Source: Deltaproteobacteria bacterium
GTDB taxonomy: Bacteria > Bdellovibrionota_C > UBA2361 > SZUA-149 > JAITKM01
DNA length: 64,000 nt
Assembly: GCA_031278395.1 (NCBI GenBank)
Contig: JAITKM010000007.1
Location: 1 to 64,000, forward strand
Direction: 5' to 3'
Shown: positions 1 through 64,000 of the stretch, in pieces
Position numbering within the stretch: position 1 is the first letter of the stretch
Layout of the letters: every line of letters begins with the position of its first letter
Notes under the pieces: model-generated
What the model was told of the DNA's origin: nothing
Seen by the model: the letters and a program-made list of their open reading frames with translations, nothing else
The model's database searches: none
Program-made: the position numbers and the translations under genes

Positions 1-1655
1 TCAGAGAGCATTTTTAAAAACTTTTCTTCAAAGTTCGGCACAGTTTTATCTTGATAAGCCTTATAAAGAGCATTAGCAATACAGTTTGCAAAAGAATACT
101 GATAGCAGTAAAACGGATAGCAAAATATTTGCATTATCGAAAACCAATCGTGAGTCTGTTCTGCCCTGAATTTAACTACCTTCCCCATATATTTCTGCGC
201 CTCTTCTCTGTAAATCTGCGCTATTCTTTCTCCAGAAAGCTCGCTTTTTTTTCGCTCAATATGGACACGTGACTCAAAAATATGAACTACTATACTCCAC
301 ATAATATGTCGTATTGCCATCTCAATATTATTCATCAATAAAACTAATTTTTCCCTGCCATTGTCGGAATTTTTCAGCAATTCATTAAAAACAAGCATTT
401 CACAAAAAATAGATGCAATCTCCTTTAAGACGTCCGGCGTATTTTCATTAAGATATGATTGATTCTTAAATAAATCATAATGGCAAGAATGACCTAATTC
501 ATGCGCTAAAGTAAAAACGTCCGACATTTTACCGCAAAAACTAAGCATAATATAGGAATGAAGCCTGTTATTTATATATGCCGAGAATGCTCCGCTACAT
601 TTATTGTCTCGCACCGAAGCATCAATCCAGCTCTCTTTAAATGCTCTTTCTGCGATTTTTGACAACTTCGGCGAAAAATTCTCAAACGCTGTTAAAATAA
701 TTTCCTTGGCTTCTTTCCACGCATAGCATCGGTCTTTTTCAAAAGGAAATGGCAAAGACAATTCCCAAGTCGGTATCTGTTTTTTGCCTTGCAGTTTGGC
801 TTTTAATTTAAAAAATCTGTGCGATATTGTTTTATAGTTGGCAACGACTGTCTGACTTAATAAATTAACAACCTTGTCATCTATTTCATTAATCAAATTT
901 CTCTTAGACACCGGAGAAGCATAACGTTCAAACTTATCGGCAATCGCTTTATCTTTAACGAGCATATTATAGATAAAAGCAAAAAGCGCGCTGTTCTCAG
1001 CGTCAACCCGAACAAACTCATCGCTAATCTTTTTCCTTTTAGCGCCTCTTGATTTAAAAAAAAGATTTCCTATTTCGCTATTACCGTATATTTTACCATC
1101 TATTTTATATTTTAGTTTAGAATACGACTCTTGATACAAGCGTGCCCAAGCATCGCCGGACGTTGCAGCTTTAGATATAAAAACTGCGTTTTGCTCTTCA
1201 CTGATACTATGTCCGCTAAATCTTCGGATATGCTTTATCGCAGACACGTAAAATTTCAATTTTGAATTTTTAAGCCACTTATTAATTTTTGCATTAGGCA
1301 AGGAATTAATCTCAAAATTAATAAAAGCGATTTCTTTTTTTAAAACACTTACACATTCCTCTATTTTCTGGCATAAAGAACCGGCGTAACCGTCATTTAA
1401 TTTGGCAGAATAATTTAACTGAACAGCCATGCTTAATTTTGCAAATGTTTCTTCCACCTCTTCAAGCTGTTGAAACATTTTAAAAATCTCACTTACACTA
1501 AGCGATGAGATTTTCCCTTTACATCTTCCAACAAGCTCGGAGCAAATCTTTTTGCAACGCTTTAAATCTCTCTGTAACAGAGGTTCAGAACAAGAATTAT
1601 ACAATTCGGATAAATCCCATTCGGGAATATTTTTATCTTTTGCAGATCGCTTCAT
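1..1655 (-). CDS. M3-family oligoendopeptidase F-like peptidase (C-terminus cut by window edge)
   Basis: The minus strand reads without a stop from an ATG at 1655 to the window edge, giving 551 residues of a zinc oligopeptidase of the M3/PepF type. The HELGH zinc motif lies near residues 385-389 (TLAHELGHSCH). The start MKRSAKDKNIPEWDLSELY matches in style the start of the paralogue at 4942-6729 (KLPRWDLSRLYKS). M3 peptidases cut short peptides in the cytoplasm. Here the gene follows a radical SAM enzyme and a Cys-rich small peptide gene on the same strand, so removal of a leader peptide is a plausible but inferred role. An attenuator-like hairpin separates it from the peptide gene. An in-frame TAG at 1683-1685 (complement) limits upstream extension. 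The paralogue has the same position relative to a decayed radical SAM gene, which supports a functional link. Confidence 0.85.
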   Translation of the reverse strand, partial: MKRSAKDKNIPEWDLSELYNSCSEPLLQRDLKRCKKICSELVGRCKGKISSLSVSEIFKMFQQLEEVEETFAKLSMAVQLNYSAKLNDGYAGSLCQKIEECVSVLKKEIAFINFEINSLPNAKINKWLKNSKLKFYVSAIKHIRRFSGHSISEEQNAVFISKAATSGDAWARLYQESYSKLKYKIDGKIYGNSEIGNLFFKSRGAKRKKISDEFVRVDAENSALFAFIYNMLVKDKAIADKFERYASPVSKRNLINEIDDKVVNLLSQTVVANYKTISHRFFKLKAKLQGKKQIPTWELSLPFPFEKDRCYAWKEAKEIILTAFENFSPKLSKIAERAFKESWIDASVRDNKCSGAFSAYINNRLHSYIMLSFCGKMSDVFTLAHELGHSCHYDLFKNQSYLNENTPDVLKEIASIFCEMLVFNELLKNSDNGREKLVLLMNNIEMAIRHIMWSIVVHIFESRVHIERKKSELSGERIAQIYREEAQKYMGKVVKFRAEQTHDWFSIMQIFCYPFYCYQYSFANCIANALYKAYQDKTVPNFEEKFLKMLS

Positions 1656-1684
1656 TAGAATTACGGATATTGTTAAACAACGCT

Positions 1685-1720
1685 AAAAATAAAAAGTAGG
1701 TTGAGCTTAACTCAACCTAC
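1685..1720 (-). terminator. Hairpin with U-tract between peptide gene and peptidase gene
   Basis: On the minus strand a 10-bp stem (GTAGGTTGAG paired with CTCAACCTAC, loop of 5) is followed directly by TTTTTATTTTTA. This is the form of a factor-independent terminator or attenuator. Placed after the peptide gene and before the peptidase gene, it would give more peptide than peptidase transcript, as is common in RiPP operons (inference). Confidence 0.7.
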
Positions 1721-1774
1721 CTGCAAAACTTAAAAACCTTTGCGAAAAATTTTTGACTACACACTAACTACACA

Positions 1775-1939
1775 CTACTTGCCACATGTGCTACATGAGC
1801 AAGTGTCAGAAACTGAACATAAGCAAAGAGAAGCATCTCTTTGAAGGTCTGTCTCTGGCAGCGCCTTTCCGTCACAAATAGACAAAAATTGCGGCTCAGA
1901 ATCGACTTCGTGAGGAAGATTAATTTCTTTTTCACTCAT
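1775..1939 (-). CDS. 54-residue Cys-rich peptide, candidate radical SAM-modified RiPP precursor
   Basis: A short gene missed by length cut-offs. It has a near-perfect ribosome binding site (AAAGGAGGTGATAAAC just before the ATG) and encodes 54 residues. The first 37 or so are acidic and leader-like (MSEKEINLPHEVDSEPQF...). The C-terminus packs five of the six cysteines into 14 residues, with spacing C39-x-C41, C47-x-C49-xx-C52, and ends in Gly-Lys. C22 is the sixth. It lies 33 bp downstream of the radical SAM/SPASM/RRE gene on the same strand and upstream of an M3 peptidase gene. This is the architecture of sactipeptide/ranthipeptide-type precursors, where Cys thiols are linked to carbon atoms. 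A small metal-binding peptide is the main alternative. No homologue could be searched. Confidence 0.72.
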   Translation of the reverse strand: MSEKEINLPHEVDSEPQFLSICDGKALPETDLQRDASLCLCSVSDTCSCSTCGK

Positions 1940-1972
1940 GTTTATCACCTCCTTTCGGGCTTTAAAAGCCGG

Positions 1973-3289
1973 TTAAGGGTTAAGGATCGACACAAAACCA
2001 GTCATAATCAGTTCGCTAAAGAACTTTTCATAACCAGGCTCAACGATTTCAGCTACGCTGCAAATCATGTTAGGCTGTAAATTGCCTAACATATCTGCGC
2101 CTAGCTTGTTTATCAGATATGCACGATAACCGTTCCAAGCTATAGCGCCAAACTCCTCAGACCTGATAGCAAAGTCATTAATTATAATCCGCTGTCCTTC
2201 TGTCTTCAACTGCGCCATAGTTTCTTCCTGAAGCTGCTGCATCATCTTGCCGGCTCTGGAGGCATTGGGTGGATTAATTAACAATTTAGTCGCAGATTTT
2301 TTATTACAGCAGCCAAGTTTGCAACTTCCGCCACAACGCTCTAGCAGCCAACACTCATGGCATTCATCTAAAATAAATTCATCTGTCTGCCAAGCTGAAA
2401 ATTCTTGCCAAATATCCGCTAGCTTTAAGCTTTGAATTGAGCCAACACTGTCCGTCACAAACGGACATGCCCTAACTTCGCCATCACTAGCAATCGTGCA
2501 TCCCAGTATCCCGGCTGAACAACTGGTGGATAAACAAAATTTAAAGCTATCCAGCTCAGGAAAAATGCAGTACGGGACAGGCGTAGCCTTAATCACATTA
2601 ATTCCCAGTTCGTTGTTGATATAAGACATCTGGTTTAAGACATCTATATATTCTTTACGAGTCAAGGAATACGCAGAAAAATCTGCACAATTAACAGGAC
2701 ATTCAGCTACATCCATATTGATAAAGGTGCAACCCATATCTCGCAGCATTTTAGCTGTTTTCAGAAGCTCATTCTTGTTAAGCTTACTGACAACAGTGTT
2801 CGTGCTGAAAGATACACCATTCTGCAAGCATAGCTCAATGCCTGCGACAGTTTTATCAAACGAACCCGTAACTCCCGTAACAGAATCATGGACATCAGAT
2901 GATGCACCATGTATTGAAAAATACATAGATGCCAACCCAAGCCCTGTCAATTCATCTAAGACGCTGCGTGTCAATAACGTAGCATTAGAGTTCATAGAAA
3001 CCCTAATGCTTGTTCCGTGCCAACGCTGAAGCAGGAGTTTTATAACTCCGTAGTTCAGTAAAGGTTCGCCGCCGGTTAAGCACACGCTAAACACTTTTGC
3101 GTCAATCAACTCTTGAGCTACTTTTTCTGCTAGTTGTTCAGTCATCTGATTAGATGCTGAACAATACTGTTGAACTCCAAAATCGCGCCAGTAGTTGTAA
3201 CAATGCATGCAACCAAGATTACAATTGCCTGTTACTTCTACAAAAACACGAATCGGAGATTTCAACCTCCGAAACAATCTTCTACTCAT
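1973..3289 (-). CDS. Radical SAM/SPASM peptide maturase with C-terminal RRE-like domain
   Basis: The 438-residue protein has a radical SAM core with the cluster-binding CNLGCMHC motif at residues 23-30 and a CLTGGEP motif near residue 90. A SPASM-type auxiliary cluster domain follows in the C-terminal half (CSTSC, CHECWLLERCGGSC and later cysteines). The last 85 or so residues (from IIINDFAIRSEEFG) look like a PqqD-type RiPP recognition element, with the usual LINKLGADML and EIVEPGYEKFFSEL elements. Such enzymes install carbon-centred crosslinks in ribosomal peptides. The Cys-rich peptide gene follows after 33 bp. The start is supported by an AAAGGA site about 8 bp before the ATG. A truncated paralogue sits at 7497-7913. 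Product chemistry cannot be read from sequence. Confidence 0.88.
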   Translation of the reverse strand: MSRRLFRRLKSPIRVFVEVTGNCNLGCMHCYNYWRDFGVQQYCSASNQMTEQLAEKVAQELIDAKVFSVCLTGGEPLLNYGVIKLLLQRWHGTSIRVSMNSNATLLTRSVLDELTGLGLASMYFSIHGASSDVHDSVTGVTGSFDKTVAGIELCLQNGVSFSTNTVVSKLNKNELLKTAKMLRDMGCTFINMDVAECPVNCADFSAYSLTRKEYIDVLNQMSYINNELGINVIKATPVPYCIFPELDSFKFCLSTSCSAGILGCTIASDGEVRACPFVTDSVGSIQSLKLADIWQEFSAWQTDEFILDECHECWLLERCGGSCKLGCCNKKSATKLLINPPNASRAGKMMQQLQEETMAQLKTEGQRIIINDFAIRSEEFGAIAWNGYRAYLINKLGADMLGNLQPNMICSVAEIVEPGYEKFFSELIMTGFVSILNP

Positions 3290-3515
3290 ATTTAGTTTTT
3301 CCTTTCTGGTTAGAGAAATGAAAGTGTTTATGTAAAAACCTTAAGAAAAACATTTTCTACGATAAATACAAACGTTATGTTTCTGCCGCAGGATGTTTTT
3401 CTTGAAAACATTTCCGACCGCCAGTATCAAAAAAAAAAAATAAGCAAGTGGTTAAAAAAATTTTTAAAATCTATAAAAATTAACAAGTTATATAAAGCGA
3501 AAGTAACCCGCACCA
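3290..3515 (-). repeat. Leader region duplicated at 7914-8140
   Basis: About 200 bp upstream of the radical SAM gene is almost identical to the region upstream of the truncated copy (7914-8140), with only scattered substitutions and small indels. The similarity ends at the dispersed repeat (here GAAAGTAACCCGCACCA). It contains a small inverted repeat (ATGTTTT with AAAACAT). It probably holds the promoter of both radical SAM genes. The strong conservation compared with the diverged coding regions suggests either a recent duplication or selection on the leader. Confidence 0.8.
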
Positions 3516-3567
3516 TGGGGAAAAACCAGAAAAAAAACACTAGAGTCACAGATAAATAATTATACAA

Positions 3568-4332
3568 TTATACAACCCTATAACGTTTTTCTTCCGGAAA
3601 TTTTCGTAAAAACTCATCAATCGACTGAACAAGATTTGTTTCAGGCTGTTTTCCAATACATTCATCCATATACGAACAAACTTTTGCAATTTCCTGATAT
3701 TGTGAAATGGTGCCATCCGACCATTTATAAAAATTGTCTATCTCATTAATCTCGTTAAAAGCATAAATGCATAAATTATCTACAATCCGCTCTTTCTCTT
3801 CTTGCTGTAATTTAAATCGCTGAACTATTATTTCTTCGATTCCTAAATGCAACATTTCGTGCACGAGAGTAACAGAGACTTTCCAAAAATTATCCCCACA
3901 ATAACCAAAGTCCACAACTCCAAATTTAGCATGATAGCCCGCCCCTGCTCTATAGCAATTTATATCGATTCTATATTCACGCCAAATCTTAAAATCCCAA
4001 CTTTTATTTAACGCTTCAAAGCGTAAATAACACTTTTGAACAATTGGAATTGCTGATTCGATTACCTCAACCATTTTTTTGTGTTCACCAATGTCAAATA
4101 ATTCTATCTTAAATCGTTCAAAATATTTATCACAAAACTGCTTATCATTATCAATTTTTGCCAAACATATATCGTCAATCATTTCATTAATTAATAGGTT
4201 ATTTTTGCTTCGCAGAAATCTTTCCATATAAAGACGATTATTTTTCTTAAACCATTCTAATCGACAAATATTAGAACATAAATTGTTCCACGCTTGATTG
4301 ACATCAGGGATTACAATTTGGAAATTAAACAT
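3568..4332 (-). CDS. HExxH metallopeptidase-like protein, unknown family
   Basis: A 254-residue protein with a clear zinc-peptidase signature HEMLH at residues 158-162 (VTLVHEMLHLGIEE) in the middle and further acidic residues after it. No signal peptide or membrane segment is visible, so it is probably cytoplasmic. I do not recognise the family. It lies on the same strand as, and upstream of, the radical SAM/peptide/M3 peptidase set, separated by the 200-bp leader. It sits between the intact and the decayed copies of that locus. Involvement in peptide processing or immunity is possible but unsupported beyond position. Confidence 0.7.
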   Translation of the reverse strand: MFNFQIVIPDVNQAWNNLCSNICRLEWFKKNNRLYMERFLRSKNNLLINEMIDDICLAKIDNDKQFCDKYFERFKIELFDIGEHKKMVEVIESAIPIVQKCYLRFEALNKSWDFKIWREYRIDINCYRAGAGYHAKFGVVDFGYCGDNFWKVSVTLVHEMLHLGIEEIIVQRFKLQQEEKERIVDNLCIYAFNEINEIDNFYKWSDGTISQYQEIAKVCSYMDECIGKQPETNLVQSIDEFLRKFPEEKRYRVV

Positions 4333-4557
4333 GATATTTAAAAAAAATACTTATAAAAATCGCTATGTAAAAGGGGGTATTTTATCATCTAAAAACACCC
4401 AAAAAGCAAAACCAATTATTAAAAAAGTGCTAATTTTTAACCAAAAAATTAGCAAAAGGAAAAGCATATATGGGGACATCATAGCATACATACTGTATGA
4501 CTATTGCCTTCCATTATAGTCTCTGTCTGCATCACAATCGCAATCACAATTTCTTTC

Positions 4558-4577
4558 TGGTGCAGGGTTACTTTTTG
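4558..4577 (-). repeat. Dispersed repeat copy
   Basis: Reads CTGGTGCAGGGTTACTTTTT, a reverse-orientation variant of the AAAGTAACCCCATACCAG family. It is flanked by ATCACAATCGCAATCACAAT, the same GTGATTGTGATT word that adjoins the copy at 40531-40549. Confidence 0.6.
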
Positions 4578-4795
4578 TTATCTTATCTTTATTATCTTTC
4601 TACGATTACTCTTATATAAAATCAACTGATAAACTGGACGATATATTCTTTTATCATTAAATTTCTTTAGACTGATTTTAAAAGAATCGCAAAAAAAACC
4701 TGCACCAAAATTTTTTCCAATTTTTTTTTTAAATTATACTGGCGGAACCTCAACAGCTTTAAAGTATCCGGGAATTTTTAGAAGTTTCCTAAAAT

Positions 4796-4854
4796 GCCTA
4801 GGGAGAGACTCGAACTCTTACAGGGTTACCTTTAATTAAAGGACTCTCGCTTGC
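4796..4854 (-). pseudogene. tRNA-like 3' half remnant
   Basis: On the minus strand, AAGAG-TTCGAGT-CTCTC has the form of a T-arm (four pairs plus one mismatch, TTCRANY loop) and is followed by CCTAGGC and an A, like an acceptor 3' strand with its discriminator. No matching GCCTAGG 5' half or clean anticodon arm is found upstream, so this can only be a remnant or a chance likeness. Such remnants are often left by element integration. Confidence 0.3.
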
Positions 4855-4941
4855 AAAAACCAATAATTGATCACAAACCAAAGAATATCACAAAATGTCG
4901 CAAGCATAATATATTTACAAAATAATCAACACTGAAATCTA

Positions 4942-6729
4942 TTACGATAACACTACAACTTGAGATAATTCCTCAGCTTCGTCAAGATAATCAGAAATTA
5001 AATTTAGCCCTTTTTGCCAGAAGTCTTTTTGATTAACATCCAATCCAAAGGGTTTTAGCAATTCTTGATAGTCTTTTACTCCTGATTCAGAAAGCAGCTT
5101 TAAATATTTTTCTTCAAAATCTGGAACTAATTTTTCTTGATAAACTTTATATAGCGACTGAACAATACCACTCGCAAAAGAATACGAATAACAATAACAC
5201 GGATGAAAAAAGCAAGTCGGAAAAGAAAGCCATTCATGATTTGGCTTATCCATTAGATTCACCGTCGAGCCAAAATATTTACTTCTTTCTTCCTGAAAAA
5301 TTTGCGCCAAGTGTTCTGCAGAAATCATTCCTTTATTGATTTCTTGATGCGCACGAATTTCAAAATTATGAAATAACGCTGTGTATAAACTATCATTTAT
5401 CATCTGTTGAATTTGGCTCATCAATATTTCTAGTTTTTCTAAATCAGATTTTACAAAGTCTAGTAACTTTCTTAAGGTCAAAAAAGCTCCAAAGGTAGAA
5501 GGAACTTCGCACAAAAATATCGACGAATTATTGTTTAAAATCTTTTGTTGCTTCAAAAAAGTAAAATGACTTGCATGTCCAAGCTCGTGCGCAAGAACTG
5601 CCACATTGCTCCGGGTTCCGGTAAACTGAAGCGAAAGATACGCGCCCCATATGGTCGGTACAGGACAAGCAAAGGCAGTATCTCTTTTACCAGCCCGCAC
5701 CTCTGCGTCTATTACGCGGTTATCAAAAAAATTCTTTACGATTTTATATAGCTCAGGAGAAAACTCTTTATAGGCGCTTAAAATGATAACTTTTGCTTCG
5801 TTCCAGTTGTAACGTTTAGGCTGGATCAAATCTAGTTGCAAATGCGCATCCCAATATGGAATTTTGGATACTCCAAGCAGTCGCGCTTTTAGCTTAAAAA
5901 AACGTTGTGAAATATTTTTATAACTATCATTAACCGTTTGCAACAATAGTTCAACAGTTTTATCATCAACTTGATTATCAAAATTAACCTTAGCCAGAAT
6001 GGAATCAAATTTATAAATATTCGCTTCAATCTTTTGATCCCGTATAATCATGTTATAAAGATACGCAAAAAAATCAGCATTATCAGCATAAACTCTTTGC
6101 CGCTCGTTGTTAATTTCCTTGCGTTTTTTTCCGTTCACCTTATTAAACAATGCCCACAATTCTGGGTTGCTATATTCTTTGTTACCAATTCTAAATCTTA
6201 GCTTAGCAAAAGATTGATTGTAAAGCCTCAGCCAACCAGTAAATGATGTCTCGTCTTTTTTAGACAAAATATTTTTTATAACATCAGACACCTTGTGTGC
6301 ACGATGTCTTCGCAAGTATTTTAGAGCAGGCAAATACTCTCTTAATTTTTTATTTTTCAATAAGCTGCAAAGTTTATTCTCAGGAATAGCAACAATTTCA
6401 TTCTTATAAAACAAAATATTGCTTTCAATATTCTGCAACTGCGCGTGTATCTTGGCACTACCAACTTTAATATTTTTGTAATTCTCCGTTTCTTTTAAAT
6501 AAAAAAATCTCCATAATTTAATGCAAATCTTTTCCAACCTCTCCAGCAACTCAAACATCTCAAACATTTCTTTGGCGTTTAGCTTTGCAATTTTGCCCTT
6601 ATATTTTGCAGCAAAATTAGTTGTTAGCTTCTTATATGTCGCTAAATCTTCTTTTATCTTCGGATCAGAAACCGACTTATACAATCTTGACAAATCCCAA
6701 CGCGGTAACTTTTGATTATTTTCCTTCAT
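4942..6729 (-). CDS. pepF: M3-family oligoendopeptidase F-like peptidase (second copy)
   Basis: A full-length 595-residue M3/PepF-type zinc peptidase with the HELGH motif at 381-385 (VLAHELGHASHF) and a downstream acidic segment (CEVPSTFG) expected to supply the third ligand. No signal peptide is visible, so it is cytoplasmic. It is a paralogue of the peptidase at 1-1655. It lies 48 bp after the decayed maturase (6777-7467) on the same strand, mirroring the order radical SAM then peptidase of the intact locus. No small peptide gene remains in the gap. It may still act as a housekeeping oligopeptidase or as a leader peptidase in trans (inference). Confidence 0.88.
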   Translation of the reverse strand: MKENNQKLPRWDLSRLYKSVSDPKIKEDLATYKKLTTNFAAKYKGKIAKLNAKEMFEMFELLERLEKICIKLWRFFYLKETENYKNIKVGSAKIHAQLQNIESNILFYKNEIVAIPENKLCSLLKNKKLREYLPALKYLRRHRAHKVSDVIKNILSKKDETSFTGWLRLYNQSFAKLRFRIGNKEYSNPELWALFNKVNGKKRKEINNERQRVYADNADFFAYLYNMIIRDQKIEANIYKFDSILAKVNFDNQVDDKTVELLLQTVNDSYKNISQRFFKLKARLLGVSKIPYWDAHLQLDLIQPKRYNWNEAKVIILSAYKEFSPELYKIVKNFFDNRVIDAEVRAGKRDTAFACPVPTIWGAYLSLQFTGTRSNVAVLAHELGHASHFTFLKQQKILNNNSSIFLCEVPSTFGAFLTLRKLLDFVKSDLEKLEILMSQIQQMINDSLYTALFHNFEIRAHQEINKGMISAEHLAQIFQEERSKYFGSTVNLMDKPNHEWLSFPTCFFHPCYCYSYSFASGIVQSLYKVYQEKLVPDFEEKYLKLLSESGVKDYQELLKPFGLDVNQKDFWQKGLNLISDYLDEAEELSQVVVLS

Positions 6730-6776
6730 ATAATTTTCCTAAAAACAGACTTTATTTATTGATAACATAAAGGTAA

Positions 6777-7467
6777 TTACACATAATTTCCCGGCGAGAA
6801 ATATTTATCAAAGATATATTTCATCCAAATACAAAAATTATAATCTATTCCATTTATTGATTTTGTTCTGTTATACGCGCTGACTTTACATCCTGCTCCG
6901 CAAAAACTAATAGCCGGGCATTTTTTGCAGATAGGATTATTGAATCTTGAAATATAGCTCTGAATATGTGTAGAAATTTTTACATTGTCGTCTATATGCC
7001 CTAATTTTATTTCAGTTAGATTCTCTAATGCTTGACAAGCGTGTATGTTGCCTTCAGGAAACACAACCATTTTTCTGCCAATACCACAACTTTGCTTTTT
7101 AAGCTTTCCAGTTTTGACAGCCTCCACTACATCCAAAAACAGATAATCGTAAATATTATATTTTATGCTTTTATTATGTGTAGCAATCATACTCTCCGCA
7201 ATTACTACTGGCAGTTTGTCATCAAATTCCTCAATACCCAAATCAATTAACAAATTCATGCCATATTTCGTTACATAAAAATTTGTGTAATAGCAATTGA
7301 TTGACACTTTCGTTATCAACGTAATTTACAAACCAATTGGGTTCATCTTTTATTAAGGCATTCTTGATGTCATCAGATAAATAAATACTTTTACATATAA
7401 GTGAATGCCAGACATATCGCGTTTTAGTTACACCATGAACAAACTTTGATTTTCTTATTTCAGACAT
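6777..7467 (-). pseudogene. Degraded radical SAM/SPASM maturase lacking its radical SAM core
   Basis: Two overlapping reading frames carry the two ends of one gene. Residues from 7467 (MSEIRKSKFVHGVTKTRYVW...) resemble the N-terminal recognition region of peptide maturases. From 7319 a second frame gives a SPASM-type C-terminus, with CGIGRK, ACQAL, CKKCPAISFCGAGC and a last Cys. The central CxxxCxxC core is absent, and the frames overlap around 7243-7319. The simplest reading is an internal deletion of the catalytic domain that also shifted the frame. It lies between a truncated radical SAM gene and an M3 peptidase. A pair of short expressed proteins is possible but unlikely. Confidence 0.65.
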
Positions 7468-7496
7468 AAAGCAAAATAATGGAGCAATAAAAATAA

Positions 7497-7913
7497 CTAT
7501 GTAATTAGATCGTGAATTTCAGAACACGAACCAAGCACTGAAACCAATACGCTATGAAGCACTAATTCCTTTAACTCTAGCAAGCGTTCTTGCGTAAGCA
7601 GTGTAAGATTAGAATTCATTGTAACCACAATGCCTGCATCTTTACACCTGCGAAGAACTAATTTCACTATATTGTAATTCGTAAGTGGCTCTCCTCCGGT
7701 GAGACAGACACTAAGCACTTCAGACTTAATAAGCTCATCTATAACACGATTTGCAAGTGCTTCTGATAAATGCTCTGCTGAAGCGCAATTAAGCTGTTTG
7801 CCCAAATCACGCCACGAATTGTAGCAATGCTTACAACTCAAGTTGCAATTTCCCGTTACATCGATAAACACGAGAAGCGGTGCCTTCAGCTTCCGAAACA
7901 ATCTTCTACTCAT
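7497..7913 (-). pseudogene. Truncated radical SAM gene (N-terminal third of the 1973-3289 paralogue)
   Basis: It encodes 138 residues homologous to the first third of the intact enzyme at 1973-3289. Both start MSRRLFR, with CNLSCKHC as the cluster motif and CLTGGEP retained. The product stops where the paralogue reads HDSVTGV (here HDLIT then stop). The rest of the barrel, the SPASM domain and the RRE are missing, and unrelated decayed maturase sequence follows. It cannot be an active enzyme on its own. The upstream leader is nearly identical to that of the intact gene. Confidence 0.8.
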
Positions 7914-8140
7914 ATTTAGTTTTTCCTTTCTTGGTTAGAGAAATGAAAGTGTTTATGTAAAAACCTTTAAGAAAAACACTTTCTACGATAAATACAAACG
8001 TTATGTTTCTGCCGCAGGATGTTTTTCTTGAAAACATTTCCGACCGCCAATATCAAAAAAAAATAAGCAAGCAGTTAAAAAATATTTTAAAATCTATAAA
8101 AATCGGCATGTTATATTAAAGACAAAGTAACCCTGTACCA
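7914..8140 (-). repeat. Second copy of the radical SAM leader region
   Basis: Nearly identical to 3290-3515 over about 200 bp, running from the start codon of the truncated radical SAM gene to the dispersed repeat AAAGTAACCCTGTACCA at 8124-8140. Together with the homologous genes on its left it defines a duplication of the RiPP-like locus. Confidence 0.8.
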
Positions 8141-8161
8141 AGAAGAAGTAACCCTGTACCA
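8124..8161 (+). repeat. Two tandem copies of the dispersed repeat
   Basis: AAGTAACCCTGTACCAAGAAG occurs twice with a 21-bp period (8124-8140 and 8145-8161), the consensus family word with CTGTACC in place of CCATACC. Confidence 0.7.
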
Positions 8162-8167
8162 AGAAGA

Positions 8168-8288
8168 AGAACAGAACGGCGAAGATAAAGACGTGATTAA
8201 AACGGGAGAAAACAATGTTGTTCGGGTTGCCAGTAATTTACCGATGACAGAACCGCTGGCTTATTATGGGCAGATCATAAAAATATAA
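8168..8288 (+). pseudogene. Possible fragment of a substrate-binding protein gene
   Basis: One plus-strand frame reads VVRVASNLPMTEPLAYYGQ before a stop at 8286-8288. This resembles the first strand and PLTGPLAAYGQ element of branched-chain amino acid (LivK-type) ABC transporter binding proteins. Upstream the frame runs into the dispersed repeats, and nothing after the stop continues the family. If real, it is a short relic of the N-terminus. Confidence 0.3.
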
Positions 8289-8344
8289 TCAGCCAGACAT
8301 TATTTTCATTTTTTAGTAGCGACTATTTAAATCTATTGATTTTA

Positions 8345-9349
8345 TCATTTTTTCCTACAACATCTACCATGGCAAATACGTCTGTTTGAGCTGGAGGAAT
8401 TACTCGACAATAAAATTGCCGGGCAGTTATTCTCACAAGAAACAAAAACACCGTCTGGGCATTGTCTAACACAACTTGGACATTCATCATCACAAGCGAC
8501 TGTTATGGTGTTGTTGAGGCACGATTTAAGCGAACAAATAGACGAATTACTTTCGCTATTACTACTAGAACTTAGCGTAGAAAAAATACTACTAGTTAAT
8601 GTACTAGATTCAGAATTACTACTAGCCTCAGAACTTTCCAAACTTGATGATTCAAAAGAAGATTCTAAGCTTAAACTGCTTGAAAGACTTTGACTTAAAT
8701 TATTCGAGCTAGAATTACTAGAGGAGCTATTTATTAAAGAACTTGAATTTGATAATTCACTAGAGATACTAATACTAAGCGAATTTAAAGCGCTGGAACT
8801 AGACGAACTTGAAAAACTTGTGGGGATCGTTGAATCATATGAAAATTTATAATCATAACAACCTATATAAATATCGGCATATGGTTTATCAGGATGGCCG
8901 CAATAATAGTCATCAAATTCAGAAAATAATTCTAAAGTAATGGTAAAATAAACATCTGAACTATTCCCAAGAATATCGTTTGGTGAAATTTGGTAAGTAA
9001 TATCTACTGATTGTGGTATTGTTGCTAGCTCTGCATCATCCTTGGGTAATGGAGGAATAGCAGAAGTTAATTTTATACTATTTCTGTCCAAAGATATACC
9101 ATTAATAATCACAATAAGCTCACAACCACCATAACAATCAATCCAGACTACGTCTTTATTAGAGTAGTTTACTGCATTATAATAATCATTATCAGTAATC
9201 TTAAGCGACCTTTCGCCAACAGCATTAAGTAAATCAGTAAGGTCGGTTGCAAAACTTTGAGTGTTATAAAAAAAGAAAACTAATAGGAAAATAAATATAT
9301 TAAAAAACGTTTTGAAAATATTAAAGCATCGGATTTGATTTTGATACAT
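8345..9349 (-). CDS. Exported Ser-rich, Cys-tailed protein of unknown function
   Basis: 334 residues. The N-terminus has a strong hydrophobic segment (about residues 13-28, IFLLVFFFYNTQSFA) ending in a signal peptidase-like site. A roughly 140-residue domain follows, then a low-complexity serine linker (about 180-260) made of SSS, SNSS and LSSS units. The C-terminal 65 residues are rich in cysteine (CSLKSC, CDDECPSCVRQC, CENNC, CHGRCC). This suggests a secreted or surface-tethered protein with a disulfide-bonded tail. I do not recognise the family. It lies alone, downstream of the hairpin-rich element at 9359-9495. Confidence 0.75.
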   Translation of the reverse strand: MYQNQIRCFNIFKTFFNIFIFLLVFFFYNTQSFATDLTDLLNAVGERSLKITDNDYYNAVNYSNKDVVWIDCYGGCELIVIINGISLDRNSIKLTSAIPPLPKDDAELATIPQSVDITYQISPNDILGNSSDVYFTITLELFSEFDDYYCGHPDKPYADIYIGCYDYKFSYDSTIPTSFSSSSSSSALNSLSISISSELSNSSSLINSSSSNSSSNNLSQSLSSSLSLESSFESSSLESSEASSNSESSTLTSSIFSTLSSSSNSESNSSICSLKSCLNNTITVACDDECPSCVRQCPDGVFVSCENNCPAILLSSNSSSSNRRICHGRCCRKK

Positions 9350-9358
9350 GACTAACTA

Positions 9359-9495
9359 ACTCTCCATTGAAGCTATATAAACCACCTTAAAAGGTGGTCG
9401 GGAGAGTTCATTAATCAAACACACTTGATGACCCTTATGATTTTTAGGTTGAAACCCTGAACATATATCATAAGCTCCCCGACCAAGGGTCGAGG
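9359..9495. mobile_element. Hairpin-rich element resembling IS200/IS605 ends, or a structured RNA
   Basis: Four nested or adjacent stems are visible: ACTCTCC (9359-9365) with GGAGAGT (9401-9407), enclosing ACCACCTT with AAGGTGGT (9381-9398); CTTATGAT (9434-9441) with ATCATAAG (9467-9474); and CCCCGACC with GGTCGAGG (9477-9495, one mismatch). A subterminal GGTGG hairpin at one end and a CCCCGACC hairpin at the other are reminiscent of the palindromic ends of IS200/IS605 elements. No transposase or tnpB is present. It could be a non-autonomous remnant, or a non-coding RNA on either strand. Confidence 0.4.
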
Positions 9496-9818
9496 AAAAA
9501 TAGATAAAAGAAGAGTATAATAAATCTTCTCAAATATAAGTGTATTGAGCTAATGAGGCTCTCTTGCACCTTTTATCTGTGTTTTAAAAACACAATAAAG
9601 TACTCAGAACATAAATATTATTTATGCTCGTTACTCATTTATAGAATAAAACATATATAATCAAGCAAAATTTTATACTTCGATTTTAAAAAATTTACTT
9701 TTTGTCCAGAGAAAACCGGACAATCGAGGTCATTGGTGTTTATTGAGAACAGTAGCTGTGTATTTCCAGACAATTGGGATCATCGCGTTTATCTGGAGTT
9801 TATGTATGTATTGCGGCA
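9496..9818. other. Spacer downstream of lptB
   Basis: No gene seen. It holds a short inverted repeat (GTGTTTT with AAAACAC near 9589-9605) and two diverged copies of a unit about 50 bp apart, starting CCGGACAATCGAGGTCAT (9716) and CCAGACAATTGGGATCAT (9766). Confidence 0.5.
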
Positions 9819-10556
9819 TTACATTTTAAAGTCTTCGCCCAAATAATATTGCCTTGCAATTTTAGAATCTGTAATTTCTTGCGGCGTGCCAGTCTCCACA
9901 ACTTTGCCATCTGTAAGAATATAGGCTCTATCACAAATGCCCAACGTCTCACGAACATTGTGGTCTGTAATTAAAATCCCAATGCCTTTTTTCTGCAGCC
10001 CCTTCACCAAAACTTGCAGATCTCCCACAATAATTGGATCAATCCCCGCAAACGGTTCGTCCAATAACATAAATTTAGGCGAACAGGCCAAAGCCCTAGC
10101 AATTTCTACACGCCGCCGCTCACCACCAGAAAGAGAGTAGGCTTTGCTTTTCTCAACTTTTTGTAAAGCCAGCTCAGTAATTAATTCATTCAGCCGATTA
10201 ACTTGTCTGCGCCTGTCACCTTCATATTCTGGCAAAATTTCTAACACTGCTAAAATATTTTCCTGTACTGTCAACTTCCGAAAAACAGAACTTTCCTGCG
10301 GTAAATAAGTTAAGCCCGCCCTAGCTCGCAAATACATCGGCTCGCTCGTAATATCTAAATCGTCAATAATAACTGAGCCAGAATCAGGCTTAACTAACCC
10401 CACCGCCATGTAAAACGAAGTCGTTTTCCCAGCGCCATTAGGTCCAAGTAAGCCTACAATTTCACCAGATTTAACCTCAAACGACACCCCATTGACCACG
10501 GGTCGCTCATCGTAAATTTTAACTAAGTCTTGGCATTTTAAAATATGCATATCCAT
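9819..10556 (-). CDS. lptB: LPS export ABC transporter ATP-binding protein LptB
   Basis: 245 residues, a single ABC ATPase domain: Walker A GPNGAGKT at 38-45, Q-loop region YLPQE, signature LSGGERRR near 143-150 and Walker B FMLLDEP. LptB powers extraction of lipopolysaccharide from the inner membrane with LptF/G and LptC. The gene order lptC-lptA-lptB is the classical one, and lptB starts 6 bp after lptA. RpoN, which often follows in proteobacteria, is absent here. Length and motifs are those of the family. It is the last gene of the long minus-strand run that starts at bactofilin. Confidence 0.96.
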   Translation of the reverse strand: MDMHILKCQDLVKIYDERPVVNGVSFEVKSGEIVGLLGPNGAGKTTSFYMAVGLVKPDSGSVIIDDLDITSEPMYLRARAGLTYLPQESSVFRKLTVQENILAVLEILPEYEGDRRRQVNRLNELITELALQKVEKSKAYSLSGGERRRVEIARALACSPKFMLLDEPFAGIDPIIVGDLQVLVKGLQKKGIGILITDHNVRETLGICDRAYILTDGKVVETGTPQEITDSKIARQYYLGEDFKM

Positions 10557-10562
10557 AAAAAA

Positions 10563-11102
10563 TTATCTTTTATTTACAAAATCAACTTTTACCCTACCCT
10601 CTGCCACACTGCGTTGCTCCTTAATAAAAATAATAATTTTGTCTGCTGTTAATTTATTAGTTTTGTCAATCACTTCTGGTGAGCCAATCATGGTTATCTT
10701 GTCTTCCAAAATATCATACTCCGCCCGATTGGCACGAGCTGACATATCTGTACCTTTAGTCATAGTAACATTATTATTGAAAATAATTTTTTCTAGTTTG
10801 TTCTCTTTATTATAAGTTCCAGCCATAGTTTCGGACTTTAAAACCATATCTTCACGCGTTACCACGACATTACCTTTATACTCAAAAATTCTTTTATTAG
10901 CGTCCAGAGTTACTGTATCAGAAGTAATCTTCACAGGAATATTACTATCTCGATTAAAATTTCCAAAATCTTTACTCAATACATTCTGCTTAGCCACAGA
11001 CTCCGCCGCACTACTCGCTGCCTCAGCTAAAACCACTCGGCTCTCAACCAGAAGTAAAATAATAAACAGCATTAACCCTAAAACTTTTTTCATTACTTTC
11101 AT
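10563..11102 (-). CDS. lptA: LPS transport periplasmic protein LptA (OstA-like)
   Basis: 179 residues with a signal peptide (VLGLMLFIILLLVESRVVLAEA) and an OstA/LptA beta-jellyroll region. Typical phrases are VKITSDTVTLDANKRIFEYK, GNVVVTREDMVLKSETM and ANRAEYDILEDKITM. LptA forms the periplasmic bridge carrying LPS from LptC to LptD. The ATG overlaps the stop of lptC by 4 bp and lptB follows after 6 bp, so the three are translationally linked. Confidence 0.92.
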   Translation of the reverse strand: MKVMKKVLGLMLFIILLLVESRVVLAEAASSAAESVAKQNVLSKDFGNFNRDSNIPVKITSDTVTLDANKRIFEYKGNVVVTREDMVLKSETMAGTYNKENKLEKIIFNNNVTMTKGTDMSARANRAEYDILEDKITMIGSPEVIDKTNKLTADKIIIFIKEQRSVAEGRVKVDFVNKR

Positions 11103-11731
11103 TTTTGACTTTTCCTAAACCACGACCGAACTTCATTTTTGACTACCACTATATCAGTCGCAATTTCAACTTCTAAACCTACACCTTCTATCTCATAACT
11201 CGGTCCACGCAACTTAACTTTCGCTGGCGTTATAATCTTACCATCTTTCTCGTTAAAGGTTGCAATATTTGAATCAATCATAATTTCATTATTGAGTTTA
11301 ACTTTGATATTACCTTCTAAATCAACTCTTTTAACTTGGTTTTTCTCAGCAATAATTCTGGCTGAAAGTGCATCAATTGCTACAACTGTTCCGTCTTCTC
11401 GATAAATAACAATCTTAGCATTACGCATCCGAGTAGTCCCGCTTTGCATATCATAGTAGGCATCAGCCGCCTCAATTTCCCAATTTTTTACAGCATTTTT
11501 AATATCAGTGCGATGAAAATCCTGTAAATGAATAGCAAAATTATTATCATCTGCTAGACCTCCGCTCTGGATATTCGAAGCGCTGCCATCCTCCAGACTG
11601 CCTAAATCAACTAATAAAATATTTTGCTTACCAAGCGACTTATAAATAATAAATCCTATCAGAGACAACAAATATAAAACCCCCAAAATCATTAAAACGA
11701 TCTGTATTTTTCTAATATTAGTAAAAGTCAT
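11099..11731 (-). CDS. lptC: LPS export system protein LptC
   Basis: 210 residues with one N-terminal membrane anchor (about 11-29, LMILGVLYLLSLIGFIIY) and a periplasmic LptC/OstA-like fold (VKNWEIEAADAYYD, IVIYREDGTVVAIDALSARI, KIITPAKVKLRGPSYEIEG). LptC is bitopic and passes LPS from LptBFG to LptA. It follows atpC by 15 bp, which couples the ATP synthase and LPS export genes in one transcript. LptC is poorly conserved; order and topology support the call as much as sequence. Confidence 0.85.
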   Translation of the reverse strand: MTFTNIRKIQIVLMILGVLYLLSLIGFIIYKSLGKQNILLVDLGSLEDGSASNIQSGGLADDNNFAIHLQDFHRTDIKNAVKNWEIEAADAYYDMQSGTTRMRNAKIVIYREDGTVVAIDALSARIIAEKNQVKRVDLEGNIKVKLNNEIMIDSNIATFNEKDGKIITPAKVKLRGPSYEIEGVGLEVEIATDIVVVKNEVRSWFRKSQK

Positions 11732-11746
11732 TTTTTTCTGGGTAGA

Positions 11747-12169
11747 TTATTTTTTCCCTTCGACAAGTTCTAATTGAGCTTGAGTATAACGCAGTTCGCC
11801 TTTGATAAATTTCATTTCTATGCTGACATTACTCACACCAGCCTCTTTTAACTTGGCAAGTTCTTTGTTTAAGGCTTCAATTTTTAATTTAACTAGTTCA
11901 GGCGTTAAATCACTAGCAGTTGTAACATTATCTGTTAAAATATTAAGATTACCATTTAAGACGTTAAATAATCCTTCTGAAATTGCAAACTTTTCTGTCC
12001 CGGCTTCAGTCTCTAATCTTAAAATACCCTGCCCTAAACCACCAACAAAATCACAATGATTAAACAAAATCTCAACCCAGCCATCATCAGCGGGTATCAT
12101 GGCGCTTGAGATTTTCGCCTCAAACACTTTCCTCTCTGGAGTTAATATTTCTATGTTAAATAAATTCAC
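11747..12169 (-). CDS. atpC: ATP synthase epsilon subunit
   Basis: 140 residues. N-terminal beta-sandwich (FNIEILTPERKVFEAKISSAMIPADDG, VGGLGQGILRLET) followed by a C-terminal helical hairpin (LKIEALNKELAKLKEAG). It is part of the F1 central stalk and regulates hydrolysis. It lies after atpD in the usual gamma-beta-epsilon order and 15 bp before lptC. Confidence 0.94.
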   Translation of the reverse strand: MNLFNIEILTPERKVFEAKISSAMIPADDGWVEILFNHCDFVGGLGQGILRLETEAGTEKFAISEGLFNVLNGNLNILTDNVTTASDLTPELVKLKIEALNKELAKLKEAGVSNVSIEMKFIKGELRYTQAQLELVEGKK

Positions 12170-12217
12170 AATCTAATTACCTCAAAAATCAACGAACGAC
12201 TAAGGACAAAAACTCCC

Positions 12218-13672
<1,455 letters not shown>

Positions 13673-14575
13673 TTATTTTACAGCGTTTGCGCCACCCAGC
13701 ACGTCCAACAACTCAGTTGTAATTGAACTCTGCCTAGCTCGATTATAAAATAGTTTTAAATTTGCTATTAATTCATCTGCGTTATGTGTTGCCGAATCCA
13801 TGGCTGTCATTCTTGCCGCGTGTTCACTAGTTTTAGCAATAAAAATCGCTTGCTTAATTATTACAGTCATCATAATCGGCATAACTTTTGCCAAAATATC
13901 TTGTGGACTTGAACTATATTTAACGCCTCGCGTTGAAACTCCAGTCCCTTTGACTTGCCCTAAGGATTCTTTATTCAATGCCAGATCAACTACTGAAAAA
14001 GGTAAAATTTTTTCAATCACAACTTTCTGGCTAACTGTAGAGTTAAACTTAGTATAACAAATATAGAGTTTATCACACTTGCCGCTAATAAAATCTCCGA
14101 TAACTTCGTAAGTTAATTCCTCGATAGGCCACAATTGTATTTGTTCTGGCAAATCAATATATTCGCGAACAACCTGATAATTTAGACGTCTAGCTATATT
14201 AACCGCCTGCCTGCCAAACAACACAAATTCAACTTCTGCTCCAAAGCTAGCAACTTCTTCCTCTAAAGCTTTAAACAAATTTACATTATAACCTCCGCAC
14301 AAGCCGCGATCAGCCCCAATTACAATGATTCTAACTTTATTAATCTTTTTGCGATGTTCTAAAAGTGGATGAGCAAATATTGCTCCCTGACGTTTAACAT
14401 CCTCAATCGAGTTGATTATTATCTCACCCAGTTTAAAGGCAAAATTTTGTCCATTATGCATCAAATCTTGAGCTTTCTTAAGTTTCGCCGCAGAGACTAA
14501 CTTCATGGCCTTAGTAATCTGCTTGGTACTTCCAACTGAAGTAATTCGACGCCGTATTTCCTTTAAAACAGACAT
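13673..14575 (-). CDS. atpG: ATP synthase gamma subunit
   Basis: 300 residues. It has the N-terminal helix (LKEIRRRITSVGSTKQITKAMKLVSAAKL), the Rossmann-like centre with ADRGLCGGYN, and the C-terminal helix ending ARQSSITTELLDVLGGANA. This is the rotating shaft of F1. It lies between atpA and atpD as expected. Confidence 0.97.
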   Translation of the reverse strand: MSVLKEIRRRITSVGSTKQITKAMKLVSAAKLKKAQDLMHNGQNFAFKLGEIIINSIEDVKRQGAIFAHPLLEHRKKINKVRIIVIGADRGLCGGYNVNLFKALEEEVASFGAEVEFVLFGRQAVNIARRLNYQVVREYIDLPEQIQLWPIEELTYEVIGDFISGKCDKLYICYTKFNSTVSQKVVIEKILPFSVVDLALNKESLGQVKGTGVSTRGVKYSSSPQDILAKVMPIMMTVIIKQAIFIAKTSEHAARMTAMDSATHNADELIANLKLFYNRARQSSITTELLDVLGGANAVK

Positions 14576-14625
14576 AAATTGTTCATTTAAAATATTTAGT
14601 AATATCTCTAAAATTTAGAAAACCT

Positions 14626-16131
14626 TTATTTAAACTCCTCAGCTATCTTATTCATAGCTTTTTTTAATACCTCAACCTCTCCATCTTCAAATGCTCCAGT
14701 ATTTTTAATTTTATTTAAAACCTGCCCACAGTTTGCGTTAACATACTCATGCAGGCGTTCTTCAAACTTTGCAATCTGTGTTAGCTGTAAAGAGTCTAAA
14801 TATCCTAGATTTGCAGCTAAAATAGAGATAATCTGTAGTTCGACAGCCAAAGGCTTATACTGTGATTGTTTTAACATTTCAACCAAACGCTCCCCACGAT
14901 GTAATTGAGCTTTAGTAGAAGCATCCAGATCAGAACCAAATTGAGCAAAAGATTTTTTTTCACGATATTGAGCTAAATCCAAACGTAAGGTCCCAGCTAT
15001 TTTTTTCATAGCTTTAATTTGCGCTGCACCACCCACACGCGACACTGAAAGTCCCACATTGATTGCAGGTCGCACACCAGAAAAAAACAAATCAGACTCT
15101 AAATAAATTTGCCCATCCGTAATAGAAATCACATTCGTTGGAATATAAGCCGAGACATCGCCGGCTTGCGTTTCAATTATTGGCAGCGCAGTGAGCGATC
15201 CGCCACCATCTTCATCTCGCAGTTTCGCGGCACGCTCCAATAATCTTGAATGTAAGTAAAAGACGTCACCAGGATACGCTTCGCGCCCAGGTGGTCTACG
15301 CAATAAAAGTGAAATCGCACGATAAGCAACCGCATGCTTAGACAAATCATCGTAAACAATTAAAGCATGCTGACCATTATCCCTAAAATATTCGCCAATT
15401 GCACAACCCGTATAAGGCACAATATACGATAACGGAGCCGGCTCGGAAGCTGTTGCCGCAACCACAATGGTATGCTCCAGAGCACCATGTTCTTTTAGTT
15501 TATCAACCACTTGAGCGACACTTGAACGTTTTTGTCCAATTGCAACATAAATACAAATACAATTTTTATTCTTTTGGTTAATAATAGTGTCCAATGCCAA
15601 AGCAGTTTTGCCAGTTTGTCTATCGCCAATAATTAATTCTCTTTGACCACGTCCAATTGGCACCATTGAATCAATAGCTTTTAAACCTGTTTGCAGCGGC
15701 TCAGTAACTGATTTTCTTTTCACAATGCCAGGAGCTTTGATTTCAACATGCCTTCTTTCCTGAGTTAGAATTTCACCTAGTCCATCAATAGGTTGTCCTA
15801 AGGCATTGACCACGCGACCAATTAAGTTATCACCAACTGGCACATCAACAATCCGATTAGTTCTTTTAACTGTAGCGCCTTCCATGATATCCCCAACTTC
15901 ACCCATCAACACTGCACCGACATTATCTTCTTCAAGATTTAAAGCAATTCCAAACACACCTTTGCCAAAATCAAGTAGCTCTCCCGCTGCACAATTTGTT
16001 AGCCCATAAATCCTAGCAATACCATCACCAACCGAGAGGACTGTCCCAATTTCATCTAGTTTTAAATCACTCTGATAACCACTAATTTGTTCACTTAATA
16101 TTCGACTAATCTCGCTAGCTTTTATTTCCAT
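14626..16131 (-). CDS. atpA: ATP synthase alpha subunit
   Basis: 501 residues, the non-catalytic nucleotide-binding F1 subunit. P-loop GDRQTGKT at 169-176, the [13 protein letters not shown] segment and the [32 protein letters not shown] block are present. Full length. It is preceded by atpH with a 25-bp gap. Confidence 0.98.
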
Positions 16132-16156
16132 AAAGTAATCTCAATCTGTATTAATA

Positions 16157-16699
16157 TTATCCTATACTTTCTCCCAATTTTTCCAACTTACCTCTAATAG
16201 ACCCATCAAAAACTTTTCCATCATATTTTATTACCATTCCACCGAGAAGTTCATAATCAACAACCCATTCAAAAACTAACCGCCCTAAAATTGAAACTTG
16301 CACTCGGCTTTCATATTCCGCCTTTTCCAAAGCTCCCACTTCTCTAGCTGTTTCAATCCTAACTCGTACAATTTCCGCCTGCTTCTCCACTAAGTCAAGT
16401 AAAGCTTGGGTGATTTCTGGTAACTCCACAATTCGGTTATTTTCAAAAACCATCTCGATAAACTGTCTGGCTATCCCACTCAAACCCATTAACTCTACAA
16501 TGCCAGCCAAAGCGTTTTTTCTCTGTTCTTTGGGATACGCTGGATTTAAAATACACAAAGAAAGTTCTGGGGCAGTCTGCCAAAGTTCGACAAATTGAGC
16601 TAACTCTTGAGCGATAGCTGTAATATTATTCATTCCCTGATCAACCTTAAACAAGGCCTTTGCATATCGATTTGCTAATTTACTAATACCTTTTGCCAT
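16157..16699 (-). CDS. atpH: ATP synthase delta subunit
   Basis: 180 residues with the OSCP/delta pattern: N-terminal helical domain (LANRYAKALFKVDQ), the NPAYPKEQRKNALAGIVEL block, and the C-terminal VDYELLGGMVIKYDGKVFDGSIRGKLEKL. It joins F1 to the b-subunit stalk. It starts 8 bp after the upstream b gene. Confidence 0.95.
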   Translation of the reverse strand: MAKGISKLANRYAKALFKVDQGMNNITAIAQELAQFVELWQTAPELSLCILNPAYPKEQRKNALAGIVELMGLSGIARQFIEMVFENNRIVELPEITQALLDLVEKQAEIVRVRIETAREVGALEKAEYESRVQVSILGRLVFEWVVDYELLGGMVIKYDGKVFDGSIRGKLEKLGESIG

Positions 16700-16707
16700 A
16701 AAAACAA

Positions 16708-17277
16708 TTATACCATATTGTTCATAGATCTATTTAACAGTACCTCCAACACATTCCCTCTCAACTGTTTGTCCTGCTCTTCAGACATTTGTTTAAATTT
16801 TTCGCTTGCCTCAGCTAAGGCAATTTTAAAAACTTCTTGTTCAATTTCTGTCTCTGCCTTGGCTAATTCCTTATCGATTTGAGTTTGTACCTCTGCTAAA
16901 ATTTTATCTGATTTCTGCAGCGCCTTGGCTAAAATCCGATCCTTTTGAATTTCTCCTTCTTTTTTATATTTTAAAATAATTCCAATTTTTTCGTCTTCTA
17001 ATCTGTTTTTACGTTTGTTAATAGCTTGAGCTGACTGTTCAGCCTCAGCTAACTGTTCAGCTGAGCGTTGCATAAATTTCTCAATTGCCTTGGATGAATT
17101 TTGAATATGGACGCGCAAATATTTTTTATAAACGAAAATCAGCAGAAGAAGATAAACTCCAAAATTTATAGCTGGAATAGTTAGACTTTCAATCCCGACA
17201 GCTTGCTCACCATGTTCTGCAAAAGCCGACTTAACATAATTCCCAAAAACAAAAAAAATAACCAAAACTTTCAACAT
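16708..17277 (-). CDS. atpF: ATP synthase b subunit (with signal-like N-terminus)
   Basis: 189 residues. Two hydrophobic stretches lie at the N-terminus: a signal-like one (MLKVLVIFFVFGNYVKSAFA) and the membrane anchor of the stalk (about 32-52, INFGVYLLLLIFVYKKYL). A long charged coiled coil follows (about 60-170). It forms the peripheral stalk with the second b-type protein encoded just upstream. The extra leader-like segment before the anchor fits deltaproteobacterial atpF as I know it. Confidence 0.9.
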   Translation of the reverse strand: MLKVLVIFFVFGNYVKSAFAEHGEQAVGIESLTIPAINFGVYLLLLIFVYKKYLRVHIQNSSKAIEKFMQRSAEQLAEAEQSAQAINKRKNRLEDEKIGIILKYKKEGEIQKDRILAKALQKSDKILAEVQTQIDKELAKAETEIEQEVFKIALAEASEKFKQMSEEQDKQLRGNVLEVLLNRSMNNMV

Positions 17278-17285
17278 ATTTCTAT

Positions 17286-17741
17286 TTAATGAATTATTGT
17301 GTGCGAAACATGCTCATTTAATAATCTCAAATACGTCTCGTCAGCTAATTTTTTGGCTTCTAGTAATAATTCCTGCCTAGCTCTTTCTTTCAAGATTAAA
17401 ATTTGCTTTCTAGCATTTTCTAATTCTTGACTAGCTTCCAGACGCGCTGCTTCAATTATCTTTTCTGCTTCAGCTTTTGCAACAGTAGTAATTTCGTTTC
17501 TTCCTTTAATCCCTAGCAATTTGGCAGTCTTAACTTCGTTTTCAATAAATTCCATAATTTTTTGTGTATCCTTTTTTAGCAACAACGCCCTTTTTTCGTC
17601 GCCAGTAGTTCTAGCTTCACGTAATTCTAAAAGCTGGAACATTGTTTTAAAAAAGTAACGGCTTAAAATCTGCCAAAGAACAAGAAAAATAATGACTGAG
17701 CTAATAAATAGTTGTAAAAGTGGATTTTCAAATATTTCCAT
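17286..17741 (-). CDS. atpF': ATP synthase b' subunit
   Basis: 151 residues: an N-terminal membrane segment (LQLFISSVIIFLVLWQIL) then a coiled coil with the AKAEAEKIIEAARLEASQELENARKQ type of heptads. Two distinct b-type genes in tandem (this and 16708-17277) imply a b/b' heterodimeric stalk. It lies 8 bp after bactofilin and 8 bp before the next gene. Confidence 0.88.
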   Translation of the reverse strand: MEIFENPLLQLFISSVIIFLVLWQILSRYFFKTMFQLLELREARTTGDEKRALLLKKDTQKIMEFIENEVKTAKLLGIKGRNEITTVAKAEAEKIIEAARLEASQELENARKQILILKERARQELLLEAKKLADETYLRLLNEHVSHTIIH

Positions 17742-17749
17742 AAAAAAAT

Positions 17750-18136
17750 TTAAATTTCGTTAATTTTGACTGTATTTTCTGGATTCTGCATCTCGCAACC
17801 GCCAGAAAACACAACTCCATCTTGAATTATAATCTTCGAAGCTGCAATATTGCCTTTAACTACGGCTGGCACACATAATTCTATGCACTCCTCAGCTAAG
17901 ATATCACCTACAATACTGCCAAAAACTTTAATTTTTCTGGTTACAACATTACCTTCAATTTTTGATTTTACCCCGATAAAGATTTCGCCATCAGAATAAA
18001 TTTTGCCTTTTATTTCGCCGTCGACTTGCATACCGCTGGCAAGTTCAACTGTGCCAATAATTTTTGAGCCTTCAATAATATTCCCTTTAACGGATGAAAC
18101 ACTTCCATATGGGGTTTGTTTTTCTACAACTGTCAT
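17750..18136 (-). CDS. Bactofilin (polymer-forming cytoskeletal protein)
   Basis: A right-handed beta-helix protein of the bactofilin family, with repeated turns such as GNIIEGSKIIGTVELASGMQVDGEIKG and later GSIVGDILAEECIEL. Bactofilins polymerise without nucleotide and act in cell shape or envelope organisation. I start at the ATG at 18136 (MTVVEKQTPYG), since the longer frame from 18181 adds 15 residues unlike the family. Neither start has a strong ribosome binding site. It is first in the atp-lpt run; bactofilin next to atpF'/atpF is a layout known from Geobacter-type genomes. Confidence 0.88.
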   Translation of the reverse strand: MTVVEKQTPYGSVSSVKGNIIEGSKIIGTVELASGMQVDGEIKGKIYSDGEIFIGVKSKIEGNVVTRKIKVFGSIVGDILAEECIELCVPAVVKGNIAASKIIIQDGVVFSGGCEMQNPENTVKINEI

Positions 18137-18181
18137 AAAAAATCCAATGGTTAAATGGTTAAGCGCTGGACAAACAAGCAT

Positions 18182-18997
18182 AATTTGTTATTCCAAACAA
18201 TATTTTTTTTATAATAGTCATTATATTAACAAAATAGCTTGACAAGAAGTTAAAATTTAAATTAAAAAGGACACTTGTCGGGATCTTTTGAGATCATGGT
18301 TTTCGTTCAAAAAACAATCTAACAAAAAAAGGTGGTGATTCTTCTAAAACTTTTCGTGTAGGTGTTTGTTTTTTTTAACCATGCTTGCTGGTCAAAAATT
18401 GGTACCATTTGATTAGCGGCTGTATTTTTAGCTGTTGTGTTTTTGTGTAGTTAGTTTTTCTTTATATCTATGAAATTAGAAAATTTTTGATAAAGTGGGA
18501 AATATTAATTCTTCCCTTATCTTACTCTCAGGAGTAACATTTTCAAAATCATAGACTATATTGAATAGTTGCTAGCTACATAAATACACGATGGCATTTT
18601 TTCTTCAAAGGTTTTTTAATCTTGAAAGATTTCCGAATACCAATCTGCTAATTAATATATCGAAAAAATTAAGAATCCGTGATATTGCCGATGAATTATC
18701 TTTAGTAGAAGTTATTCGAGTCACTTTTACTTTTTAGGTATGTTTTTTTGGTACCGGGTTATTTTATTTATTATTTTTTTCATAATCTTTATAACTATAA
18801 TATATTCAATTTATTTATTATTTTAAAACTAGTCTATGTATAAAAGTAACCCTATACCAAAAATACCTATAGAATAAGTATGTATTTATAATAATGAATC
18901 TTTTCAAATTATTGAAAATAATATTTATTCCCCTTCCATTAGTGTGACCTAGATTAATGGCAAAATATTAATTTTAAAATTAACAAAGTTAAAATTT
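18182..18997. other. Long intergenic region between divergent genes
   Basis: About 800 bp without a clear gene, containing the promoters of bactofilin (leftward) and of the 18998 gene (rightward). It carries one good dispersed repeat (18842-18860), one degraded reverse copy (18749-18766), and a 48-codon frame at 18591-18737 (MAFFLQRFFNLERF...RIRDIADELSL) with no ribosome binding site. I do not call that frame as a gene. Confidence 0.5.
18842..18860 (+). repeat. Dispersed repeat copy
   Basis: AAAAGTAACCCTATACCAA, a close match to the consensus of the intergenic repeat family. Confidence 0.75.
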
Positions 18998-20272
18998 ATG
19001 AAAATACTTAACGATTATGTCTTAATTATCAAAAATAAGATATTTAAACCCATCATGATAGGCGGGATGGGTGTTGATATTTCAACCGAGGAGCTTGCTC
19101 TTGGTGCAGCTAAGCTGGGCGGCATTGGTCATATTTCAGACGCAATGTGTCCATATGTTTGCGATAAACGACTTGGTACGCATTTTCAAACTAAAAAACG
19201 TCAGCAATTTGTTGAGAAAGTTAGATCTGGCTTAGTGAACTTTGCTAAGTGGGACTATAATGAAACTTATGAGGCTTCAAAACGATATGTTCATAACGTG
19301 ATGAGCAAAAAAATCGGTAATGGCGATATTTTCATTAACATTATGGAAAAACTCACCATGGGTGATTCCCTGACAACACTAAAAGCCAGAATTTGTGGCG
19401 CATTAGATGGTGGTATTGATGGTATTACTCTTTCTGCAGGATTACATAATTCATCGCTAAAATTATTTGAAGATCACCCTCGTTTTAGAGATGTTTTGCT
19501 AGGAACAATTGTTTCTTCGGTAAGAGCTTTAAAAATTTTTATACGTTCCGCAAAACGAGTAGATAGGCTCCCAGATTATATAGTCGTTGAAGGTCCGCTT
19601 GCCGGTGGACATTTAGGATTCGATTTAGATTGGAAAAATTTTGATTTAAAAACAATTCTTAAAGAAGTTTTGGATTACTTAAAAGAGGAAGGCATAAAAA
19701 TTCCAGTTATTCCAGGCGGTGGAATTTTCACAGGTAAAGACGCAGTTGATTACATGGAACTTGGAGCAAGTGCGGTGCAGGTTGCAACCAGATTTACAAT
19801 TGCTAAAGAATGTGGACTTCCAGAAGAAGCAAAACAGGCTTATTTGCAAGCGGAAGAATCTGATATTGAGGTCAACTGTTCTTCGCCAACTGGATATTTA
19901 ATGAGAATGTTAAAAAATAGTCCGTCGCTAGCATCTAATACCAAACCTAACTGTGAATCTCTTGGATACTTAATGGATGACAAGGGTTATTGCGCATATA
20001 AAGAAGCCTACGATAAAGCTCCTGTGAACCAAAAGGGTGAAAAATTTCCAATTAAAGATAAAATGTGTATTTGTACACATTTTATGAAATGCGCTTGTTA
20101 TACTTGTGGATATTATACCTATAGATTAAAGGAAACTACTATTAAACTCTTAAATGGTAAATATTATATCCCACCGATGGAAGATATTTTTAATGATTAT
20201 CTTTTTACCGCCGATGGTAGTATTACATTGCCAGTCTTAGACGATAAAAAAGTTTGTGCCGTAGCATATTAG
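18998..20272 (+). CDS. Nitronate monooxygenase-like FMN enzyme
   Basis: 424 residues of the NMO/2-nitropropane dioxygenase-like TIM-barrel family. Conserved elements are KPIMIGGMGVDIS at the start, DGGIDGITLSAG in the middle, VVEGPLAGGHLGFD and GGGIFTGKDAVDYMELGASAVQVATRF for the FMN-phosphate site. The substrate cannot be told; FabK-like enoyl reductases share the fold. An unusual feature is a C-terminal Cys cluster (CICTHFMKCACYTCGYYT, about 366-383) that could bind metal. It is a single-gene unit on the plus strand before tRNA-Asn. Confidence 0.8.
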   Translation: MKILNDYVLIIKNKIFKPIMIGGMGVDISTEELALGAAKLGGIGHISDAMCPYVCDKRLGTHFQTKKRQQFVEKVRSGLVNFAKWDYNETYEASKRYVHNVMSKKIGNGDIFINIMEKLTMGDSLTTLKARICGALDGGIDGITLSAGLHNSSLKLFEDHPRFRDVLLGTIVSSVRALKIFIRSAKRVDRLPDYIVVEGPLAGGHLGFDLDWKNFDLKTILKEVLDYLKEEGIKIPVIPGGGIFTGKDAVDYMELGASAVQVATRFTIAKECGLPEEAKQAYLQAEESDIEVNCSSPTGYLMRMLKNSPSLASNTKPNCESLGYLMDDKGYCAYKEAYDKAPVNQKGEKFPIKDKMCICTHFMKCACYTCGYYTYRLKETTIKLLNGKYYIPPMEDIFNDYLFTADGSITLPVLDDKKVCAVAY

Positions 20273-20345
20273 ATTTTTTAATTTAAAAAATCTAATCTTC
20301 ATCTTGACATCTGATTTAAAATCAGTAAAAGGGAGCGATCTATTT

Positions 20346-20421
20346 TCCCCGATAGCTCAGTCGGTAGAGCAGATGACTGTTAATCATCGGGTCGGCGGTT
20401 CAAGTCCGTCTCGGGGAGCCA
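20346..20421 (+). tRNA. tRNA-Asn (anticodon GTT)
   Basis: Cloverleaf with acceptor TCCCCGA/TCGGGGA, D-arm GCTCAGTCGGTAGAGC, anticodon loop CTGTTAA in a GATGA/TCATC stem, T-arm GGCGG-TTCAAGT-CCGTC, discriminator G and encoded CCA. Confidence 0.97.
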
Positions 20422-20582
20422 GAAAAAGAAAACCGTAAAAAAAATAATTCACTTCAACGAGGTGTCGTCTATATAGTTTTAATTTAAACATCAATACTTA
20501 TTTTGTAAAAAGTTTTATTTTTTATAAAATATAAGTATAAAAATATTCCCATAGTTTCTCCAGAACTGAGTTCCCTAATTTA

Positions 20583-21542
20583 CTAAATTCCCTCATACAA
20601 ATCTGCATCTTGAGGATTGGGTCTTGTTTTAAATCGGCGGTGTATCCAGAGCCAATGCTCAGGGTTTTCTCTAATAAACTTTTCTAATCCGCGGTGCGTC
20701 TGCTCCATAAGTATCGATACTTTTTCGTCAAGTGATAATTGTTGAAACTCAGGACAATCTTTCGGAACTAGAATGTTCATTGCCTTATACATATACCTAT
20801 CAAAACCAATTCTAACTAAAACAACTAACACAAAAGGCGCACCAGTTCGCAAAACAGCTAAAGCTAAAGACTTAGTTGTTGCTGTCTTAATCCCAAAAAA
20901 ATCAACAAATACTGCATGCTTCTTAACAATATTTTGGTCAAACAATACTGCTACCATATTGCCAGCATTTAAACTATGTTCAATCTCTCTATATGCACCT
21001 TCTCTATCAAACACTGTATGTCCAAACATTTCACGACGTGAGTTCCACCAACGATTAAAGCGTTTAAGTTTAAACCCTCTAGCCAAAATAAAAACTGGTC
21101 CAAAAAGAAAACTATAAAATTGTGCTCCTAATTCAAAATCTCCAAAATGTGCCGTTGCAATTAAGACACCTTTACCAACAGCCTTTGCCTCTGCTTGCGC
21201 CAAGTTCATAACACGCATAATTTCTTCTCGTTTATCTTTGACTAAAATTTTATCTACCTTTTGCGCAGTCAAGCGGGGATTTTTGGCAAAACTATAAATA
21301 TTAGTCGCTAGCTCTCTAAAAGAACCATGCATGATTTTTTTACGCTCTGCTAACGTCTTTTCTGGAAAAACTAACTCTAGATTTCGTAGAGCTACTCTTT
21401 TAAAGCGTGGCATAGCAATAATAATACTCAAAGTTATAAGATATGAGATAAAAAAAGAAATTCTATTGGGCAGAACTTTTATAATCCAACAAATACTTTT
21501 TACCCAAAAAAGAACAAAAATATCTACAATAGAAATAAACAT
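20583..21542 (-). CDS. LpxL/HtrB-type lysophospholipid (lipid A) acyltransferase
   Basis: 319 residues with an N-terminal membrane segment (about 21-40) and the acyltransferase blocks of the HtrB family: LIATAHFGDFELG, where HxxxxD becomes HFGDFE near residue 131, FILARGFKLKRFNRWWNSRR, and VAVLFDQNIVKKHAVFVDFFG. It ends with the family-typical ENPEHWLWIHRRFKTRP. It adds secondary acyl chains to lipid A at the inner membrane, consistent with the LPS export genes nearby. It lies 3 bp after the 21546 gene. Confidence 0.9.
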   Translation of the reverse strand: MFISIVDIFVLFWVKSICWIIKVLPNRISFFISYLITLSIIIAMPRFKRVALRNLELVFPEKTLAERKKIMHGSFRELATNIYSFAKNPRLTAQKVDKILVKDKREEIMRVMNLAQAEAKAVGKGVLIATAHFGDFELGAQFYSFLFGPVFILARGFKLKRFNRWWNSRREMFGHTVFDREGAYREIEHSLNAGNMVAVLFDQNIVKKHAVFVDFFGIKTATTKSLALAVLRTGAPFVLVVLVRIGFDRYMYKAMNILVPKDCPEFQQLSLDEKVSILMEQTHRGLEKFIRENPEHWLWIHRRFKTRPNPQDADLYEGI

Positions 21543-21545
21543 CTA

Positions 21546-21920
21546 TTATTTATTAGGCTTAATTGTTGACTCAGTAATTAAACCAAAGAATGGAGTAGCT
21601 CCGTGAGCAACATCCCTAACAAGCTCGGCAGCTTGACGGGTGTCAACTTGAACCCAATCATAACGCTGCGGATCACCTACAGACGATAAAACCACTTTTT
21701 TAACTACTAAATATGATTCTGGCGTAGCCTCAGAGCCGCTAATTAGTTGATATACTGGCATAGGATATTTTTTTAAGTTTGCAACTAACTGAGCTTTATT
21801 TGACACATCTTCAAGTGATTCTCCAATATGCCACTGATGAGTCCCCTGTCCTTGACAAGCATAAATCACATCACCACTCTCAATACGCAGTTCCAATTCT
21901 TCTAAATAATCAAAATACAT
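21546..21920 (-). CDS. Conserved-looking hypothetical protein, 124 residues
   Basis: A soluble protein without signal peptide or membrane segment. The start (MYFDYLEELELRIESGDVIYACQGQGTH) and the end (GATPFFGLITESTIKPNK) do not match a family I recognise. It sits in a tight run IHF-like, this gene, lpxL-like, with only 3 bp to the acyltransferase, so it is co-transcribed with lipid A synthesis. Function unknown. Confidence 0.65.
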   Translation of the reverse strand: MYFDYLEELELRIESGDVIYACQGQGTHQWHIGESLEDVSNKAQLVANLKKYPMPVYQLISGSEATPESYLVVKKVVLSSVGDPQRYDWVQVDTRQAAELVRDVAHGATPFFGLITESTIKPNK

Positions 21921-21941
21921 GACGTCGCAAACTTAAAATTT

Positions 21942-22232
21942 CTATTTTTCATCATCTGAAAGATTCAATCTTTCCTTCAATTCCTTACCAACTTTAAAAG
22001 TTGGTAACTTTTTAGCTCCAACTTCAATCTTTTCTCCAGTTTTCGGATTTCTACCAAAATAGCTTTCATATGTTTTAACGACAAAACTACCAAAGCCTCT
22101 GATTTCAATTCTTTTTCCATTAATTAAAGATGATTTCATTCTATCTATAATTAACGAAACTACATCTTCAGCTGGAATAATTCCTATTCCTGATCTTTCT
22201 GAAAGTTTTTCAATTAATTCTGATTTGTTCAT
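21942..22232 (-). CDS. IHF/HU-family DNA-bending protein
   Basis: 96 residues with the full HU/IHF pattern: MNKSELIEKLSERSGI, an IEIRGFGSFVVKTYESYFGRNPKTGEKIEV beta-arm with the intercalating Pro of RNPKTGE, and KLPTFKVGKELKERL. The arm and spacing are more IHF-beta-like than HU-like, but the two cannot be separated with certainty by eye. A lone gene first in the run leading to lpxL. Confidence 0.93.
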   Translation of the reverse strand: MNKSELIEKLSERSGIGIIPAEDVVSLIIDRMKSSLINGKRIEIRGFGSFVVKTYESYFGRNPKTGEKIEVGAKKLPTFKVGKELKERLNLSDDEK

Positions 22233-22282
22233 AACTAATAACCTTTTTATGAATTTATAGATAACAAATAGTATAAATAGTA

Positions 22283-22359
22283 TGGTACCCCTGATAGGAA
22301 TCGAACCTACGACCCCAAGTTTAGGAAACTTGTGCTCTATCCAACTGAGCTACAGGAGC
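22283..22359 (-). tRNA. tRNA-Arg (anticodon CCT)
   Basis: Minus-strand cloverleaf: acceptor GCTCCTG with CAGGGGT (one G-U at the end), D-arm GCTCAGTTGGATAGAGC, anticodon arm CAAGT-TTCCTAA-ACTTG, T-arm GTAGG-TTCGATT-CCTAT, discriminator A and encoded CCA. Confidence 0.95.
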
Positions 22360-22840
22360 AAAGTAGTTTTCCTAAAAAAATTATTGGGAAACCAAAATCT
22401 TATTTAATAAAATATATTTAACTCTTTATAAATCTTAATATATTTTTGTTTATAGTTAGATTCATAAATAGTTGAAAACTATTCAAAAAATTTTAGACCT
22501 CAACAATTTTTGCAGCTTTTAGCAAAAAACAATTGGTAAATCAATAAAATATGAATAAAATTAAATAATTATAATTCTGGATTTCTATTCTAATTTTGGT
22601 TTTCTATTTTATGGTTACTTTCAAATATCGATTTATTTTAAAATATCTAATAAATTAAATAAATTATATCTATATAAATTATTAAAAAAATAAGGAATAA
22701 AGTAACCCTATACCAAAAAATCGCTAAAAAATCGCCAGAGCAAAGTATTTTTTGAATCAAAATCTTAAATCTACAGATCTGACTAAAAGTCATTTTAGAC
22801 ATAATTTTTTCTATTAATACATTAATTTTGAGTTTAAATT
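22360..22840. other. AT-rich spacer with one dispersed repeat
   Basis: No gene seen. It is very AT-rich. One copy of the repeat family, AAAGTAACCCTATACCAA, lies at 22699-22716. The rest is probably the promoter region of the 22841 gene. Confidence 0.55.
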
Positions 22841-24607
22841 ATGAAGAAAGAATTAAATAAAATTTTATTACTAACTATATTTTTAAGTATTCCGGCATTA
22901 AGTCTATCTGCAAATACCTCTAGTATTCCAACAGTTTTTCTTTCTGAAAATCAAAATCAACAAACTACTTCTTCTAGTCAATCCTCTTTCCAAGTCGCTT
23001 GTTATTATAAAACCTCTGGAGCACAAAAAGGTTATGGAAGTTTCTTTTACGACAATAAGACAGTAGAGATCACAGGTAATATTCCTCAGTGTTTGGCTGA
23101 TGCTGTCGTGAAAGCCTACCACTACTGTTACAATGATAAAAATATTACCCTAGCTCAAGGCATTAAAGATGTTGCTAAAATCACCGACGATCCAAGTCTA
23201 GCTAATATTCTTTCTCAAATGAATGCTAAACTAGAAAATTTAAATAATGAGTCTATTCCACCCTACTACTTAAATGGATTATCCTTCAGCCAAAACATTT
23301 CTGAAAAAAATAACCAAAACGCAACTTGTGGCAATACGCCCAATCACTTTTACTGTCAAAATCTAAAAAATACAATTACCCAATCCGCTTGCAACGAAAT
23401 GGCAAACCTAAAAGGCTTATTGTGCGATAAGATAGAAGGCGATCAAGTCTATATGCATCAACATGGAGTTACTGACGTTGCATTTACCTACCATGGTAGC
23501 GGTGATGAATGTATTAACAATGCATTTGAACACTACGCTTTTGGAGAAATCAAAGGCTGGACTTGGACTAGAAATGTTGATGCTAATTGTAAGGTCATCA
23601 CCGATCTAACTGGCTTAAAACAATGCGGTAACGTCAGCACTTATTGGGCTATCACTCCAATTAGTTTAATTTGGAACGACAAAATTCCAATCCAGCCTGC
23701 AGTTACTCAATTCCCATTAGATTCAAAGAAACCCGGTCAGTGGTATATCTGGAAAGCCAGCGAAAATACACCTCTCATAGTTTGGGATAAGAAATACAAA
23801 AAAGAAATTATTTCTGTTGAACAATTGTTTGGACAAAAAACATTTGGCAAAACTTGGAAAGATGGTTTTGAGGCCTTAGCTAGTTTAGATAAAAATCAAG
23901 ATCGCATTGTTAATGGCAATGAATTAAATGAACTTGCGCTCTGGTTTGATAAAAACCAAAACGGTATTTCTGAAAAAGGAGAAATAAAAACTTTAAAAGA
24001 AGCTGGTGTTACTGCACTATATTATACTAAGGACGGGGATGATCCTCAGACTGGCGATATTATCGTTAGTAAAGGTTATACAAAAACCGACGGAACAACT
24101 GGAGCTGCAATCGATTGGATGGCTAAAACTGGCTATGTAACTAAAGAAGAAGCCATTAAAGCCGCAAACCAAGAAATTGAAAAAGCTGGACAAGCTGCTT
24201 TAAAATCTAGCTTTGGTGGAGTTTGGGTTTGGTCAGTTGACAAAGAGTTTATTACTAGTGAATTGACTATGCCTATTGGAACAATGACTTTGGCGGAAAA
24301 AGATGGCAAAGTCAAAGGCGTCTTAGCTAGCGAAGTCCCAATTGAACACCCTAGTAATGTTACTAGCATACAGTTTTTTGCTCGACTTGAAGGTGAAAAA
24401 ACTGTTTCAAATGGAATTAATAGAGTTAAATTTATAGTTATGAACGAAGAGGATTTAACTACTGAAATGACAGCTGAACTATCTGCCGATGGTGATTTGA
24501 TGTTTGGCGTTAGTCGAACAGAGCTTTATTTGGATAGCAACAAAAAAACAGACAAGCAAACTGCTCACTATACCTGGAAAGCTAAAAGAGCTAAGCTCCC
24601 AATATAA
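22841..24607 (+). CDS. Secreted Cys-rich protein with an EF-hand pair
   Basis: 588 residues with a clear signal peptide (MKKELNKILLLTIFLSIPALSLSANT). The first half has many cysteines (e.g. CGNTPNHFYC, CNEMANLKGLLC), which suggests disulfides. Two calcium-loop-like segments follow at about 350-375 (DKNQDRIVNGNELNEL and DKNQNGISEKGEI), the EF-hand/dockerin style found in secreted bacterial proteins. The C-terminal third is beta-rich. I recognise no enzymatic motif. It stands alone on the plus strand after a 480-bp spacer; nnr follows 22 bp after its stop. Confidence 0.8.
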   Translation: MKKELNKILLLTIFLSIPALSLSANTSSIPTVFLSENQNQQTTSSSQSSFQVACYYKTSGAQKGYGSFFYDNKTVEITGNIPQCLADAVVKAYHYCYNDKNITLAQGIKDVAKITDDPSLANILSQMNAKLENLNNESIPPYYLNGLSFSQNISEKNNQNATCGNTPNHFYCQNLKNTITQSACNEMANLKGLLCDKIEGDQVYMHQHGVTDVAFTYHGSGDECINNAFEHYAFGEIKGWTWTRNVDANCKVITDLTGLKQCGNVSTYWAITPISLIWNDKIPIQPAVTQFPLDSKKPGQWYIWKASENTPLIVWDKKYKKEIISVEQLFGQKTFGKTWKDGFEALASLDKNQDRIVNGNELNELALWFDKNQNGISEKGEIKTLKEAGVTALYYTKDGDDPQTGDIIVSKGYTKTDGTTGAAIDWMAKTGYVTKEEAIKAANQEIEKAGQAALKSSFGGVWVWSVDKEFITSELTMPIGTMTLAEKDGKVKGVLASEVPIEHPSNVTSIQFFARLEGEKTVSNGINRVKFIVMNEEDLTTEMTAELSADGDLMFGVSRTELYLDSNKKTDKQTAHYTWKAKRAKLPI

Positions 24608-24629
24608 ATTATCGTAACCCATTAACGAG

Positions 24630-26339
24630 ATGCGCATCCTAACAGCAAAAGAAATACAAGAGCTTGAAAAAAGAACTTTTCTCACCTTAGGATTGCCGTC
24701 TCTTTTAATTATGGAAAATGCTGGGCGGGCGGTAGTCGATGTAATTTTGAATCATTTCAAACCAGATCTTCACAAAGAAATTTTAATTCTTTGTGGTAGC
24801 GGCAATAACGGTGGTGATGGTTTTGTGGTTGCCCGCACCTTAAAAAACCTAGGTTTTTCTGTTTTTGTCTTTTGTACCAGACGTATTGAACACATTTCGA
24901 GTGATGCCAGATTTCAAGCCCAAGCCTTTAAAAATCTTGGCGGTTCGATTTGTGAAATTCCTGCTTGCCCAGATTGGGACAACCAATTTTCAACCAAAAT
25001 TCTAAACTGCGGCTTAATAGTTGATGCCTTGTTAGGCACTGGATTTAACGGGCAGATTACGATTAGCGATCTCTCTCTAATGATTGATTTAATTAACATT
25101 GCCGATTGCCCTATCATCTCCATTGATTTGCCTAGTGGTCTAAACGCTACAACTGGAACAGCCGGAGCTGTAGCTGTTTATGCTACGGTTACTGTAGCCT
25201 TTCAATATCCTAAGTTAGGGCTTTTTATTGCTGATGGCATTTCCCACTCTGGAACTATTTATGTTTGTGATATTGGTTTAATTACTCAACCTGCAATCAA
25301 TAACGAAATTCAAAGAGAATTATTAACTCAAGATTTTATTGTCAAAGAATTGCAAGAGTGGCACAAAAAAAACTTAGCTATCCAAAGTGCTAAATTGTCT
25401 ACGCTGAATAGTCAAGAACGCTTGCAAAAAATCATTCAAATACATGACCTCCATAAAACAGATCAGATTAGCGTAGAACAATTTACTGATGCAGGTATGG
25501 TTGTGCTGCTTGGCGGACATTTAGATAGAATTTCTTCTATTTATGCTACGGCAAAAATTGCACAGCAGTGTGGTTTAAGAAAGGCTAGCTTAGTTTTGCC
25601 TTATTCTGTAGCGAAGAAATTTATTCCAGAATCTTTGACACTACAATGTGTTGGTTTAGCTGATGACGGAGAAGGATATCTCGCCAGAGTTGCCGAAAAC
25701 GAAATTTTAACTTTACTTGAAAAAGCTGATGTGCTTATGCTCGGCGCTGGGTTGAAGGAAAACGCAGCCATGAAGGAATTAATAAAAATCGTTTTTACAT
25801 CTGCTAATAAATTAAAGTTACCTGTTGTGATTGACAGCGATGTATTATCTTTTATTGCCAAAGATTCAGCGCTGCGACTATTAGTGCCAGAAACAGCTAT
25901 TTTAACCCCGACGAAATCAGTGATTGCAAAACTATTAGATGTGCAGATTGAAAATGTAAAAATTTCAAAGATTGAATGTGCTGGGATTTTAAGCCGAGTT
26001 CTAAATTCAATTGTCATTTTAAAGAATGAAAGAAGTGTAATTGCAGATCCCCAATCCTTTATGGGGCTTAGCTCAATCAATATTGATTTACAGGATTTGC
26101 CTGAATTAGATGATGTGTTAAACGGTATGCTAGTTACTTTGTTAGCCCAAGGTATGAATCCAACTTCTTGCGCTTGTATTAGTGTGTTTGTCCAAGGCTT
26201 GGTTAGTGAGTTAATGCAGAGCCAACTGGCGCTTGGGCGTAGTGATAATTGGATTAATGTAGCAAAACTCACAGCACAATGTTTTAATGATTTACTGCTA
26301 ACTCGCAATAATGAGTTAGCCTTGGCAAAATGTATTTAA
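24630..26339 (+). CDS. nnr: Bifunctional NAD(P)H-hydrate repair enzyme Nnr, dehydratase half divergent
   Basis: 569 residues. The N-terminal YjeF epimerase domain is typical: SLLIMENAGRAVVDVI, LILCGSGNNGGDGFVVARTL, DALLGTGFNG and IISIDLPSGLNATTG. The C-terminal half aligns with the ADP-dependent dehydratase, but its motifs are changed: ILTPTKSVI where ILTPHPGE is usual, VILKNERSVIADP where LKG is usual, and ELDDVLNG where GSGDVLTG is usual. The Asp of the last motif is kept. The protein repairs hydrated nicotinamide cofactors. The neighbour tsaE is a common partner. Dehydratase activity is doubtful. Confidence 0.9.
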   Translation: MRILTAKEIQELEKRTFLTLGLPSLLIMENAGRAVVDVILNHFKPDLHKEILILCGSGNNGGDGFVVARTLKNLGFSVFVFCTRRIEHISSDARFQAQAFKNLGGSICEIPACPDWDNQFSTKILNCGLIVDALLGTGFNGQITISDLSLMIDLINIADCPIISIDLPSGLNATTGTAGAVAVYATVTVAFQYPKLGLFIADGISHSGTIYVCDIGLITQPAINNEIQRELLTQDFIVKELQEWHKKNLAIQSAKLSTLNSQERLQKIIQIHDLHKTDQISVEQFTDAGMVVLLGGHLDRISSIYATAKIAQQCGLRKASLVLPYSVAKKFIPESLTLQCVGLADDGEGYLARVAENEILTLLEKADVLMLGAGLKENAAMKELIKIVFTSANKLKLPVVIDSDVLSFIAKDSALRLLVPETAILTPTKSVIAKLLDVQIENVKISKIECAGILSRVLNSIVILKNERSVIADPQSFMGLSSINIDLQDLPELDDVLNGMLVTLLAQGMNPTSCACISVFVQGLVSELMQSQLALGRSDNWINVAKLTAQCFNDLLLTRNNELALAKCI

Positions 26340-26401
26340 GATATTACTCTGTTAAAGACTAAGCAGGTTATAAAATCTTTTATGCTGGTTAAATTACGAA
26401 T

Positions 26402-26902
26402 ATGAAAAATAGCGTCACAATTTGTAATTCTATTGATGAAACACACCTGTTAGCAGAACAAATTATGCGCCAGCTCAAGGGTGGAGAAATTATTGGGTTA
26501 ACTGGTGAGCTGGGAGCTGGGAAAACAGAGTTTGTCAGAGGTTTAGCCAAAACTATTGGGGCAATGGAAGATGTTTCAAGTCCATCATTTATTCTGCAAA
26601 ATATTTATCGTAGTTCTTCCCAGAATAAGATTGATACAATTTATCATTGGGATTTATATCGTGTTGCAGCCAGTGTTGATTTAGCTGAAATTCTGGAAGG
26701 CAAAAAAAAAACTAATTCTCTAACTCTAATTGAATGGTTTGAAAAATCCCCTTTTTTAAACAAAAGCCTAGATTTAATTATCGAAATAAAAATACTTGAG
26801 CCTACTAAAACAGTAGTGCCTAATCCTACTACTGTTTTGTGGCACGATGCCTGTATCCGCCAATTTACAATTCGTCAAGAACATAGAGTGTGTCGGTGTT
26901 AA
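26402..26902 (+). CDS. tsaE: tRNA threonylcarbamoyladenosine biosynthesis ATPase TsaE
   Basis: 166 residues with Walker A GELGAGKT at 35-42, the VSSPSFILQNIY element and the IYHWDLYRV block (usually HxDxYRL), all typical of TsaE (YjeE). It works with TsaB and TsaD in t6A37 tRNA modification. It follows nnr, an order seen in many bacteria. The C-terminal 30 residues are not conserved. A bidirectional terminator follows at 27011-27042. Confidence 0.93.
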   Translation: MKNSVTICNSIDETHLLAEQIMRQLKGGEIIGLTGELGAGKTEFVRGLAKTIGAMEDVSSPSFILQNIYRSSSQNKIDTIYHWDLYRVAASVDLAEILEGKKKTNSLTLIEWFEKSPFLNKSLDLIIEIKILEPTKTVVPNPTTVLWHDACIRQFTIRQEHRVCRC

Positions 26903-27010
26903 AAGCTGTTAAATGGGATATTTGTTAGATTTATATAAATATATAAACCTCTTGACGATTCATTTCGTCTTACATTGACGAGTTGGAAGAATTGGTAAAA
27001 GAAATAATAT

Positions 27011-27042
27011 AAAGTGGCGCGCAAAGCAGAGTGCGCCACTTT
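27011..27042. terminator. Bidirectional terminator between converging genes
   Basis: AAAGTGGCGC pairs with GCGCCACTTT, a 10-bp stem with A-run before and T-run after. It sits between the ends of tsaE (rightward) and the porin gene (leftward). Confidence 0.85.
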
Positions 27043-27052
27043 TACATTTAAA

Positions 27053-28240
27053 CTACAGATTAGCGCTAATACCTGCTAAGAACTTAAGCTGATCTTGGTC
27101 CTTAGTTTTGCCATCAAGTGTGTAGTAAGAAACAGAAGTTTGTAATTTTAAATTGTGTCCCAAAATATATTTATTTAGAACAGCCGAATATTCAAAACTA
27201 TCACTGCTAGAATTTCTAACAAAATGTTTATCAAGGCTAACACCAGAAAAACGTAAAGCAACTTCGATATCTTTTGGAACTACAAAGTAACCTGCTTGAA
27301 TATAATAACCGTAGTTATTAGAGTTTTTGCCTAATTCAGGATCTACAATAGTGGTAAATACTTCAGATTGAAGTGATAATCCTTTTGTTCTTAAACCAAA
27401 ATCTAAACCTATGTTATAGACATCTTCTTCAATTTCAATGTTACCTAAATACATTTGATTATATAAACCACTTAGTCCAGTAGTCCAAGCAACACCTTTG
27501 GTGTAACCAAGGTCACCTTCTGCAGTTCTATCAAAACCATTAGCTGCATAATTTATACTAGCTACACCAGCAACATATGTATCTCGATCAGCAGCTTTAC
27601 TCTTGCTATTAAAACCTCCCAAAGTCGCAGTTAAAACCGAATTATCAACATTCACCTTGTAATATCCTGTTGTTCCAACATCAATTGATGGAATGTATTT
27701 ATATAATTCGCCAAGCACTTGGTATGCCAAAGGACGAGTGAAAAACTCTAACTTTGTTGTAGCTGCTGGTTGCGAATAGCCAAATTGTAACTTTTGACGA
27801 CCAAACCTAACTTTAAACTGCTCATCGATATTATACTGAACCCAAGCTTCAACTAAACTAGGGTCTTCATCAGGAAACGATGCAGAAGATGAACGAGCGC
27901 TAAATTGGTCTCTTATATCGTTATCGCCAAAAGCTGTAATATTGCTGCCAGCGAATTTATACTGCGTATAGTAGCTAAACTTTTTGTTTGCTACATCACC
28001 TTGTAAAGTAATACGCTCACGAAAAGGATCAAATGAATTTTTCTCTGCGCCACCACGATTGATTGAAGTATACGAATATGCGACATTAACTTCTGTGTTA
28101 ATCTTTAAATTGAAACCAGCTTCTGGAATTTCAATTTTTGTTCCTTTGTCATATGTAATTCTAGCGCCATCAGCAGCACTAGAATTTTGTATAAAAAATC
28201 CTGATAATAATAGGACACTTAATATTTTTATTGATCTCAT
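27053..28240 (-). CDS. Outer-membrane porin-like beta-barrel protein
   Basis: 395 residues: signal peptide (MRSIKILSVLLLSGFFIQNSSAA) then alternating hydrophobic/polar strands rich in aromatic residues, ending ...LKFLAGISANL, as in 16-18-stranded porins. The block VEAWVQYNIDEQFKVRFGRQKLQFGYSQP is typical of porin families of the phosphate-selective O/P or carbohydrate-porin type. It would form a channel in the outer membrane. It is a single gene with its own terminator at 27011-27042. The substrate cannot be deduced. Confidence 0.82.
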   Translation of the reverse strand: MRSIKILSVLLLSGFFIQNSSAADGARITYDKGTKIEIPEAGFNLKINTEVNVAYSYTSINRGGAEKNSFDPFRERITLQGDVANKKFSYYTQYKFAGSNITAFGDNDIRDQFSARSSSASFPDEDPSLVEAWVQYNIDEQFKVRFGRQKLQFGYSQPAATTKLEFFTRPLAYQVLGELYKYIPSIDVGTTGYYKVNVDNSVLTATLGGFNSKSKAADRDTYVAGVASINYAANGFDRTAEGDLGYTKGVAWTTGLSGLYNQMYLGNIEIEEDVYNIGLDFGLRTKGLSLQSEVFTTIVDPELGKNSNNYGYYIQAGYFVVPKDIEVALRFSGVSLDKHFVRNSSSDSFEYSAVLNKYILGHNLKLQTSVSYYTLDGKTKDQDQLKFLAGISANL

Positions 28241-28445
28241 TAGTTTTCTCTTTAAAAAGCAAGTTAATAAATTGTGTTTTAGATAAACAATTATTCACTA
28301 CACAAACTACACAGCAGCGTAACATGAAACATATAAATAACTTTTGAACAATATAAAAATTTTTAATTTTAATAAAAAAAAACACTAGACAAAAAATGGC
28401 GACTGAACAGTCTATTAAAATTTAAGAAAAAACATACCAGCAGTA

Positions 28446-29516
28446 TCAAATAGCTATGCTTTCGCCTATGGCTAAATATTTCACTCTGTCTGTGGTTTCA
28501 GGTAATTTTTGTAAGGCGTCTAAAAGGTCAAGTCTAGGTTGATTATAACTTTCCTGCGAAAGCTGAAAAACTCGATCGTGGATTGGTATCATGAGAGGTC
28601 GACCCAAAGTTTGCCAAACTAACAAAGCTTCCTCTGGATTTAAGTGGTAATGTTTCATAAACCAACGCGGCTCATATGCCCCAATTGGAAGTAAAGCTGT
28701 TTTTAGAGGAGCATATTTTTCAGCAATAGCTTTAAAATACTTACCTGTCCCGTAGCCAGTATCTCCTGCAAAATAAATATTACCAGCAGGACTTTTAATG
28801 ACAAAACCAGACCACAAGGCTTTGCCTTTATCAAATAACTTCCGAGCTGACCAATGCTTAGCTGGCGTTAAACAAATTTCAAAATTCTGCTTAACCTCAA
28901 TACAATCATCCCAATCATATGCAGCTACCTGAATATTTTTATTAATACTTTTAATAATAGTATCGTTTCCAAGTGCAGTAATAATTTTTGGATTATCTCT
29001 TAACCAAAGTTTTTTAAGTGTTGGTAAATCAAGATGATCATAATGATTATGAGAAATCAGCACTAAATCAATTTTGGGTAGATCTTCAAATTTGATACCG
29101 GGTGGATGAAAACGTTTAGGACCAATAAACTGAACTGGACTGGCTCGCTCCGAAAATATTGGATCTGTTAAAATCTTAAAATCTCCTATGCTAATTAAGA
29201 TTGAAGCATGACCAATTAAAGTAATTTTTATTAAAGCAGAAGGCTTAGCCGTAGAGTCGATTGTTGGATAAGCTTTAGGTATTTCTTGTTGTTCAGAATT
29301 CCATGCTCGACGTTTTGTAGAGTATAATTTAATTACATCCGAGAAGTTATGCTCATGTTGGTCTTCACCTGAGTTAAAAAAACGCTTACCATTAAAATGA
29401 TCTGAAATCGGTCCAGTATAATATGTTGCCTGTAAAAAATAAACTAGAATTGCTGTTGAAAGAATAAATAATAAAGCGGCCATTTTTAAAAGAAAATTTC
29501 TTACCACACATTGCAT
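28446..29516 (-). CDS. Metallo-beta-lactamase-fold hydrolase (NAPE-PLD/UlaG-like), membrane-anchored
   Basis: 356 residues. An N-terminal membrane segment (about 9-30) precedes a metallo-beta-lactamase fold with the metal motif HNHYDH (LVLISHNHYDHLDLP) and AGDTGYGTGKYF. Blocks such as SERASPVQFIGPKRFHPPG and GAYEPRWFMKHYHLNPEEA are those of the N-acylphosphatidylethanolamine phospholipase D-like group. It probably acts in the periplasm or on membrane lipids. A hairpin hiding a ribosome binding site and start codon lies upstream (29542-29581), but that start is in another frame, so the exact N-terminus is uncertain. Confidence 0.85.
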   Translation of the reverse strand: MQCVVRNFLLKMAALLFILSTAILVYFLQATYYTGPISDHFNGKRFFNSGEDQHEHNFSDVIKLYSTKRRAWNSEQQEIPKAYPTIDSTAKPSALIKITLIGHASILISIGDFKILTDPIFSERASPVQFIGPKRFHPPGIKFEDLPKIDLVLISHNHYDHLDLPTLKKLWLRDNPKIITALGNDTIIKSINKNIQVAAYDWDDCIEVKQNFEICLTPAKHWSARKLFDKGKALWSGFVIKSPAGNIYFAGDTGYGTGKYFKAIAEKYAPLKTALLPIGAYEPRWFMKHYHLNPEEALLVWQTLGRPLMIPIHDRVFQLSQESYNQPRLDLLDALQKLPETTDRVKYLAIGESIAI

Positions 29517-29541
29517 AAAATTTATAACTTATAAAGTTTGG

Positions 29542-29581
29542 CTTCATGAGTTTTACCTCCTTAGTGGTAAAATTCATGAAG
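29542..29581. promoter_or_regulatory. Hairpin that sequesters a ribosome binding site and ATG
   Basis: CTTCATGA plus TTTTACC pair with GGTAAAA plus TCATGAAG, about 16 pairs with one wobble. On the minus strand the loop and 3' arm contain AAGGAGG and the ATG at 29547. It could terminate the upstream gene (no U-run) or control translation of the hydrolase. The ATG is out of frame by one with the hydrolase frame. Confidence 0.5.
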
Positions 29582-29586
29582 TAGAA

Positions 29587-30501
29587 CTATAAATCCTCTT
29601 CACTGACCATCCAATTAGCTAAAGCTCTAGCGATGTCAGTATCGAATTTTTCTGGTTTTATATAAAATGTTGATCTAAAAATTTCTTCTGGCGAGGCAGA
29701 ATTATTAAGATTTTGCAGAAAAAATCGTATTTTCAACATGCCATATTTTTTAACTAAATATTTCGTCATAAATAAAGACTGGGCATAAAAAATCGTTGCA
29801 GCTTGATCGCCAAGATTCATCGGTGTTAATGATAACTCTCTAATTGACAATGGCTTATTGGTTTTTAGCCAGTTTTTAAAATAAAGCGCTAATCCAAATG
29901 GCGCGTTGCCTTCTACCATTTGAGCTAAACCTTCATTTAACCATAAGGGACATTTATTAATTGATTGTTCCATAATTAAAGCGTGAGCATATTCATGTCG
30001 CAGGATTCTATCTAATTTTTCAGTATCTTCTATTTTAGCTCTTGAACCATCCTCAAAGGGAAGGGTGATTTCGTAATTACGATATGTTCCAGCAGACCAG
30101 ACGGGAGATTTTAAAACATGCACAAACTTACTTTTAGGCACTAAAAGTAAAGTAATACGCTCTTGAGGCTCATATTTTAAAATTCTTTCAACATCCTTGG
30201 TAGCTTTATCAAGACGTCGCAAATAGTCTCTAGCAACAAAGCCAGTGATTTTGTTGCTAGAATCATATTTTATATCGAATTTTCTACCTATAATTACAGA
30301 AGGATCCTTTTCCCAAAGTTTTTCTTCAGCAGCTAAAGCTGCGTGAGTTATGCAGAGCCAAATGCTTCCGATAAGTAATAAATTATATAATAGCTTTATA
30401 ATTATTATATTTATACTCTGTCTGCTCCGCGAGTTTTTATCTAGTTTGGTCGAATACATGCTGAGATGGCTTAGATAGTTCATAATAAAATGCCAGAACA
30501 A
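29587..30501 (-). CDS. Exported gluzincin metallopeptidase (peptidase MA-like)
   Basis: 304 residues. A hydrophobic stretch (about 34-58) acts as signal or anchor. The true start may be an internal Met such as MYSTKLDK, since the first 14 residues look spurious. The zinc motif HEYAH (ILRHEYAHALI) is followed 20 residues later by WLNEGLAQMVEG with the third ligand Glu, the pattern of MA-clan peptidases. It is a periplasmic or membrane-bound protease of unknown target. The gene upstream of a small hairpin and the lipase-like gene on the same strand may form a pair with it. Confidence 0.82.
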   Translation of the reverse strand: MFWHFIMNYLSHLSMYSTKLDKNSRSRQSINIIIIKLLYNLLLIGSIWLCITHAALAAEEKLWEKDPSVIIGRKFDIKYDSSNKITGFVARDYLRRLDKATKDVERILKYEPQERITLLLVPKSKFVHVLKSPVWSAGTYRNYEITLPFEDGSRAKIEDTEKLDRILRHEYAHALIMEQSINKCPLWLNEGLAQMVEGNAPFGLALYFKNWLKTNKPLSIRELSLTPMNLGDQAATIFYAQSLFMTKYLVKKYGMLKIRFFLQNLNNSASPEEIFRSTFYIKPEKFDTDIARALANWMVSEEDL

Positions 30502-30503
30502 AT

Positions 30504-30572
30504 AGGCGTAAGGAGGTTTAAACTCCTGACCTTTTACACGTTACACGTCAAGTAAATGCTTTAGTTACATTT
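30504..30572 (-). pseudogene. Decayed tRNA-Val(GAC)-like remnant
   Basis: The minus strand reads AAAGCATTTACTTGACGTGTAA, a 7-bp duplication CGTGTAA, then AAGGTCAGGAGTTTAAACCTCCT and ACGCC. This follows the core of a tRNA-Val with GAC anticodon, but it has an insertion in the anticodon arm, a degenerate T-loop (TTTAAAC) and no 5' acceptor strand. It is not a working tRNA. Confidence 0.55.
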
Positions 30573-30608
30573 TAAAAAAGAAAATACGTAAATGAGTTAT
30601 CTAGTTAC

Positions 30609-30795
30609 GTGAAGTATTTGGACGTATATATTTCTGTTAAAAAAACGTCAATAATTTTTTTAACAAAAGTTTGCTTGGAATTGAAAATATTTGGAGAAAT
30701 ACCTAAAAGAGATAATAAAGCGTTAGCAGATACACTGAGTAATCATTTGGAAAATATTATAAATTATTTTGATAACAGATTAACAAAAGTTATTT
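30609..30795 (+). pseudogene. Possible fragment of an ISL3/IS204-family transposase
   Basis: The frame from 30609 includes HLENIINYFDNRLTK, which resembles the ...ILNYFDNRSTNASAES segment of ISL3 (IS204/IS1001/IS1165) transposases. The match stops right there, and after about 30795 the frame runs antisense into anmK. If correct, it is a truncated transposase relic next to a decayed tRNA. Confidence 0.4.
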
Positions 30796-32196
30796 GGGAA
30801 GGATTAAATAACCTGGGCAGGCTCGACTGTAATATTGGCTTTCTAGATTATTGAGTGTTAAATCGGCGCTCTGATAATATTCCAAAAGTTTCCTAAAGTT
30901 TTCAGTAGCGTTTTCTACTTTTCCTTGTGGATAACGAATGATACCGCCCACTGTCGGAGTTTTACAGCCAGTTGTTTCGGGCAAACTAAATGGTTCACCT
31001 ATTAGGCGACAATATGCCATATCAGCCATAATTCGCGCCTCCATATACTTTGCGCTATAACTTTTTTCGTCAGAAAACATAAGCTTCGGCTCTTCAATAA
31101 ACCTTTTCCAAAGCGCATTAAAAATTTCTTTATGCTCATTTAAAATTATCCCACGCCCGCAAAGCAAATCCTTAAAATCCTGCAAGACTATCGGATTTTT
31201 CCAGCCACCTCCAAAAATTAAAAAATTATTTGGGAACAATACATGCGCTGGCACAAATCTCAATGTATAAACAAAGATATACACGCTAAAATATTCTACC
31301 GTTCGCAGACGATCTTCAAACTTAATTACTGAATCTTTTAATAAATTCGGCATGCAATACCACTGCGGATCAGAGGATTTCGGCGGCATTTGTAATAAAA
31401 AATTTGAACCATCTGACCGCACAGCAGATAAATTAAACATTTCACGCAGCAAGTCCTCGTTAACTTTTCCAGCGCGTCCATATTTCCCATCCTCATCAAA
31501 TGCCTCGCCTTTTTCATAACGCACAAGCATATCAATAAAATGATTAAACGGCCCCACATCCCAACCTAATAGTACCTCCTTGCCATTATCTTGCTCACTC
31601 ACAATCGTTATATTCCCTGTATTTCCAGCGTTACAAAAAGCCAATGGGTAAAAACCACGAGCCTTCGCATCAATTGCAATATGCAAATTATGAACCGGCG
31701 CAAGTGGAGCACCCTCACCACCATTCAGAATGTCGTCAGAACGAAAATCATAAATCACTGTTAGACCAGTTAAATCAGCCAGCATCTGACCACTTCCGAT
31801 CTGAATTGTCCAAACCTTATCCTTACTCTTAGCGATTGACGGCGGATTATGCCCACAGGTTTGTCCGTGAAAACCAATAGCGTCAATCTTCTGGCGAGTA
31901 ATACCCTGCTGTTCTGCTACTTGCAGTAAGTTTTCAACGCCTTGAGCTACTGTTTTAAGATAAGCATCGTGAATCTGCTGAAATTCCTGAGTTTGAGAAA
32001 AGTCTTTTAATTTTAGTCCGTCTTCAATTTTTGCTCGTACAGTTCGAAGATCAGCGGACAACTTTTGAGGATAAGGTAGAGTATACGCAGTTAAGTCTTT
32101 AATTGAACCTTGCGTTGTAAATTCAGTCAACACCAAATCAACAGCATCAAGAGAGTTTCCAGTCATGATACCAATTGTTAAAACAACTGCTTCCAT
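30790..32196 (-). CDS. anmK: Anhydro-N-acetylmuramic acid kinase
   Basis: 468 residues, longer than the usual 370 or so. Family blocks include GIMTGNSLDAVDLVL (normally GxMSGTSxDG), IGFHGQTCGHNP, the NAGNTGNITIV segment, GWDVGPFNHFIDMLV and FLIFGGGWKNP. It phosphorylates 1,6-anhydroMurNAc from cell-wall turnover in the cytoplasm. The divergent neighbour nagZ releases that sugar, so the two form a peptidoglycan-recycling unit. The extra length comes from insertions in the middle and at the C-terminus. The MSGTS-to-MTGNS change is noteworthy. Confidence 0.88.
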   Translation of the reverse strand: MEAVVLTIGIMTGNSLDAVDLVLTEFTTQGSIKDLTAYTLPYPQKLSADLRTVRAKIEDGLKLKDFSQTQEFQQIHDAYLKTVAQGVENLLQVAEQQGITRQKIDAIGFHGQTCGHNPPSIAKSKDKVWTIQIGSGQMLADLTGLTVIYDFRSDDILNGGEGAPLAPVHNLHIAIDAKARGFYPLAFCNAGNTGNITIVSEQDNGKEVLLGWDVGPFNHFIDMLVRYEKGEAFDEDGKYGRAGKVNEDLLREMFNLSAVRSDGSNFLLQMPPKSSDPQWYCMPNLLKDSVIKFEDRLRTVEYFSVYIFVYTLRFVPAHVLFPNNFLIFGGGWKNPIVLQDFKDLLCGRGIILNEHKEIFNALWKRFIEEPKLMFSDEKSYSAKYMEARIMADMAYCRLIGEPFSLPETTGCKTPTVGGIIRYPQGKVENATENFRKLLEYYQSADLTLNNLESQYYSRACPGYLILPK

Positions 32197-32394
32197 AATC
32201 TTGAATTTAATATATGCTAAGCTTTTTATTTAAAAGGCGAGCGGCTATATCACTCCCCATAAAAAATAGCAAATATTTAACTGTAACTATTCAGTAGCAG
32301 TAACTCTACAGGTAGGCTGAACGGTTACTTATACTTGACAGGAAAATATTACTAATAGATAGCATACAAAATAAACTCTTAACAGTTAAGACAA

Positions 32395-33426
32395 ATGGCA
32401 ACTATAGAACAAAAAATTGGGCAAATGATTAATATTGGATTTTATGGTGATACAATACAGTGTCCTGCGGTTAAGAACGTCTTAGAGCAAATCGCAAATA
32501 ACAAAATTGGCGGCGTAACTTTATTTGCTTCAAATGACAACATTAAAAGTCCACTACAGTTAAAAACCTTAATTCAGAATCTCAAATCGTCATCTAAGAA
32601 TTACCCTCTTAGTGTTGCAGTTGACCAAGAGGGCGGAATTTTGCAAAGATTAAATTCAAAAAATGGTTTTCCTAATTTTAAAACAGCTAAATATGTTGCT
32701 GAAAATATGTCCGCCACAGAGGCTTATCAGATGTATTATGAACTAGCTGGTGTTTTAGCAGAAGTTGGCATTAATTTTAATTTCACTCCAGTTCTGGATA
32801 TGCGCAGAGATTATAAATCTCCTGCAATAACTCAAAAAAGACGGAGTTTTGGTAAGACGCCAGAAGTCGTTGTAAAATTCGCTCATCAATGTATTAAGGC
32901 GCATGATGCACGGCAGATTATTAGTTCGCTCAAGCATTTTCCAGGTCATGGGAGTGCGAGAACTGATTCGCATCGTGGGTTTGTGGATGTTACTAATGAT
33001 TGGAAAGACGACGAATTAATTCCCTATCGGGAGTTGATTACCCAAGAACTTGCTAGAAGTATTATGATTGCCCATATATTTAATAAAAACCTTGATGCTC
33101 AGTTTCCTGCTTCCCTTTCTAAAAAGGTAATTAGTTCGTTGTTACGTGAAAAACTAGGCTTTCAAGGCGTGGTTATTTCGGATGATTTTCATATGGGGGC
33201 AATTAGGAATAATTTTTCTTTGGCAGAAACAGTGATTAACGCCATTAATGCTGGAATTGACATCTTGATCTTTTCTAATAATCTTGGAAATCCAGATTTA
33301 GAAACTCCGCAAAAAGTTATTAACCTAACAATACAAGCTATTCAAGACGGTCTAATCTCAGAAGAACAAATTGAAGAATCATTTACAAGAATTGTGCGAC
33401 TAAAATCAAATTTCATGCCCAAATAG
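32395..33426 (+). CDS. nagZ: Beta-N-acetylhexosaminidase NagZ (GH3)
   Basis: 343 residues of the GH3 family. It carries the diagnostic catalytic loop KHFPGHGSARTDSH (KHFPGHGxxxxDSH) near residue 180, the substrate-binding VAVDQEGGILQRL near 80, and the nucleophile segment ISDDFHMGAI near 262. It cleaves GlcNAc from anhydro-muropeptides in the cytoplasm. It is divergent from anmK. Confidence 0.95.
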   Translation: MATIEQKIGQMINIGFYGDTIQCPAVKNVLEQIANNKIGGVTLFASNDNIKSPLQLKTLIQNLKSSSKNYPLSVAVDQEGGILQRLNSKNGFPNFKTAKYVAENMSATEAYQMYYELAGVLAEVGINFNFTPVLDMRRDYKSPAITQKRRSFGKTPEVVVKFAHQCIKAHDARQIISSLKHFPGHGSARTDSHRGFVDVTNDWKDDELIPYRELITQELARSIMIAHIFNKNLDAQFPASLSKKVISSLLREKLGFQGVVISDDFHMGAIRNNFSLAETVINAINAGIDILIFSNNLGNPDLETPQKVINLTIQAIQDGLISEEQIEESFTRIVRLKSNFMPK

Positions 33427-33437
33427 CAGAACAACAT

Positions 33438-33854
33438 TCAAAACACACAAGCTAATTTTTTAATAAAATACTCGTCTGGCTTTAAGCCCAAAAGGGTTTT
33501 GACAATCTCTGATGTTTTAGGAGTCGACCTACTAGCATCAAAAAGCAATTTAAATTTTAAAACATAATTATTGCCAGCATCTTCCATTTTTAAATAAATT
33601 TCAGATACAAATTCGGCTAACACATACTCTTGCACCTTACACTTCTCACTAGTTCTGACAACTTTCAAATTATTTAAAAACTCAAACAAATTCTGGCTTT
33701 GCTTTACAACCGGCAAAGCTAACCAATTATTGTAAAAAACAGTAGCTACATTGCGCTCAAGACTTGGCATAAAACTAACTTCAAATAAATTAAACGCTGC
33801 ACTGGAAACGCTGCACTGGTATGGGGTTACTTTATTTCTTATAGATTTACACAT
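33438..33854 (-). CDS. Hypothetical protein, start probably internal
   Basis: 138 residues with no recognised family. The first 20 residues are encoded by a dispersed repeat copy (NKVTPYQ comes from it), so the frame was probably extended by the repeat. A start at MPSLERNVATVFYNN (33766) is more likely. The rest has a mixed composition with a LLGLKPDEYFIKKL C-terminus. It converges with nagZ. Function unknown. Confidence 0.45.
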   Translation of the reverse strand: MCKSIRNKVTPYQCSVSSAAFNLFEVSFMPSLERNVATVFYNNWLALPVVKQSQNLFEFLNNLKVVRTSEKCKVQEYVLAEFVSEIYLKMEDAGNNYVLKFKLLFDASRSTPKTSEIVKTLLGLKPDEYFIKKLACVF

Positions 33855-34016
33855 TAATTTTTAAAATTATCTCAAAAAAATTAATAAGTTAAAGGTTAGA
33901 GACAATAAATCAAAAGTAACCCCATACCAGAAAAAGACCCCAGAAACCAGAAACCAACCCCATACCAGAAAAACTAGCCAGAAAACCAGAAACCAGAAAA
34001 AAAGTAACCCAATACA
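33816..34016. repeat. Cluster of dispersed repeats before trmFO
   Basis: Copies at 33816-33834 (reverse, CTGGTATGGGGTTACTTTA), 33912-33930 (AAAAGTAACCCCATACCAG), 33952-33966 (partial) and 34000-34015 (AAAGTAACCCAATAC), embedded in A/C-rich words built from CCAGAAA. No gene is seen between 33855 and 34210. Confidence 0.75.
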
Positions 34017-34210
34017 AAAAAACTATTAAGTCATTAAGTAAAAATTTTTATGGTGATGATTATGATCTGCTTGGGTAGATAAGTGTGGCAAGATTTTAGG
34101 TAAGCATAATATGGTTAGCATTATACTATTTACTGATGGGATATAAAAATATAGGGAGGCGTGGTAAATGTTACTTCAAGTTTTTATAGCTGAATTTTTC
34201 AAACGACAAA

Positions 34211-35611
34211 ATGTTATTAGAAAAAAGTGTTAATATTATTGGCGCTGGATTAGCTGGGTGTGAAGCAACATGGCAGGTTATTTCAGCTGGGATTCGTGCT
34301 AACTTATATGAAATGCGTCCGCTTTGTATTTCTAAGGCGCATAAAACAGATAAATTTGCGGAGCTAGTTTGTTCAAATTCTTTTCGGGGGATAAGTCTTA
34401 CTAATGCGATTGGATTATTGAAAGAGGAGTTAAAGCTTGCCAACTCGTTAATTATGCAAGCGGCTGAAGTTGCCAAAGTTCCTGCGGGTGGGTGTTTAGC
34501 TGTCGATAGAACAATTTTTAGTAATTATATAGACGACAAACTGCGCAATCATCCATTGGTTACGGTTTATAACGAGGAAGTAACAGATTTAAATAATTTT
34601 CTTATTGCACAAAACTCCCCAGTTCCTACTATTATTGCTACGGGACCTTTGACTTCGCTGACGTTTTCGCAAAGTCTTGTAAAATTCTTAGGGGATTCTA
34701 GTCTTTCTTTTTTCGACGCAATTAGTCCTGTTTTAGTTGATGATAGTTTGGATAAGTCGAAGTTATTTTTGCAATCTCGATATAACAAGGGCGCTGGCGC
34801 TGACTATCTGAATATTCCACTTACCAAAAATGAATACTATAAGTTTATTGAGCTTTTAAAAGATGGTGAAAAATTTGGTGGGCATGCTGAAGAGTTCGCG
34901 GATGATATTGCTAATCTTTGTCCTTTTGAGGGCTGTATGCCTATTGAAAGTATGTTGGAGCGGGGCGAGCAGACTTTGCTTTTTGGTCCACTAAAGCCGG
35001 TGGGATTAATTGATCCGCGCACGAATCAAAAACCGTTTGCTGTTGTGCAGTTACGACAAGATGATTTGGCTGGTAAGTTATGGAATATGGTAGGGTTTCA
35101 GACTAAATTAAAGCACTCGGAACAAGTCAGGATTTTTAAAACATTACCAGGCTTAGAAAATGCGGAGTTTGCGCGACTTGGTTCAGTGCATCGCAATACT
35201 TTTATTAACTCGCCAAAGTTTTTAAATAACACCAACGAAGTTAAAGAGCGCTCTGGACTTTTCTTTGCTGGACAAATTACAGGGGTGGAGGGCTATTTAG
35301 AATCGACTATTTCTGGCTTAGTAGCTGGAATCAATGCTGTGCGTTATGTTTCCCAAAAGCCATTGCTTTCTTTTCCGTCTAATACGGCGACAGGAGCTTT
35401 ACTAAATTATATCAGTGAGCCTAAAAAAGATTTTCAACCAATGAATATCAATTATGGGTTAATTCCGTTTTATGCCCAGTCTGTTACTCTCACTGAGCCA
35501 ACTCCAAATGGCAAATTTCGCAAACTTGGAAAAGATGAGCGACGTTTATTAACTGCCCAAAATGCTTTGCGAGAGTTAAAGGAGTTTCTCTCTCTGGTAG
35601 AAAAGCAATAA
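34211..35611 (+). CDS. trmFO: tRNA (uracil-54-C5) methyltransferase, folate/FAD-dependent
   Basis: 466 residues. N-terminal FAD-binding NIIGAGLAGCEATWQ, then the TrmFO blocks LYEMRP, FAELVCSNSFRG, FEGCMPIESMLERGEQTLLFGPLKPVGL and FAGQITGVEGYLES. It uses methylene-THF to make T54 in tRNA. The full length is normal. TrmFO is typical of Gram-positives, deltaproteobacteria and other lineages and absent from enteric gammaproteobacteria. Confidence 0.96.
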   Translation: MLLEKSVNIIGAGLAGCEATWQVISAGIRANLYEMRPLCISKAHKTDKFAELVCSNSFRGISLTNAIGLLKEELKLANSLIMQAAEVAKVPAGGCLAVDRTIFSNYIDDKLRNHPLVTVYNEEVTDLNNFLIAQNSPVPTIIATGPLTSLTFSQSLVKFLGDSSLSFFDAISPVLVDDSLDKSKLFLQSRYNKGAGADYLNIPLTKNEYYKFIELLKDGEKFGGHAEEFADDIANLCPFEGCMPIESMLERGEQTLLFGPLKPVGLIDPRTNQKPFAVVQLRQDDLAGKLWNMVGFQTKLKHSEQVRIFKTLPGLENAEFARLGSVHRNTFINSPKFLNNTNEVKERSGLFFAGQITGVEGYLESTISGLVAGINAVRYVSQKPLLSFPSNTATGALLNYISEPKKDFQPMNINYGLIPFYAQSVTLTEPTPNGKFRKLGKDERRLLTAQNALRELKEFLSLVEKQ

Positions 35612-35629
35612 ATCAAAAATAACCCCAAA

Positions 35630-36733
35630 CTACTTAAAATTCATACGCTTAACAGCGACACTCGAAACTAAACCAAGCGAAATATAAAAAGAAATAACCG
35701 AGGTGCCACCATAACTAACTAAAGGCAAAGTAATCCCCACTACAGGCAAAATTCCTATCACCATTCCGATATTCACAAAAAGCTGCCAAAAAATATAAGC
35801 CGCTATCCCAAAACTAAGAAAAGTAGAAAATTTATCTCCCTTACTAGCTATAAAAAAAATTCTTAAAATTAAGAAAAAATACAAACTTAACAAAGTAAAA
35901 GCCCCTATAAATCCATTTTCTTCAGCCAACACCGAAAAAATAAAATCTGTATTCTGCTCTGGCAAAAACCTAAGCTGCGTCTGCGTCCCCTTTTTATAAC
36001 CTTTGCCAAAAGTTCCCCCTGAACCAACCGCAATTTTAGATTGTATCGCATGATAACCCTTGCCCAACGGGTCAAGCTCTGGATTCATAAAAGTTAACAC
36101 TCTATCTTTTTGATAATCTTTTAACCCCCAATTCCAAACCGGCACTGCAATTACCACCGCAGTAAAAAACATCAATAACAAAACCTTCTTCTTAATTCCA
36201 CCAAACCACAACATTGAACCAGAAATCATTATTAAAGTTAAAGCCGTCCCTAAATCTGGTTGAGCAAAAATTAATGCCGTCGGAATACCTATAATAATTC
36301 CCGGCAAGATTAAATCTACTAAACCATAACCATCCTTGGGAGCAGTATCCCTAGCTAAAAATCGTCCTAACGCTAAAATTAACCCGATCTTCATCACCTC
36401 AGAAGGTTGCAACCTAACTATTTTTAAATCTAACCAACGTTGCGCACCTCCACCAACATCACCATAAAAAATAACTCCCACCAACATGGCACAGCCTACC
36501 CCATAAATAAAATACGACCAATATTTCCAAACTGAAACCCTAATAAAAGTGCAAACTAAAAATCCCCCTACTCCCAGAGCTACATAAAAAGCTTGCTTTC
36601 TTAATGCTGCACTACTGTACGTTTTTGGTTCATATCCCGAACTACTTAACACAAATAAACTTATACAACTAATCGCAATAACTAGTCCCAGTAACACCCA
36701 ATCTATATTTTTTAATAATTTATAATTCATCAT
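35630..36733 (-). CDS. rodA: Rod-shape SEDS glycosyltransferase RodA
   Basis: 367 residues with about ten membrane segments. SEDS signatures are RWLDLKIVRLQPSEVMKIGLIL, FAQPDLGTALTL and IGILPVVGITLPLVSYGGTS. It polymerises peptidoglycan for cell elongation together with PBP2, whose gene overlaps by 14 bp upstream. It is the last gene of mreC-mreD-mrdA-rodA. Confidence 0.96.
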   Translation of the reverse strand: MMNYKLLKNIDWVLLGLVIAISCISLFVLSSSGYEPKTYSSAALRKQAFYVALGVGGFLVCTFIRVSVWKYWSYFIYGVGCAMLVGVIFYGDVGGGAQRWLDLKIVRLQPSEVMKIGLILALGRFLARDTAPKDGYGLVDLILPGIIIGIPTALIFAQPDLGTALTLIMISGSMLWFGGIKKKVLLLMFFTAVVIAVPVWNWGLKDYQKDRVLTFMNPELDPLGKGYHAIQSKIAVGSGGTFGKGYKKGTQTQLRFLPEQNTDFIFSVLAEENGFIGAFTLLSLYFFLILRIFFIASKGDKFSTFLSFGIAAYIFWQLFVNIGMVIGILPVVGITLPLVSYGGTSVISFYISLGLVSSVAVKRMNFK

Positions 36734-38651
36734 CTAACTCTACAAAACCAATCTCCTCTTCATCCTCTTCAATTTTCCCTGATAATTTCTCTATTGCCAA
36801 TGGATTGGATAATTCTTTTAACAACCCCTTCTTATAAAAAAACATCTCTAAAACTTGCTTAGCTATAGGACCTGCTCCTGAACCGCCATGTCCACCATGT
36901 TCAACCAAGACCGAAACTACAATCTCTGGCTCTTGCACCGGTGCAAAAACTACAATCCACGCATGATCGTCTTCTTCAGGATTTAGCTTTTTATTATCGA
37001 CCAGCGCTTTATATTGCGCTGTTCCTGTTTTACCCCCAACTTCAATACCAGGCAATCTCACTCGTCGACCTGTCCCTCGATTGCCGTTAACTACAGTGCT
37101 GGCATATGCTTTAACTGTTTCAAAAGCATTTGCTGGAATATCATCTAAAGTTCTAATTAATTCTGGTTCAATTATTTGTTCCTCACCAGTCATAGTATTG
37201 ATAATTTTTTTCACTAAAAATGGTCGATAGAAACGTCCACCATTTACAATCGTAGCTGTCATTTGCGCAATCTGTAATGGAGTTACATTTAAAAATCCCT
37301 GACCTACTGCCATCGGTAAAATATCGTATGCTTTCCAATGAGGATCATTAGGAAAATTATTTTTTTTCCATTCACGATTGGCAAATAAACCAGAACTTTC
37401 ATTTGGTAAATTAATTCCTGTTGGCGATCCTAACCCCAGTGCAGTAGCGTATTTATAAAATCTATCTATCCCAAGATCCAAAGCTAGCTGATAAAAAAAT
37501 ACATTACAAGAAGTCATTAAGGCTTCTTGCAAATTCAAAGATCCATGTCCTTCTTTTTTCATACAAGCATAACGCCGCCCAAGTTGAAAATATCCAGGAC
37601 AAACATTTCTATTAGTCGCCAATGGTAGGTTCTCTGCTACAGCTGCTAAAGTTTCAACTAATTTAATTGTTGAACCAGACGGATAGGTTCCACTAATAGC
37701 GCGATTATTCATTGGTTTATCTGGGTTGTTTCGTAATGCTTGCCAATCCGTCTTAGAAACACTTCTGGAAAACATGTTTAAATCATACGTCGGAGTTGAG
37801 ACTAATGCCAAAACTTCGCCATTATTAGGATCCAGAGCAACCACTGCTCCAACTTTATTTTGTAAAGCATTTTCCGCAGCCCGCTGTAAATCGACATCTA
37901 ACGTAAGCTGAATATCCTTACCAGAAATACTGTCCACCTTTCCGACTTCTTTTCTTCTTTTGCCGTGTGCGTCAACTTCAACAAGTTTTTTGCCATCAAT
38001 GCCACGTAATTCTTTCTCCCAAATAGCCTCAATTCCACTTTTACCAACTAAATCACCTAGCTTATAAGTTTCGTCCCCGACTAGTTGTCGTTCTTTAAGT
38101 TTATTAGCTGAAATTTCCGAGACATAACCTAAGAGTTGTGCCGCTAGAGATTTAAAAGGATAAATTCTAGCTGGTGAAATTTCAATTATTATACCTGGTA
38201 AACGATATTCATTAGCTTCCAGTTTGGCTATTTGTTCTCGGTCAGCATCTTGAATAATAATCTGCGGTTCAAAGCGTTCTCGTTTATTGGTTCTGCTTTT
38301 AACCACATTAAACAATTCTTCTTTTGAAAGCCCAGTAATCCCGGCAACAGATTCAAGTAAGGTATCCAGATTATTAATATCTTCTAAAACCAGAACCACG
38401 TCAAAAGATGGTCTATTATAAACTACGAGCCGTCCTTCTCGATCTATTATTTCACCACGTGGGGCTAAGATTTTTACTGTGCGTAGTCGATTGTTCTCGG
38501 ATAAATCTTTAAAATATTCGCCTTTGATTACTTGTAAATAATACAAACGAATTACCAAAATAGCTAAAAACGCAAAAACCACAGCGCCAGAAACAATCAA
38601 CTTGCTTTCCATTGCCGTATCTATAATCAAAGCTTTTTTCATAATTCGCAA
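36720..38651 (-). CDS. mrdA: Penicillin-binding protein 2 (elongasome transpeptidase)
   Basis: 643 residues: N-terminal membrane anchor (about 17-36), a PBP dimer domain, and the transpeptidase with active-site STIK at 327-330 (TYPSGSTIK), SCN at 381-383 and a C-terminal GGKTGTAQ. It crosslinks peptidoglycan during side-wall growth. There is an acidic tail of about 20 residues (EDEEEIGFVELDDEL). It lies between mreD and rodA. Confidence 0.95.
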   Translation of the reverse strand: MRIMKKALIIDTAMESKLIVSGAVVFAFLAILVIRLYYLQVIKGEYFKDLSENNRLRTVKILAPRGEIIDREGRLVVYNRPSFDVVLVLEDINNLDTLLESVAGITGLSKEELFNVVKSRTNKRERFEPQIIIQDADREQIAKLEANEYRLPGIIIEISPARIYPFKSLAAQLLGYVSEISANKLKERQLVGDETYKLGDLVGKSGIEAIWEKELRGIDGKKLVEVDAHGKRRKEVGKVDSISGKDIQLTLDVDLQRAAENALQNKVGAVVALDPNNGEVLALVSTPTYDLNMFSRSVSKTDWQALRNNPDKPMNNRAISGTYPSGSTIKLVETLAAVAENLPLATNRNVCPGYFQLGRRYACMKKEGHGSLNLQEALMTSCNVFFYQLALDLGIDRFYKYATALGLGSPTGINLPNESSGLFANREWKKNNFPNDPHWKAYDILPMAVGQGFLNVTPLQIAQMTATIVNGGRFYRPFLVKKIINTMTGEEQIIEPELIRTLDDIPANAFETVKAYASTVVNGNRGTGRRVRLPGIEVGGKTGTAQYKALVDNKKLNPEEDDHAWIVVFAPVQEPEIVVSVLVEHGGHGGSGAGPIAKQVLEMFFYKKGLLKELSNPLAIEKLSGKIEEDEEEIGFVELDDEL

Positions 38652-38681
38652 TTCTTTTAATCGTCAGTATCTATTGTTTTA

Positions 38682-39176
38682 TTAATCTTTACGCCTCTTG
38701 TCCTGTGGCGTTTTCTTTCCAAAAAAAGAAATTGCCCGAACCACAAATGGCGTTAAAACGGAAGTTGTTAAGGTCTCGGTTAAATTAGCAATTCCAATAT
38801 TAGGTTGTATCCAAGAGATTATTAATGAAAAATAAACTAATTGCTTAGTCAAAGACACAATAAAACCTAAAATAAGCAAACCCATAAAACTTTCTACAAA
38901 AAGCTTTTGTCCAACATAATTAACAACTAAAAAAGAAATTACCGCACTCGCAGCATTGGGTCCAACATATAAAACAGAAGCAAAGTCGAAGATTAACCCA
39001 AAGAAAAAGCATAACAATAAGCCATAAATGTCTCGATATTTTAAGGACAAAAAAATAACTAACATGACGAGAAAATCCGGCTTAATTAGGGCTAAGGTCG
39101 GAAAAGATGCAAAACTGCTTTGGATAAAAACCCCTAACAGGCAATAAACAAATAAAATGAAAATTTTTTTAAACAT
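38682..39176 (-). CDS. mreD: Rod shape-determining protein MreD
   Basis: 164 residues, almost entirely membrane segments (five or so), with LALIKPDFLVMLVIFLSLKYRDIYGLLLCFFFGLIFDFAS-type phrases of MreD. It is a membrane component of the elongasome. Sequence conservation is low; position between mreC and mrdA supports the call. Confidence 0.88.
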   Translation of the reverse strand: MFKKIFILFVYCLLGVFIQSSFASFPTLALIKPDFLVMLVIFLSLKYRDIYGLLLCFFFGLIFDFASVLYVGPNAASAVISFLVVNYVGQKLFVESFMGLLILGFIVSLTKQLVYFSLIISWIQPNIGIANLTETLTTSVLTPFVVRAISFFGKKTPQDKRRKD

Positions 39177-39222
39177 AACGAGAGTTTCAAAAATTTTAAA
39201 GGTAATATTATAAAAGCTGTGA

Positions 39223-40044
39223 TTATTCTGATACCAACACCAACACTTCTTCTAATTTAAATAAATCCATACTTGGTTTAACTTCTATTTTTTTTACAAG
39301 TCCAACTGTATCCTCAGCTTTAGTTACTGTCCCAATTAATTTGCCTTTAGGATATATACCATCTAGTCCAGAACTAATAACTTTATCCCCAACCACTACT
39401 CCAGAGCCTTTTAAAACATAGTTCATTTCCAACATTGCCGTGCCCGTGCCTTTTATAATACCCGGCGTGCGGCTGGATTGAATCAAAGCATCAATGCCGC
39501 TAATATTATCTGTTAACAACAAAACTGTTGAAGTCTTTTTGGAGACTGCTATGATCTGACCTACTACTGCTTTACCATCGACAACTGGAGAGCCGACTTT
39601 CATACCGTCTTGTTTGCCGCGATTGATAGTTAGACTTCTAACCCAGTTTGAACTATTCCGCCCAATAACTGTCGCTCCAATTAATTTATAGGGATAGGAT
39701 TGACCAAAATTAAGCAATTTTCTAAGCCGCTGGTTTTCATATTCTACTTCGATTAAGCTGGCAATTTTATCTTCCAGAGCTTTATTTTCGGTAAACAACA
39801 AGTTTCTTGATTTTTCAATATCCCAAAGATTAACGTAACGATTCCAAGCCGCGGCAATAGATTGAAAAAGTTCATGGCGTCCTTTTTCAGCGGGAGCAAT
39901 CACACGCCCTACAAGATTAATCCCCAATGAGGGCAGGTAACTGCCTTTTTCAAAACTTTTTGCAGTGAGACAAAATGATATTATGAGAAGAAAAATTGCC
40001 GTCCCTGACAAGACGTTTTCTTTTATGAAGTTCAAGATCCACAT
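39223..40044 (-). CDS. mreC: Rod shape-determining protein MreC
   Basis: 273 residues: one N-terminal membrane segment (about 12-29), a coiled coil (about 75-115, ending YENQRLRKLLNF), then the beta-barrel domains with GATVIGRNSSNWVRSLTINRG, VDGKAVVGQI and SSGLDGIYPKGKLIGTV. It scaffolds the elongasome in the periplasm. It is the first gene of this run; mreB is not in the window. Confidence 0.93.
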   Translation of the reverse strand: MWILNFIKENVLSGTAIFLLIISFCLTAKSFEKGSYLPSLGINLVGRVIAPAEKGRHELFQSIAAAWNRYVNLWDIEKSRNLLFTENKALEDKIASLIEVEYENQRLRKLLNFGQSYPYKLIGATVIGRNSSNWVRSLTINRGKQDGMKVGSPVVDGKAVVGQIIAVSKKTSTVLLLTDNISGIDALIQSSRTPGIIKGTGTAMLEMNYVLKGSGVVVGDKVISSGLDGIYPKGKLIGTVTKAEDTVGLVKKIEVKPSMDLFKLEEVLVLVSE

Positions 40045-40189
40045 GACAGCAAGTAATATTTAGATTTAAGGATAATAAAATGGCTAGAGTCAAAATCGCT
40101 AACTATTTTATCAACAAAATAAAGGCGGGCGGCTAAATACTTTTAAGTGTATCTAGTTGTCAATATTAAATTTTTGTTCCAATAATTAG

Positions 40190-40775
40190 TGTTCAGTGGT
40201 TAGTGTAGAGTGGTTAGTGATTAGTGGCTGGTGGTTAGTGCTCACTGGTTTGCTCGCTGGTATGGGGTTGTTCAGTGGATAGTGGTTAGTGGATAGTGCT
40301 CGCTCGCTGGTATGGGGTTACTTTTTCACTATTCACCAGACAGCGAACACTAGCCACTAATCACTATCCACTGAACACCAGATTGGCTGGCGCTGCTGGC
40401 TGGTATGGGGTTACTTTTAAGCATAAGTTTAGATGGAAACTTTTTTAAATATTTGACGATCAATTTAAAGTTTTGAGCTTTGTTCAAGATCCGAAAAAAA
40501 CATAATAATTACAACCAAAATTACAAAATCTAAAGTAACCCCATACCAGTGTGATTGTGAACCAGTGTGATTGTGATTGTGAATTGTGATTGATTGTGAT
40601 TAGTGGTTAGTGCTGGCTCGCTGAAAATTTCCATCTAAATTTATGCTTAAAAGTTGCTTACCTAAAAGTAACCCCATACCAGCCAGCCAGCAGAGCCAGC
40701 GAGCACTAATCACTAGCCACTAATTGGTGCTCGCTGGTATGGGGTTACTTTTAAGCACTTTTAAGCATAAGTTTC
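40190..40775. repeat. Dense cluster of dispersed repeats with long inverted arms
   Basis: About 590 bp made of recurring words: six copies of the CTGGTATGGGGTTAC repeat (40257, 40307, 40400, 40531, 40664 and 40735, in both orientations), GTGGTTAGTG/ATTAGTGG words, and GTGATTGTGATT words. The arms at 40400-40440 and 40628-40682 are inverted copies, differing by one base and a 15-bp insertion. The reversed words in 40325-40380 mirror 40190-40310. No coding region is present. The arrangement looks like nested miniature elements rather than a simple satellite. Confidence 0.85.
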
Positions 40776-41185
40776 TAACCACTAACCAAAGACACCAGCA
40801 CTTCCCTATTATGTGGAGTTTTACGATGTTCCCAAAGATAAACTCCCTGCCAAGTTCCAAGAGCAAGTTGTCCATCCAAAATCGGAATTGATAAACTAGT
40901 GTTAGTTAATACTGATTTGATATGTGATGGCATATCATCTGGACCTTCCAGTACATGCGAAAACTTAGTTGGAACTAAAGAAAACAAATCATTTATCCAT
41001 CTCTGAATATCTGCTTTGACTGCGGGATCAGCATTCTCCTGAATTATCAAACTAGCACTAGTATGTGGAACAAAAATCGTGCAAAGTCCCTCTTCAATCC
41101 CGCTTTCTCGAATCACCTCTTCGACTTTCCTGGTAATTTCTACAAATTCTTGTTGTGTCGTTTTTATTGTAATTGTCTTAATCAT
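40775..41185 (-). CDS. YjbQ/UPF0047 family protein
   Basis: 136 residues matching UPF0047: CTIFVPHTSASLIIQENADPAVKADIQRW with metal-binding His, then LGTWQGVYLWEHRKTPHNREVLV at the end. Members have been linked to secondary thiamine-phosphate synthase activity, but the physiological role is uncertain. The C-terminus touches the edge of the repeat cluster. The RNB gene lies upstream on the same strand with a 75-bp gap. Confidence 0.92.
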   Translation of the reverse strand: MIKTITIKTTQQEFVEITRKVEEVIRESGIEEGLCTIFVPHTSASLIIQENADPAVKADIQRWINDLFSLVPTKFSHVLEGPDDMPSHIKSVLTNTSLSIPILDGQLALGTWQGVYLWEHRKTPHNREVLVSLVSG

Positions 41186-41259
41186 AATTCAATTCACCAT
41201 TACTGCGTAACAATCCAAATTTCTAAAAACTTATTTTTTAGCTTGGCAATGTTGTTCTA

Positions 41260-43353
41260 CTATTCATTATAATTCCTCACCTCCGCTAGCCTCATCACCA
41301 AATCATCTGGATTAATTTTTTTAATCTTTAAACTTACTCTATCGCCTGGTTTATTTAAAATAACTCCCCGCACTCTCTTGGATTCTAACGGTTCAAAACT
41401 CCAAATTAAAGATAAACTATCTAACTCAACTAACGGATTTTTTACTCCCACATTTCTCAACACAGTCCCCTCTAACTCCGTCCAGCCTTCCTGGATAATA
41501 TATCTGAGCAACCAATAACGATTACGTTCTTTCTGCAAAGTCCTAGCCTCTTGTAAGCTTTCATCTGTTTTATTAGCAAGTTTTTGCAAAGTCTCCACTG
41601 AAAAGAATCCCCGCTTTTCTCTCAAAAAACTAATTATCTGTTTTTGATTAATTAAATCCACAGCACGTCTAATCGGCGAAGTAATTTGCGTATAAACATC
41701 CACGCCTAAAGAATAATGTTTTAAAGGCTCGGTCCCTGTAATTGACTTTTTCATTACTATACATTGTAAAAAATTACGAGCGACTCCCTCCGGTACATCT
41801 AACGCTAAACTTTTCGGGTCAGTATCCGGCTCTGCCTGACTGCGATAAATGATCGCTAAATTATTATCCTTGGCAAACGAAGCCGCCGTATAATTTGCCA
41901 GCACCATTAACTCGCTCACTAACTTGCGGGCTGGCGTATTATCGTTGTTTTGCTCAAGTCCTATTTTCCCATCTGCTAATAACACTGGTAACATTTCATT
42001 TCTCTGAAAAACAACTGCTCCAGTATTAAGTCTGGCTTGTTCTAACTTTAAAGTGAAGTCGTATAATTTGTGTAATAAATTATCTAATTCGCAAGCTGGC
42101 GGCTTACTTAAAGCCTCATCTACTGTCTCATAATCTAGTCTTTGCTTAACCATGATTTTTGACCTCAAAATCTCACGGCGCACTATCTTATCCTCGTTAT
42201 CTAAATACAGGAAAAAAGTCATTGCAAAACGAACTTGATTATTTACCAAACTACAAGCTTTCTCAGAAAGCTGTTGTGGAAGCATATGGACTTTTTGTTC
42301 TGGAAAATATAAAGAACTCGCCCTGAATAATGACTCTTCAAATAAATCTGTGTTAGGTTTAACTAAGTCTGCTACATCAGTTATGTGAATCCCGATACGC
42401 CACCCTTGAGTTAATTTTTCCAAAGACAATGCATCATCAATATCTTTTGTTTCTATGCCATCAATACTAAAAATATTAAGTTCTGTTAAATCCTCAAATT
42501 CCTCCTGAACAAAATGCTCGGCGTAAGTTTTGACTAGCTGTGCCGCAGAATCTTCAAGCTCTAAATCAAACTTTGTATAGCGCCCAACTTTGTAAAGCGC
42601 TAGATTTTCATCTCGGCTAAAATGACCTATCTTGACTAACAAATTAAAAGCGCGCTCTTCGCCTCGCCCAGTTAAAACGATTTTAGCTCGTTGCACAATT
42701 TCATCTAAGACAGAGAGGGCAGTTTTATAATCAAATGCTTTACTACCTGAAGCAGCATATTGTTCTAATATGCCTATTTCATCTGGTAATTTTATATTTT
42801 TCTTGCCGTTTAAAATAGACACAATTGCTACAACTAGCCTTTCTTGGGCTTGCTTTCTTAAAAGCTCGTTAGCTTGCTTCTTTTTTAGCTCTTCAATAAT
42901 CGAACTGCTACGCGGCTCAAACCAAACACCAGTTTTATCGCGTTTAAAAAAAATTTTATCTTCTAAAAGGACGCGATGGACAGCTAGTTTTTTAACTAGA
43001 TCTAACTCTGAAAAAAACAATTCGGCAATTTCTTGTTCCGCAACAGTTTTTCCAGCTTCAGCAAACATTTCCCAAGCTGACTCAAGTTGAATTTCAAGAA
43101 AGGCGGCTTGTGCTGACTGAGTCAGTTCTTTAAGCCAAGTTAGGCGTTCAGCAGCTGTATTTAACTCTTTAGCTTTGCCCAGTCTAAATAGCCTATTACT
43201 AGGTAAAAAAAGATTATTTCCTGTCTCATTAAAAATTTCAAACTTGTCTTTATTTAGCCCGATAATAATTCCCAACAACGATTTACTATTTTGTTGATAC
43301 TCAACTACTGTTCCAGTGGTTAGATTTTCTGTTTTACTTGGCTTTAAATCCAT
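41260..43353 (-). CDS. RNB-domain ribonuclease (RNase II/R family)
   Basis: 697 residues. The catalytic RNB core has IFSIDGIETKDIDDALSLEK, which carries the clustered metal-binding aspartates, then AMTFFLYLDNEDKI and SPIRRAVDLINQKQI. The N-terminus (about 1-60) looks like a small beta-barrel, and an S1-like C-terminal segment is short. It degrades RNA 3' to 5'. The domain make-up is closer to the compact bacterial RNB proteins than to full RNase R (inference). A zinc-ribbon gene lies upstream. Confidence 0.88.
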   Translation of the reverse strand: MDLKPSKTENLTTGTVVEYQQNSKSLLGIIIGLNKDKFEIFNETGNNLFLPSNRLFRLGKAKELNTAAERLTWLKELTQSAQAAFLEIQLESAWEMFAEAGKTVAEQEIAELFFSELDLVKKLAVHRVLLEDKIFFKRDKTGVWFEPRSSSIIEELKKKQANELLRKQAQERLVVAIVSILNGKKNIKLPDEIGILEQYAASGSKAFDYKTALSVLDEIVQRAKIVLTGRGEERAFNLLVKIGHFSRDENLALYKVGRYTKFDLELEDSAAQLVKTYAEHFVQEEFEDLTELNIFSIDGIETKDIDDALSLEKLTQGWRIGIHITDVADLVKPNTDLFEESLFRASSLYFPEQKVHMLPQQLSEKACSLVNNQVRFAMTFFLYLDNEDKIVRREILRSKIMVKQRLDYETVDEALSKPPACELDNLLHKLYDFTLKLEQARLNTGAVVFQRNEMLPVLLADGKIGLEQNNDNTPARKLVSELMVLANYTAASFAKDNNLAIIYRSQAEPDTDPKSLALDVPEGVARNFLQCIVMKKSITGTEPLKHYSLGVDVYTQITSPIRRAVDLINQKQIISFLREKRGFFSVETLQKLANKTDESLQEARTLQKERNRYWLLRYIIQEGWTELEGTVLRNVGVKNPLVELDSLSLIWSFEPLESKRVRGVILNKPGDRVSLKIKKINPDDLVMRLAEVRNYNE

Positions 43354-43451
43354 ATTATTCTGTATTATTCTGTCATTTAAAATTTTTTCAGAAGATTAAT
43401 CTCAAGTTTAAAGAATAATTCTATAAGCTGATTTTATTGAATAAAAGAATT

Positions 43452-43739
43452 TTATAAAAACAAATCATTCAATTTTTTTAATGTATCCTCTTTGGTTTGT
43501 TCTGTTGAGTTTCCTTCTATTTCTCGTCCCAAGCTAAAATAATCACAAAAATTTGCTCGTCCTTTTTCAACTACGCGTTCTGCTTGTGGTTCGCCACACT
43601 CGTTATAGCTTTGGGAATTATAAAACTTACAGTTGCAACAACATCGCACATCTGAGTGACATATTGCACACTCTGCAGAACGTCCAATAATTTCGCCAAC
43701 TTTAAAACCAAGTTCGCTTGAACATCTATAGCATTTCAT
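43452..43739 (-). CDS. Small zinc-ribbon protein
   Basis: 95 residues with paired cysteines: CYRC near the start, CAIC, CCCNC and CGE with FCDYF later. These would bind two zinc ions. The pattern CKFYNSQSYNECGEPQAERVVEKGRANFCDYFS is one I associate with short conserved proteins of deltaproteobacteria-like genomes. It lies about 100 bp upstream of the RNB ribonuclease on the same strand. Function unknown. Confidence 0.75.
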   Translation of the reverse strand: MKCYRCSSELGFKVGEIIGRSAECAICHSDVRCCCNCKFYNSQSYNECGEPQAERVVEKGRANFCDYFSLGREIEGNSTEQTKEDTLKKLNDLFL

Positions 43740-44023
43740 AAATTCTACTATCTAAATTATGTTTTATCAGTTAAAAATCCGCCCGAAACTATACTATTTC
43801 GCACAAAGTTTCAAATACTAATAAAATTAACATATCTTATATTTACTCTGGTATGGAATTACATATAAGTAATCTATATAAATACTAAATTTTAATATGT
43901 ATTCATTATTCAGAATAAGAGCCTTTGACACCCTGGGATTGGAGAGACAAGTTTTAAATTTACCAGACTACTACTTCTGTTCCAGAATCTTAGAGGGAGG
44001 CTATAAATTAAAATTAACAGCAT
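43740..44023. other. Divergent promoter spacer
   Basis: No gene. It contains a weak reverse copy of the dispersed repeat near 43848-43864 (CTGGTATGGAATTACAT). Confidence 0.4.
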
Positions 44024-44860
44024 ATGAAACTATTATTTAAGACGCCTCACAGTAGAACAAAAATCGTCGCTTTTATATTTTTTATTCTGCCTCTACTTGT
44101 TACCTGCTCACATAACAAAACCCCAATACCAATTGGTCAAATCCCTGAGGTTGTTTCAGTCAATCCAGCTGATGAACGATATGGTCATGAAACAATGACT
44201 AATTTATCTAAAGAGTATGAACTAGACTATACAGATCCAAACTATCAAAGATTAGTAAATATTGTAGAAAGGCTTTCGGAAGCTATTAATGCTAAACAAG
44301 ACCCGTGGCATGTCTTTTTGTTTAAAGCCCCAAATATTAAAAATGCTGGTGCGACTAAAGGTAATCACATTTTTGTTTGGTCTGGTATTTTACAAACTGT
44401 GCAAAAAGATTCCGAACTTGCCGCCATTCTAGCCCACGAAATGGCGCATATTATAGCTCAACATGTTTCTAACTCAACTTTGGAAACTACACAGGTATTA
44501 GTCAATGTCGCTTCAATCTTAGTGGGAGCCGGAGTCTCAATTGCGATTAAAGATCCAACCCTCGCCAATAATGCCAGCGATCTCTCGCAAGTTCTAACAA
44601 ATGTAGTCGGCAATGAACTTTTTACCAACGAATACTCACGAGAAAACGAAATAGAAGCCGACCATATTGGTTTAATGATTATGGCAAAAGCTAAATATCA
44701 TCCTCAAGATGCTATCAATTATTGGAAACGCATTGAACAAGATCCTAAGATGGCAGCAACTATGAAATATTTTTCAACTCACCCAACAACCAGAGATAGA
44801 ATTATCAACTTAGAAAAGGCTTTGCCACTAGCGCTAATGTATTATCAAGGTAAGAAGTAA
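44024..44860 (+). CDS. M48-family metalloprotease, probable lipoprotein
   Basis: 278 residues. A signal peptide ends in LLVTC, an imperfect lipobox with Thr at -1. The M48 zinc motif HEMAH lies in AAILAHEMAHIIAQH, with the third ligand in NEIEADHIG and a typical FSTHPTTRDRI ending. It is a periplasmic quality-control protease of the BepA/LoiP type. A single gene on the plus strand. Confidence 0.92.
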   Translation: MKLLFKTPHSRTKIVAFIFFILPLLVTCSHNKTPIPIGQIPEVVSVNPADERYGHETMTNLSKEYELDYTDPNYQRLVNIVERLSEAINAKQDPWHVFLFKAPNIKNAGATKGNHIFVWSGILQTVQKDSELAAILAHEMAHIIAQHVSNSTLETTQVLVNVASILVGAGVSIAIKDPTLANNASDLSQVLTNVVGNELFTNEYSRENEIEADHIGLMIMAKAKYHPQDAINYWKRIEQDPKMAATMKYFSTHPTTRDRIINLEKALPLALMYYQGKK

Positions 44861-44918
44861 GCTCATAACACCTCAGGGCGTTCTACTTCCTAACAATCTT
44901 TCACACCATAATATATTT

Positions 44919-45740
44919 CTACAACTCCAAGATAAACATTACAACTCCGATAACAATTATCATTCCAGCCGCAGCGCATCTTAGAAAAATACTAAATTTA
45001 GACGGCACCTGATGAGCTGCTGGATACTCACAGAGCAACTTTTTTGAGGCGAAAATACTGATTATACCCAGAACACACAAAGCTAAAGCCATACCCGCCG
45101 ACATACAAAATACCAAAATAATACCAGTACCGAGCATTTGCTCAGACATAGTATAAAACAAAAAGGCCAAGATACTTGGACAAGGCACTAAACCCACCCC
45201 AAAACCTAGAAGCCATCCCATTTTTTTCTCGCCGCTCAAAGTCACAAGTCCATGACAACAACACGCGCACGAACATTTATGCAAATGCCGAAACAACATA
45301 AATAATCCTAGCATGGCAATAACTGCATAACTGACAAGCTTCATATATCTTAAGCTACTATCGCCAACAAACATTACCTGCGCCAGCTTTTGCGCCACTA
45401 AAACAATAACAATAGACGAAAGCGCATGAATTAACGCTATCTGGACACCAGCTATTATACCGCGCAAATATCTGGCGTTATGTGAGCTAAAATACGAAAT
45501 TACAACAAACTTTCCATGCCCCGGACCAAACGCATGCAAAACGCCATACAAAAAAGCCAGCGGTATAATCGTCCACAAAACCGCTACATCTCCACTTTCA
45601 AATAAATCAAGCCCCTTAAATAGTTTTTCATAAACATCATCGCCTACCCCAGCATGCGCATAAACTGAAGTCGTCCAACAAAAAATACCAGCTAAAAATA
45701 AAATCCATTTAAACATATTAACCCAACCCTGCCTAATCAC
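44919..45740 (-). CDS. NicO/RcnA-type nickel/cobalt permease
   Basis: 273 residues with about six membrane segments. The first after the signal-like N-terminus holds the family motif HAFGPGHGKFVV, and a second element GFGVGLVPCPSILAFLF is also typical. A Cys/His stretch (CSCACCCHGL) in the cytoplasmic loop may bind metal. It moves Ni or Co ions; direction (uptake or efflux) cannot be read. It is divergent from the Fur-family gene, with the palindromic operator between the two. Confidence 0.85.
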   Translation of the reverse strand: MIRQGWVNMFKWILFLAGIFCWTTSVYAHAGVGDDVYEKLFKGLDLFESGDVAVLWTIIPLAFLYGVLHAFGPGHGKFVVISYFSSHNARYLRGIIAGVQIALIHALSSIVIVLVAQKLAQVMFVGDSSLRYMKLVSYAVIAMLGLFMLFRHLHKCSCACCCHGLVTLSGEKKMGWLLGFGVGLVPCPSILAFLFYTMSEQMLGTGIILVFCMSAGMALALCVLGIISIFASKKLLCEYPAAHQVPSKFSIFLRCAAAGMIIVIGVVMFILEL

Positions 45741-45800
45741 TATTATTTTAATTTAGCGGCTGTAACATTTTGTTCTGGACAAGTAAAGCGCAATCTCCTC

Positions 45801-45823
45801 TTATTGCAAATGATTTGCAATAA
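45801..45823. promoter_or_regulatory. Perfect palindromic operator (Nur/Fur-box-like)
   Basis: TTATTGCAAAT, one central G, then ATTTGCAATAA: a perfect 11-1-11 palindrome. It contains TTGCAA-N5-TTGCAA, the form described for the nickel regulator Nur. It sits 45 bp before the start of a Fur-family gene and about 60 bp from the start of the divergent Ni/Co permease, so autoregulation and permease control are likely (inference). Confidence 0.8.
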
Positions 45824-45867
45824 TGCTATAGCAGCGCCCCTTAAGATAATGAAATTTGGAGTAACTC

Positions 45868-46251
45868 ATGGCATTGATACGCAATACAGTTCAGAAAAAA
45901 ATGATATTAGACGTATTTCGTAGCACAACTAGCCTGCTTTCAGCAGAAGGTATTTACGAAAAACTTGGCGGCTCAATCGCAAAATCCACTATCTATCGTA
46001 ATATACCTACGCTCGTCGAAAACGGCTTGCTGGAGCTACATTACTTGGACGGCTGCTCAATGTATAAAATCGGCACAAAAAAACACTCGCACTATCTGAT
46101 ATGCGACGTCTGCCATTCCATGACACCAATCTCAGGTTGCAACATTCGCTTCATTGAAAAAAAAGCCAAACGCGAAACTGGCTTTATAATCAAAAAACAT
46201 CATTTACAAATAAACGGTACTTGCCGTAAATGCGCTAAAGGAAAAAAATGA
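45868..46251 (+). CDS. Fur-family metal-responsive repressor
   Basis: 127 residues. N-terminal winged helix (STIYRNIPTLVENGLLE), then the dimer domain with HSHYLICDVCHSM, a C-x-x-C zinc site, and a second CRKC near the C-terminus. Fur, Zur, Nur and PerR cannot be separated by eye. The Nur-like operator and the Ni/Co permease next to it favour nickel sensing (inference). Its stop overlaps the start of the CooC-like gene by 4 bp, so it heads the operon. Confidence 0.92.
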   Translation: MALIRNTVQKKMILDVFRSTTSLLSAEGIYEKLGGSIAKSTIYRNIPTLVENGLLELHYLDGCSMYKIGTKKHSHYLICDVCHSMTPISGCNIRFIEKKAKRETGFIIKKHHLQINGTCRKCAKGKK

Positions 46252-47186
46252 GAATAGGATTTTTAGGCAAAGGCGGTAGCGGCAAAACTACTATTGCCGC
46301 CGGCTATATAAATTATTTAACTGGATTGAACAAACATGTTTTAGCTTTTGATGCCGACGTCAACGTCCACCTCGGCGCTACGCTTGGCATGCAAGTTAAA
46401 GATATAGCTAGTTGGTTTCCTAAAATTGTTCGAGAACTTGACCCCAACCGTCCAGGTGCCAACATGTTTATCGGCACTACTCCGCCAACACTTGCCACGC
46501 ATTTTATTACCCCAACAGCCAATGACGAATTTATAAAAAAATACGCTACCCAAAAAGAAAACATCAGCCTAATCACAATCGGCACCTACGATGGACAACG
46601 CGCTGGTAGCGCCTGCTATCACAGCATGCTCGGCGTAGCAGAGTTCATTGGTTCGCGTCTACTGGATAGCCAAAACAGCCGTGTAGTTCTAGATATGACC
46701 GCAGGAATTGACAGCATCGGAACTGGTATGCACTTTATTGCAGATCTGAATATCTTTGTAGTCGAAGCCACAAAAAAAAGCATAGATGTCTATTTGGACT
46801 TTAAAGAAAAAACAAAAAATCTTAATCTCAAAACGCTAGTAGTTATCAACCAAAGCGAGGGCATCCATGACGAAACTTTCGTCCAAAAATATATTACCGC
46901 TAATGAAATAATAGCCGTCTTTGGCAAGTCCCAAAATATCAAAGCCTTTGAGCAAGGCGAGAATGCAGCGTTCGCTCGCTTTGTAGCTGAACACGCAAAC
47001 TCGTTTGCTTATATCGAAACTGAACTTTCCAAGCTCAATAAGGACTGGGACGAATATTACAAAAAACTCTTAAAAACATATCAGAACAACTGCCACGAAT
47101 GGTATAATGGGTTTTATGGTTGCGATCTAACTGAACTTGTCGATAAAGATTTCTCGTATACAAAGGTTTTAGCTAACCATGCTTAG
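46248..47186 (+). CDS. CooC-like P-loop ATPase
   Basis: 312 residues of the MinD/SIMIBI class with the deviant Walker A GKGGSGKTTIA at 7-17 and DAD at 38-40. The overall pattern is that of CooC, the ATPase that helps insert nickel into carbon monoxide dehydrogenase. Where CooC has its metal-binding C-x-C, this protein reads GSACYHSML, giving C-x-H. No CODH gene is seen. The last 60 residues are unlike CooC. It overlaps the genes on both sides by a few bases, so it is translationally coupled to the Fur-family gene and the PLP enzyme. Confidence 0.85.
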   Translation: MRIGFLGKGGSGKTTIAAGYINYLTGLNKHVLAFDADVNVHLGATLGMQVKDIASWFPKIVRELDPNRPGANMFIGTTPPTLATHFITPTANDEFIKKYATQKENISLITIGTYDGQRAGSACYHSMLGVAEFIGSRLLDSQNSRVVLDMTAGIDSIGTGMHFIADLNIFVVEATKKSIDVYLDFKEKTKNLNLKTLVVINQSEGIHDETFVQKYITANEIIAVFGKSQNIKAFEQGENAAFARFVAEHANSFAYIETELSKLNKDWDEYYKKLLKTYQNNCHEWYNGFYGCDLTELVDKDFSYTKVLANHA

Positions 47187-48573
47187 ATTCGCTCCATGTA
47201 TCTCCGAGACTGTCGCGCAATTTCTAGATAATCAAACTTTGCCGTTTGAGCTTATCCGAGCGTTTGGCTCTCCGCTAAATATAGTTTACCCCAGAGAAAC
47301 ACAGACCAATATTGCACAGTTTAAGGCTATCTATGCCAAATATAATTTATCTGGCGCAATATTCTGGGCGCACAAAACTAATCAAGCGCACTCCTTTGCA
47401 ATTGAAATTGCTGCGAATGGAATAGGTATAGATGTAGCTTCAAAAAACGAACTAATCGACGCCCTGGCTGCTGGGTTTTGTGGAGAACGCATAGAAGCCA
47501 CTGGACCGAAAAATGAAGATTTTGTCCGTCTTGGTTTACAACATGGAATTTTATTTAATGTTGATAATCTCGACGAACTAAAACTTATAGCTGCACTAGT
47601 TCGTAAAACTACTGCTCCCGCAAGGATACTGCTTAGGCTATCTGGTTTTGCTGGAATTGGCAGAAAAAGCCGTTTTGGTATCAGTGTGTGGCAATTTGAC
47701 CAGGCGCTAGATTACCTTAAGCAGCACGGCGCAGCCTTTGATTTTCTAGGACTTGCCCTGCACTTAGACACAATAGAAATAAGAGAAAAAGCAACTGCCA
47801 TCTCTGAAATATTAAAATTATTTTTTAAAGCCAATGCTGCTGGAGCAACTCTGAAAATCTTAAATATCGGCGGCGGCTTTCGGGTTAATTATCTTGCTTC
47901 AAAATCTGAATGGAATAATAGCGTGTCAAAGTTAAAACAAAGTATTGCAGGAGAAATTCCAGCTTTGACTTGGAATAACTATTCCTACGGCGCACACCTA
48001 GAAAATAAGAGATTTCGCAACAGCCCCAACATTTATGATTTTTATAACGAAACTACAGGCGCCGATTATTTTGACGCACTACTGACAACAACGCTTGAGG
48101 ATTTTGAAGGACGTAAAATTGGCGAATTTTTATCCGAAAATATGATTAATCTCTATATTGAACCTGGCAGTTCACTACTTGCCAGAGCTGGGGTAACTCT
48201 AGCACGAGTTGAATTTGTCAAGCAAAGCGCTGACCAGGAAATGCTTGTCGGATTGGATATAAAAAAAAGTGATTTGTTTATGGGGCATGAGCTTTTTGTC
48301 GATCCAATAATTTTATCACGCCAACCTAATACCAAGCCCAGCGAATTTTATATGCTCGGCAACCTCTGTCTGGAAAACGACATGTTAAGCCTACGCAAGG
48401 TGTTTGCGGAAACTACGCCACAAAAGGGCGATATCTTCGTTTTTGCAAACACAGCGGGATATTTTATGGATTTTAACGCAAGCAACTCGATAATGCATGA
48501 ACCAGCGCAAAAAATCGCCGTGTATCAAAATTCGCTTGGAACCTTGGAATGGTGTCTTGATAAGAAATATTAG
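47179..48573 (+). CDS. PLP-dependent decarboxylase-fold enzyme (Y4yA/LysA-like)
   Basis: 464 residues with the fold-type III decarboxylase pattern: WAHKTNQAHSF (PLP lysine region, about 51-61), ASKNELIDALAAGF, LALHLDTIEI (usually HxGS), ILNIGGGFRVNY (glycine-rich phosphate site) and YIEPGSSLLARAGVTL. The C-terminal half is close to Y4yA-type enzymes rather than classical diaminopimelate decarboxylase. The substrate is unknown. It overlaps the upstream ATPase gene by 8 bp. A long hairpin follows its stop. Confidence 0.85.
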   Translation: MLRFAPCISETVAQFLDNQTLPFELIRAFGSPLNIVYPRETQTNIAQFKAIYAKYNLSGAIFWAHKTNQAHSFAIEIAANGIGIDVASKNELIDALAAGFCGERIEATGPKNEDFVRLGLQHGILFNVDNLDELKLIAALVRKTTAPARILLRLSGFAGIGRKSRFGISVWQFDQALDYLKQHGAAFDFLGLALHLDTIEIREKATAISEILKLFFKANAAGATLKILNIGGGFRVNYLASKSEWNNSVSKLKQSIAGEIPALTWNNYSYGAHLENKRFRNSPNIYDFYNETTGADYFDALLTTTLEDFEGRKIGEFLSENMINLYIEPGSSLLARAGVTLARVEFVKQSADQEMLVGLDIKKSDLFMGHELFVDPIILSRQPNTKPSEFYMLGNLCLENDMLSLRKVFAETTPQKGDIFVFANTAGYFMDFNASNSIMHEPAQKIAVYQNSLGTLEWCLDKKY

Positions 48574-48578
48574 TAAGT

Positions 48579-48635
48579 ATCTACCGCTCCGCATTTTTTC
48601 TTTGCAAATCAAAAAAAAAATGCGGAGCGGTAGAT
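48579..48635. terminator. Long hairpin between two operon segments
   Basis: A 21-bp stem: ATCTACCGCTCCGCATTTTT on the left pairs with AAAAATGCGGAGCGGTAGAT on the right around an 11-nt or so loop. It could terminate in either direction, though the T and A runs lie inside the stem. It would lower transcription of the two genes downstream compared with the first three. Confidence 0.65.
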
Positions 48636-48665
48636 TAATTTAGGAACAAAAAATTAAGAATAACT

Positions 48666-49967
48666 ATGATTTACACCAGTATCCTGGATTACATTGGTCA
48701 AACGCCGTTACTAAAAATAGCTCCTGAAATTCACGGATTGAATAATGTCGAGCTTTACGCCAAGTGTGAATTATTCAATCCGTTCGGTTCAGTAAAGGAC
48801 AGAACTGCGCTAGCTCTGGTTAAAAAACATCTCACAGAATTAAAATCATCAGGACAAACATTTCTTGAAAGTTCAAGCGGTAACACAGCCAAAGCTTTAC
48901 AGGTAATATTATCAATGTCTGGCATAGAGTTCAAATCTGTTACCAACAGAATCAAAACTCCAGAGGTGCGCGAAATACTTTCAGCACTTGGGGCTAAGCT
49001 GCAAGAACTGCCCGGACTTTCCGAATGCCCTGATCCAACAGATCCATATAACCCTATCTCTTACATTGCGAACATGATTTCCCGTAACCCGAAAAAATAC
49101 TTTCAAAACTCGCAATATTACAGCCTTGATAATCCAGCAATTCACCACACCACAGGAACTGAGATCTTCGCCGACCTCGGCGCACTGGATTATTTTTTTG
49201 GTGTTCTTGGCACAACAGGTTCAACACGTGGTGTAACTGAATTTATTAAAAACAAAAACCCAGCACTTCAAACCATCGGCATTATAGCAGAAAAAGGCGA
49301 CTATTTACCCGGCATACGTAACCAGGACGAAATACACGAAGTCGGTATTTTTGAGCGCTCGCTTTATACCGACATTGTCCAAATCAGCGTGGACGCCGCA
49401 ATAGACAGCATGCTGATTTTGAATCGTAAGTGTGGGCTGTTATGCGGTCCAACCAGTGGCGGAGCATTTGCAGGAACTATTGCTTATCTCAAATCCAATC
49501 CGCCGCCCAAGTTGTCCAAAGTTGTCTTTATAGCTTGCGATAGATTGGAATGGTATATGTCGTATCTTAAAAAATACAGACCTAGTTTGTTTGGGGGGGA
49601 GAACAAAGAAAATGTTCACAACCTAACAGAGCAAGAAATTCAAGCAGCGGCAGTTGTTTCGGCGGAGGATGCACCAAAATGGATAGCCGAAAACAAACCG
49701 CTAATCATTGACTTACGCGGGAATACGGCTTTTAAAACAGCTCATCTTCCTGGCTCCATCAACATAACCGACAATATTTTTGAAGACCTGACGCAGTATG
49801 CTCCGCCATTTTCAAAAGGTAATAAAGTGTTACTTGTCTGTCCGGTCGGGGATAGGTCACGAGCCTTTGTAGCGCTCCTTTTGCGTAAGGGGTTTGACAG
49901 CGCGTATTCGCTTGACGGCGGCATAGTTAAATATAGAGACTTGGGATGGGCGCTAGAACGGAGTTAA
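48666..49967 (+). CDS. Cysteine synthase-like enzyme fused to a rhodanese domain
   Basis: 433 residues. Residues 1-310 or so are a fold-type II PLP enzyme: the PLP Lys lies in NPFGSVKDRTAL (about 38-49), the phosphate site in SSSGNTAKAL, and CGPTSGGAFAGT is near 270. The C-terminal 100 are a rhodanese domain with LIIDLRG, HLPGSINI and the active-site loop CPVGDRS. This implies sulfur or sulfane chemistry in one chain. The closest general type is CysK/CysM or SbnA. It overlaps the next gene by 22 bp. Confidence 0.88.
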   Translation: MIYTSILDYIGQTPLLKIAPEIHGLNNVELYAKCELFNPFGSVKDRTALALVKKHLTELKSSGQTFLESSSGNTAKALQVILSMSGIEFKSVTNRIKTPEVREILSALGAKLQELPGLSECPDPTDPYNPISYIANMISRNPKKYFQNSQYYSLDNPAIHHTTGTEIFADLGALDYFFGVLGTTGSTRGVTEFIKNKNPALQTIGIIAEKGDYLPGIRNQDEIHEVGIFERSLYTDIVQISVDAAIDSMLILNRKCGLLCGPTSGGAFAGTIAYLKSNPPPKLSKVVFIACDRLEWYMSYLKKYRPSLFGGENKENVHNLTEQEIQAAAVVSAEDAPKWIAENKPLIIDLRGNTAFKTAHLPGSINITDNIFEDLTQYAPPFSKGNKVLLVCPVGDRSRAFVALLLRKGFDSAYSLDGGIVKYRDLGWALERS

Positions 49968-51151
49968 AGATGAATATAGATAAAATTCGTTCAGATTTTC
50001 CATTCTTCAAAGATTCAAACTTGATCTACTTTGACAATGCGACTACCACGCAAAAGCCCGAGATAGTTTTGGCAGCAACAGACGACTTATTAAGAAATGG
50101 GCTAACAAATGCATGGCGGGGCAGTCATATGCTGGCAAATAAAGCCGCTATGATTCTTGAAAATGTCCGAACAGCGACAGCAAAATTTATCGGAGGTGCA
50201 GCGGACGAAATTGCATTTACTCCTGGATCGACCTATTCTATGAATACGCTAGCATATGCGTGGGGACTATATAATTTAGAAGACGGAGATGAAATTTTGC
50301 TCTGCTATGAAGACCATAAATCTACAATTTTGCCATGGCTGGAGCTTGTCAAAACACTTGCCAAATTCGGAAAAAATATCAAGGTAATTTCTATCCCAAT
50401 TCATCCACACGGCGATTATGATGATGCAGAACTTGCAGCACGCCTGACACCTAAAACACGAGTTATAATTCTGACGCACATTCATAGCTATTTTGGAACA
50501 GAGATGAATATTGCGCTAAATATAGCCGAGATTCGGCGATATAATAAGAAAATCAAAATATTTATAGATGGCACAGGTGCGGCTGGACATATCCCGGTTG
50601 ATGTAGGCAGTCTGGGTTGTGACGCTTATCTGTTTACTGGACATAAAATGTGTGCACTTCCGGGAGTTGGAATTCTTTGGATAAGCAAAGATGTTCAGCA
50701 TGAACTACAATTTTTTATTTTTGGAGCTAACCCAGATTCACAGGGCTTGCGGATGTTGGAGAGTGGAACCTATAACATGCCAGCAATTGTCAGTCTGGGT
50801 GCAGCCATAAAATATATCGAAAAAATCGGGTTGAATAAGATAGAGCAGTATATATCCGATCTGACACGCAAGCTTGCTAACGGGTTAAACGCAATTCCAG
50901 GACTAATAATCGAAAGAGGGGCGTCGTTGTGTAAATGCCAATCCTACGGAATTTGCACTTTTGGAATTGAGGGGATGACTGGCGCTGACATATCCTACGT
51001 GCTAAACGAACATAAAATTTATGTCCGTGCGGATAATTTTTGCTTTGAAAATTCAGCCAAACTAACTTCCAGTGTCCGCGCCAGCTTGTATTTTTATAAT
51101 ACAGAAAACGAAGTTGAAAACTTTATCCGCAGAGTTCAGGAAATGTGCTAA
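49946..51151 (+). CDS. Class V aminotransferase (cysteine desulfurase/SufS-like)
   Basis: 401 residues with SufS-type motifs: LIYFDNATTTQKP, AFTPGSTYSMN, FIDGTGAAGHIPVDV and the PLP lysine in LFTGHKMC (about 234). A Cys in YVRADNFCFENSAKL lies where SufS keeps its persulfide Cys in RAGHHCA. It may mobilise sulfur from cysteine. It comes right after the cysteine synthase-rhodanese gene, overlapping by 22 bp, so sulfur relay between them is plausible (inference). The start at 49946 may be late; MNIDKIRSDFPFF at 49970 is the more family-like start. Confidence 0.88.
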   Translation: MGARTELKMNIDKIRSDFPFFKDSNLIYFDNATTTQKPEIVLAATDDLLRNGLTNAWRGSHMLANKAAMILENVRTATAKFIGGAADEIAFTPGSTYSMNTLAYAWGLYNLEDGDEILLCYEDHKSTILPWLELVKTLAKFGKNIKVISIPIHPHGDYDDAELAARLTPKTRVIILTHIHSYFGTEMNIALNIAEIRRYNKKIKIFIDGTGAAGHIPVDVGSLGCDAYLFTGHKMCALPGVGILWISKDVQHELQFFIFGANPDSQGLRMLESGTYNMPAIVSLGAAIKYIEKIGLNKIEQYISDLTRKLANGLNAIPGLIIERGASLCKCQSYGICTFGIEGMTGADISYVLNEHKIYVRADNFCFENSAKLTSSVRASLYFYNTENEVENFIRRVQEMC

Positions 51152-51359
51152 GGATTTTCAGTTAATCGTGCTGGCTGGCAAAAATACAGAGATGCTAAAA
51201 AGATTAGAGGCACTCGCTCAAAAATATCCAGCGCGTCTTTGTCCGCAAGGCTTTACAAACGAAGTTGAAAAATTCACGGTAGTTTCGAATTTAATTATTA
51301 CTAAGGTGTTTGGAAATTGCGCTGCGCTTTGCCAGCATATCTGTAAAATAAACTTCTGA
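51147..51359 (+). pseudogene. Fragment of a MurG/MGDG synthase-like glycosyltransferase
   Basis: A frame overlapping the end of the aminotransferase reads FQLIVLAGKNTEMLKRLEAL, then CPQGFTNEVEKF and VVSNLIITKVFG. This follows the C-terminal half of diacylglycerol glucosyl/galactosyltransferases (LVVCGKN, GFT, SDLLITKPG). The N-terminal domain and the end are missing, so it is a relic, likely left by recombination at this operon border. Confidence 0.5.
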
Positions 51360-51591
51360 CATAAACTAAAATATCTTTTATTGCATATATTACGACTTAT
51401 TTTATATTTTATGTCTTTTAGAGATATATCTAAAAGTAACTCCATACCCAAAAAACTTACCTAATTGTTTAAAAATATTATCCTTTAAAAAGGATCTTGT
51501 AACCAAAGTTAATTTATATTATTTACCCCAGCTCTGTTTTTGAGGTCAAAAAAACTCTACTTATTTTTCTATACTCAATAGAAACTATTTT
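51360..51591. other. Promoter region of pflB with a dispersed repeat
   Basis: No gene. It holds one repeat copy at 51432-51449 (AAAAGTAACTCCATACCC) and is AT-rich. Confidence 0.45.
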
Positions 51592-53820
51592 ATGGAATTA
51601 ACAAAAATATTTAAAGCTGGACTCTGGAGTAAAGAGATAAATGTTACCGACTTTGTCAAAAGCAATCTTACGCCATATACAGGAGACGCTTCTTTTCTTG
51701 TCAGAGCAACTGCAAAAACAAAGCGCTTGTGGGATTTATGCCTGCAAGCAATCGCCGAAGAACACGCCCGTAACGGTGTGCGCTCATTGGATAATAAAAC
51801 TATCTCAACCATCACCTCCCATAAGGCCGGATATATAAATAGAGAAGATGAACTAATTGTCGGTTTACAGACAGATGAACTACTCAAACGTGCTATAAAA
51901 CCGTTCGGCGGAATTAATGTTGTCGTGAAAGCCTGTAGTGAAAACGGCGTGGAAATAGATGAAAAAGTCAAAGATTTTTTTACACATTATCGCAAGACAC
52001 ATAATGACGGGGTTTTTGACGCCTATACTGATGAAATCCGCTCTTTCCGTTCTCTGGGCTTCATTACTGGCTTGCCCGATAATTATGCCCGTGGACGAAT
52101 CATCGGCGATTACCGTCGTCTGGCGCTTTACGGTATTGACCGCCTGATAACAGCTAAACAGGAGGATTTAAAAAAACTAACAGGTCCAATGACAGACGCC
52201 CGTATCAGACTTCGCGAAGAAGTTGCAGAACAGATAAAAGCATTGAGAGATATTAAAATTATGGGCGAATATTACGAGCTAGATTTGAGCCGCCCTGCTT
52301 ATACGGCTCAGGAAGCTGTCCAGTGGGTTTATATGGCTTATCTGGCTGCTGTTAAGGAACAAGATGGCGCAGCTATGTCGCTGGGAAACGTCTCCTCATT
52401 TCTAGATATTTATATTGAGAATGATTTAGCGGAAGGTAAAATTGATGAAACCTTTGCTCAGGAACTAATAGACCAGTTTGTTATGAAACTTCGTTTGGTG
52501 CGCCACTTGCGTATGCAATCTTATAACGACATCTTCGCTGGAGACCCAACGTGGGTAACTGAAGCACTTGGAGGGTGTTTTAATGACGGACGAACAAAAG
52601 TAACCAAAACTACCTTCCGCTTTCTGCAAACACTATATAACTTAGGTCCAGCGCCAGAACCAAATCTGACTGTTTTGTGGAGCACTGAATTGCCAGAAGG
52701 ATTTAAAAAATTTTGCGCTAAAGTGTCCGTTGATACAAGTTCCATACAATATGAAAATGACGAATTAATGCGTGAAGTGCGTAGTTCCGACGATTACGGA
52801 ATAGCTTGTTGTGTATCTTATCAGGACCTAGGTCGCCAGATACAGTTTTTTGGAGCGCGGGCAAACCTTGCCAAGGCGTTGTTGCTAGCGATTAACGGCG
52901 GGCGCTGCGAGAACACGGGAAAACTAATGGTCAAAGATATTCCAATCTTGACGGATGAAACCCTGACTTACGAAACAGTAATGGCAAACTATAAAAAGGT
53001 GTTACTTGAAATAGCCCATATATATAACGAAGCAATGAATATTATTCATTACATGCACGACAAATATTACTATGAAAAGGCGCAAATGGCATTTATTGAT
53101 ACAGACCCGCAGATCAACTTGGCATATGGCGTTGCGGGGCTTTCAATTGCAGTCGATTCACTTTCGGCTATTAAATATGCCAAAGTAAAAGCTGTGCGTA
53201 ATGCTTTAGGTCTGACAGAACGTTTTGAGATAAACGGAGAATTTCCGTGTTTTGGTAATGATGATAACCGCGTGGACAAACTAGCTGTGGACTTAATTTA
53301 TTTTTTCAACGAAGAGTTAAAAAAACTTCCTGTTTATAAAAACGCTAGCCCTACGCTTTCTGTTCTGACAATTACTTCAAATGTAATGTATGGTCAGAAA
53401 ACAGGTGCTACGCCAGACGGACGCGACAAAGGCGTTTCTTTCGCACCCGGAGCAAATCCAATGCATGGACGCGATAAGAGCGGAGCTATTGCTTCACTCT
53501 TGTCCGTAGCCAAAATACGCTACCGCGACTCTCAGGACGGAATAAGTAATACCTTCTCAATTGTTCCTAAATCTTTGGGCGTAACGTCTGAGGATCGGAT
53601 TGAGAATCTAGTTACAATGTTAGACGGCTATTTTACGAAGGGCGCTCATCATCTGAATGTCAATGTGCTAAATCGTGAGATGTTAGAAGACGCTATAGAG
53701 TCTCCTGAAAAATATCCGCAGCTGACTGTACGTGTGTCGGGTTATGCGGTGAACTTTGTAAATCTTAGCCGTGTGCACCAATTGGAGGTTATCGCAAGAA
53801 GTTTCCACACTACGATGTAG
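51592..53820 (+). CDS. pflB: Formate C-acetyltransferase (pyruvate formate-lyase)
   Basis: 742 residues. The active-site Cys pair is at 406-407 (IACCVSYQD) and the glycyl-radical Gly at 717 ([11 protein letters not shown]). It converts pyruvate and CoA to formate and acetyl-CoA under anoxic conditions. The length is that of true PFL; the paired Cys-Cys separates it from glycerol or choline lyases. The activating enzyme follows. Confidence 0.96.
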
Positions 53821-53821
53821 A

Positions 53822-53871
53822 GAATGTCTAAAAATCCTAACCTTTTTCGAAGTTGGAATTTTTAGATATTC
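53822..53871. terminator. Hairpin between pflB and pflA
   Basis: GAATGTCTAAAAATCC pairs with GGAATTTTTAGATATTC (one bulged A, one mismatch) around TAACCTTTTTCGAAGTT. It probably lowers read-through into pflA or protects the pflB mRNA. Confidence 0.55.
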
Positions 53872-53895
53872 TCTGTATTAACACGCTATATAAAT

Positions 53896-54621
53896 ATGAT
53901 AAAAGTTCATTCTTACGAAAGTCTGGGAACACACGATGGACCAGGAATTAGGCTCGTTGTATTTTTACAAGGTTGTAATTTCAGTTGCCTATACTGTGCT
54001 AATCCTGACACAATTACTTGTGACGGAGGAGTGCCAACCCCTGCCGAAAAAATTTTTCAAAAAGCTATTAACGAAAAACCTTTTTTTGGGAAAAAAGGAG
54101 GTATCACATTCAGCGGTGGAGAACCTACAATGCAAGCCAAAGAGTTAATTCCGCTTTTCAAAAAACTAAAAGAGGAGAGAATACATATTTGCGTTGATAC
54201 GAATGGCGGAATTTTAAATGATGATGTAAAAATTTTATTTTCGCTGGCGGACATTATTTTGCTTGACGTCAAAGAGTTTAACCCAGACAGGCATTTTCTA
54301 TTAACCCAAAGGGATAACAACCAAACTCTTCTGACCGCGCAATGGCTTGAATCGAACTCAATTCCCATATGGCTGCGTTATGTTCTGGTTGCCGGTTATT
54401 CTGATTTTGAAGAAGATATTCTTGCTCTGTGCGAACATTTTAAAGCATATAACATGCTACAGCGCATTGAAATATTACCCTATCACACTTTAGGCATTCA
54501 TAAATACGAATCCCTTGGAATGCCTTATTTGCTCAGCAGTGTCCAACAAAATACAACCGAACAATTAAAGCACGCCCAACTGCTATTTTCGCGTTATTTC
54601 AAAACGGTGCATGTGTTATAA
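53896..54621 (+). CDS. pflA: Pyruvate formate-lyase-activating enzyme
   Basis: 241 residues of a radical SAM enzyme with CNFSCLYC at 27-34, FSGGEPTMQ and the PflA-type ending. It generates the glycyl radical on PflB. The spacing of about 75 bp with a hairpin between is normal for this pair. Confidence 0.94.
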   Translation: MIKVHSYESLGTHDGPGIRLVVFLQGCNFSCLYCANPDTITCDGGVPTPAEKIFQKAINEKPFFGKKGGITFSGGEPTMQAKELIPLFKKLKEERIHICVDTNGGILNDDVKILFSLADIILLDVKEFNPDRHFLLTQRDNNQTLLTAQWLESNSIPIWLRYVLVAGYSDFEEDILALCEHFKAYNMLQRIEILPYHTLGIHKYESLGMPYLLSSVQQNTTEQLKHAQLLFSRYFKTVHVL

Positions 54622-54666
54622 CATCTTGCCCAAACCACTAACACTCTTGCTGAATACCTTATATAA

Positions 54667-55665
54667 TTACCTTACTCGCAAATGATTCACGCTAATCACG
54701 GTTGCTTTATTACCAGTCTTATCGATAATTAATAAAAAAGCCAAAAAAGGAATTTTACTGCCCAATTCATTACTTTTTGTTCCAGCTGGCTCGTTAGTTT
54801 GCTGCACAACTCCCCAGCCGCCAATAACAATTTTTTCCACCACACCACGCTTGTTATAAACAAGCTTATACAAAGGCAAAGAACTTTCTTGATCCACAAT
54901 TAAAATCTGTCGTCCCGAGTAATAAAAAAGATTTTTCGGAAACTGCTCCAGCACTACTACCCGCCGCGGCACAAAATAAGCTTGCTCTGGCAGCCAGCCA
55001 GCAAAACTTTGCTGAATCTCTAATTGTTCTGCAGCAACTTTGGTATAAACCTCTAACGCAGGAAACAGCCCTAAGATAACTTTTTCACCAATAACCTTAG
55101 AACTAAAAGCTTCGTCTTTACCACTAAAAACATTTAGATCATCGTAAGCTAACAAAGAATTAAGTAATAAATCACCACGTAGAACCACTGGTAATTTGCG
55201 TTCTAACTTAGAAATTGGGGAATGAATATAAAGCTGCTGCCCCTTAGCTTCTATTGCAAATCCAGCAACTACTAACGGCGCATCTAAACTTAAAATTATC
55301 CCTAACTCATTATTAGTCTTAATTACTCCGTGCGCTGTTCTGGTGGCAGGCTGCTCAGGATTTTTATCTAGCAAAGTAAAATTAATATCGTAATCAACAT
55401 TTCCTAAATGCTCCCCTTTTGGAAAAAAAAATTCTAATTTTTTAGCTAAACGGATTTGAAATTTTCTTTGTTTGACAAATTTAAAAAGCAATTCTGGCAG
55501 AACCTTCTCTAATTCCCCCAAATATTCGTCTTTAAGACGTAGTTCTTTGTCATTTGAACTGTCAGCCCAACAATCCAGAACAGGCAAGTTAATCAGCAAC
55601 GCTAACAACAATCTCAATAACAAAAGCTTTCGATTTAATTTGCAAGTCATTATACCTAATTTCAC
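54667..55665 (-). CDS. LolA-like outer-membrane lipoprotein-sorting protein
   Basis: 332 residues. An N-terminal hydrophobic segment (about 11-33, ending DCWA) serves as signal peptide. The rest is beta-rich with RGDLLLNSLLAYDDL and DQESSLPLYKLVYNKRGVVEK, patterns of the LolA-like family of sorting proteins (usually GTDFSYEDL). It is probably periplasmic, carrying lipids or lipoproteins. It lies 9 bp after a nuoI-like gene. Lower certainty; position gives no help. Confidence 0.55.
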   Translation of the reverse strand: MKLGIMTCKLNRKLLLLRLLLALLINLPVLDCWADSSNDKELRLKDEYLGELEKVLPELLFKFVKQRKFQIRLAKKLEFFFPKGEHLGNVDYDINFTLLDKNPEQPATRTAHGVIKTNNELGIILSLDAPLVVAGFAIEAKGQQLYIHSPISKLERKLPVVLRGDLLLNSLLAYDDLNVFSGKDEAFSSKVIGEKVILGLFPALEVYTKVAAEQLEIQQSFAGWLPEQAYFVPRRVVVLEQFPKNLFYYSGRQILIVDQESSLPLYKLVYNKRGVVEKIVIGGWGVVQQTNEPAGTKSNELGSKIPFLAFLLIIDKTGNKATVISVNHLRVR

Positions 55666-55673
55666 TCACAAGC

Positions 55674-56297
55674 TTAGTCATTCTGAAATGGAAACTTTTC
55701 CACTCGTTGCATCTTTTTAAGATGCGCCTGCCTGACTTCAGCTACTGTTTGCTTTTGCAACTCTTTAGAACGCTTAACTAATACCTCTTTAGTTTCTATA
55801 TAAGCAGAACGTTTTGGGGGATAAATCTCTGGCTGAATCCCTGTATCCATCCGAATTGCATCCACTGGACAAGCATTGACACAAAAGCCACAATAGATGC
55901 AACGCAATGTGTCAATCTCATAACGTTTAGGGAATTTTTCCGCGGTTGTAGTGCCTAAAGTTCCACCAACACATCCACCCTCACGACCATCTTGCGCCTC
56001 AATATAAATACACTTTGACGGGCAAGCTGTCGCGCATAAAAAACAAGCCGTACAACGCACCTCACCATGATCATTTAAAACTAATCTATGACGTCCGCGA
56101 TAACGAGGAAAGTATTCACGTATTGCCGAAGGATATTCTATTGTTACCCAAGGTTTTTTATTCTTAGCTAAACCAAGACTATTTAGTAAATAAATACTAA
56201 GATTTCTAACCAACTTACTAAAAGTAAAAAATACTCCTTTTAAGACTTCCCCTAAGTATAGGGATTCGATGAAATTTAATTTTTCTCTACGCTGCAT
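55674..56297 (-). CDS. nuoI: NADH-quinone oxidoreductase subunit I-like ferredoxin
   Basis: 207 residues with two 4Fe-4S motifs: CTACFLCATACPSKC and CIYCGFCVNACPVDAI. The context PSAIREYFPRYRGRHRLVLNDHGEVRCTACF is that of NuoI. No other nuo subunit lies nearby, so it may belong to a dispersed complex or to another ferredoxin-dependent complex. The N-terminal 40 residues match the NuoI helix that binds the membrane. Confidence 0.88.
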   Translation of the reverse strand: MQRREKLNFIESLYLGEVLKGVFFTFSKLVRNLSIYLLNSLGLAKNKKPWVTIEYPSAIREYFPRYRGRHRLVLNDHGEVRCTACFLCATACPSKCIYIEAQDGREGGCVGGTLGTTTAEKFPKRYEIDTLRCIYCGFCVNACPVDAIRMDTGIQPEIYPPKRSAYIETKEVLVKRSKELQKQTVAEVRQAHLKKMQRVEKFPFQND

Positions 56298-56678
56298 TTT
56301 TATTTTTCCCTAGATATTCACACCTCATGACGCCATGAGGTTTTAACAAATAACTATTGGGTGATTGACTATTCTTATTTTATCTTGCTAAGCAAGGCTT
56401 TAATTTTGTTTTTCTTTTGGTATTGGCGGATGCAGGGCAGACAATAATTTGTTTTCAAAAATTATTGTCTGCCCATACGAATGGCTGCTTAAAAAAATAT
56501 CAAATAAATTCAATATATTGTGATAATACAAAAAGACACCCGTACTAGTTTTCTCATCTAAAAAAATCTACCATCCTGCATTTTTTACGTATTAAAAGAT
56601 TAATCTCCGAATAACAAAAAAATAAAATAAAAATGTAAGTCTTCGTAGGGACACACCCTTGCCATTTTTAAACCAAAT
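56298..56678. other. Spacer with two perfect hairpins
   Basis: No gene. Hairpins at about 56323-56342 (CCTCATG with CATGAGG) and at 56435-56474. Confidence 0.5.
56435..56474. repeat. 16-bp stem hairpin, not terminator-like
   Basis: GGGCAGACAATAATTT pairs with AAATTATTGTCTGCCC around an 8-nt loop and has no U-run. It resembles a REP-type palindromic unit or a small structured RNA more than a terminator. Confidence 0.6.
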
Positions 56679-57749
56679 TTATAGCGCCTTATTGTAGCTG
56701 CCAAGCCAAATTATTTCGTGCTTGTCTTTATTTTCATTTAATGTTTTTTGCACGTTTTCATCATCGATGTGACCTTCAAAATCCAAATAAAAAACTGACT
56801 CAAAACTCTCTCCTTTTAATGGACGAGATTCAATTTTAGTAAGATTAATACGATTACTTTGAAAACTTTGCAGTAGCTCAACTAAAGCTCCTGGACGATT
56901 TTCAGTTTTGGCAAAAATAGAAGTTTTATCGTTTGTAGTCGGGTCATTTTTAAAATCACTTAAAATCAAAAAGCGCGTTTTATTGGCAAGGTTATCTTCA
57001 ATCTTATTAAACAACACCGGTATATTAAATAATTTTGCTGCAATTTGAGAACAAATTGCAGCAGCTGATTTTTCTTGACTAGCTAGTTGAGCAGCTGTTG
57101 CTGTTGACTTCGCAGGAATAAACTCAAGGTCTAAAAGTAAGTGGCTTTCTAAAAATTTTCGACATTGATTATAACCTTGCGGATGTGAATAAATACGTTT
57201 TACTTCCTTAATATTCTCCGCAAAAGTCGCAAAGGAATGATGAATATCCATATACATTTCAGCTACAATTTTTACGTTTTCATATTGCCCAAGACAATCA
57301 AGCGTAACCCCAACAGCTCCTTCAGTGTTATTTTCAATTGGTACAACTCCGTATTTGGTTTCTTTGTTTTTAAGCGTTGAAAACACCGCCTCAATCAAAT
57401 TTAGTGGAAGGTAACTCACTAAAGCTCCAAACTTTCTTTGCGCTGCTTGATGAGAGTAGCTACCTTCTGGACCTAAAAAAGCAACTTTTTCCGGTAATTC
57501 AAGATTGCGACTAATCGCAAAAATTTCAGAATAGATAGCTTCAATTGCGGGAGTTTGTAAAACTGTGAGATTTTGACTTTTTAATCTATCAATAATTTCT
57601 TTTTCGCGTTCAGGACGATAGATTGATGTAGCGCTAATTTGCTTTAGCTTACCAATGTCCTTGACGTGAAGCATGCGTTCATCCAGAAGTTTTAAAATTT
57701 CGTTGTCTATGCGATCAATCTCAGCTCTGTGTTGGTTAATTGTTTTCAT
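56679..57749 (-). CDS. pheA: Bifunctional chorismate mutase/prephenate dehydratase
   Basis: 356 residues: AroQ chorismate mutase at 1-85 or so (IDRIDNEILKLLDERM), prephenate dehydratase with VAFLGPEGSYSHQAAQRKFG and GVVPIENNTEGAVGVTLD, and a C-terminal ACT domain (TSIFAKTENRPGALVELL, ESRPLKGESFESVFYLD) for phenylalanine feedback. The full length is normal. It is a single gene with a structured leader upstream (57786-57880). Confidence 0.95.
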   Translation of the reverse strand: MKTINQHRAEIDRIDNEILKLLDERMLHVKDIGKLKQISATSIYRPEREKEIIDRLKSQNLTVLQTPAIEAIYSEIFAISRNLELPEKVAFLGPEGSYSHQAAQRKFGALVSYLPLNLIEAVFSTLKNKETKYGVVPIENNTEGAVGVTLDCLGQYENVKIVAEMYMDIHHSFATFAENIKEVKRIYSHPQGYNQCRKFLESHLLLDLEFIPAKSTATAAQLASQEKSAAAICSQIAAKLFNIPVLFNKIEDNLANKTRFLILSDFKNDPTTNDKTSIFAKTENRPGALVELLQSFQSNRINLTKIESRPLKGESFESVFYLDFEGHIDDENVQKTLNENKDKHEIIWLGSYNKAL

Positions 57750-57785
57750 ATATCTTTATTTTTTTCCTTAAATTTCATTTTAGAT

Positions 57786-57880
57786 AACCGTTTTAAAACT
57801 TAAATAATCTAGTGCCCCACATTTTTGCAAAGCAAAAAATTTACTACTATTTAAAACGGTTTTCTACAAGACTAGATTAT
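57786..57880. promoter_or_regulatory. Pseudoknot-like leader upstream of pheA
   Basis: Four perfect complements are interleaved: AACCGTTTTAAA (57786-57797) with TTTAAAACGGTT (57850-57861) and ATAATCTAGT (57804-57813) with ACTAGATTAT (57871-57880). A hairpin (ATTTTTGC/GCAAAAAAT, 57821-57840) lies between. The A-B-A'-B' order predicts an H-type pseudoknot. It lies 37 bp upstream of pheA on the minus strand and could control it, or be a small element. Confidence 0.5.
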
Positions 57881-58096
57881 CCTTAAATTATTAATGGTTG
57901 TGCGCCGCTAATTTATTTTTTTCTTAATTCCTTGACTTTTTATAAAAATTAAAGTTTTAAGGGCAAAGTTTTTCCGCCGAGTATTGTTAAAGTCTTGGCT
58001 TTTTATAAATTCAAAGGCATCCCCGTTTCCGTAATCAAGTTTTACTGTTTTAGGAAACTCAAATTGTTTGGGTGTTCGTTATTTTTTGTCAAAATT

Positions 58097-58699
58097 ATGG
58101 ACCACATAGTTGAAATTTTTTATTCTTTTCAGTCACCCTACTGTTATCTTACCATTGATCGTCTAACACAATTAGGCGAAAAATTCGATATTAAGGCAAT
58201 TTGGCAACCTTATATGATTAAAGCCTCAAATATAGGAAATGCTCAAATGTCAGATGATCAGATAAGTTATATTAAAGAAGACGCCACTCGACTGGCAGCC
58301 AAGCAAGGACTACCATTAAATTTTATCGAACGCTGGCCTTATAATGAGTTTGATCCAGAAAAAAGCATTCGTGGCGCATTAGTCGCATCTGATTTAGGTA
58401 TGTTGTATGAATACAATATCAAAATGTTTCAACGTTGGTGGGATACCGCAGAAGATCCAAATGAACAGTCTTTTATCATCGAACTCTGTGATGATTTAGA
58501 TGTTGATCCTAATGAATATTCAGGGAGAATTAATTCTTCTGATGTTCGCGATCGAGTTCGCGGTTTAACCAAGCGAGCTAGAACACTCGGTATTTTTGAT
58601 ATTCCAATGATCTTAATTAACAAGGAGCGTTTCTATGGCATCCAAGGCATTATCGATGCTGAGAATAAATTAGCAGAGCTAGGATTAAAGAAAGCATAA
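58097..58699 (+). CDS. DsbA-fold 2-hydroxychromene-2-carboxylate isomerase-like protein
   Basis: 200 residues from the ATG at 58097 (MDHIVEIFYSFQSPYCYL). The thioredoxin-like fold opens with FYSFQSPYCYL, as in HCCA isomerases and kappa-class glutathione transferases. It has LVASDLGMLYEYNIKMFQRWWDTAEDPN and the ending FDIPMILINKERFYGIQGI (usually G-V-P-x-F motifs). A longer frame from 57995 has an unlikely N-terminus. The substrate is unknown. Confidence 0.82.
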   Translation: MDHIVEIFYSFQSPYCYLTIDRLTQLGEKFDIKAIWQPYMIKASNIGNAQMSDDQISYIKEDATRLAAKQGLPLNFIERWPYNEFDPEKSIRGALVASDLGMLYEYNIKMFQRWWDTAEDPNEQSFIIELCDDLDVDPNEYSGRINSSDVRDRVRGLTKRARTLGIFDIPMILINKERFYGIQGIIDAENKLAELGLKKA

Positions 58700-58723
58700 A
58701 CATCTACTAATTTTTTTTATTAA

Positions 58724-58774
58724 AAACACAGAGAGCACGGAGAACCAGAGAAAAATTCTGTACTCTCTGTGTTT
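58724..58774. terminator. Hairpin after the isomerase-like gene
   Basis: AAACACAGAGAG pairs with CTCTCTGTGTTT, a 12-bp stem with a 27-nt loop. The words CACAGAG and CACGGAG resemble common dispersed bacterial intergenic repeats. It may act as a terminator, though the T-run is short. Confidence 0.55.
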
Positions 58775-58842
58775 ATAAAAATTAATACTCCAGACAATAT
58801 CTCTTAACTGTTCAACCTCAAATCGAACTAATTACATAATCT

Positions 58843-59607
58843 ATGCGCATCCCCAAAATAATAGTTGATTTTGTAGGTCAAGCGATAAATTCGCAACTCC
58901 TGATAACTGGACAAAATTATCACCACTTAATCAATGTATTGCGTTGCAAAGTAACTGACGTAGTTGAAGTAGCTAGCGCCGATAATTCGAAAATTTTTAA
59001 AGCTCAAATTACTACTCTGGATATTAAAAAAAATTCTCTACTTCTGAACCTGTTAGAAGAAATACAGCCTATCAAACTAAATGCCATAGATTTAATCTGT
59101 GGTTTTCCTAAACCCACAATTGCCGAATTTATAGTAGAAAAGTCCGTAGAAATTGGTGTTTCAAATATTCATTTCTTTTTTGCAGAACGTAGCCAAAGTC
59201 ATTTACAAGGTGAACAGCTGCAAAAAAAATTAACCCGCTTGAATAAAATTAAGGAAGCAGCTTTAAAACAATCTGGCTTGGTAAGCGAGGTAACTAAAAT
59301 TTACATTCATAATTGTCTACAACCTGCCTTAGCTAAAATTCATTCAGAAACTCTCAAAATAGTTTTAATTGCGCCAGCAGAAGAACGACAAGAATTATTG
59401 AAAATCACCGATTTTATAAAGTCTAACCCAAATTATGCACAACAACATCAGGCTTATTCAATAATTATTGGTCCCGAAGGAGGATTAAGCCCTAGCGAAA
59501 TTGCGTTAGCTCAAGACTCTAACTTTATACCAACCTCTTTAGGTAAAAAAACTCTGCGAGTTGAAACTGCTGTCATCGCCAGTTGTGCGCTGCTACAACT
59601 ATTATAA
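58843..59607 (+). CDS. rsmE: 16S rRNA (uracil-1498-N3)-methyltransferase RsmE
   Basis: 254 residues of the SPOUT family: HHLINVLRCKVTDVVEV (usually HHLxxVLRL), GFPKPTIAEFIVEKSVEIGV, FFAERSQSH and the SAM-knot segment IIGPEGGLSPSEIALAQD with SLGKKTLRVETAVIA. Full length. A terminator follows. Confidence 0.95.
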   Translation: MRIPKIIVDFVGQAINSQLLITGQNYHHLINVLRCKVTDVVEVASADNSKIFKAQITTLDIKKNSLLLNLLEEIQPIKLNAIDLICGFPKPTIAEFIVEKSVEIGVSNIHFFFAERSQSHLQGEQLQKKLTRLNKIKEAALKQSGLVSEVTKIYIHNCLQPALAKIHSETLKIVLIAPAEERQELLKITDFIKSNPNYAQQHQAYSIIIGPEGGLSPSEIALAQDSNFIPTSLGKKTLRVETAVIASCALLQLL

Positions 59608-59618
59608 AATTATTTTTT

Positions 59619-59683
59619 AAACCACAAAGCGCACAACTAATTCTGACTGTGCTACACTTAAATCCTCCGCCTGTGGTTTTTAA
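59619..59683 (+). terminator. Terminator after rsmE
   Basis: AAACCACA pairs with TGTGGTTT, an inner GCACA pairs with TGTGC, and TTTTT follows the outer stem. Confidence 0.7.
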
Positions 59684-59922
59684 ATTATTAATGCGTTAGT
59701 TAATGGCTTAATCTAACCCTTGTTAAAAACGGAGTGATAGATTGTGCATAGCTTGGTTAAAATCAGACTTTAAAGCCGCATTAAAATACAGCTAAAATTA
59801 TTTTTTATTTTACTATGAAAATAATTTTTTTTTTGCTATAGGCGGAGCACTTTGTGTCGTTTTTTTTTAGATTCGTCTGGTTGTATATTCATTAATTTTA
59901 AATCGCTAATTAAAGAGGGAAA
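59684..59922. other. AT-rich spacer
   Basis: No gene or clear repeat; it probably holds the promoter for the lipoprotein gene. Confidence 0.35.
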
Positions 59923-60198
59923 ATGAGAAAATTTTTAACAATAAGTTTAATGTTGGTTATGATAATTTCAGCTGCCGTAGCTTGCAAAAGAGTAGCTAAA
60001 GATTCAGAAGTAACTCCACAACAAGAAGAAGTTATGGAAATAGATGAAACTATTGCAACTGAAGAGGAAGAAAATAATGGTTTAGCTGCTAACACAGAAA
60101 TTGAAATAATCGACAACGAAAATGACGAGAATAATGTAGACTATGTTGAAACTGAAGAAGTAACAGACAACACTCCAGAAGATACAACAGTAGAATAA
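59923..60198 (+). CDS. Small acidic lipoprotein
   Basis: 91 residues. The signal peptide ends in the lipobox AAVAC (Cys21), followed by a strongly acidic tail (EEVMEIDETIATEEEENN, then DNENDENN...ETEEVTDN). A good ribosome binding site (AGAGGGAAA) precedes the ATG. Function unknown. It lies just upstream of the SRP RNA. Confidence 0.8.
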   Translation: MRKFLTISLMLVMIISAAVACKRVAKDSEVTPQQEEVMEIDETIATEEEENNGLAANTEIEIIDNENDENNVDYVETEEVTDNTPEDTTVE

Positions 60199-60246
60199 TT
60201 TTATTTTCTAAACGTATGGACATTAGCCTTAATTTGTAGTTAAGTA

Positions 60247-60343
60247 TCGCCCGGCTAGTGAATGCAAAATAGTCCACAAACCCCGCCAGAGTCGGAAGAC
60301 AGCAACGGTAGTGATTACTTATTTGTGATATTTACTAGCCATT
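60247..60343 (+). ncRNA. ffs: Small signal recognition particle RNA (4.5S-type)
   Basis: It carries the SRP core: CCCCGCCAGAGTCGGAAGAC then AGCAACGG, with the GGAA tetraloop-type apex. The flanks GGCTAGTGAAT (60253-60263) and ATTTACTAGCC (60330-60340) pair, forming the outer stem. It sits just before dnaX, a common bacterial position. Confidence 0.88.
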
Positions 60344-60371
60344 TCTAATTTAAAAGTTAAGAATTTTTAAC

Positions 60372-62126
60372 ATGTCCTATCTTGTTTTTGCACGAAAATT
60401 TAGACCTCACACTTTTGCTTCTGTTATCGGACAGGAACATATCACTAAAGCCTTACAAAATGCTGTTCTCAGAAATAGAATTCCTCATGCTTTACTTTTT
60501 ACTGGTCCACGTGGCGTAGGCAAAACAACCACTGCTAGATTAATTGCCGCTGCGTTAAATTGTCAAAAATTAACTCCAGATTTTATTAAAAATGCTCAAA
60601 CAGAAGACATCGAACCTTGCGGAGAATGTGCTAGTTGTCGAGGCATTGCAATTTCATCTGATATTGCAGTGATTGAAATTGACGGGGCGTCAAATAATGG
60701 TGTGGACGATGTGCGAAGCTTGATTGACTCTTTGCAATCTGCGCCACCACCTGGCTCACGCTATAAAATTTATATTATTGACGAAGCACATATGCTGTCA
60801 AAAGAAGCCTGGAATGCTCTACTCAAAAGTCTTGAAGAACCCCCGCCTAACACTGTGTTTATTTTTGCGACAACCGAAACTCATAAAATTTTAGAAACTG
60901 TTATTTCCCGTTGCCAGCGGCATGATTTTGCCCGAATTAATTCTAACTTGATTGCAAGTAATCTTCAAGAAATTGCTCAAAAAGAAGGAGTTAGTGTTGA
61001 CCCAGATGTTTTAGCGTTAATTGCCAAAAAATCTGTGGGTGGTATGCGCGATGCGCAGTCGATGTTTGATAGGCTATTAACTTTTTCGGCTGAAAAAATT
61101 GATCTTAATTTAGCTAAAAAAGTTTTTGGTTTTGTAGATAATATATTTCTACAAACTTTAACAGAGACGATTTTAGAAAAAGATAGCGCTAAATGTTTTA
61201 ATTTGATTAACGACATTTTTTCACAAAGCCTAGATTTACGCGCTTTTTGCGCTGATTTAGTTTTATTCTGGAGAAACCTGCTTTTAGTCTCAGAAACAAA
61301 AGCTTATTCCCCACTTTTAGACCTTACTCAAGACGAATATTCAGAATTACAAAAACTAATTGCTAAAACAACGCGTCTGGATTGTCTGAATTATTTTGAG
61401 AAAATAATTGTGCTAGCTGATAAAGCTATTCTGAGTAACTACCCACGCTACGTCATAGAAGCTGGTTTAATTAAGATGATAAATGCTGGTTCAGTGAAAG
61501 AAATTTCTGAAATTGTAGCTGTTCTGGAAAGCTTAAAAAAAAAGTCTAGTCGCGAGTTAGATTCTGGGCGAACTAATCTAGCCCAAAATAAAAACAATAT
61601 TCCCAAGCTAGAGACAACCCCAGCTAATTCTAGCCAACTCGCAGCTGTAAAAGTTCTCCCTCCAACAGCAACAGTTCACTCGTTAGGATTTCAAGAAGAA
61701 GTCAATAATTTCGTCCCGAATTGGAATGAATTTTTAAATTTCGTTCGCAACAAATCGGCTTTAATGTTACATTCGATATTAAAGCGCGTGGCGCCAATAG
61801 TTTTTGAGGCGCGCCATTTAAAAATTCAGGGAATAGAATTTGAGTTAAAAGCGTTAACTGAGCCAACTTTACTAAATAATTTAAAAATTTTTTTAGGGCA
61901 ATATTCTGGCGCTAGTAATTGGATTGTTGAATTTGAGGAAATAGATAAACCTCAAAACAAATATATAGACGGTTCGGTTGCTAGTCAGGAACAAAAAAAT
62001 AATCTTGACTACCAACAACAAATTCTAAACGAAATTAAAATGCAGACGGAATTTAAAAAAATTTTTGAGCTATTTCCCAATAGTAAAATCGAAAATGTAA
62101 ATGTATTAAAAAATAAATTAACTTAA
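60372..62126 (+). CDS. dnaX: DNA polymerase III subunit gamma/tau
   Basis: 584 residues. AAA+ clamp-loader core with GPRGVGKT at 45-52, a zinc site (Cys 64, 83, 86 and 89: PCGECASC) and the DEAH-like IIDEAHMLS. The tail of about 200 residues is less conserved. A gamma form by frameshifting is not evident. First in dnaX-ybaB-recR. Confidence 0.97.
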   Translation: MSYLVFARKFRPHTFASVIGQEHITKALQNAVLRNRIPHALLFTGPRGVGKTTTARLIAAALNCQKLTPDFIKNAQTEDIEPCGECASCRGIAISSDIAVIEIDGASNNGVDDVRSLIDSLQSAPPPGSRYKIYIIDEAHMLSKEAWNALLKSLEEPPPNTVFIFATTETHKILETVISRCQRHDFARINSNLIASNLQEIAQKEGVSVDPDVLALIAKKSVGGMRDAQSMFDRLLTFSAEKIDLNLAKKVFGFVDNIFLQTLTETILEKDSAKCFNLINDIFSQSLDLRAFCADLVLFWRNLLLVSETKAYSPLLDLTQDEYSELQKLIAKTTRLDCLNYFEKIIVLADKAILSNYPRYVIEAGLIKMINAGSVKEISEIVAVLESLKKKSSRELDSGRTNLAQNKNNIPKLETTPANSSQLAAVKVLPPTATVHSLGFQEEVNNFVPNWNEFLNFVRNKSALMLHSILKRVAPIVFEARHLKIQGIEFELKALTEPTLLNNLKIFLGQYSGASNWIVEFEEIDKPQNKYIDGSVASQEQKNNLDYQQQILNEIKMQTEFKKIFELFPNSKIENVNVLKNKLT

Positions 62127-62137
62127 AGGAAGATACT

Positions 62138-62470
62138 ATGTTTAAAGGACTTGGAGATTTAAAAGCCTTGATGGAACAAGCCAAGAATTTACAAGAAAGC
62201 GCTAATAAAATAAAAGCTGACTTAGAAAAAAAAGATGTTTCGGCTAGTTCAGGGGCGGGACTAGTAACAGTAACTGTTACTGGAACTGGTAAGTTTAAAG
62301 AAATTATTATTGATAAAACTATAATTAACCCGGATGATGTAGAAATGTTACAAGATTTAGTTTTGTCTGCTATCAATGCTGGAATCAAAAAATCTAAAGA
62401 GTTATTAAAAGAAGAAATGTCGAAACTGGCTGGTGGTATGCCACTTCCTTCAGGCTTTGATGATTTATGA
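62138..62470 (+). CDS. ybaB: YbaB/EbfC nucleoid-associated protein
   Basis: 110 residues: GLGDLKALMEQAKNLQESANKIKADLEKK and VTVTGTGKFKEIIIDKTIINPDD as in the family, and the SKLAGGMPLPSG-like end. It binds DNA as a dimer. Between dnaX and recR, overlapping recR by 4 bp. Confidence 0.95.
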   Translation: MFKGLGDLKALMEQAKNLQESANKIKADLEKKDVSASSGAGLVTVTVTGTGKFKEIIIDKTIINPDDVEMLQDLVLSAINAGIKKSKELLKEEMSKLAGGMPLPSGFDDL

Positions 62471-63111
62471 AGCAGTATCAATTTCCTTTATCTATGCGCC
62501 AATTAATTGCAGAATTTTCTAAACTTCCAGCTATTGGTGAGAAGAGTGCGACACGTTTAGCTTATCATGTTATTAACGGTCAAAAGGAGGAAGCCCAACG
62601 TCTGGCTACGGCAATTCTTGCAGCCAAAGAAAAAGTATGTGTTTGTGAAGTGTGTTTTGGTTTAGCTGAGGAAAAAGTATGTCCTATCTGTTCTGATTTA
62701 AATCGGGATCGGCAAACTATTTGTGTGGTAGAGAAGCCAGCAGATTTAATAGCTATTGAAAGAAGTGGAGGATTTAATGGCTTATATCACGTATTACATG
62801 GGCTTTGGTCGCCACTACGTGGTATTGGTCCAGAGGAAACTAAAATCTCCGAGCTTTTAAAACGTATTAGGCAAAGTTTTGAAAATGTGGATTTAAAATT
62901 GGCGCTGCCAAAAGTTGAAGAGTTAATCATTGCCACTAGCACCACCGTTGAGGGTGACGCAACAGCGCTGTATATTGCTAAAAATGTAGCGCAATTTGGC
63001 ATTAAGGTTTCACGTATTGCACAAGGACTACCCAAAGGCGGTGAGTTGGAATATTCAGACCAAGGCACAATCACCCACGCTCTTAACGGACGCAGTAGAA
63101 TCAATTCGTAA
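62467..63111 (+). CDS. recR: Recombination mediator RecR
   Basis: 214 residues, somewhat longer than usual. N-terminal HhH (LPAIGEKSATRLAYHVI), zinc finger CEVCFGLAEEKVCPIC, TOPRIM domain (ICVVEKPADLIAIERSGGFNGLYHVLHGLWSPLRGIGP) and C-terminal RIAQGLPKGGELEYSDQGTI. It acts with RecF/RecO in gap repair. A partial copy of its 5' end lies 73 bp downstream. Confidence 0.96.
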   Translation: MKQYQFPLSMRQLIAEFSKLPAIGEKSATRLAYHVINGQKEEAQRLATAILAAKEKVCVCEVCFGLAEEKVCPICSDLNRDRQTICVVEKPADLIAIERSGGFNGLYHVLHGLWSPLRGIGPEETKISELLKRIRQSFENVDLKLALPKVEELIIATSTTVEGDATALYIAKNVAQFGIKVSRIAQGLPKGGELEYSDQGTITHALNGRSRINS

Positions 63112-63183
63112 AAGAGTTTTTTTAACTACCTTTCCTGAAATAAAAAAACAACAAGTTATATACTGAGTAGGTTAATTCGATCT

Positions 63184-63333
63184 ATGAAGCAGTATCAATT
63201 TCCTTTATCTATGCGTCAATTAATTGCAGAATTTTCTAAACTTCCAGCTCTTGGCGAGAAGAGTGTGATAATTTCGAGCGGAGTTAGAATAATAGCGGTA
63301 GCAACATTGCTGCGCGAATTTTTTAGTTTATAA
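63184..63333 (+). pseudogene. Tandem partial duplicate of the recR 5' end
   Basis: The first 29 codons repeat the start of recR almost exactly (MKQYQFPLSMRQLIAEFSKL then PALGEKS). They differ at a few bases, then continue in an unrelated frame to a stop at 63331-63333 (49 residues in all). The duplicated part covers the HhH-like N-terminus only, so no RecR function is expected. Confidence 0.85.
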
Positions 63334-63442
63334 AAAAGATTCAGATTCTCGTTTAGGCATTTTTGAGAGGCATTTATTCTTATTATCCTGCACATTTTAT
63401 CTATGTTCAAAACTTAATCTATTTGCTAAGAGCAGACCCGCT

Positions 63443-64000
63443 ATGAATCATGAATCAACTTTAAAATATTTTAAGCTGCTAGCTCGCATTTTTGGCATTA
63501 CTCACTCTTATACAGATCTCTGGGGTATCAAACGTCAATGCCAACCAGAACAAATTAAAAATATTTTAAACGCCATGGGACTTCAAGTCCAAAATCTAAC
63601 CGACGCTAAAGAAATTATTCGCAACTTAAAAAAAGAAAAATATCAAAGAATATTAGCCCCAGTTCGAGTCATTAGCGAAACAGAAGAAAACATTGAAATC
63701 AATTGTTATTTAAGCGAAGATAAATTAAACGCCACAATCTTTTGGCAATTAACCTACGAAAATGGCGAAATTGAAATCGGCGAAATACAGCCAACCGACT
63801 TAACTGCAAAAGGCTTTAGAATTTTTTCCGCTAAACGATATTTCAAATTTAAGCTTGTCTTAAACAAAAAATTACCACTAGGTTATCACAAATTTAATTT
63901 AAAATTCAGCAATTCTGAGTCTCCGCAACATTTAATAATCGTTACCCCAAATACCTGCTATCTACCAACAGAGAAAAAAAAATATAACGGACTAAGCGTT
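63443..64000 (+). CDS. malQ: 4-alpha-glucanotransferase, N-terminal part (cut by window edge)
   Basis: 186 residues visible to the window end. The N-terminus (LARIFGITHSYTDLWGIKRQCQPEQIKNILNAMGL) is the helical domain of long MalQ enzymes that act on maltodextrins, followed by beta-rich insert domains. The catalytic GH77 barrel lies beyond the window. The start has GAGC-free context, so the ATG at 63452 is an alternative. Confidence 0.72.
   Translation, partial: MNHESTLKYFKLLARIFGITHSYTDLWGIKRQCQPEQIKNILNAMGLQVQNLTDAKEIIRNLKKEKYQRILAPVRVISETEENIEINCYLSEDKLNATIFWQLTYENGEIEIGEIQPTDLTAKGFRIFSAKRYFKFKLVLNKKLPLGYHKFNLKFSNSESPQHLIIVTPNTCYLPTEKKKYNGLSV

Follow-up and report, generated by a model that had tools for sequence, protein, structure and literature searches.

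The systems closest to the locus described here are those in which a radical SAM enzyme modifies a ribosomally made peptide (RiPP). In ranthipeptides (SCIFF/ScfB, TIGR03974; PapB, NF047865), a radical SAM/SPASM maturase acts on a Cys-rich precursor, with Asp as the usual acceptor residue. Our locus follows the same general plan, and Cys-Asp pairs are frequent in its relatives from Patescibacteria, but it differs in having a C-terminal RRE-like domain, in the rarity of Asp in the cores of the source genome and in its peptidase partner. Among sactipeptides (SkfB, AlbA and ThnB type), SkfB matches the maturase best in fold and also strongly in sequence, but precursor, gene order and peptidase are of another kind; their clusters often carry a protease (PMC8172795). 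Mycofactocin (MftC, TIGR03962; MftB, TIGR03967) shares the RxExFG motif region of MftB weakly with the C-terminal domain of our maturase, whereas the RRE-like domain is fused in our locus and the precursor is Cys-rich; no mycofactocin gene set was seen. Radical SAM RiPP clusters have been reported in archaea including DPANN (PMC12144867), as have RiPP clusters in CPR (PMC12153355), in both cases in general terms only.

The window, a stretch of 64,000 nucleotides, corresponds to positions 1-64000 of contig C25 (302 kb), with base 1 at the contig end, and comes from a draft genome of 1.7 Mb in 63 contigs (92% complete, 4% contamination). Positions 1-3289 hold three minus-strand genes in the order maturase, Cys-rich peptide, M3 peptidase (Table 1). 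The initial annotation had read exactly this trio from the letters, describing a maturase with CxxxCxxC and SPASM cysteines, a 54-residue peptide with six Cys and a zinc oligopeptidase, and each element was recovered at its place. It had also ventured that the combination may be new. A literature search limited to open-access journal papers returned no published description of the trio or of a radical SAM RiPP locus that includes an M3 peptidase, and the cassettes point to a seemingly undescribed family of ribosomally made, enzyme-modified peptides. Neither a dedicated exporter nor a transporter set was seen next to the window cassette; that no exporter was seen there counts against the explanation proposed below.

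Table 1 Features of the cassette region at the start of the window (positions in the window)
Feature	Position	Strand	Basis
M3B (PepF-like) zinc peptidase, C-terminus cut by contig end	3..1655	-	Pfam, HELGH...E
Terminator-like hairpin in the precursor-peptidase gap (13 pairs and a T-rich tail)	1694..1722	-	sequence
54-aa Cys-rich precursor peptide, MSEKEIN...CLCSVSDTCSCSTCGK	1775..1939	-	ORF, extended Shine-Dalgarno at 1944-1953
Radical SAM/SPASM maturase with C-terminal RRE-like domain (~residues 365-438)	1973..3289	-	Pfam, motifs, fold matches
Conserved 5' block, -190 to +20 of maturase ATG	3270..3479	-	common to six cassettes
H1-type HExxH putative metallopeptidase (HEMLH)	3568..4332	-	homologous to C9 and C45 cassette peptidases
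Second M3B peptidase, full-length, 595 aa, HELGH...E	4942..6729	-	Pfam, motif
Two-frame remnant of another radical SAM/SPASM protein, lacking the radical SAM core	6777..7467	-	ORFs, domain matches
Maturase paralogue, first 138 codons, then stop (decayed second cassette)	7497..7913	-	55% identical to window maturase
Second copy of conserved 5' block, 95% identical	7894..8102	-	sequence comparison

The genome contains at least eight paralogous cassettes with the order maturase, Cys-rich peptide, zinc peptidase. At each paralogous maturase locus that was read, a small Cys-containing ORF with a strong Shine-Dalgarno sequence comes next and is followed by a zinc-peptidase gene. Identity to the window maturase in a same-genome search falls from 51% (C35) through 43% (C9), 42% (C21), 37% (C45) and 33% (C13) to 31% (C22); the C45 maturase lacks its N-terminus, and further maturase fragments lie on C25 and C13. 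The window cassette and that of C35 (78 kb) sit on large contigs, whereas several others sit on short contigs that break in repeats, and this must be counted against the explanation that follows.

That explanation, which we consider likely as a whole, is that each cassette is a RiPP cassette. As in RiPP loci generally, a gene-encoded small precursor, with a putative leader and a variable core, lies beside a candidate modifying enzyme. The precursor would be made in excess by means of its very strong Shine-Dalgarno sequence, and its leader would dock on the C-terminal RRE-like domain of the maturase, as in known families. The radical SAM/SPASM enzyme would then modify the short, Cys-dense core, most likely by introducing Cys-centred thioether links, and the cytosolic zinc peptidase encoded downstream would remove the leader or trim the product. 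The repertoire of cassettes both grows and decays, probably recombining at a shared 5' block, and M3 peptidases would have been recruited along the way. Direct observation provides the recurrent gene order, the similarity of leaders within clades, intact catalytic motifs and a change of peptidase type inside one maturase clade; how the leader docks, which chemistry follows, how cleavage proceeds and what the product does are inferred.

The maturase, of 438 aa, matches Pfam Radical_SAM (3e-22) and SPASM (1.3e-4), both above cut-off. It carries CxxxCxxC at C23/C27/C30 and CxxCx5CxxxC at C310-C323, and its CxxxCxxC and SPASM cysteines are invariant across the aligned full-length relatives. The PqqD-like C-terminus that had also been proposed fared less evenly. 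Four predicted strands followed by helices fit a PqqD/RRE fold, and the MftB model TIGR03967 was matched at 0.15 by the window maturase and at 5.7e-4 by a relative, L186, both under its cut-off; the Pfam PqqD profile gave no match to the C-terminus, so a Pfam-defined PqqD domain was dropped. An RRE-like domain is thus plausible, with a weak signal at the level of sequence, and these scores under cut-off count against the preferred explanation. In fold and sequence, the neighbours of the maturase are the peptide maturases SkfB, SuiB, anSME and PqqE, which are among the nearest solved structures, and SkfB is the top fold match (TM-score ~0.52-0.58 overall, 22% identity). The enzyme scores 69.4 bits with NCBIfam PapB (NF047865) against a cut-off of 340 and 74.1 bits with MftC (TIGR03962) against 265, and the SCIFF maturase model TIGR03974 is absent among the best 25 NCBIfam matches listed. 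Since these listed matches lie far under the functional cut-offs, the maturase should not be classed with the enzymes of ranthipeptides, sactipeptides or mycofactocin. It is possible, although we lean against it, that the family belongs as a distant member to a class already known (ranthipeptides or sactipeptides, for example) and holds nothing new in chemistry: a SPASM maturase with an RRE-like domain, a Cys-rich precursor, CD/DC-rich Patescibacterial cores and SkfB as top fold match would all agree with this, but the PapB and MftC scores and the absence of a SCIFF-like precursor speak against it.

The third gene of the cassette differs in kind between loci. In the window it encodes an M3 peptidase (PF01432 Peptidase_M3, 2.8e-26; PF08439, 9.5e-12) with HELGH at residue 385 and a Glu downstream, whose C-terminus is missing because the contig ends there. 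This copy and the full-length one reach 93.3 and 98.5 bits with PF01432 (cut-off 27), and both have HExxH and the third Glu ligand. They resemble oligoendopeptidase F/M3B in their full M3 domain with HELGH...E, and 2qr4 is the best PDB match of the full-length copy, but with TIGR02290 they stay under the cut-off of 561.7 bits (413.7 for the contig-end copy, 407.5 for the full-length one), and they occur here only beside RiPP maturases or remnants of them. The arrangement in which M3 had been noted does recur, but M3 is not its defining partner, and at least three peptidase types share the slot. M3 fills it in the window, C35 and C21 cassettes; H1, an unrelated 254-256-aa HExxH protein, in C9 and C45, with a further copy in the window; and H2, a 243-246-aa HExxH...EGxA protein, in C22 and C13. 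Every M3 gene found in the genome (four), every H1 gene (three) and every H2 gene lies in a cassette or a decayed cassette; a housekeeping PepF apart from these was not found, at a genome completeness of 92%. The H2 proteins of this genome, of another genome from its class (G034), of Patescibacteria and of archaea form one homologous family. The predicted H1 model has a pLDDT of 69 and no PDB match under E 0.001, and an hhalign probability of 58% against the peptidases of loci L183 and L192 is only suggestive of a relationship. In other genomes a small HExxH protein is the partner seen, so M3 as a universal partner was rejected. Because M3 is seen only in this genome, it is most simply taken as a local replacement, and it looks like a substitute, taken up in this lineage, for the small HExxH peptidase of the other loci.

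Care must be taken over what this peptidase does. PepF-type M3B enzymes usually take short peptides and not 54-mers, which weakens M3 as a leader protease, and cleavage of the leader by M3 would be the weakest step of the proposed mechanism. Alternatively, a RiPP may be made and its leader removed elsewhere, while the peptidase destroys leader fragments or unexported product in recycling or self-protection. This we regard as unlikely. The preference of M3B oligopeptidases for short peptides fits it, as does the terminator-like hairpin that parts the peptidase gene from the strongly translated precursor (other cassettes have hairpins in the same gap), and unrelated peptidase folds can occupy the slot; a dedicated zinc peptidase in nearly every cassette and across phyla, however, exceeds the needs of general turnover.

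The precursors can be compared by their start signals, leaders and cores. In the window precursor, five of the six Cys fall within the last 16 residues, and the Shine-Dalgarno sequence, AGGAGGTGAT, complements the 16S rRNA of the same genome at its 3' end. Genome-wide, the pattern RGGRGGTGAKNNNNATG is present at six sites, every one of them at a cassette precursor, whereas its reversed control does not occur at all. Leader similarity was matched by none of 1000 shuffles for the pairs C9/C21, C9/C45, C21/C45, C22/C13a and C13a/C13b, by 6/1000 for C25/C35 and, more weakly, by 25/1000 for C22/C13b. Most cross-group leader pairs tested were no more alike than shuffled sequences, with L184/L190 as the exception; a leader motif kept across phyla was rejected on these grounds, while the likeness within clades and of L184/L190 stands. 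In the cores, which are short, 1-3 residues mostly separate one Cys from the next. Asp stands beside many Cys in the CD/DC-rich cores of Patescibacteria and is rare in those of this genome, so more than one type of cross-link would be possible, a point that also counts against the preferred explanation. The cores of this genome share no conserved acceptor residue and differ strongly between paralogues. The spacing of the Cys and the missing acceptor could suit a metal-binding peptide, like a metallophore or metallothionein, with thiols tuned by the radical enzyme, in place of a cross-linked antimicrobial or signal; we think this improbable, as such strong core variation is unexpected for one metal site and genes for metal transport were not seen beside the window cassette. 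The C45 core most resembles that of C22, though their maturases fall in different clades, and this likeness between short sequences is a hint of core exchange.

The cassette can also be followed beyond its genome. G034 has an intact trio of maturase, 48-aa peptide and H2-like peptidase, a decayed trio with a 74-aa precursor that contains 10 Cys, and one more fragment. In a collection scan with a maturase profile, the four best matches (L062, which is G034, and Paceibacterota, Pacearchaeota and Patescibacteria contigs) all have an HExxH gene and a small Cys-containing ORF, and lower matches lack the pair. An even draw of genomes was next made from the phylum to which the Paceibacterota seed genome belongs and from the class of the Pacearchaeota seed genome, with the seeds included, and a maturase at E <= 1e-50 was found in 13/380 and 18/378 of them, respectively. 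Neighbours were scored on the same strand by a mechanical rule that asks for an HExxH ORF within 2 kb (M3 counted) and, within 1 kb, a small ORF that has a Shine-Dalgarno sequence and no fewer than 4 Cys. By this rule 30 of the 41 family loci have the HExxH gene, 25 the peptide and 22 both, a search profile that included seed loci known to carry the trio underlying these counts; none of 76 control radical SAM loci has either. Far loci of Patescibacteria and Pacearchaeota-type archaea were newly fetched, 29 of them through the draws and one, L194, as the second maturase in a seed genome. They give 19/30, 16/30 and 13/30, respectively, in a set that probably contains several radical SAM enzymes of other kinds. 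About half of these loci lack one partner by the rule, which counts against our explanation. That chance put a spurious small ORF and a housekeeping PepF next to an orphan radical SAM enzyme is hardly credible: both enzyme families, M3 and radical SAM, are common, and chance does produce small ORFs rich in Cys, but the recurrence against controls, the confinement of M3, H1 and H2 to cassettes and the location of all six extended Shine-Dalgarno sites at precursors refute it. The initial annotation's reading of a RiPP locus is strongly supported by this recurrence in the same genome, the same class, Patescibacteria and Pacearchaeota-type archaea, and the finding that it had named as refuting, maturase homologues that never lie near a Cys-rich peptide, was looked for and not obtained.

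A maximum-likelihood tree places the cassettes of this genome in two clades within the mainly Patescibacterial part of the family, C22/C13 with the Patescibacterial L189 (99/98) and the remaining cassettes with G034 (99/97). Within the latter, the peptidase switches between M3 and H1 (C21 versus C9 and C45). A search of viral contigs gave no relative, and viral carriage was rejected. A wider proposal, which we put forward tentatively, is that these loci represent a cross-domain RiPP class, present in this lineage as well as in ultra-small bacteria and Pacearchaeota-type archaea, whose marks would be a maturase with fused RRE, a Cys-dense precursor and a dedicated metallopeptidase. In this lineage it would take the form of a recombining cassette repertoire, in which diverged maturases share a near-identical 5' promoter/leader block, leaders follow the clades of their maturases and peptidases, perhaps also cores, are exchanged, so that one cell may make many peptides that differ and are modified. 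The means by which Patescibacteria and DPANN archaea interact with host cells are poorly known, and the cassettes offer a concrete, expressible candidate RiPP family in both. Unrelated zinc peptidases that seem to serve the same step provide a natural experiment, and the origin of RiPP diversity can be studied in a single genome whose cassettes, at least eight in number, are diverging.

The 5' block spans ~210 bp, ends at codon 7 of the maturase and is carried by the window cassette (C25a), its decayed neighbour (C25b), C35, C22, C13a and C13b. The copies are 91-96% identical to that of the window, and the maturases behind them are as low as 29-33%. Windows of 30 columns average 89-98% from -157 to +22 and then ~61% (43-63% between the two clades). 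Near-identical blocks before strongly diverged maturases suggest recombination, and the simplest reading would be recombination or gene conversion at a shared 5' element; alternatively, strong selection on a promoter or regulatory RNA could keep the block alike. Its RNA fold has z = -2.7, and an Rfam search of the block gave no match. The C9 cassette is without the block. In the 485 kb of the genome searched, full or near-full copies lie only at cassettes or at the ends of contigs carrying them, and a 62-bp partial match lies on C14.

Remnants of a second cassette can be found in the window, where a maturase paralogue (the maturase being the radical SAM/SPASM enzyme) meets a stop after 138 codons and is followed by fragments that come from a different radical SAM/SPASM protein and lack its core. 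This decayed cassette has lost its precursor, and an intact M3 gene comes after it. In G034, a second genome of the same class, a 74-aa peptide with 10 Cys persists, with a decayed maturase on one side and, on the other, a HExxH peptidase gene that carries a frameshift.

The 5' block common to six cassettes is absent from the C9 cassette. Sequence resembling the 3' end of a tRNA gene lies upstream of the C9 maturase; ARAGORN called no tRNA in this region, and the tRNA-like sequence is possibly an integration scar. A 62-bp partial match to the block (81%) can also be found on C14, another contig of the same genome, ~2 kb upstream of another radical SAM gene.

Coordinates of remnant cassettes, 5'-block regions and other genes and loci
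Feature	Location	Strand	Context
Decayed second cassette	window 6777-7913	-	maturase-paralogue and radical SAM/SPASM remnants
10-Cys peptide	L143:7476-7700	+	G034
Region lacking 5' block	L015 ~3119-3420	-	upstream of C9 maturase
Partial 5'-block match	L147:2347-2406		contig C14
GNAT acetyltransferases	L019:1412-2050; L018:7755-8366	-	downstream of peptidase genes, cassettes C13 and C45
Predicted secreted Cys-containing protein, Ser-rich, 334 aa	window 8345-9349	-	adjoins cassette
Predicted secreted Cys-containing protein, 454 aa	L014:11298-12662	+	adjoins cassette
588-aa ORF	window 22841-24607	+	
L190 (G137), Patescibacterial	4764-8697 (reverse-strand coordinates)		maturase, precursors, HExxH proteins

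Pfam searches matched nothing for the Ser-rich protein, nor, at E 0.001, for the 588-aa ORF. The two GNAT acetyltransferases share 56% identity, and tailoring or self-protection is a possible role for them. In the Patescibacterial locus, a single maturase stands in a row with Cys-rich precursors and HExxH proteins, three of each kind.

Follow-up and report, generated by a model that had tools for sequence, protein, structure and literature searches.

The [S,S]-EDDS zincophore of Amycolatopsis japonicum is built without NRPS by cysteine-synthase-like and decarboxylase-type enzymes, and the Dap module of staphyloferrin B (SbnA/SbnB/SbnH) is another described source of a PLP beta-substitution enzyme acting together with a decarboxylase. 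In fungi, aspergillomarasmine A (AMA) synthase (PDB 8H4H/8H4Q) and Fda4 of Fusarium poae use O-phosphoserine as the alanyl donor and yield Dap-type or zinc-chelating products: Fda4 condenses O-phosphoserine with L-Ala (PMC12751119), and AMA, a zinc-chelating metallo-beta-lactamase inhibitor, binds Zn2+ with a Kd of 0.2 nM (PMC8319579). A five-gene locus resembling parts of these systems lies in a 64,000-nucleotide stretch of a Deltaproteobacteria bacterium genome (contig JAITKM010000007.1), the whole of which is called the window here. We give a probability of about one half to the reading that this is a biosynthetic operon of metal starvation, most likely for zinc, which would make a small amino-carboxylate metallophore or zinc ligand and whose CooC-like ATPase would handle the metal. 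The basis of this reading, as shown by the comparisons below, is a conserved gene set, conserved catalytic residues, a Fur-type operator and the association of relatives with zinc-limitation genes. A metallophore, already suggested in the initial annotation of the locus, is the most likely product class predicted from the genes.

Gene layout, conservation and origin

All five same-strand ORFs that the initial annotation had placed at 45868-51151 were found at these coordinates on the + strand, each with Pfam/NCBIfam support (FUR, 3e-16; CbiA/MinD-CooC type P-loop, 1e-8; Orn_Arg_deC_N/lysA, 1e-23 and 1e-33; PALP, 7e-42, with Rhodanese, 4e-15; Aminotran_5/SufS, 1e-79). The features of the region are the following:

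44919..45740, - strand: NicO/RcnA-like metal permease gene, divergent from fur
45801..45823, no strand: candidate operator, perfect 11-1-11 palindrome TTATTGCAAATGATTTGCAATAA, between the divergent NicO and fur genes
45868..46251, + strand: Fur-family metalloregulator, 127 aa
46248..47186, + strand: CooC/MinD-type P-loop ATPase, 312 aa, with Walker A GKGGSGKTT and C123-Y124-H125
47179..48573, + strand: fold-III PLP decarboxylase of LysA/Y4yA type, 464 aa, with PLP Lys66 and catalytic Cys397 conserved
48666..49967, + strand: fusion of a CysK/CysM-like beta-substitution domain and a rhodanese, 433 aa, with PLP Lys44 and rhodanese Cys392 conserved
49946..51151, + strand: SufS-like class V PLP enzyme, 401 aa, with Lys234, desulfurase Cys366 and substrate Arg378 conserved

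Of the three overlaps earlier taken as signs of coupling, those of 4 nt at 46248 and 8 nt at 47179 hold in ORF coordinates, whereas that of 22 nt at 49946 hinges on which start is used, as an in-frame ATG at 49970 is a possible start of the SufS-like ORF that would leave a 2-nt gap to the CysK-rhodanese ORF. A 92-nt gap containing a strong hairpin separates the decarboxylase from the CysK-rhodanese gene, so that a single transcript across all five genes is putative. The Rfam scan of the operon region found no RNA elements, and the promoter and terminator scan gave no matches above chance level. Neither an IucA/IucC synthetase nor an NRPS module was found among the genes at 44.0-54.6 kb, and on these grounds we set aside a known siderophore cluster of NRPS or NIS type.

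The grouping of the five genes goes far beyond a chance neighbourhood. We compared the 80 best CysK-rhodanese loci of public genomes, from Actinomycetota, Melainabacteria, Chloroflexota, Bacillota and others: the decarboxylase lies immediately upstream of the fusion in 79 and the SufS-like gene immediately downstream in 77, which answers the concern of the initial annotation that the genes might rarely co-occur elsewhere. The order Fur-ATPase-Y4yA-CysKRho-SufS is identical in one ruminant MAG, and all five genes are present at a further locus, L028. Within the phylum of the window, 4/45 genomes have the ATPase, and each of these belongs to the 6 with a CysK-rhodanese gene (Fisher p = 1e-4). 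The five genes are thus, as first supposed, a genuine functional unit that includes a metal regulator and recurs in many genomes. Cluster variants of other bacteria add methyltransferases, FAD oxidases, GNAT or exporters, and related modules of Y4yA and CysK/SbnA adjoin MATE, iron-ABC or SbnA genes. One public collection contains at least 572 related loci, and well-studied actinomycetes contribute many of these; the cluster occurs, for example, in S. glaucescens and S. viridochromogenes (L087, L091). No prior description of the five-gene set was found in the open-access literature searched.

In the CysK-rhodanese tree the window gene clusters with ruminant gut MAGs of other phyla, apart from the members of its own phylum (L017-L022), and it was therefore probably acquired by transfer. 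The ATPase was found in the window genome only, among 15 genomes of its order, and vertical inheritance within the phylum is disfavoured by both observations. No relatives of the ATPase were found among viral contigs, and hence no phage link.

Candidate enzymes and the nature of the product

The CysK-rhodanese fusion keeps the PLP lysine K44 and S71-G72 of the SGNT loop in 76/76 sequences each, together with a conserved R218 in a PGIR motif that E. coli CysM shares, and its CysK domain holds a family-specific conserved Cys121. A simple cysteine synthase of CysK/CysM type was rejected by curated scores, since the fusion reaches 153 bits against a cut-off of 413 for the CysM NCBIfam equivalog. 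Its top Foldseek matches are AMA synthase, one entry having O-phosphoserine bound, and the sequence homology to that enzyme continues over the linker and the rhodanese domain. The fusion looks like a bacterial counterpart of fungal AMA synthase, with the O-phosphoserine and C-N chemistry only putative. The SufS-like enzyme retains the PLP lysine K234, the active-site C366 and the substrate arginine R378. The conservation of the desulfurase Cys and Arg and of the rhodanese Cys hints at a sulfur chemistry for which a pure C-N-forming pathway would have no need.

In the favoured biosynthetic pathway the fusion would transfer the alanyl group of O-phosphoserine (or of an O-acyl-serine) to a second amino acid at its amino group, and the product, by likeness to AMA synthase and Fda4, would be a Dap-type amino-polycarboxylate. 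The Y4yA/LysA-type enzyme would then decarboxylate this conjugate or its cleavage product, and the SufS-like desulfurase would deliver a persulfide to the rhodanese domain, either for regulation or for sulfur insertion into the product. As end product the pathway would give a small zinc ligand or metallophore. The window operon contains neither a dedicated exporter nor a receptor, which is unusual for a secreted metallophore.

The most probable alternative, although a clearly less likely one, is a sulfur relay from the SufS-like enzyme through the rhodanese domain to a PLP aminoacrylate in the CysK domain, yielding an amino acid with a thiol or thioether group, which the Y4yA-type enzyme would decarboxylate; the product would be a sulfur-containing zinc ligand or, with the CooC-like ATPase, a metal-sulfur cofactor. 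Such a relay is consistent with the essentially invariant desulfurase Cys, Arg and Lys and rhodanese Cys, with Cys121 and with two clusters (L020, L022) that carry an NifS/IscS-type desulfurase instead of a SufS-type gene. However, other clusters (L018, L023) have no desulfurase nearby, with serine as the acceptor the transfer of sulfur out of cysteine would only run a futile cycle, and AMA synthase keeps a Cys in its rhodanese loop despite its C-N chemistry. The rhodanese fusion, which the initial annotation had counted among the sulfur-handling parts, is not by itself diagnostic of sulfur chemistry, because the two characterised fungal enzymes with this domain architecture, AMA synthase and Fda4, form C-N bonds from O-phosphoserine. 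With the desulfurase Cys and Arg and the rhodanese Cys conserved, the operon may nevertheless make a sulfur-containing product or a metal-sulfur cofactor. A broader form of the proposal, rather doubtful in our estimation, is a cross-phylum system new to description and distinct from ZnuABC and COG0523 proteins, in which desulfurase, rhodanese-fused synthase and fold-III decarboxylase would make a small sulfur-containing zinc ligand that a dedicated Cys-X-His ATPase would load with metal or unload, ligand and ATPase together forming a complete means of zinc supply.

Regulator, ATPase and choice of metal

Apart from the window fur, no Fur-family gene was found in the genome, and the operator palindrome TTATTGCAAATGATTTGCAATAA was matched in 0/200 shuffles. 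Its core, TGCAAATGATTTGCA, has one exact occurrence in the whole genome; it shares the 7-1-7 frame of Zur-type boxes, departs from their consensus in a single symmetric pair of positions, and is also compatible with a site of nickel (Nur) or manganese (Mur) type. The operator contains TTGCAA-N5-TTGCAA as well, which is close to the Nur box. The window Fur has Gly at the position of the Zur M-site Cys and lacks most PerR ligands, so its sequence does not predict its metal. When the metal is scarce, the Fur-family protein would leave the palindrome at 45801-45823 and the operon would be expressed, perhaps along with the divergent NicO gene. The latter, which shares the intergenic region with the candidate operator in an arrangement repeated at a Rickettsiales MAG locus (L023), probably encodes a functional partner of the operon.

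Evidence from relatives points to zinc. Genes for znuB, CobW or the zinc-free S14/L28 lie within ~10 kb of 16/67 actinobacterial/Ktedonobacteria loci, the other 51 having no zinc gene nearby; actinobacterial copies are found near znuB, yciC/CobW and zinc-free ribosomal protein genes, and ABC-3 genes stand beside 7/44 loci (~0.2 expected). In Kitasatospora, both ATPase copies outside the clusters sit in znuABC/zur/S14/CobW islands. Moreover, 7-1-7 Zur-type boxes (TGNNAANNNTTNNCA) are enriched upstream (10/77 versus 1.2 expected, p = 4e-7), and L028 carries exactly TGAAAATGATTTTCA, the published Zur consensus of S. coelicolor (PMC2823685). The metal of the operon is thus better read as zinc than as nickel, a link drawn mainly from Actinobacteria and carried over to the window through homology.

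Among PDB sequences the ATPase matches only CooC (3kje, 8e-17), and the GKGG(S/A/V)GKT P-loop ATPase fold is present. The position of the CooC CxC motif reads C-Y/F-H in 20/20 cluster ATPases, and its identity as a true CODH-operon CooC was discarded on the evidence of locus L004 and of the missing CxC. Under the zinc-ligand reading, the ATPase would move the metal through this invariant Cys-X-His in an ATP-dependent manner, replacing the COG0523/YciC GTPase of other Zur regulons.

A zinc-sparing role without any metallophore, in which the genes would provide a zinc-independent route for an ordinary function such as sulfur supply or cysteine synthesis once steps that depend on zinc fail, after the manner of zinc-free ribosomal paralogues, appears improbable. 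It would agree with the folds of cysteine metabolism in the gene set, with the lack of an exporter in the window operon and with the occurrence of zinc-free enzyme paralogues in Zur regulons (PMC6103462), but it leaves unexplained the LysA/Y4yA decarboxylase and the AMA-synthase-type fusion, as well as the methyltransferase, oxidase and acyltransferase tailoring genes of other clusters. Finally, nickel, the metal named in the initial annotation, is not favoured by the comparative evidence, and it is very improbable that a Nur-type regulator governs a pathway to a nickel metallophore or nickel-sulfur cofactor: CooC as sole PDB sequence match, the divergent NicO genes of the window and L023 and the Nur-like element of the operator argue for it, but every cluster ATPase has CxH for CxC, genes for CODH or other nickel enzymes are absent near the clusters examined, relatives adjoin zinc rather than nickel genes, and L028 has a Zur-consensus box.

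Comparison with described systems

If the end product is a zinc ligand, the locus would represent a common route to a metallophore that is neither NRPS nor NIS, with bacterial relatives of AMA synthase and a candidate ATP-driven metallochaperone for zinc. AMA synthase and Fda4 have the same succession of a CysK-like PLP domain and a rhodanese, with collinear homology; they are fungal, ~24% identical, and no SufS or CooC-like partner has been described for them. The ATPase resembles CooC, the nickel-insertion ATPase of CODH/ACS and its best PDB match by sequence and fold, in the P-loop fold, the GKGG signature and a Cys at the metal-motif position, whereas it differs in its Cys-x-His, in ~50 extra C-terminal residues and in belonging to another operon type, none of the gene families recognised in the window region or the cluster neighbourhoods examined being CODH. 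The SufS-like enzyme keeps every catalytic residue of the SufS cysteine desulfurase, its desulfurase activity being putative, but no SufBCD/SufU neighbours were seen, and genes of its type nearly always (77/80) follow the CysK-rhodanese gene directly. With the staphyloferrin B module the operon shares an SbnA-type PLP beta-substitution enzyme and a fold-III decarboxylase, although the fusion scores 137 against a cut-off of 350 for the SbnA model and the operon has neither an SbnB-type dehydrogenase nor an NIS synthetase. The likeness to the Zur-controlled [S,S]-EDDS genes would lie in a Zur-type control, putative for the window, and in a small amino-polycarboxylate product; by their description, the window operon differs from them in having no ornithine-cyclodeaminase-like or lyase gene, and the SufS-like, rhodanese and ATPase parts are its own.

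The operon and its recurrence

The five same-strand open reading frames that the initial annotation had described at 45868-51151 are present as described, and the names that they were given are borne out by family searches. Together with the upstream region, they are arranged as follows:

44919-45740, minus strand: NicO permease gene, upstream of the operon and divergent from fur
45801-45823: perfect 11-1-11 palindrome TTATTGCAAATGATTTGCAATAA, between the NicO and fur genes
45868-46251, plus strand: Fur-family regulator
46248-47186, plus strand: CooC-like ATPase
47179-48573, plus strand: Y4yA/LysA-type PLP decarboxylase
48666-49967, plus strand: CysK-rhodanese fusion
49946-51151, plus strand: SufS-like protein

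The overlaps noted at 46248 and 47179 measure 4 nt (Fur/ATPase) and 8 nt (ATPase/decarboxylase), while the one at 49946 spans 22 nt with the annotated SufS-like start and vanishes if translation begins at the ATG at 49970. The decarboxylase and CysK-rhodanese genes are separated by a 92-nt gap containing a strong hairpin at 48579-48634 (20-bp perfect stem, -37 kcal/mol, z -8.7), so that one continuous operon transcript is only putative. Beyond this site, the genome contains about 15 near matches to the half-stem CTACCGCTCCGCATTTTT, versus 1 for the reversed control, and judging from these copies the hairpin may represent a repeat or terminator-like element that is dispersed through the genome. 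A small ORF after the operon (51072-51359), whose residues 17-80 are weakly similar to positions 220-282 of a diglucosyl diacylglycerol synthase model, is probably a gene remnant.

No description of the five-gene set was found in open-access papers, and the set recurs in other genomes. A CysK-rhodanese profile search of GTDB species genomes gave at least 572 relatives, and among the best 80 loci, which were fetched, a Y4yA/LysA-type gene lies directly upstream in 79 and a SufS-like gene directly downstream in 77. Hosts include actinomycetes (Streptomyces, Nocardia, Actinoplanes, Micromonospora, Hoyosella, Cellulomonas and others), Melainabacteria/Obscuribacterales, one Ktedonobacterium, and MAGs with the labels Rickettsiales, Bacilli and Lithacetigena. 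Exactly the order Fur-ATPase-Y4yA-CysKRho-SufS (CysKRho, the CysK-rhodanese fusion) is found in locus L024 (RUI239, 29% G+C); L028, from a Bacilli MAG, carries the same five genes with fur at the end, and L023 repeats the arrangement of NicO beside Fur-Y4yA-CysKRho, without ATPase or SufS. Across 45 genomes of the window's phylum, the fusion occurs in six and the ATPase in four, all within those six (Fisher p = 1e-4). Closely related copies are scarce: among 15 genomes of the order, only the window genome has the ATPase. In a maximum-likelihood tree, the window fusion groups with those of L023, L024 and L028 (99/98 support), apart from members of its own phylum, which suggests horizontal transfer among ruminant gut bacteria, as far as MAG labels are trustworthy.

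Three clusters of the phylum also contain long divergent proteins of 509-558 aa (L019 6169-7845, L020 6378-8048 on the minus strand, L022 3610-5139 on the minus strand). Two match transsulfuration PLP enzymes (Cys_Met_Meta_PP); the L020 protein, without a Pfam match, is grouped with them by position and size. Beside the clusters in Melainabacteria and related MAGs lies a further conserved protein family, about 400-550 aa long, that matches nothing in Pfam, NCBIfam or PHROGs (L031 5795-7372, with relatives in nine other loci).

Catalytic residues and the question of sulfur

At the sequence level, this is a regulated gene set with conserved catalytic residues. Practically all of 82 decarboxylase sequences have the PLP lysine (K66) and the catalytic cysteine (C397); the SufS-like protein retains K234, C366 and R378, and CysK-rhodanese retains its PLP lysine (K44), its rhodanese cysteine (C392) and C121, which is specific to the family. 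The conserved desulfurase and rhodanese cysteines favour the main rival to the zinc-ligand reading, namely that the product carries sulfur, since they are hard to account for without sulfur movement.

In the ATPase, the Walker A lysine is conserved, and CooC1 is the best match to the predicted structure (pLDDT 90). C123-[YF]-H125 is invariant in 20/20 ATPases where CooC has CxC, the window protein reading GSACYH at the position of GSQCYC in the CooC structure 3kje. In Kitasatospora humi, both copies outside the core cluster belong to zinc islands that also contain znuABC, zur, S14, L28 and CobW, though most other Streptomyces have the ATPase elsewhere. At L019 (3303-4991), a CooC-like ATPase carries a HAD hydrolase domain at its C-terminus as a fusion and adjoins a second ATPase copy.

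Regulation and the metal

The quality of the palindrome TTATTGCAAATGATTTGCAATAA was reached by none of 200 shuffles, and its core occurs exactly once in the whole genome. This genome (1.7 Mb, 92% complete) has one Fur-family gene, the operon's own, and no ABC-3 (ZnuB-type) permease was found in it; the NicO gene may provide the principal route by which the regulated metal is taken up. Sequence comparison finds no Zur M-site cysteine in the window Fur protein, so its metal is not fixed by sequence, and zinc would be assigned to the window operon by analogy with its relatives. Genes for znuB, CobW/yciC or zinc-free S14/L28, which are classical Zur targets (PMC6103462), lie within about 10 kb of 16 of 67 Actinobacteria and Ktedonobacterium loci. 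ABC-3 permease genes adjoin 7 of 44 loci, against about 0.2 expected (Poisson p ~2e-9) on the assumption of 1.8 sites per 8 Mb, each genome holding only few. Upstream regions reach at least 14 bits against the S. coelicolor Zur consensus in 14 of 62 cases (control regions, 5.5%), and a separate search for TGNNAANNNTTNNCA with at least 5 complementary arm pairs matched 10 of 77 (1.2 expected, p = 4e-7). One of those ten, at L028, is the exact TGAAAATGATTTTCA, the Streptomyces Zur consensus (PMC2823685). The window box has a 7-1-7 frame like that of Zur-type boxes but departs from the Zur consensus at one symmetric pair.

Cluster-linked Fur proteins (L023, L025, L026, L028-L032, L036 and the window's) have in common a further conserved Cys, placed about 9-10 residues past CxxC, which is missing in znu-linked actinobacterial Zur proteins. 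A small His-rich protein with repeated CGHxAVPHxDHVDY...HGDHVDEH motifs and no Pfam match occurs near clusters (L026 19071-19394, L005 10041-10343, L053, L096, L102, L037) and, from these motifs, is likely zinc-binding.

Characterised relatives and the proposed product

In other loci, the Y4yA decarboxylase is paired with ordinary SbnA/CysK enzymes and with ornithine-cyclodeaminase, FAD/NAD, MATE and iron-ABC genes. Two plasmid loci, L008 (Mycobacterium chimaera; Y4yA-family decarboxylase, cysteine-synthase-like genes, MATE exporter, ArsR) and L009 (Sulfitobacter; Y4yA-family decarboxylase, SbnA, FAD/NAD protein), appear to be small metallophore-like modules. The window operon has no dedicated exporter gene, so a ligand made by it may have an intracellular role. 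Small ParB_N-like proteins next to related clusters (L019 1639-2016 and L021 4761-5195, both minus strand; L007 8372-8806) are possibly free-serine kinases supplying O-phosphoserine, by analogy with SbnI, a ParB-like free-serine kinase.

The four best PDB matches of the predicted CysK-rhodanese structure (pLDDT 91) are all aspergillomarasmine A (AMA) synthase, and by sequence profile the homology to it spans the linker and continues into the rhodanese domain. This enzyme and Fda4, both fungal, are the two characterised enzymes of this architecture. AMA synthase adds O-phosphoserine units onto L-Asp to give AMA, which chelates Zn2+ with a Kd of 0.2 nM (PMC8319579), and Fda4, with the assistance of an FAD oxidase, condenses O-phosphoserine and L-Ala en route to L-Dap (PMC12751119). 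Similarly, many Melainabacteria clusters and L020 have a CrtI/amine-oxidase type FAD oxidase directly after the core. What these systems have in common is a small metal ligand that derives from Dap and is made without an NRPS, for which reason the window operon is read as a metal-starvation pathway that would make an amino-carboxylate zinc ligand and whose metal-handling partner would be driven by ATP; substrate, product and metal are inferred, as is what the desulfurase and the ATPase do.
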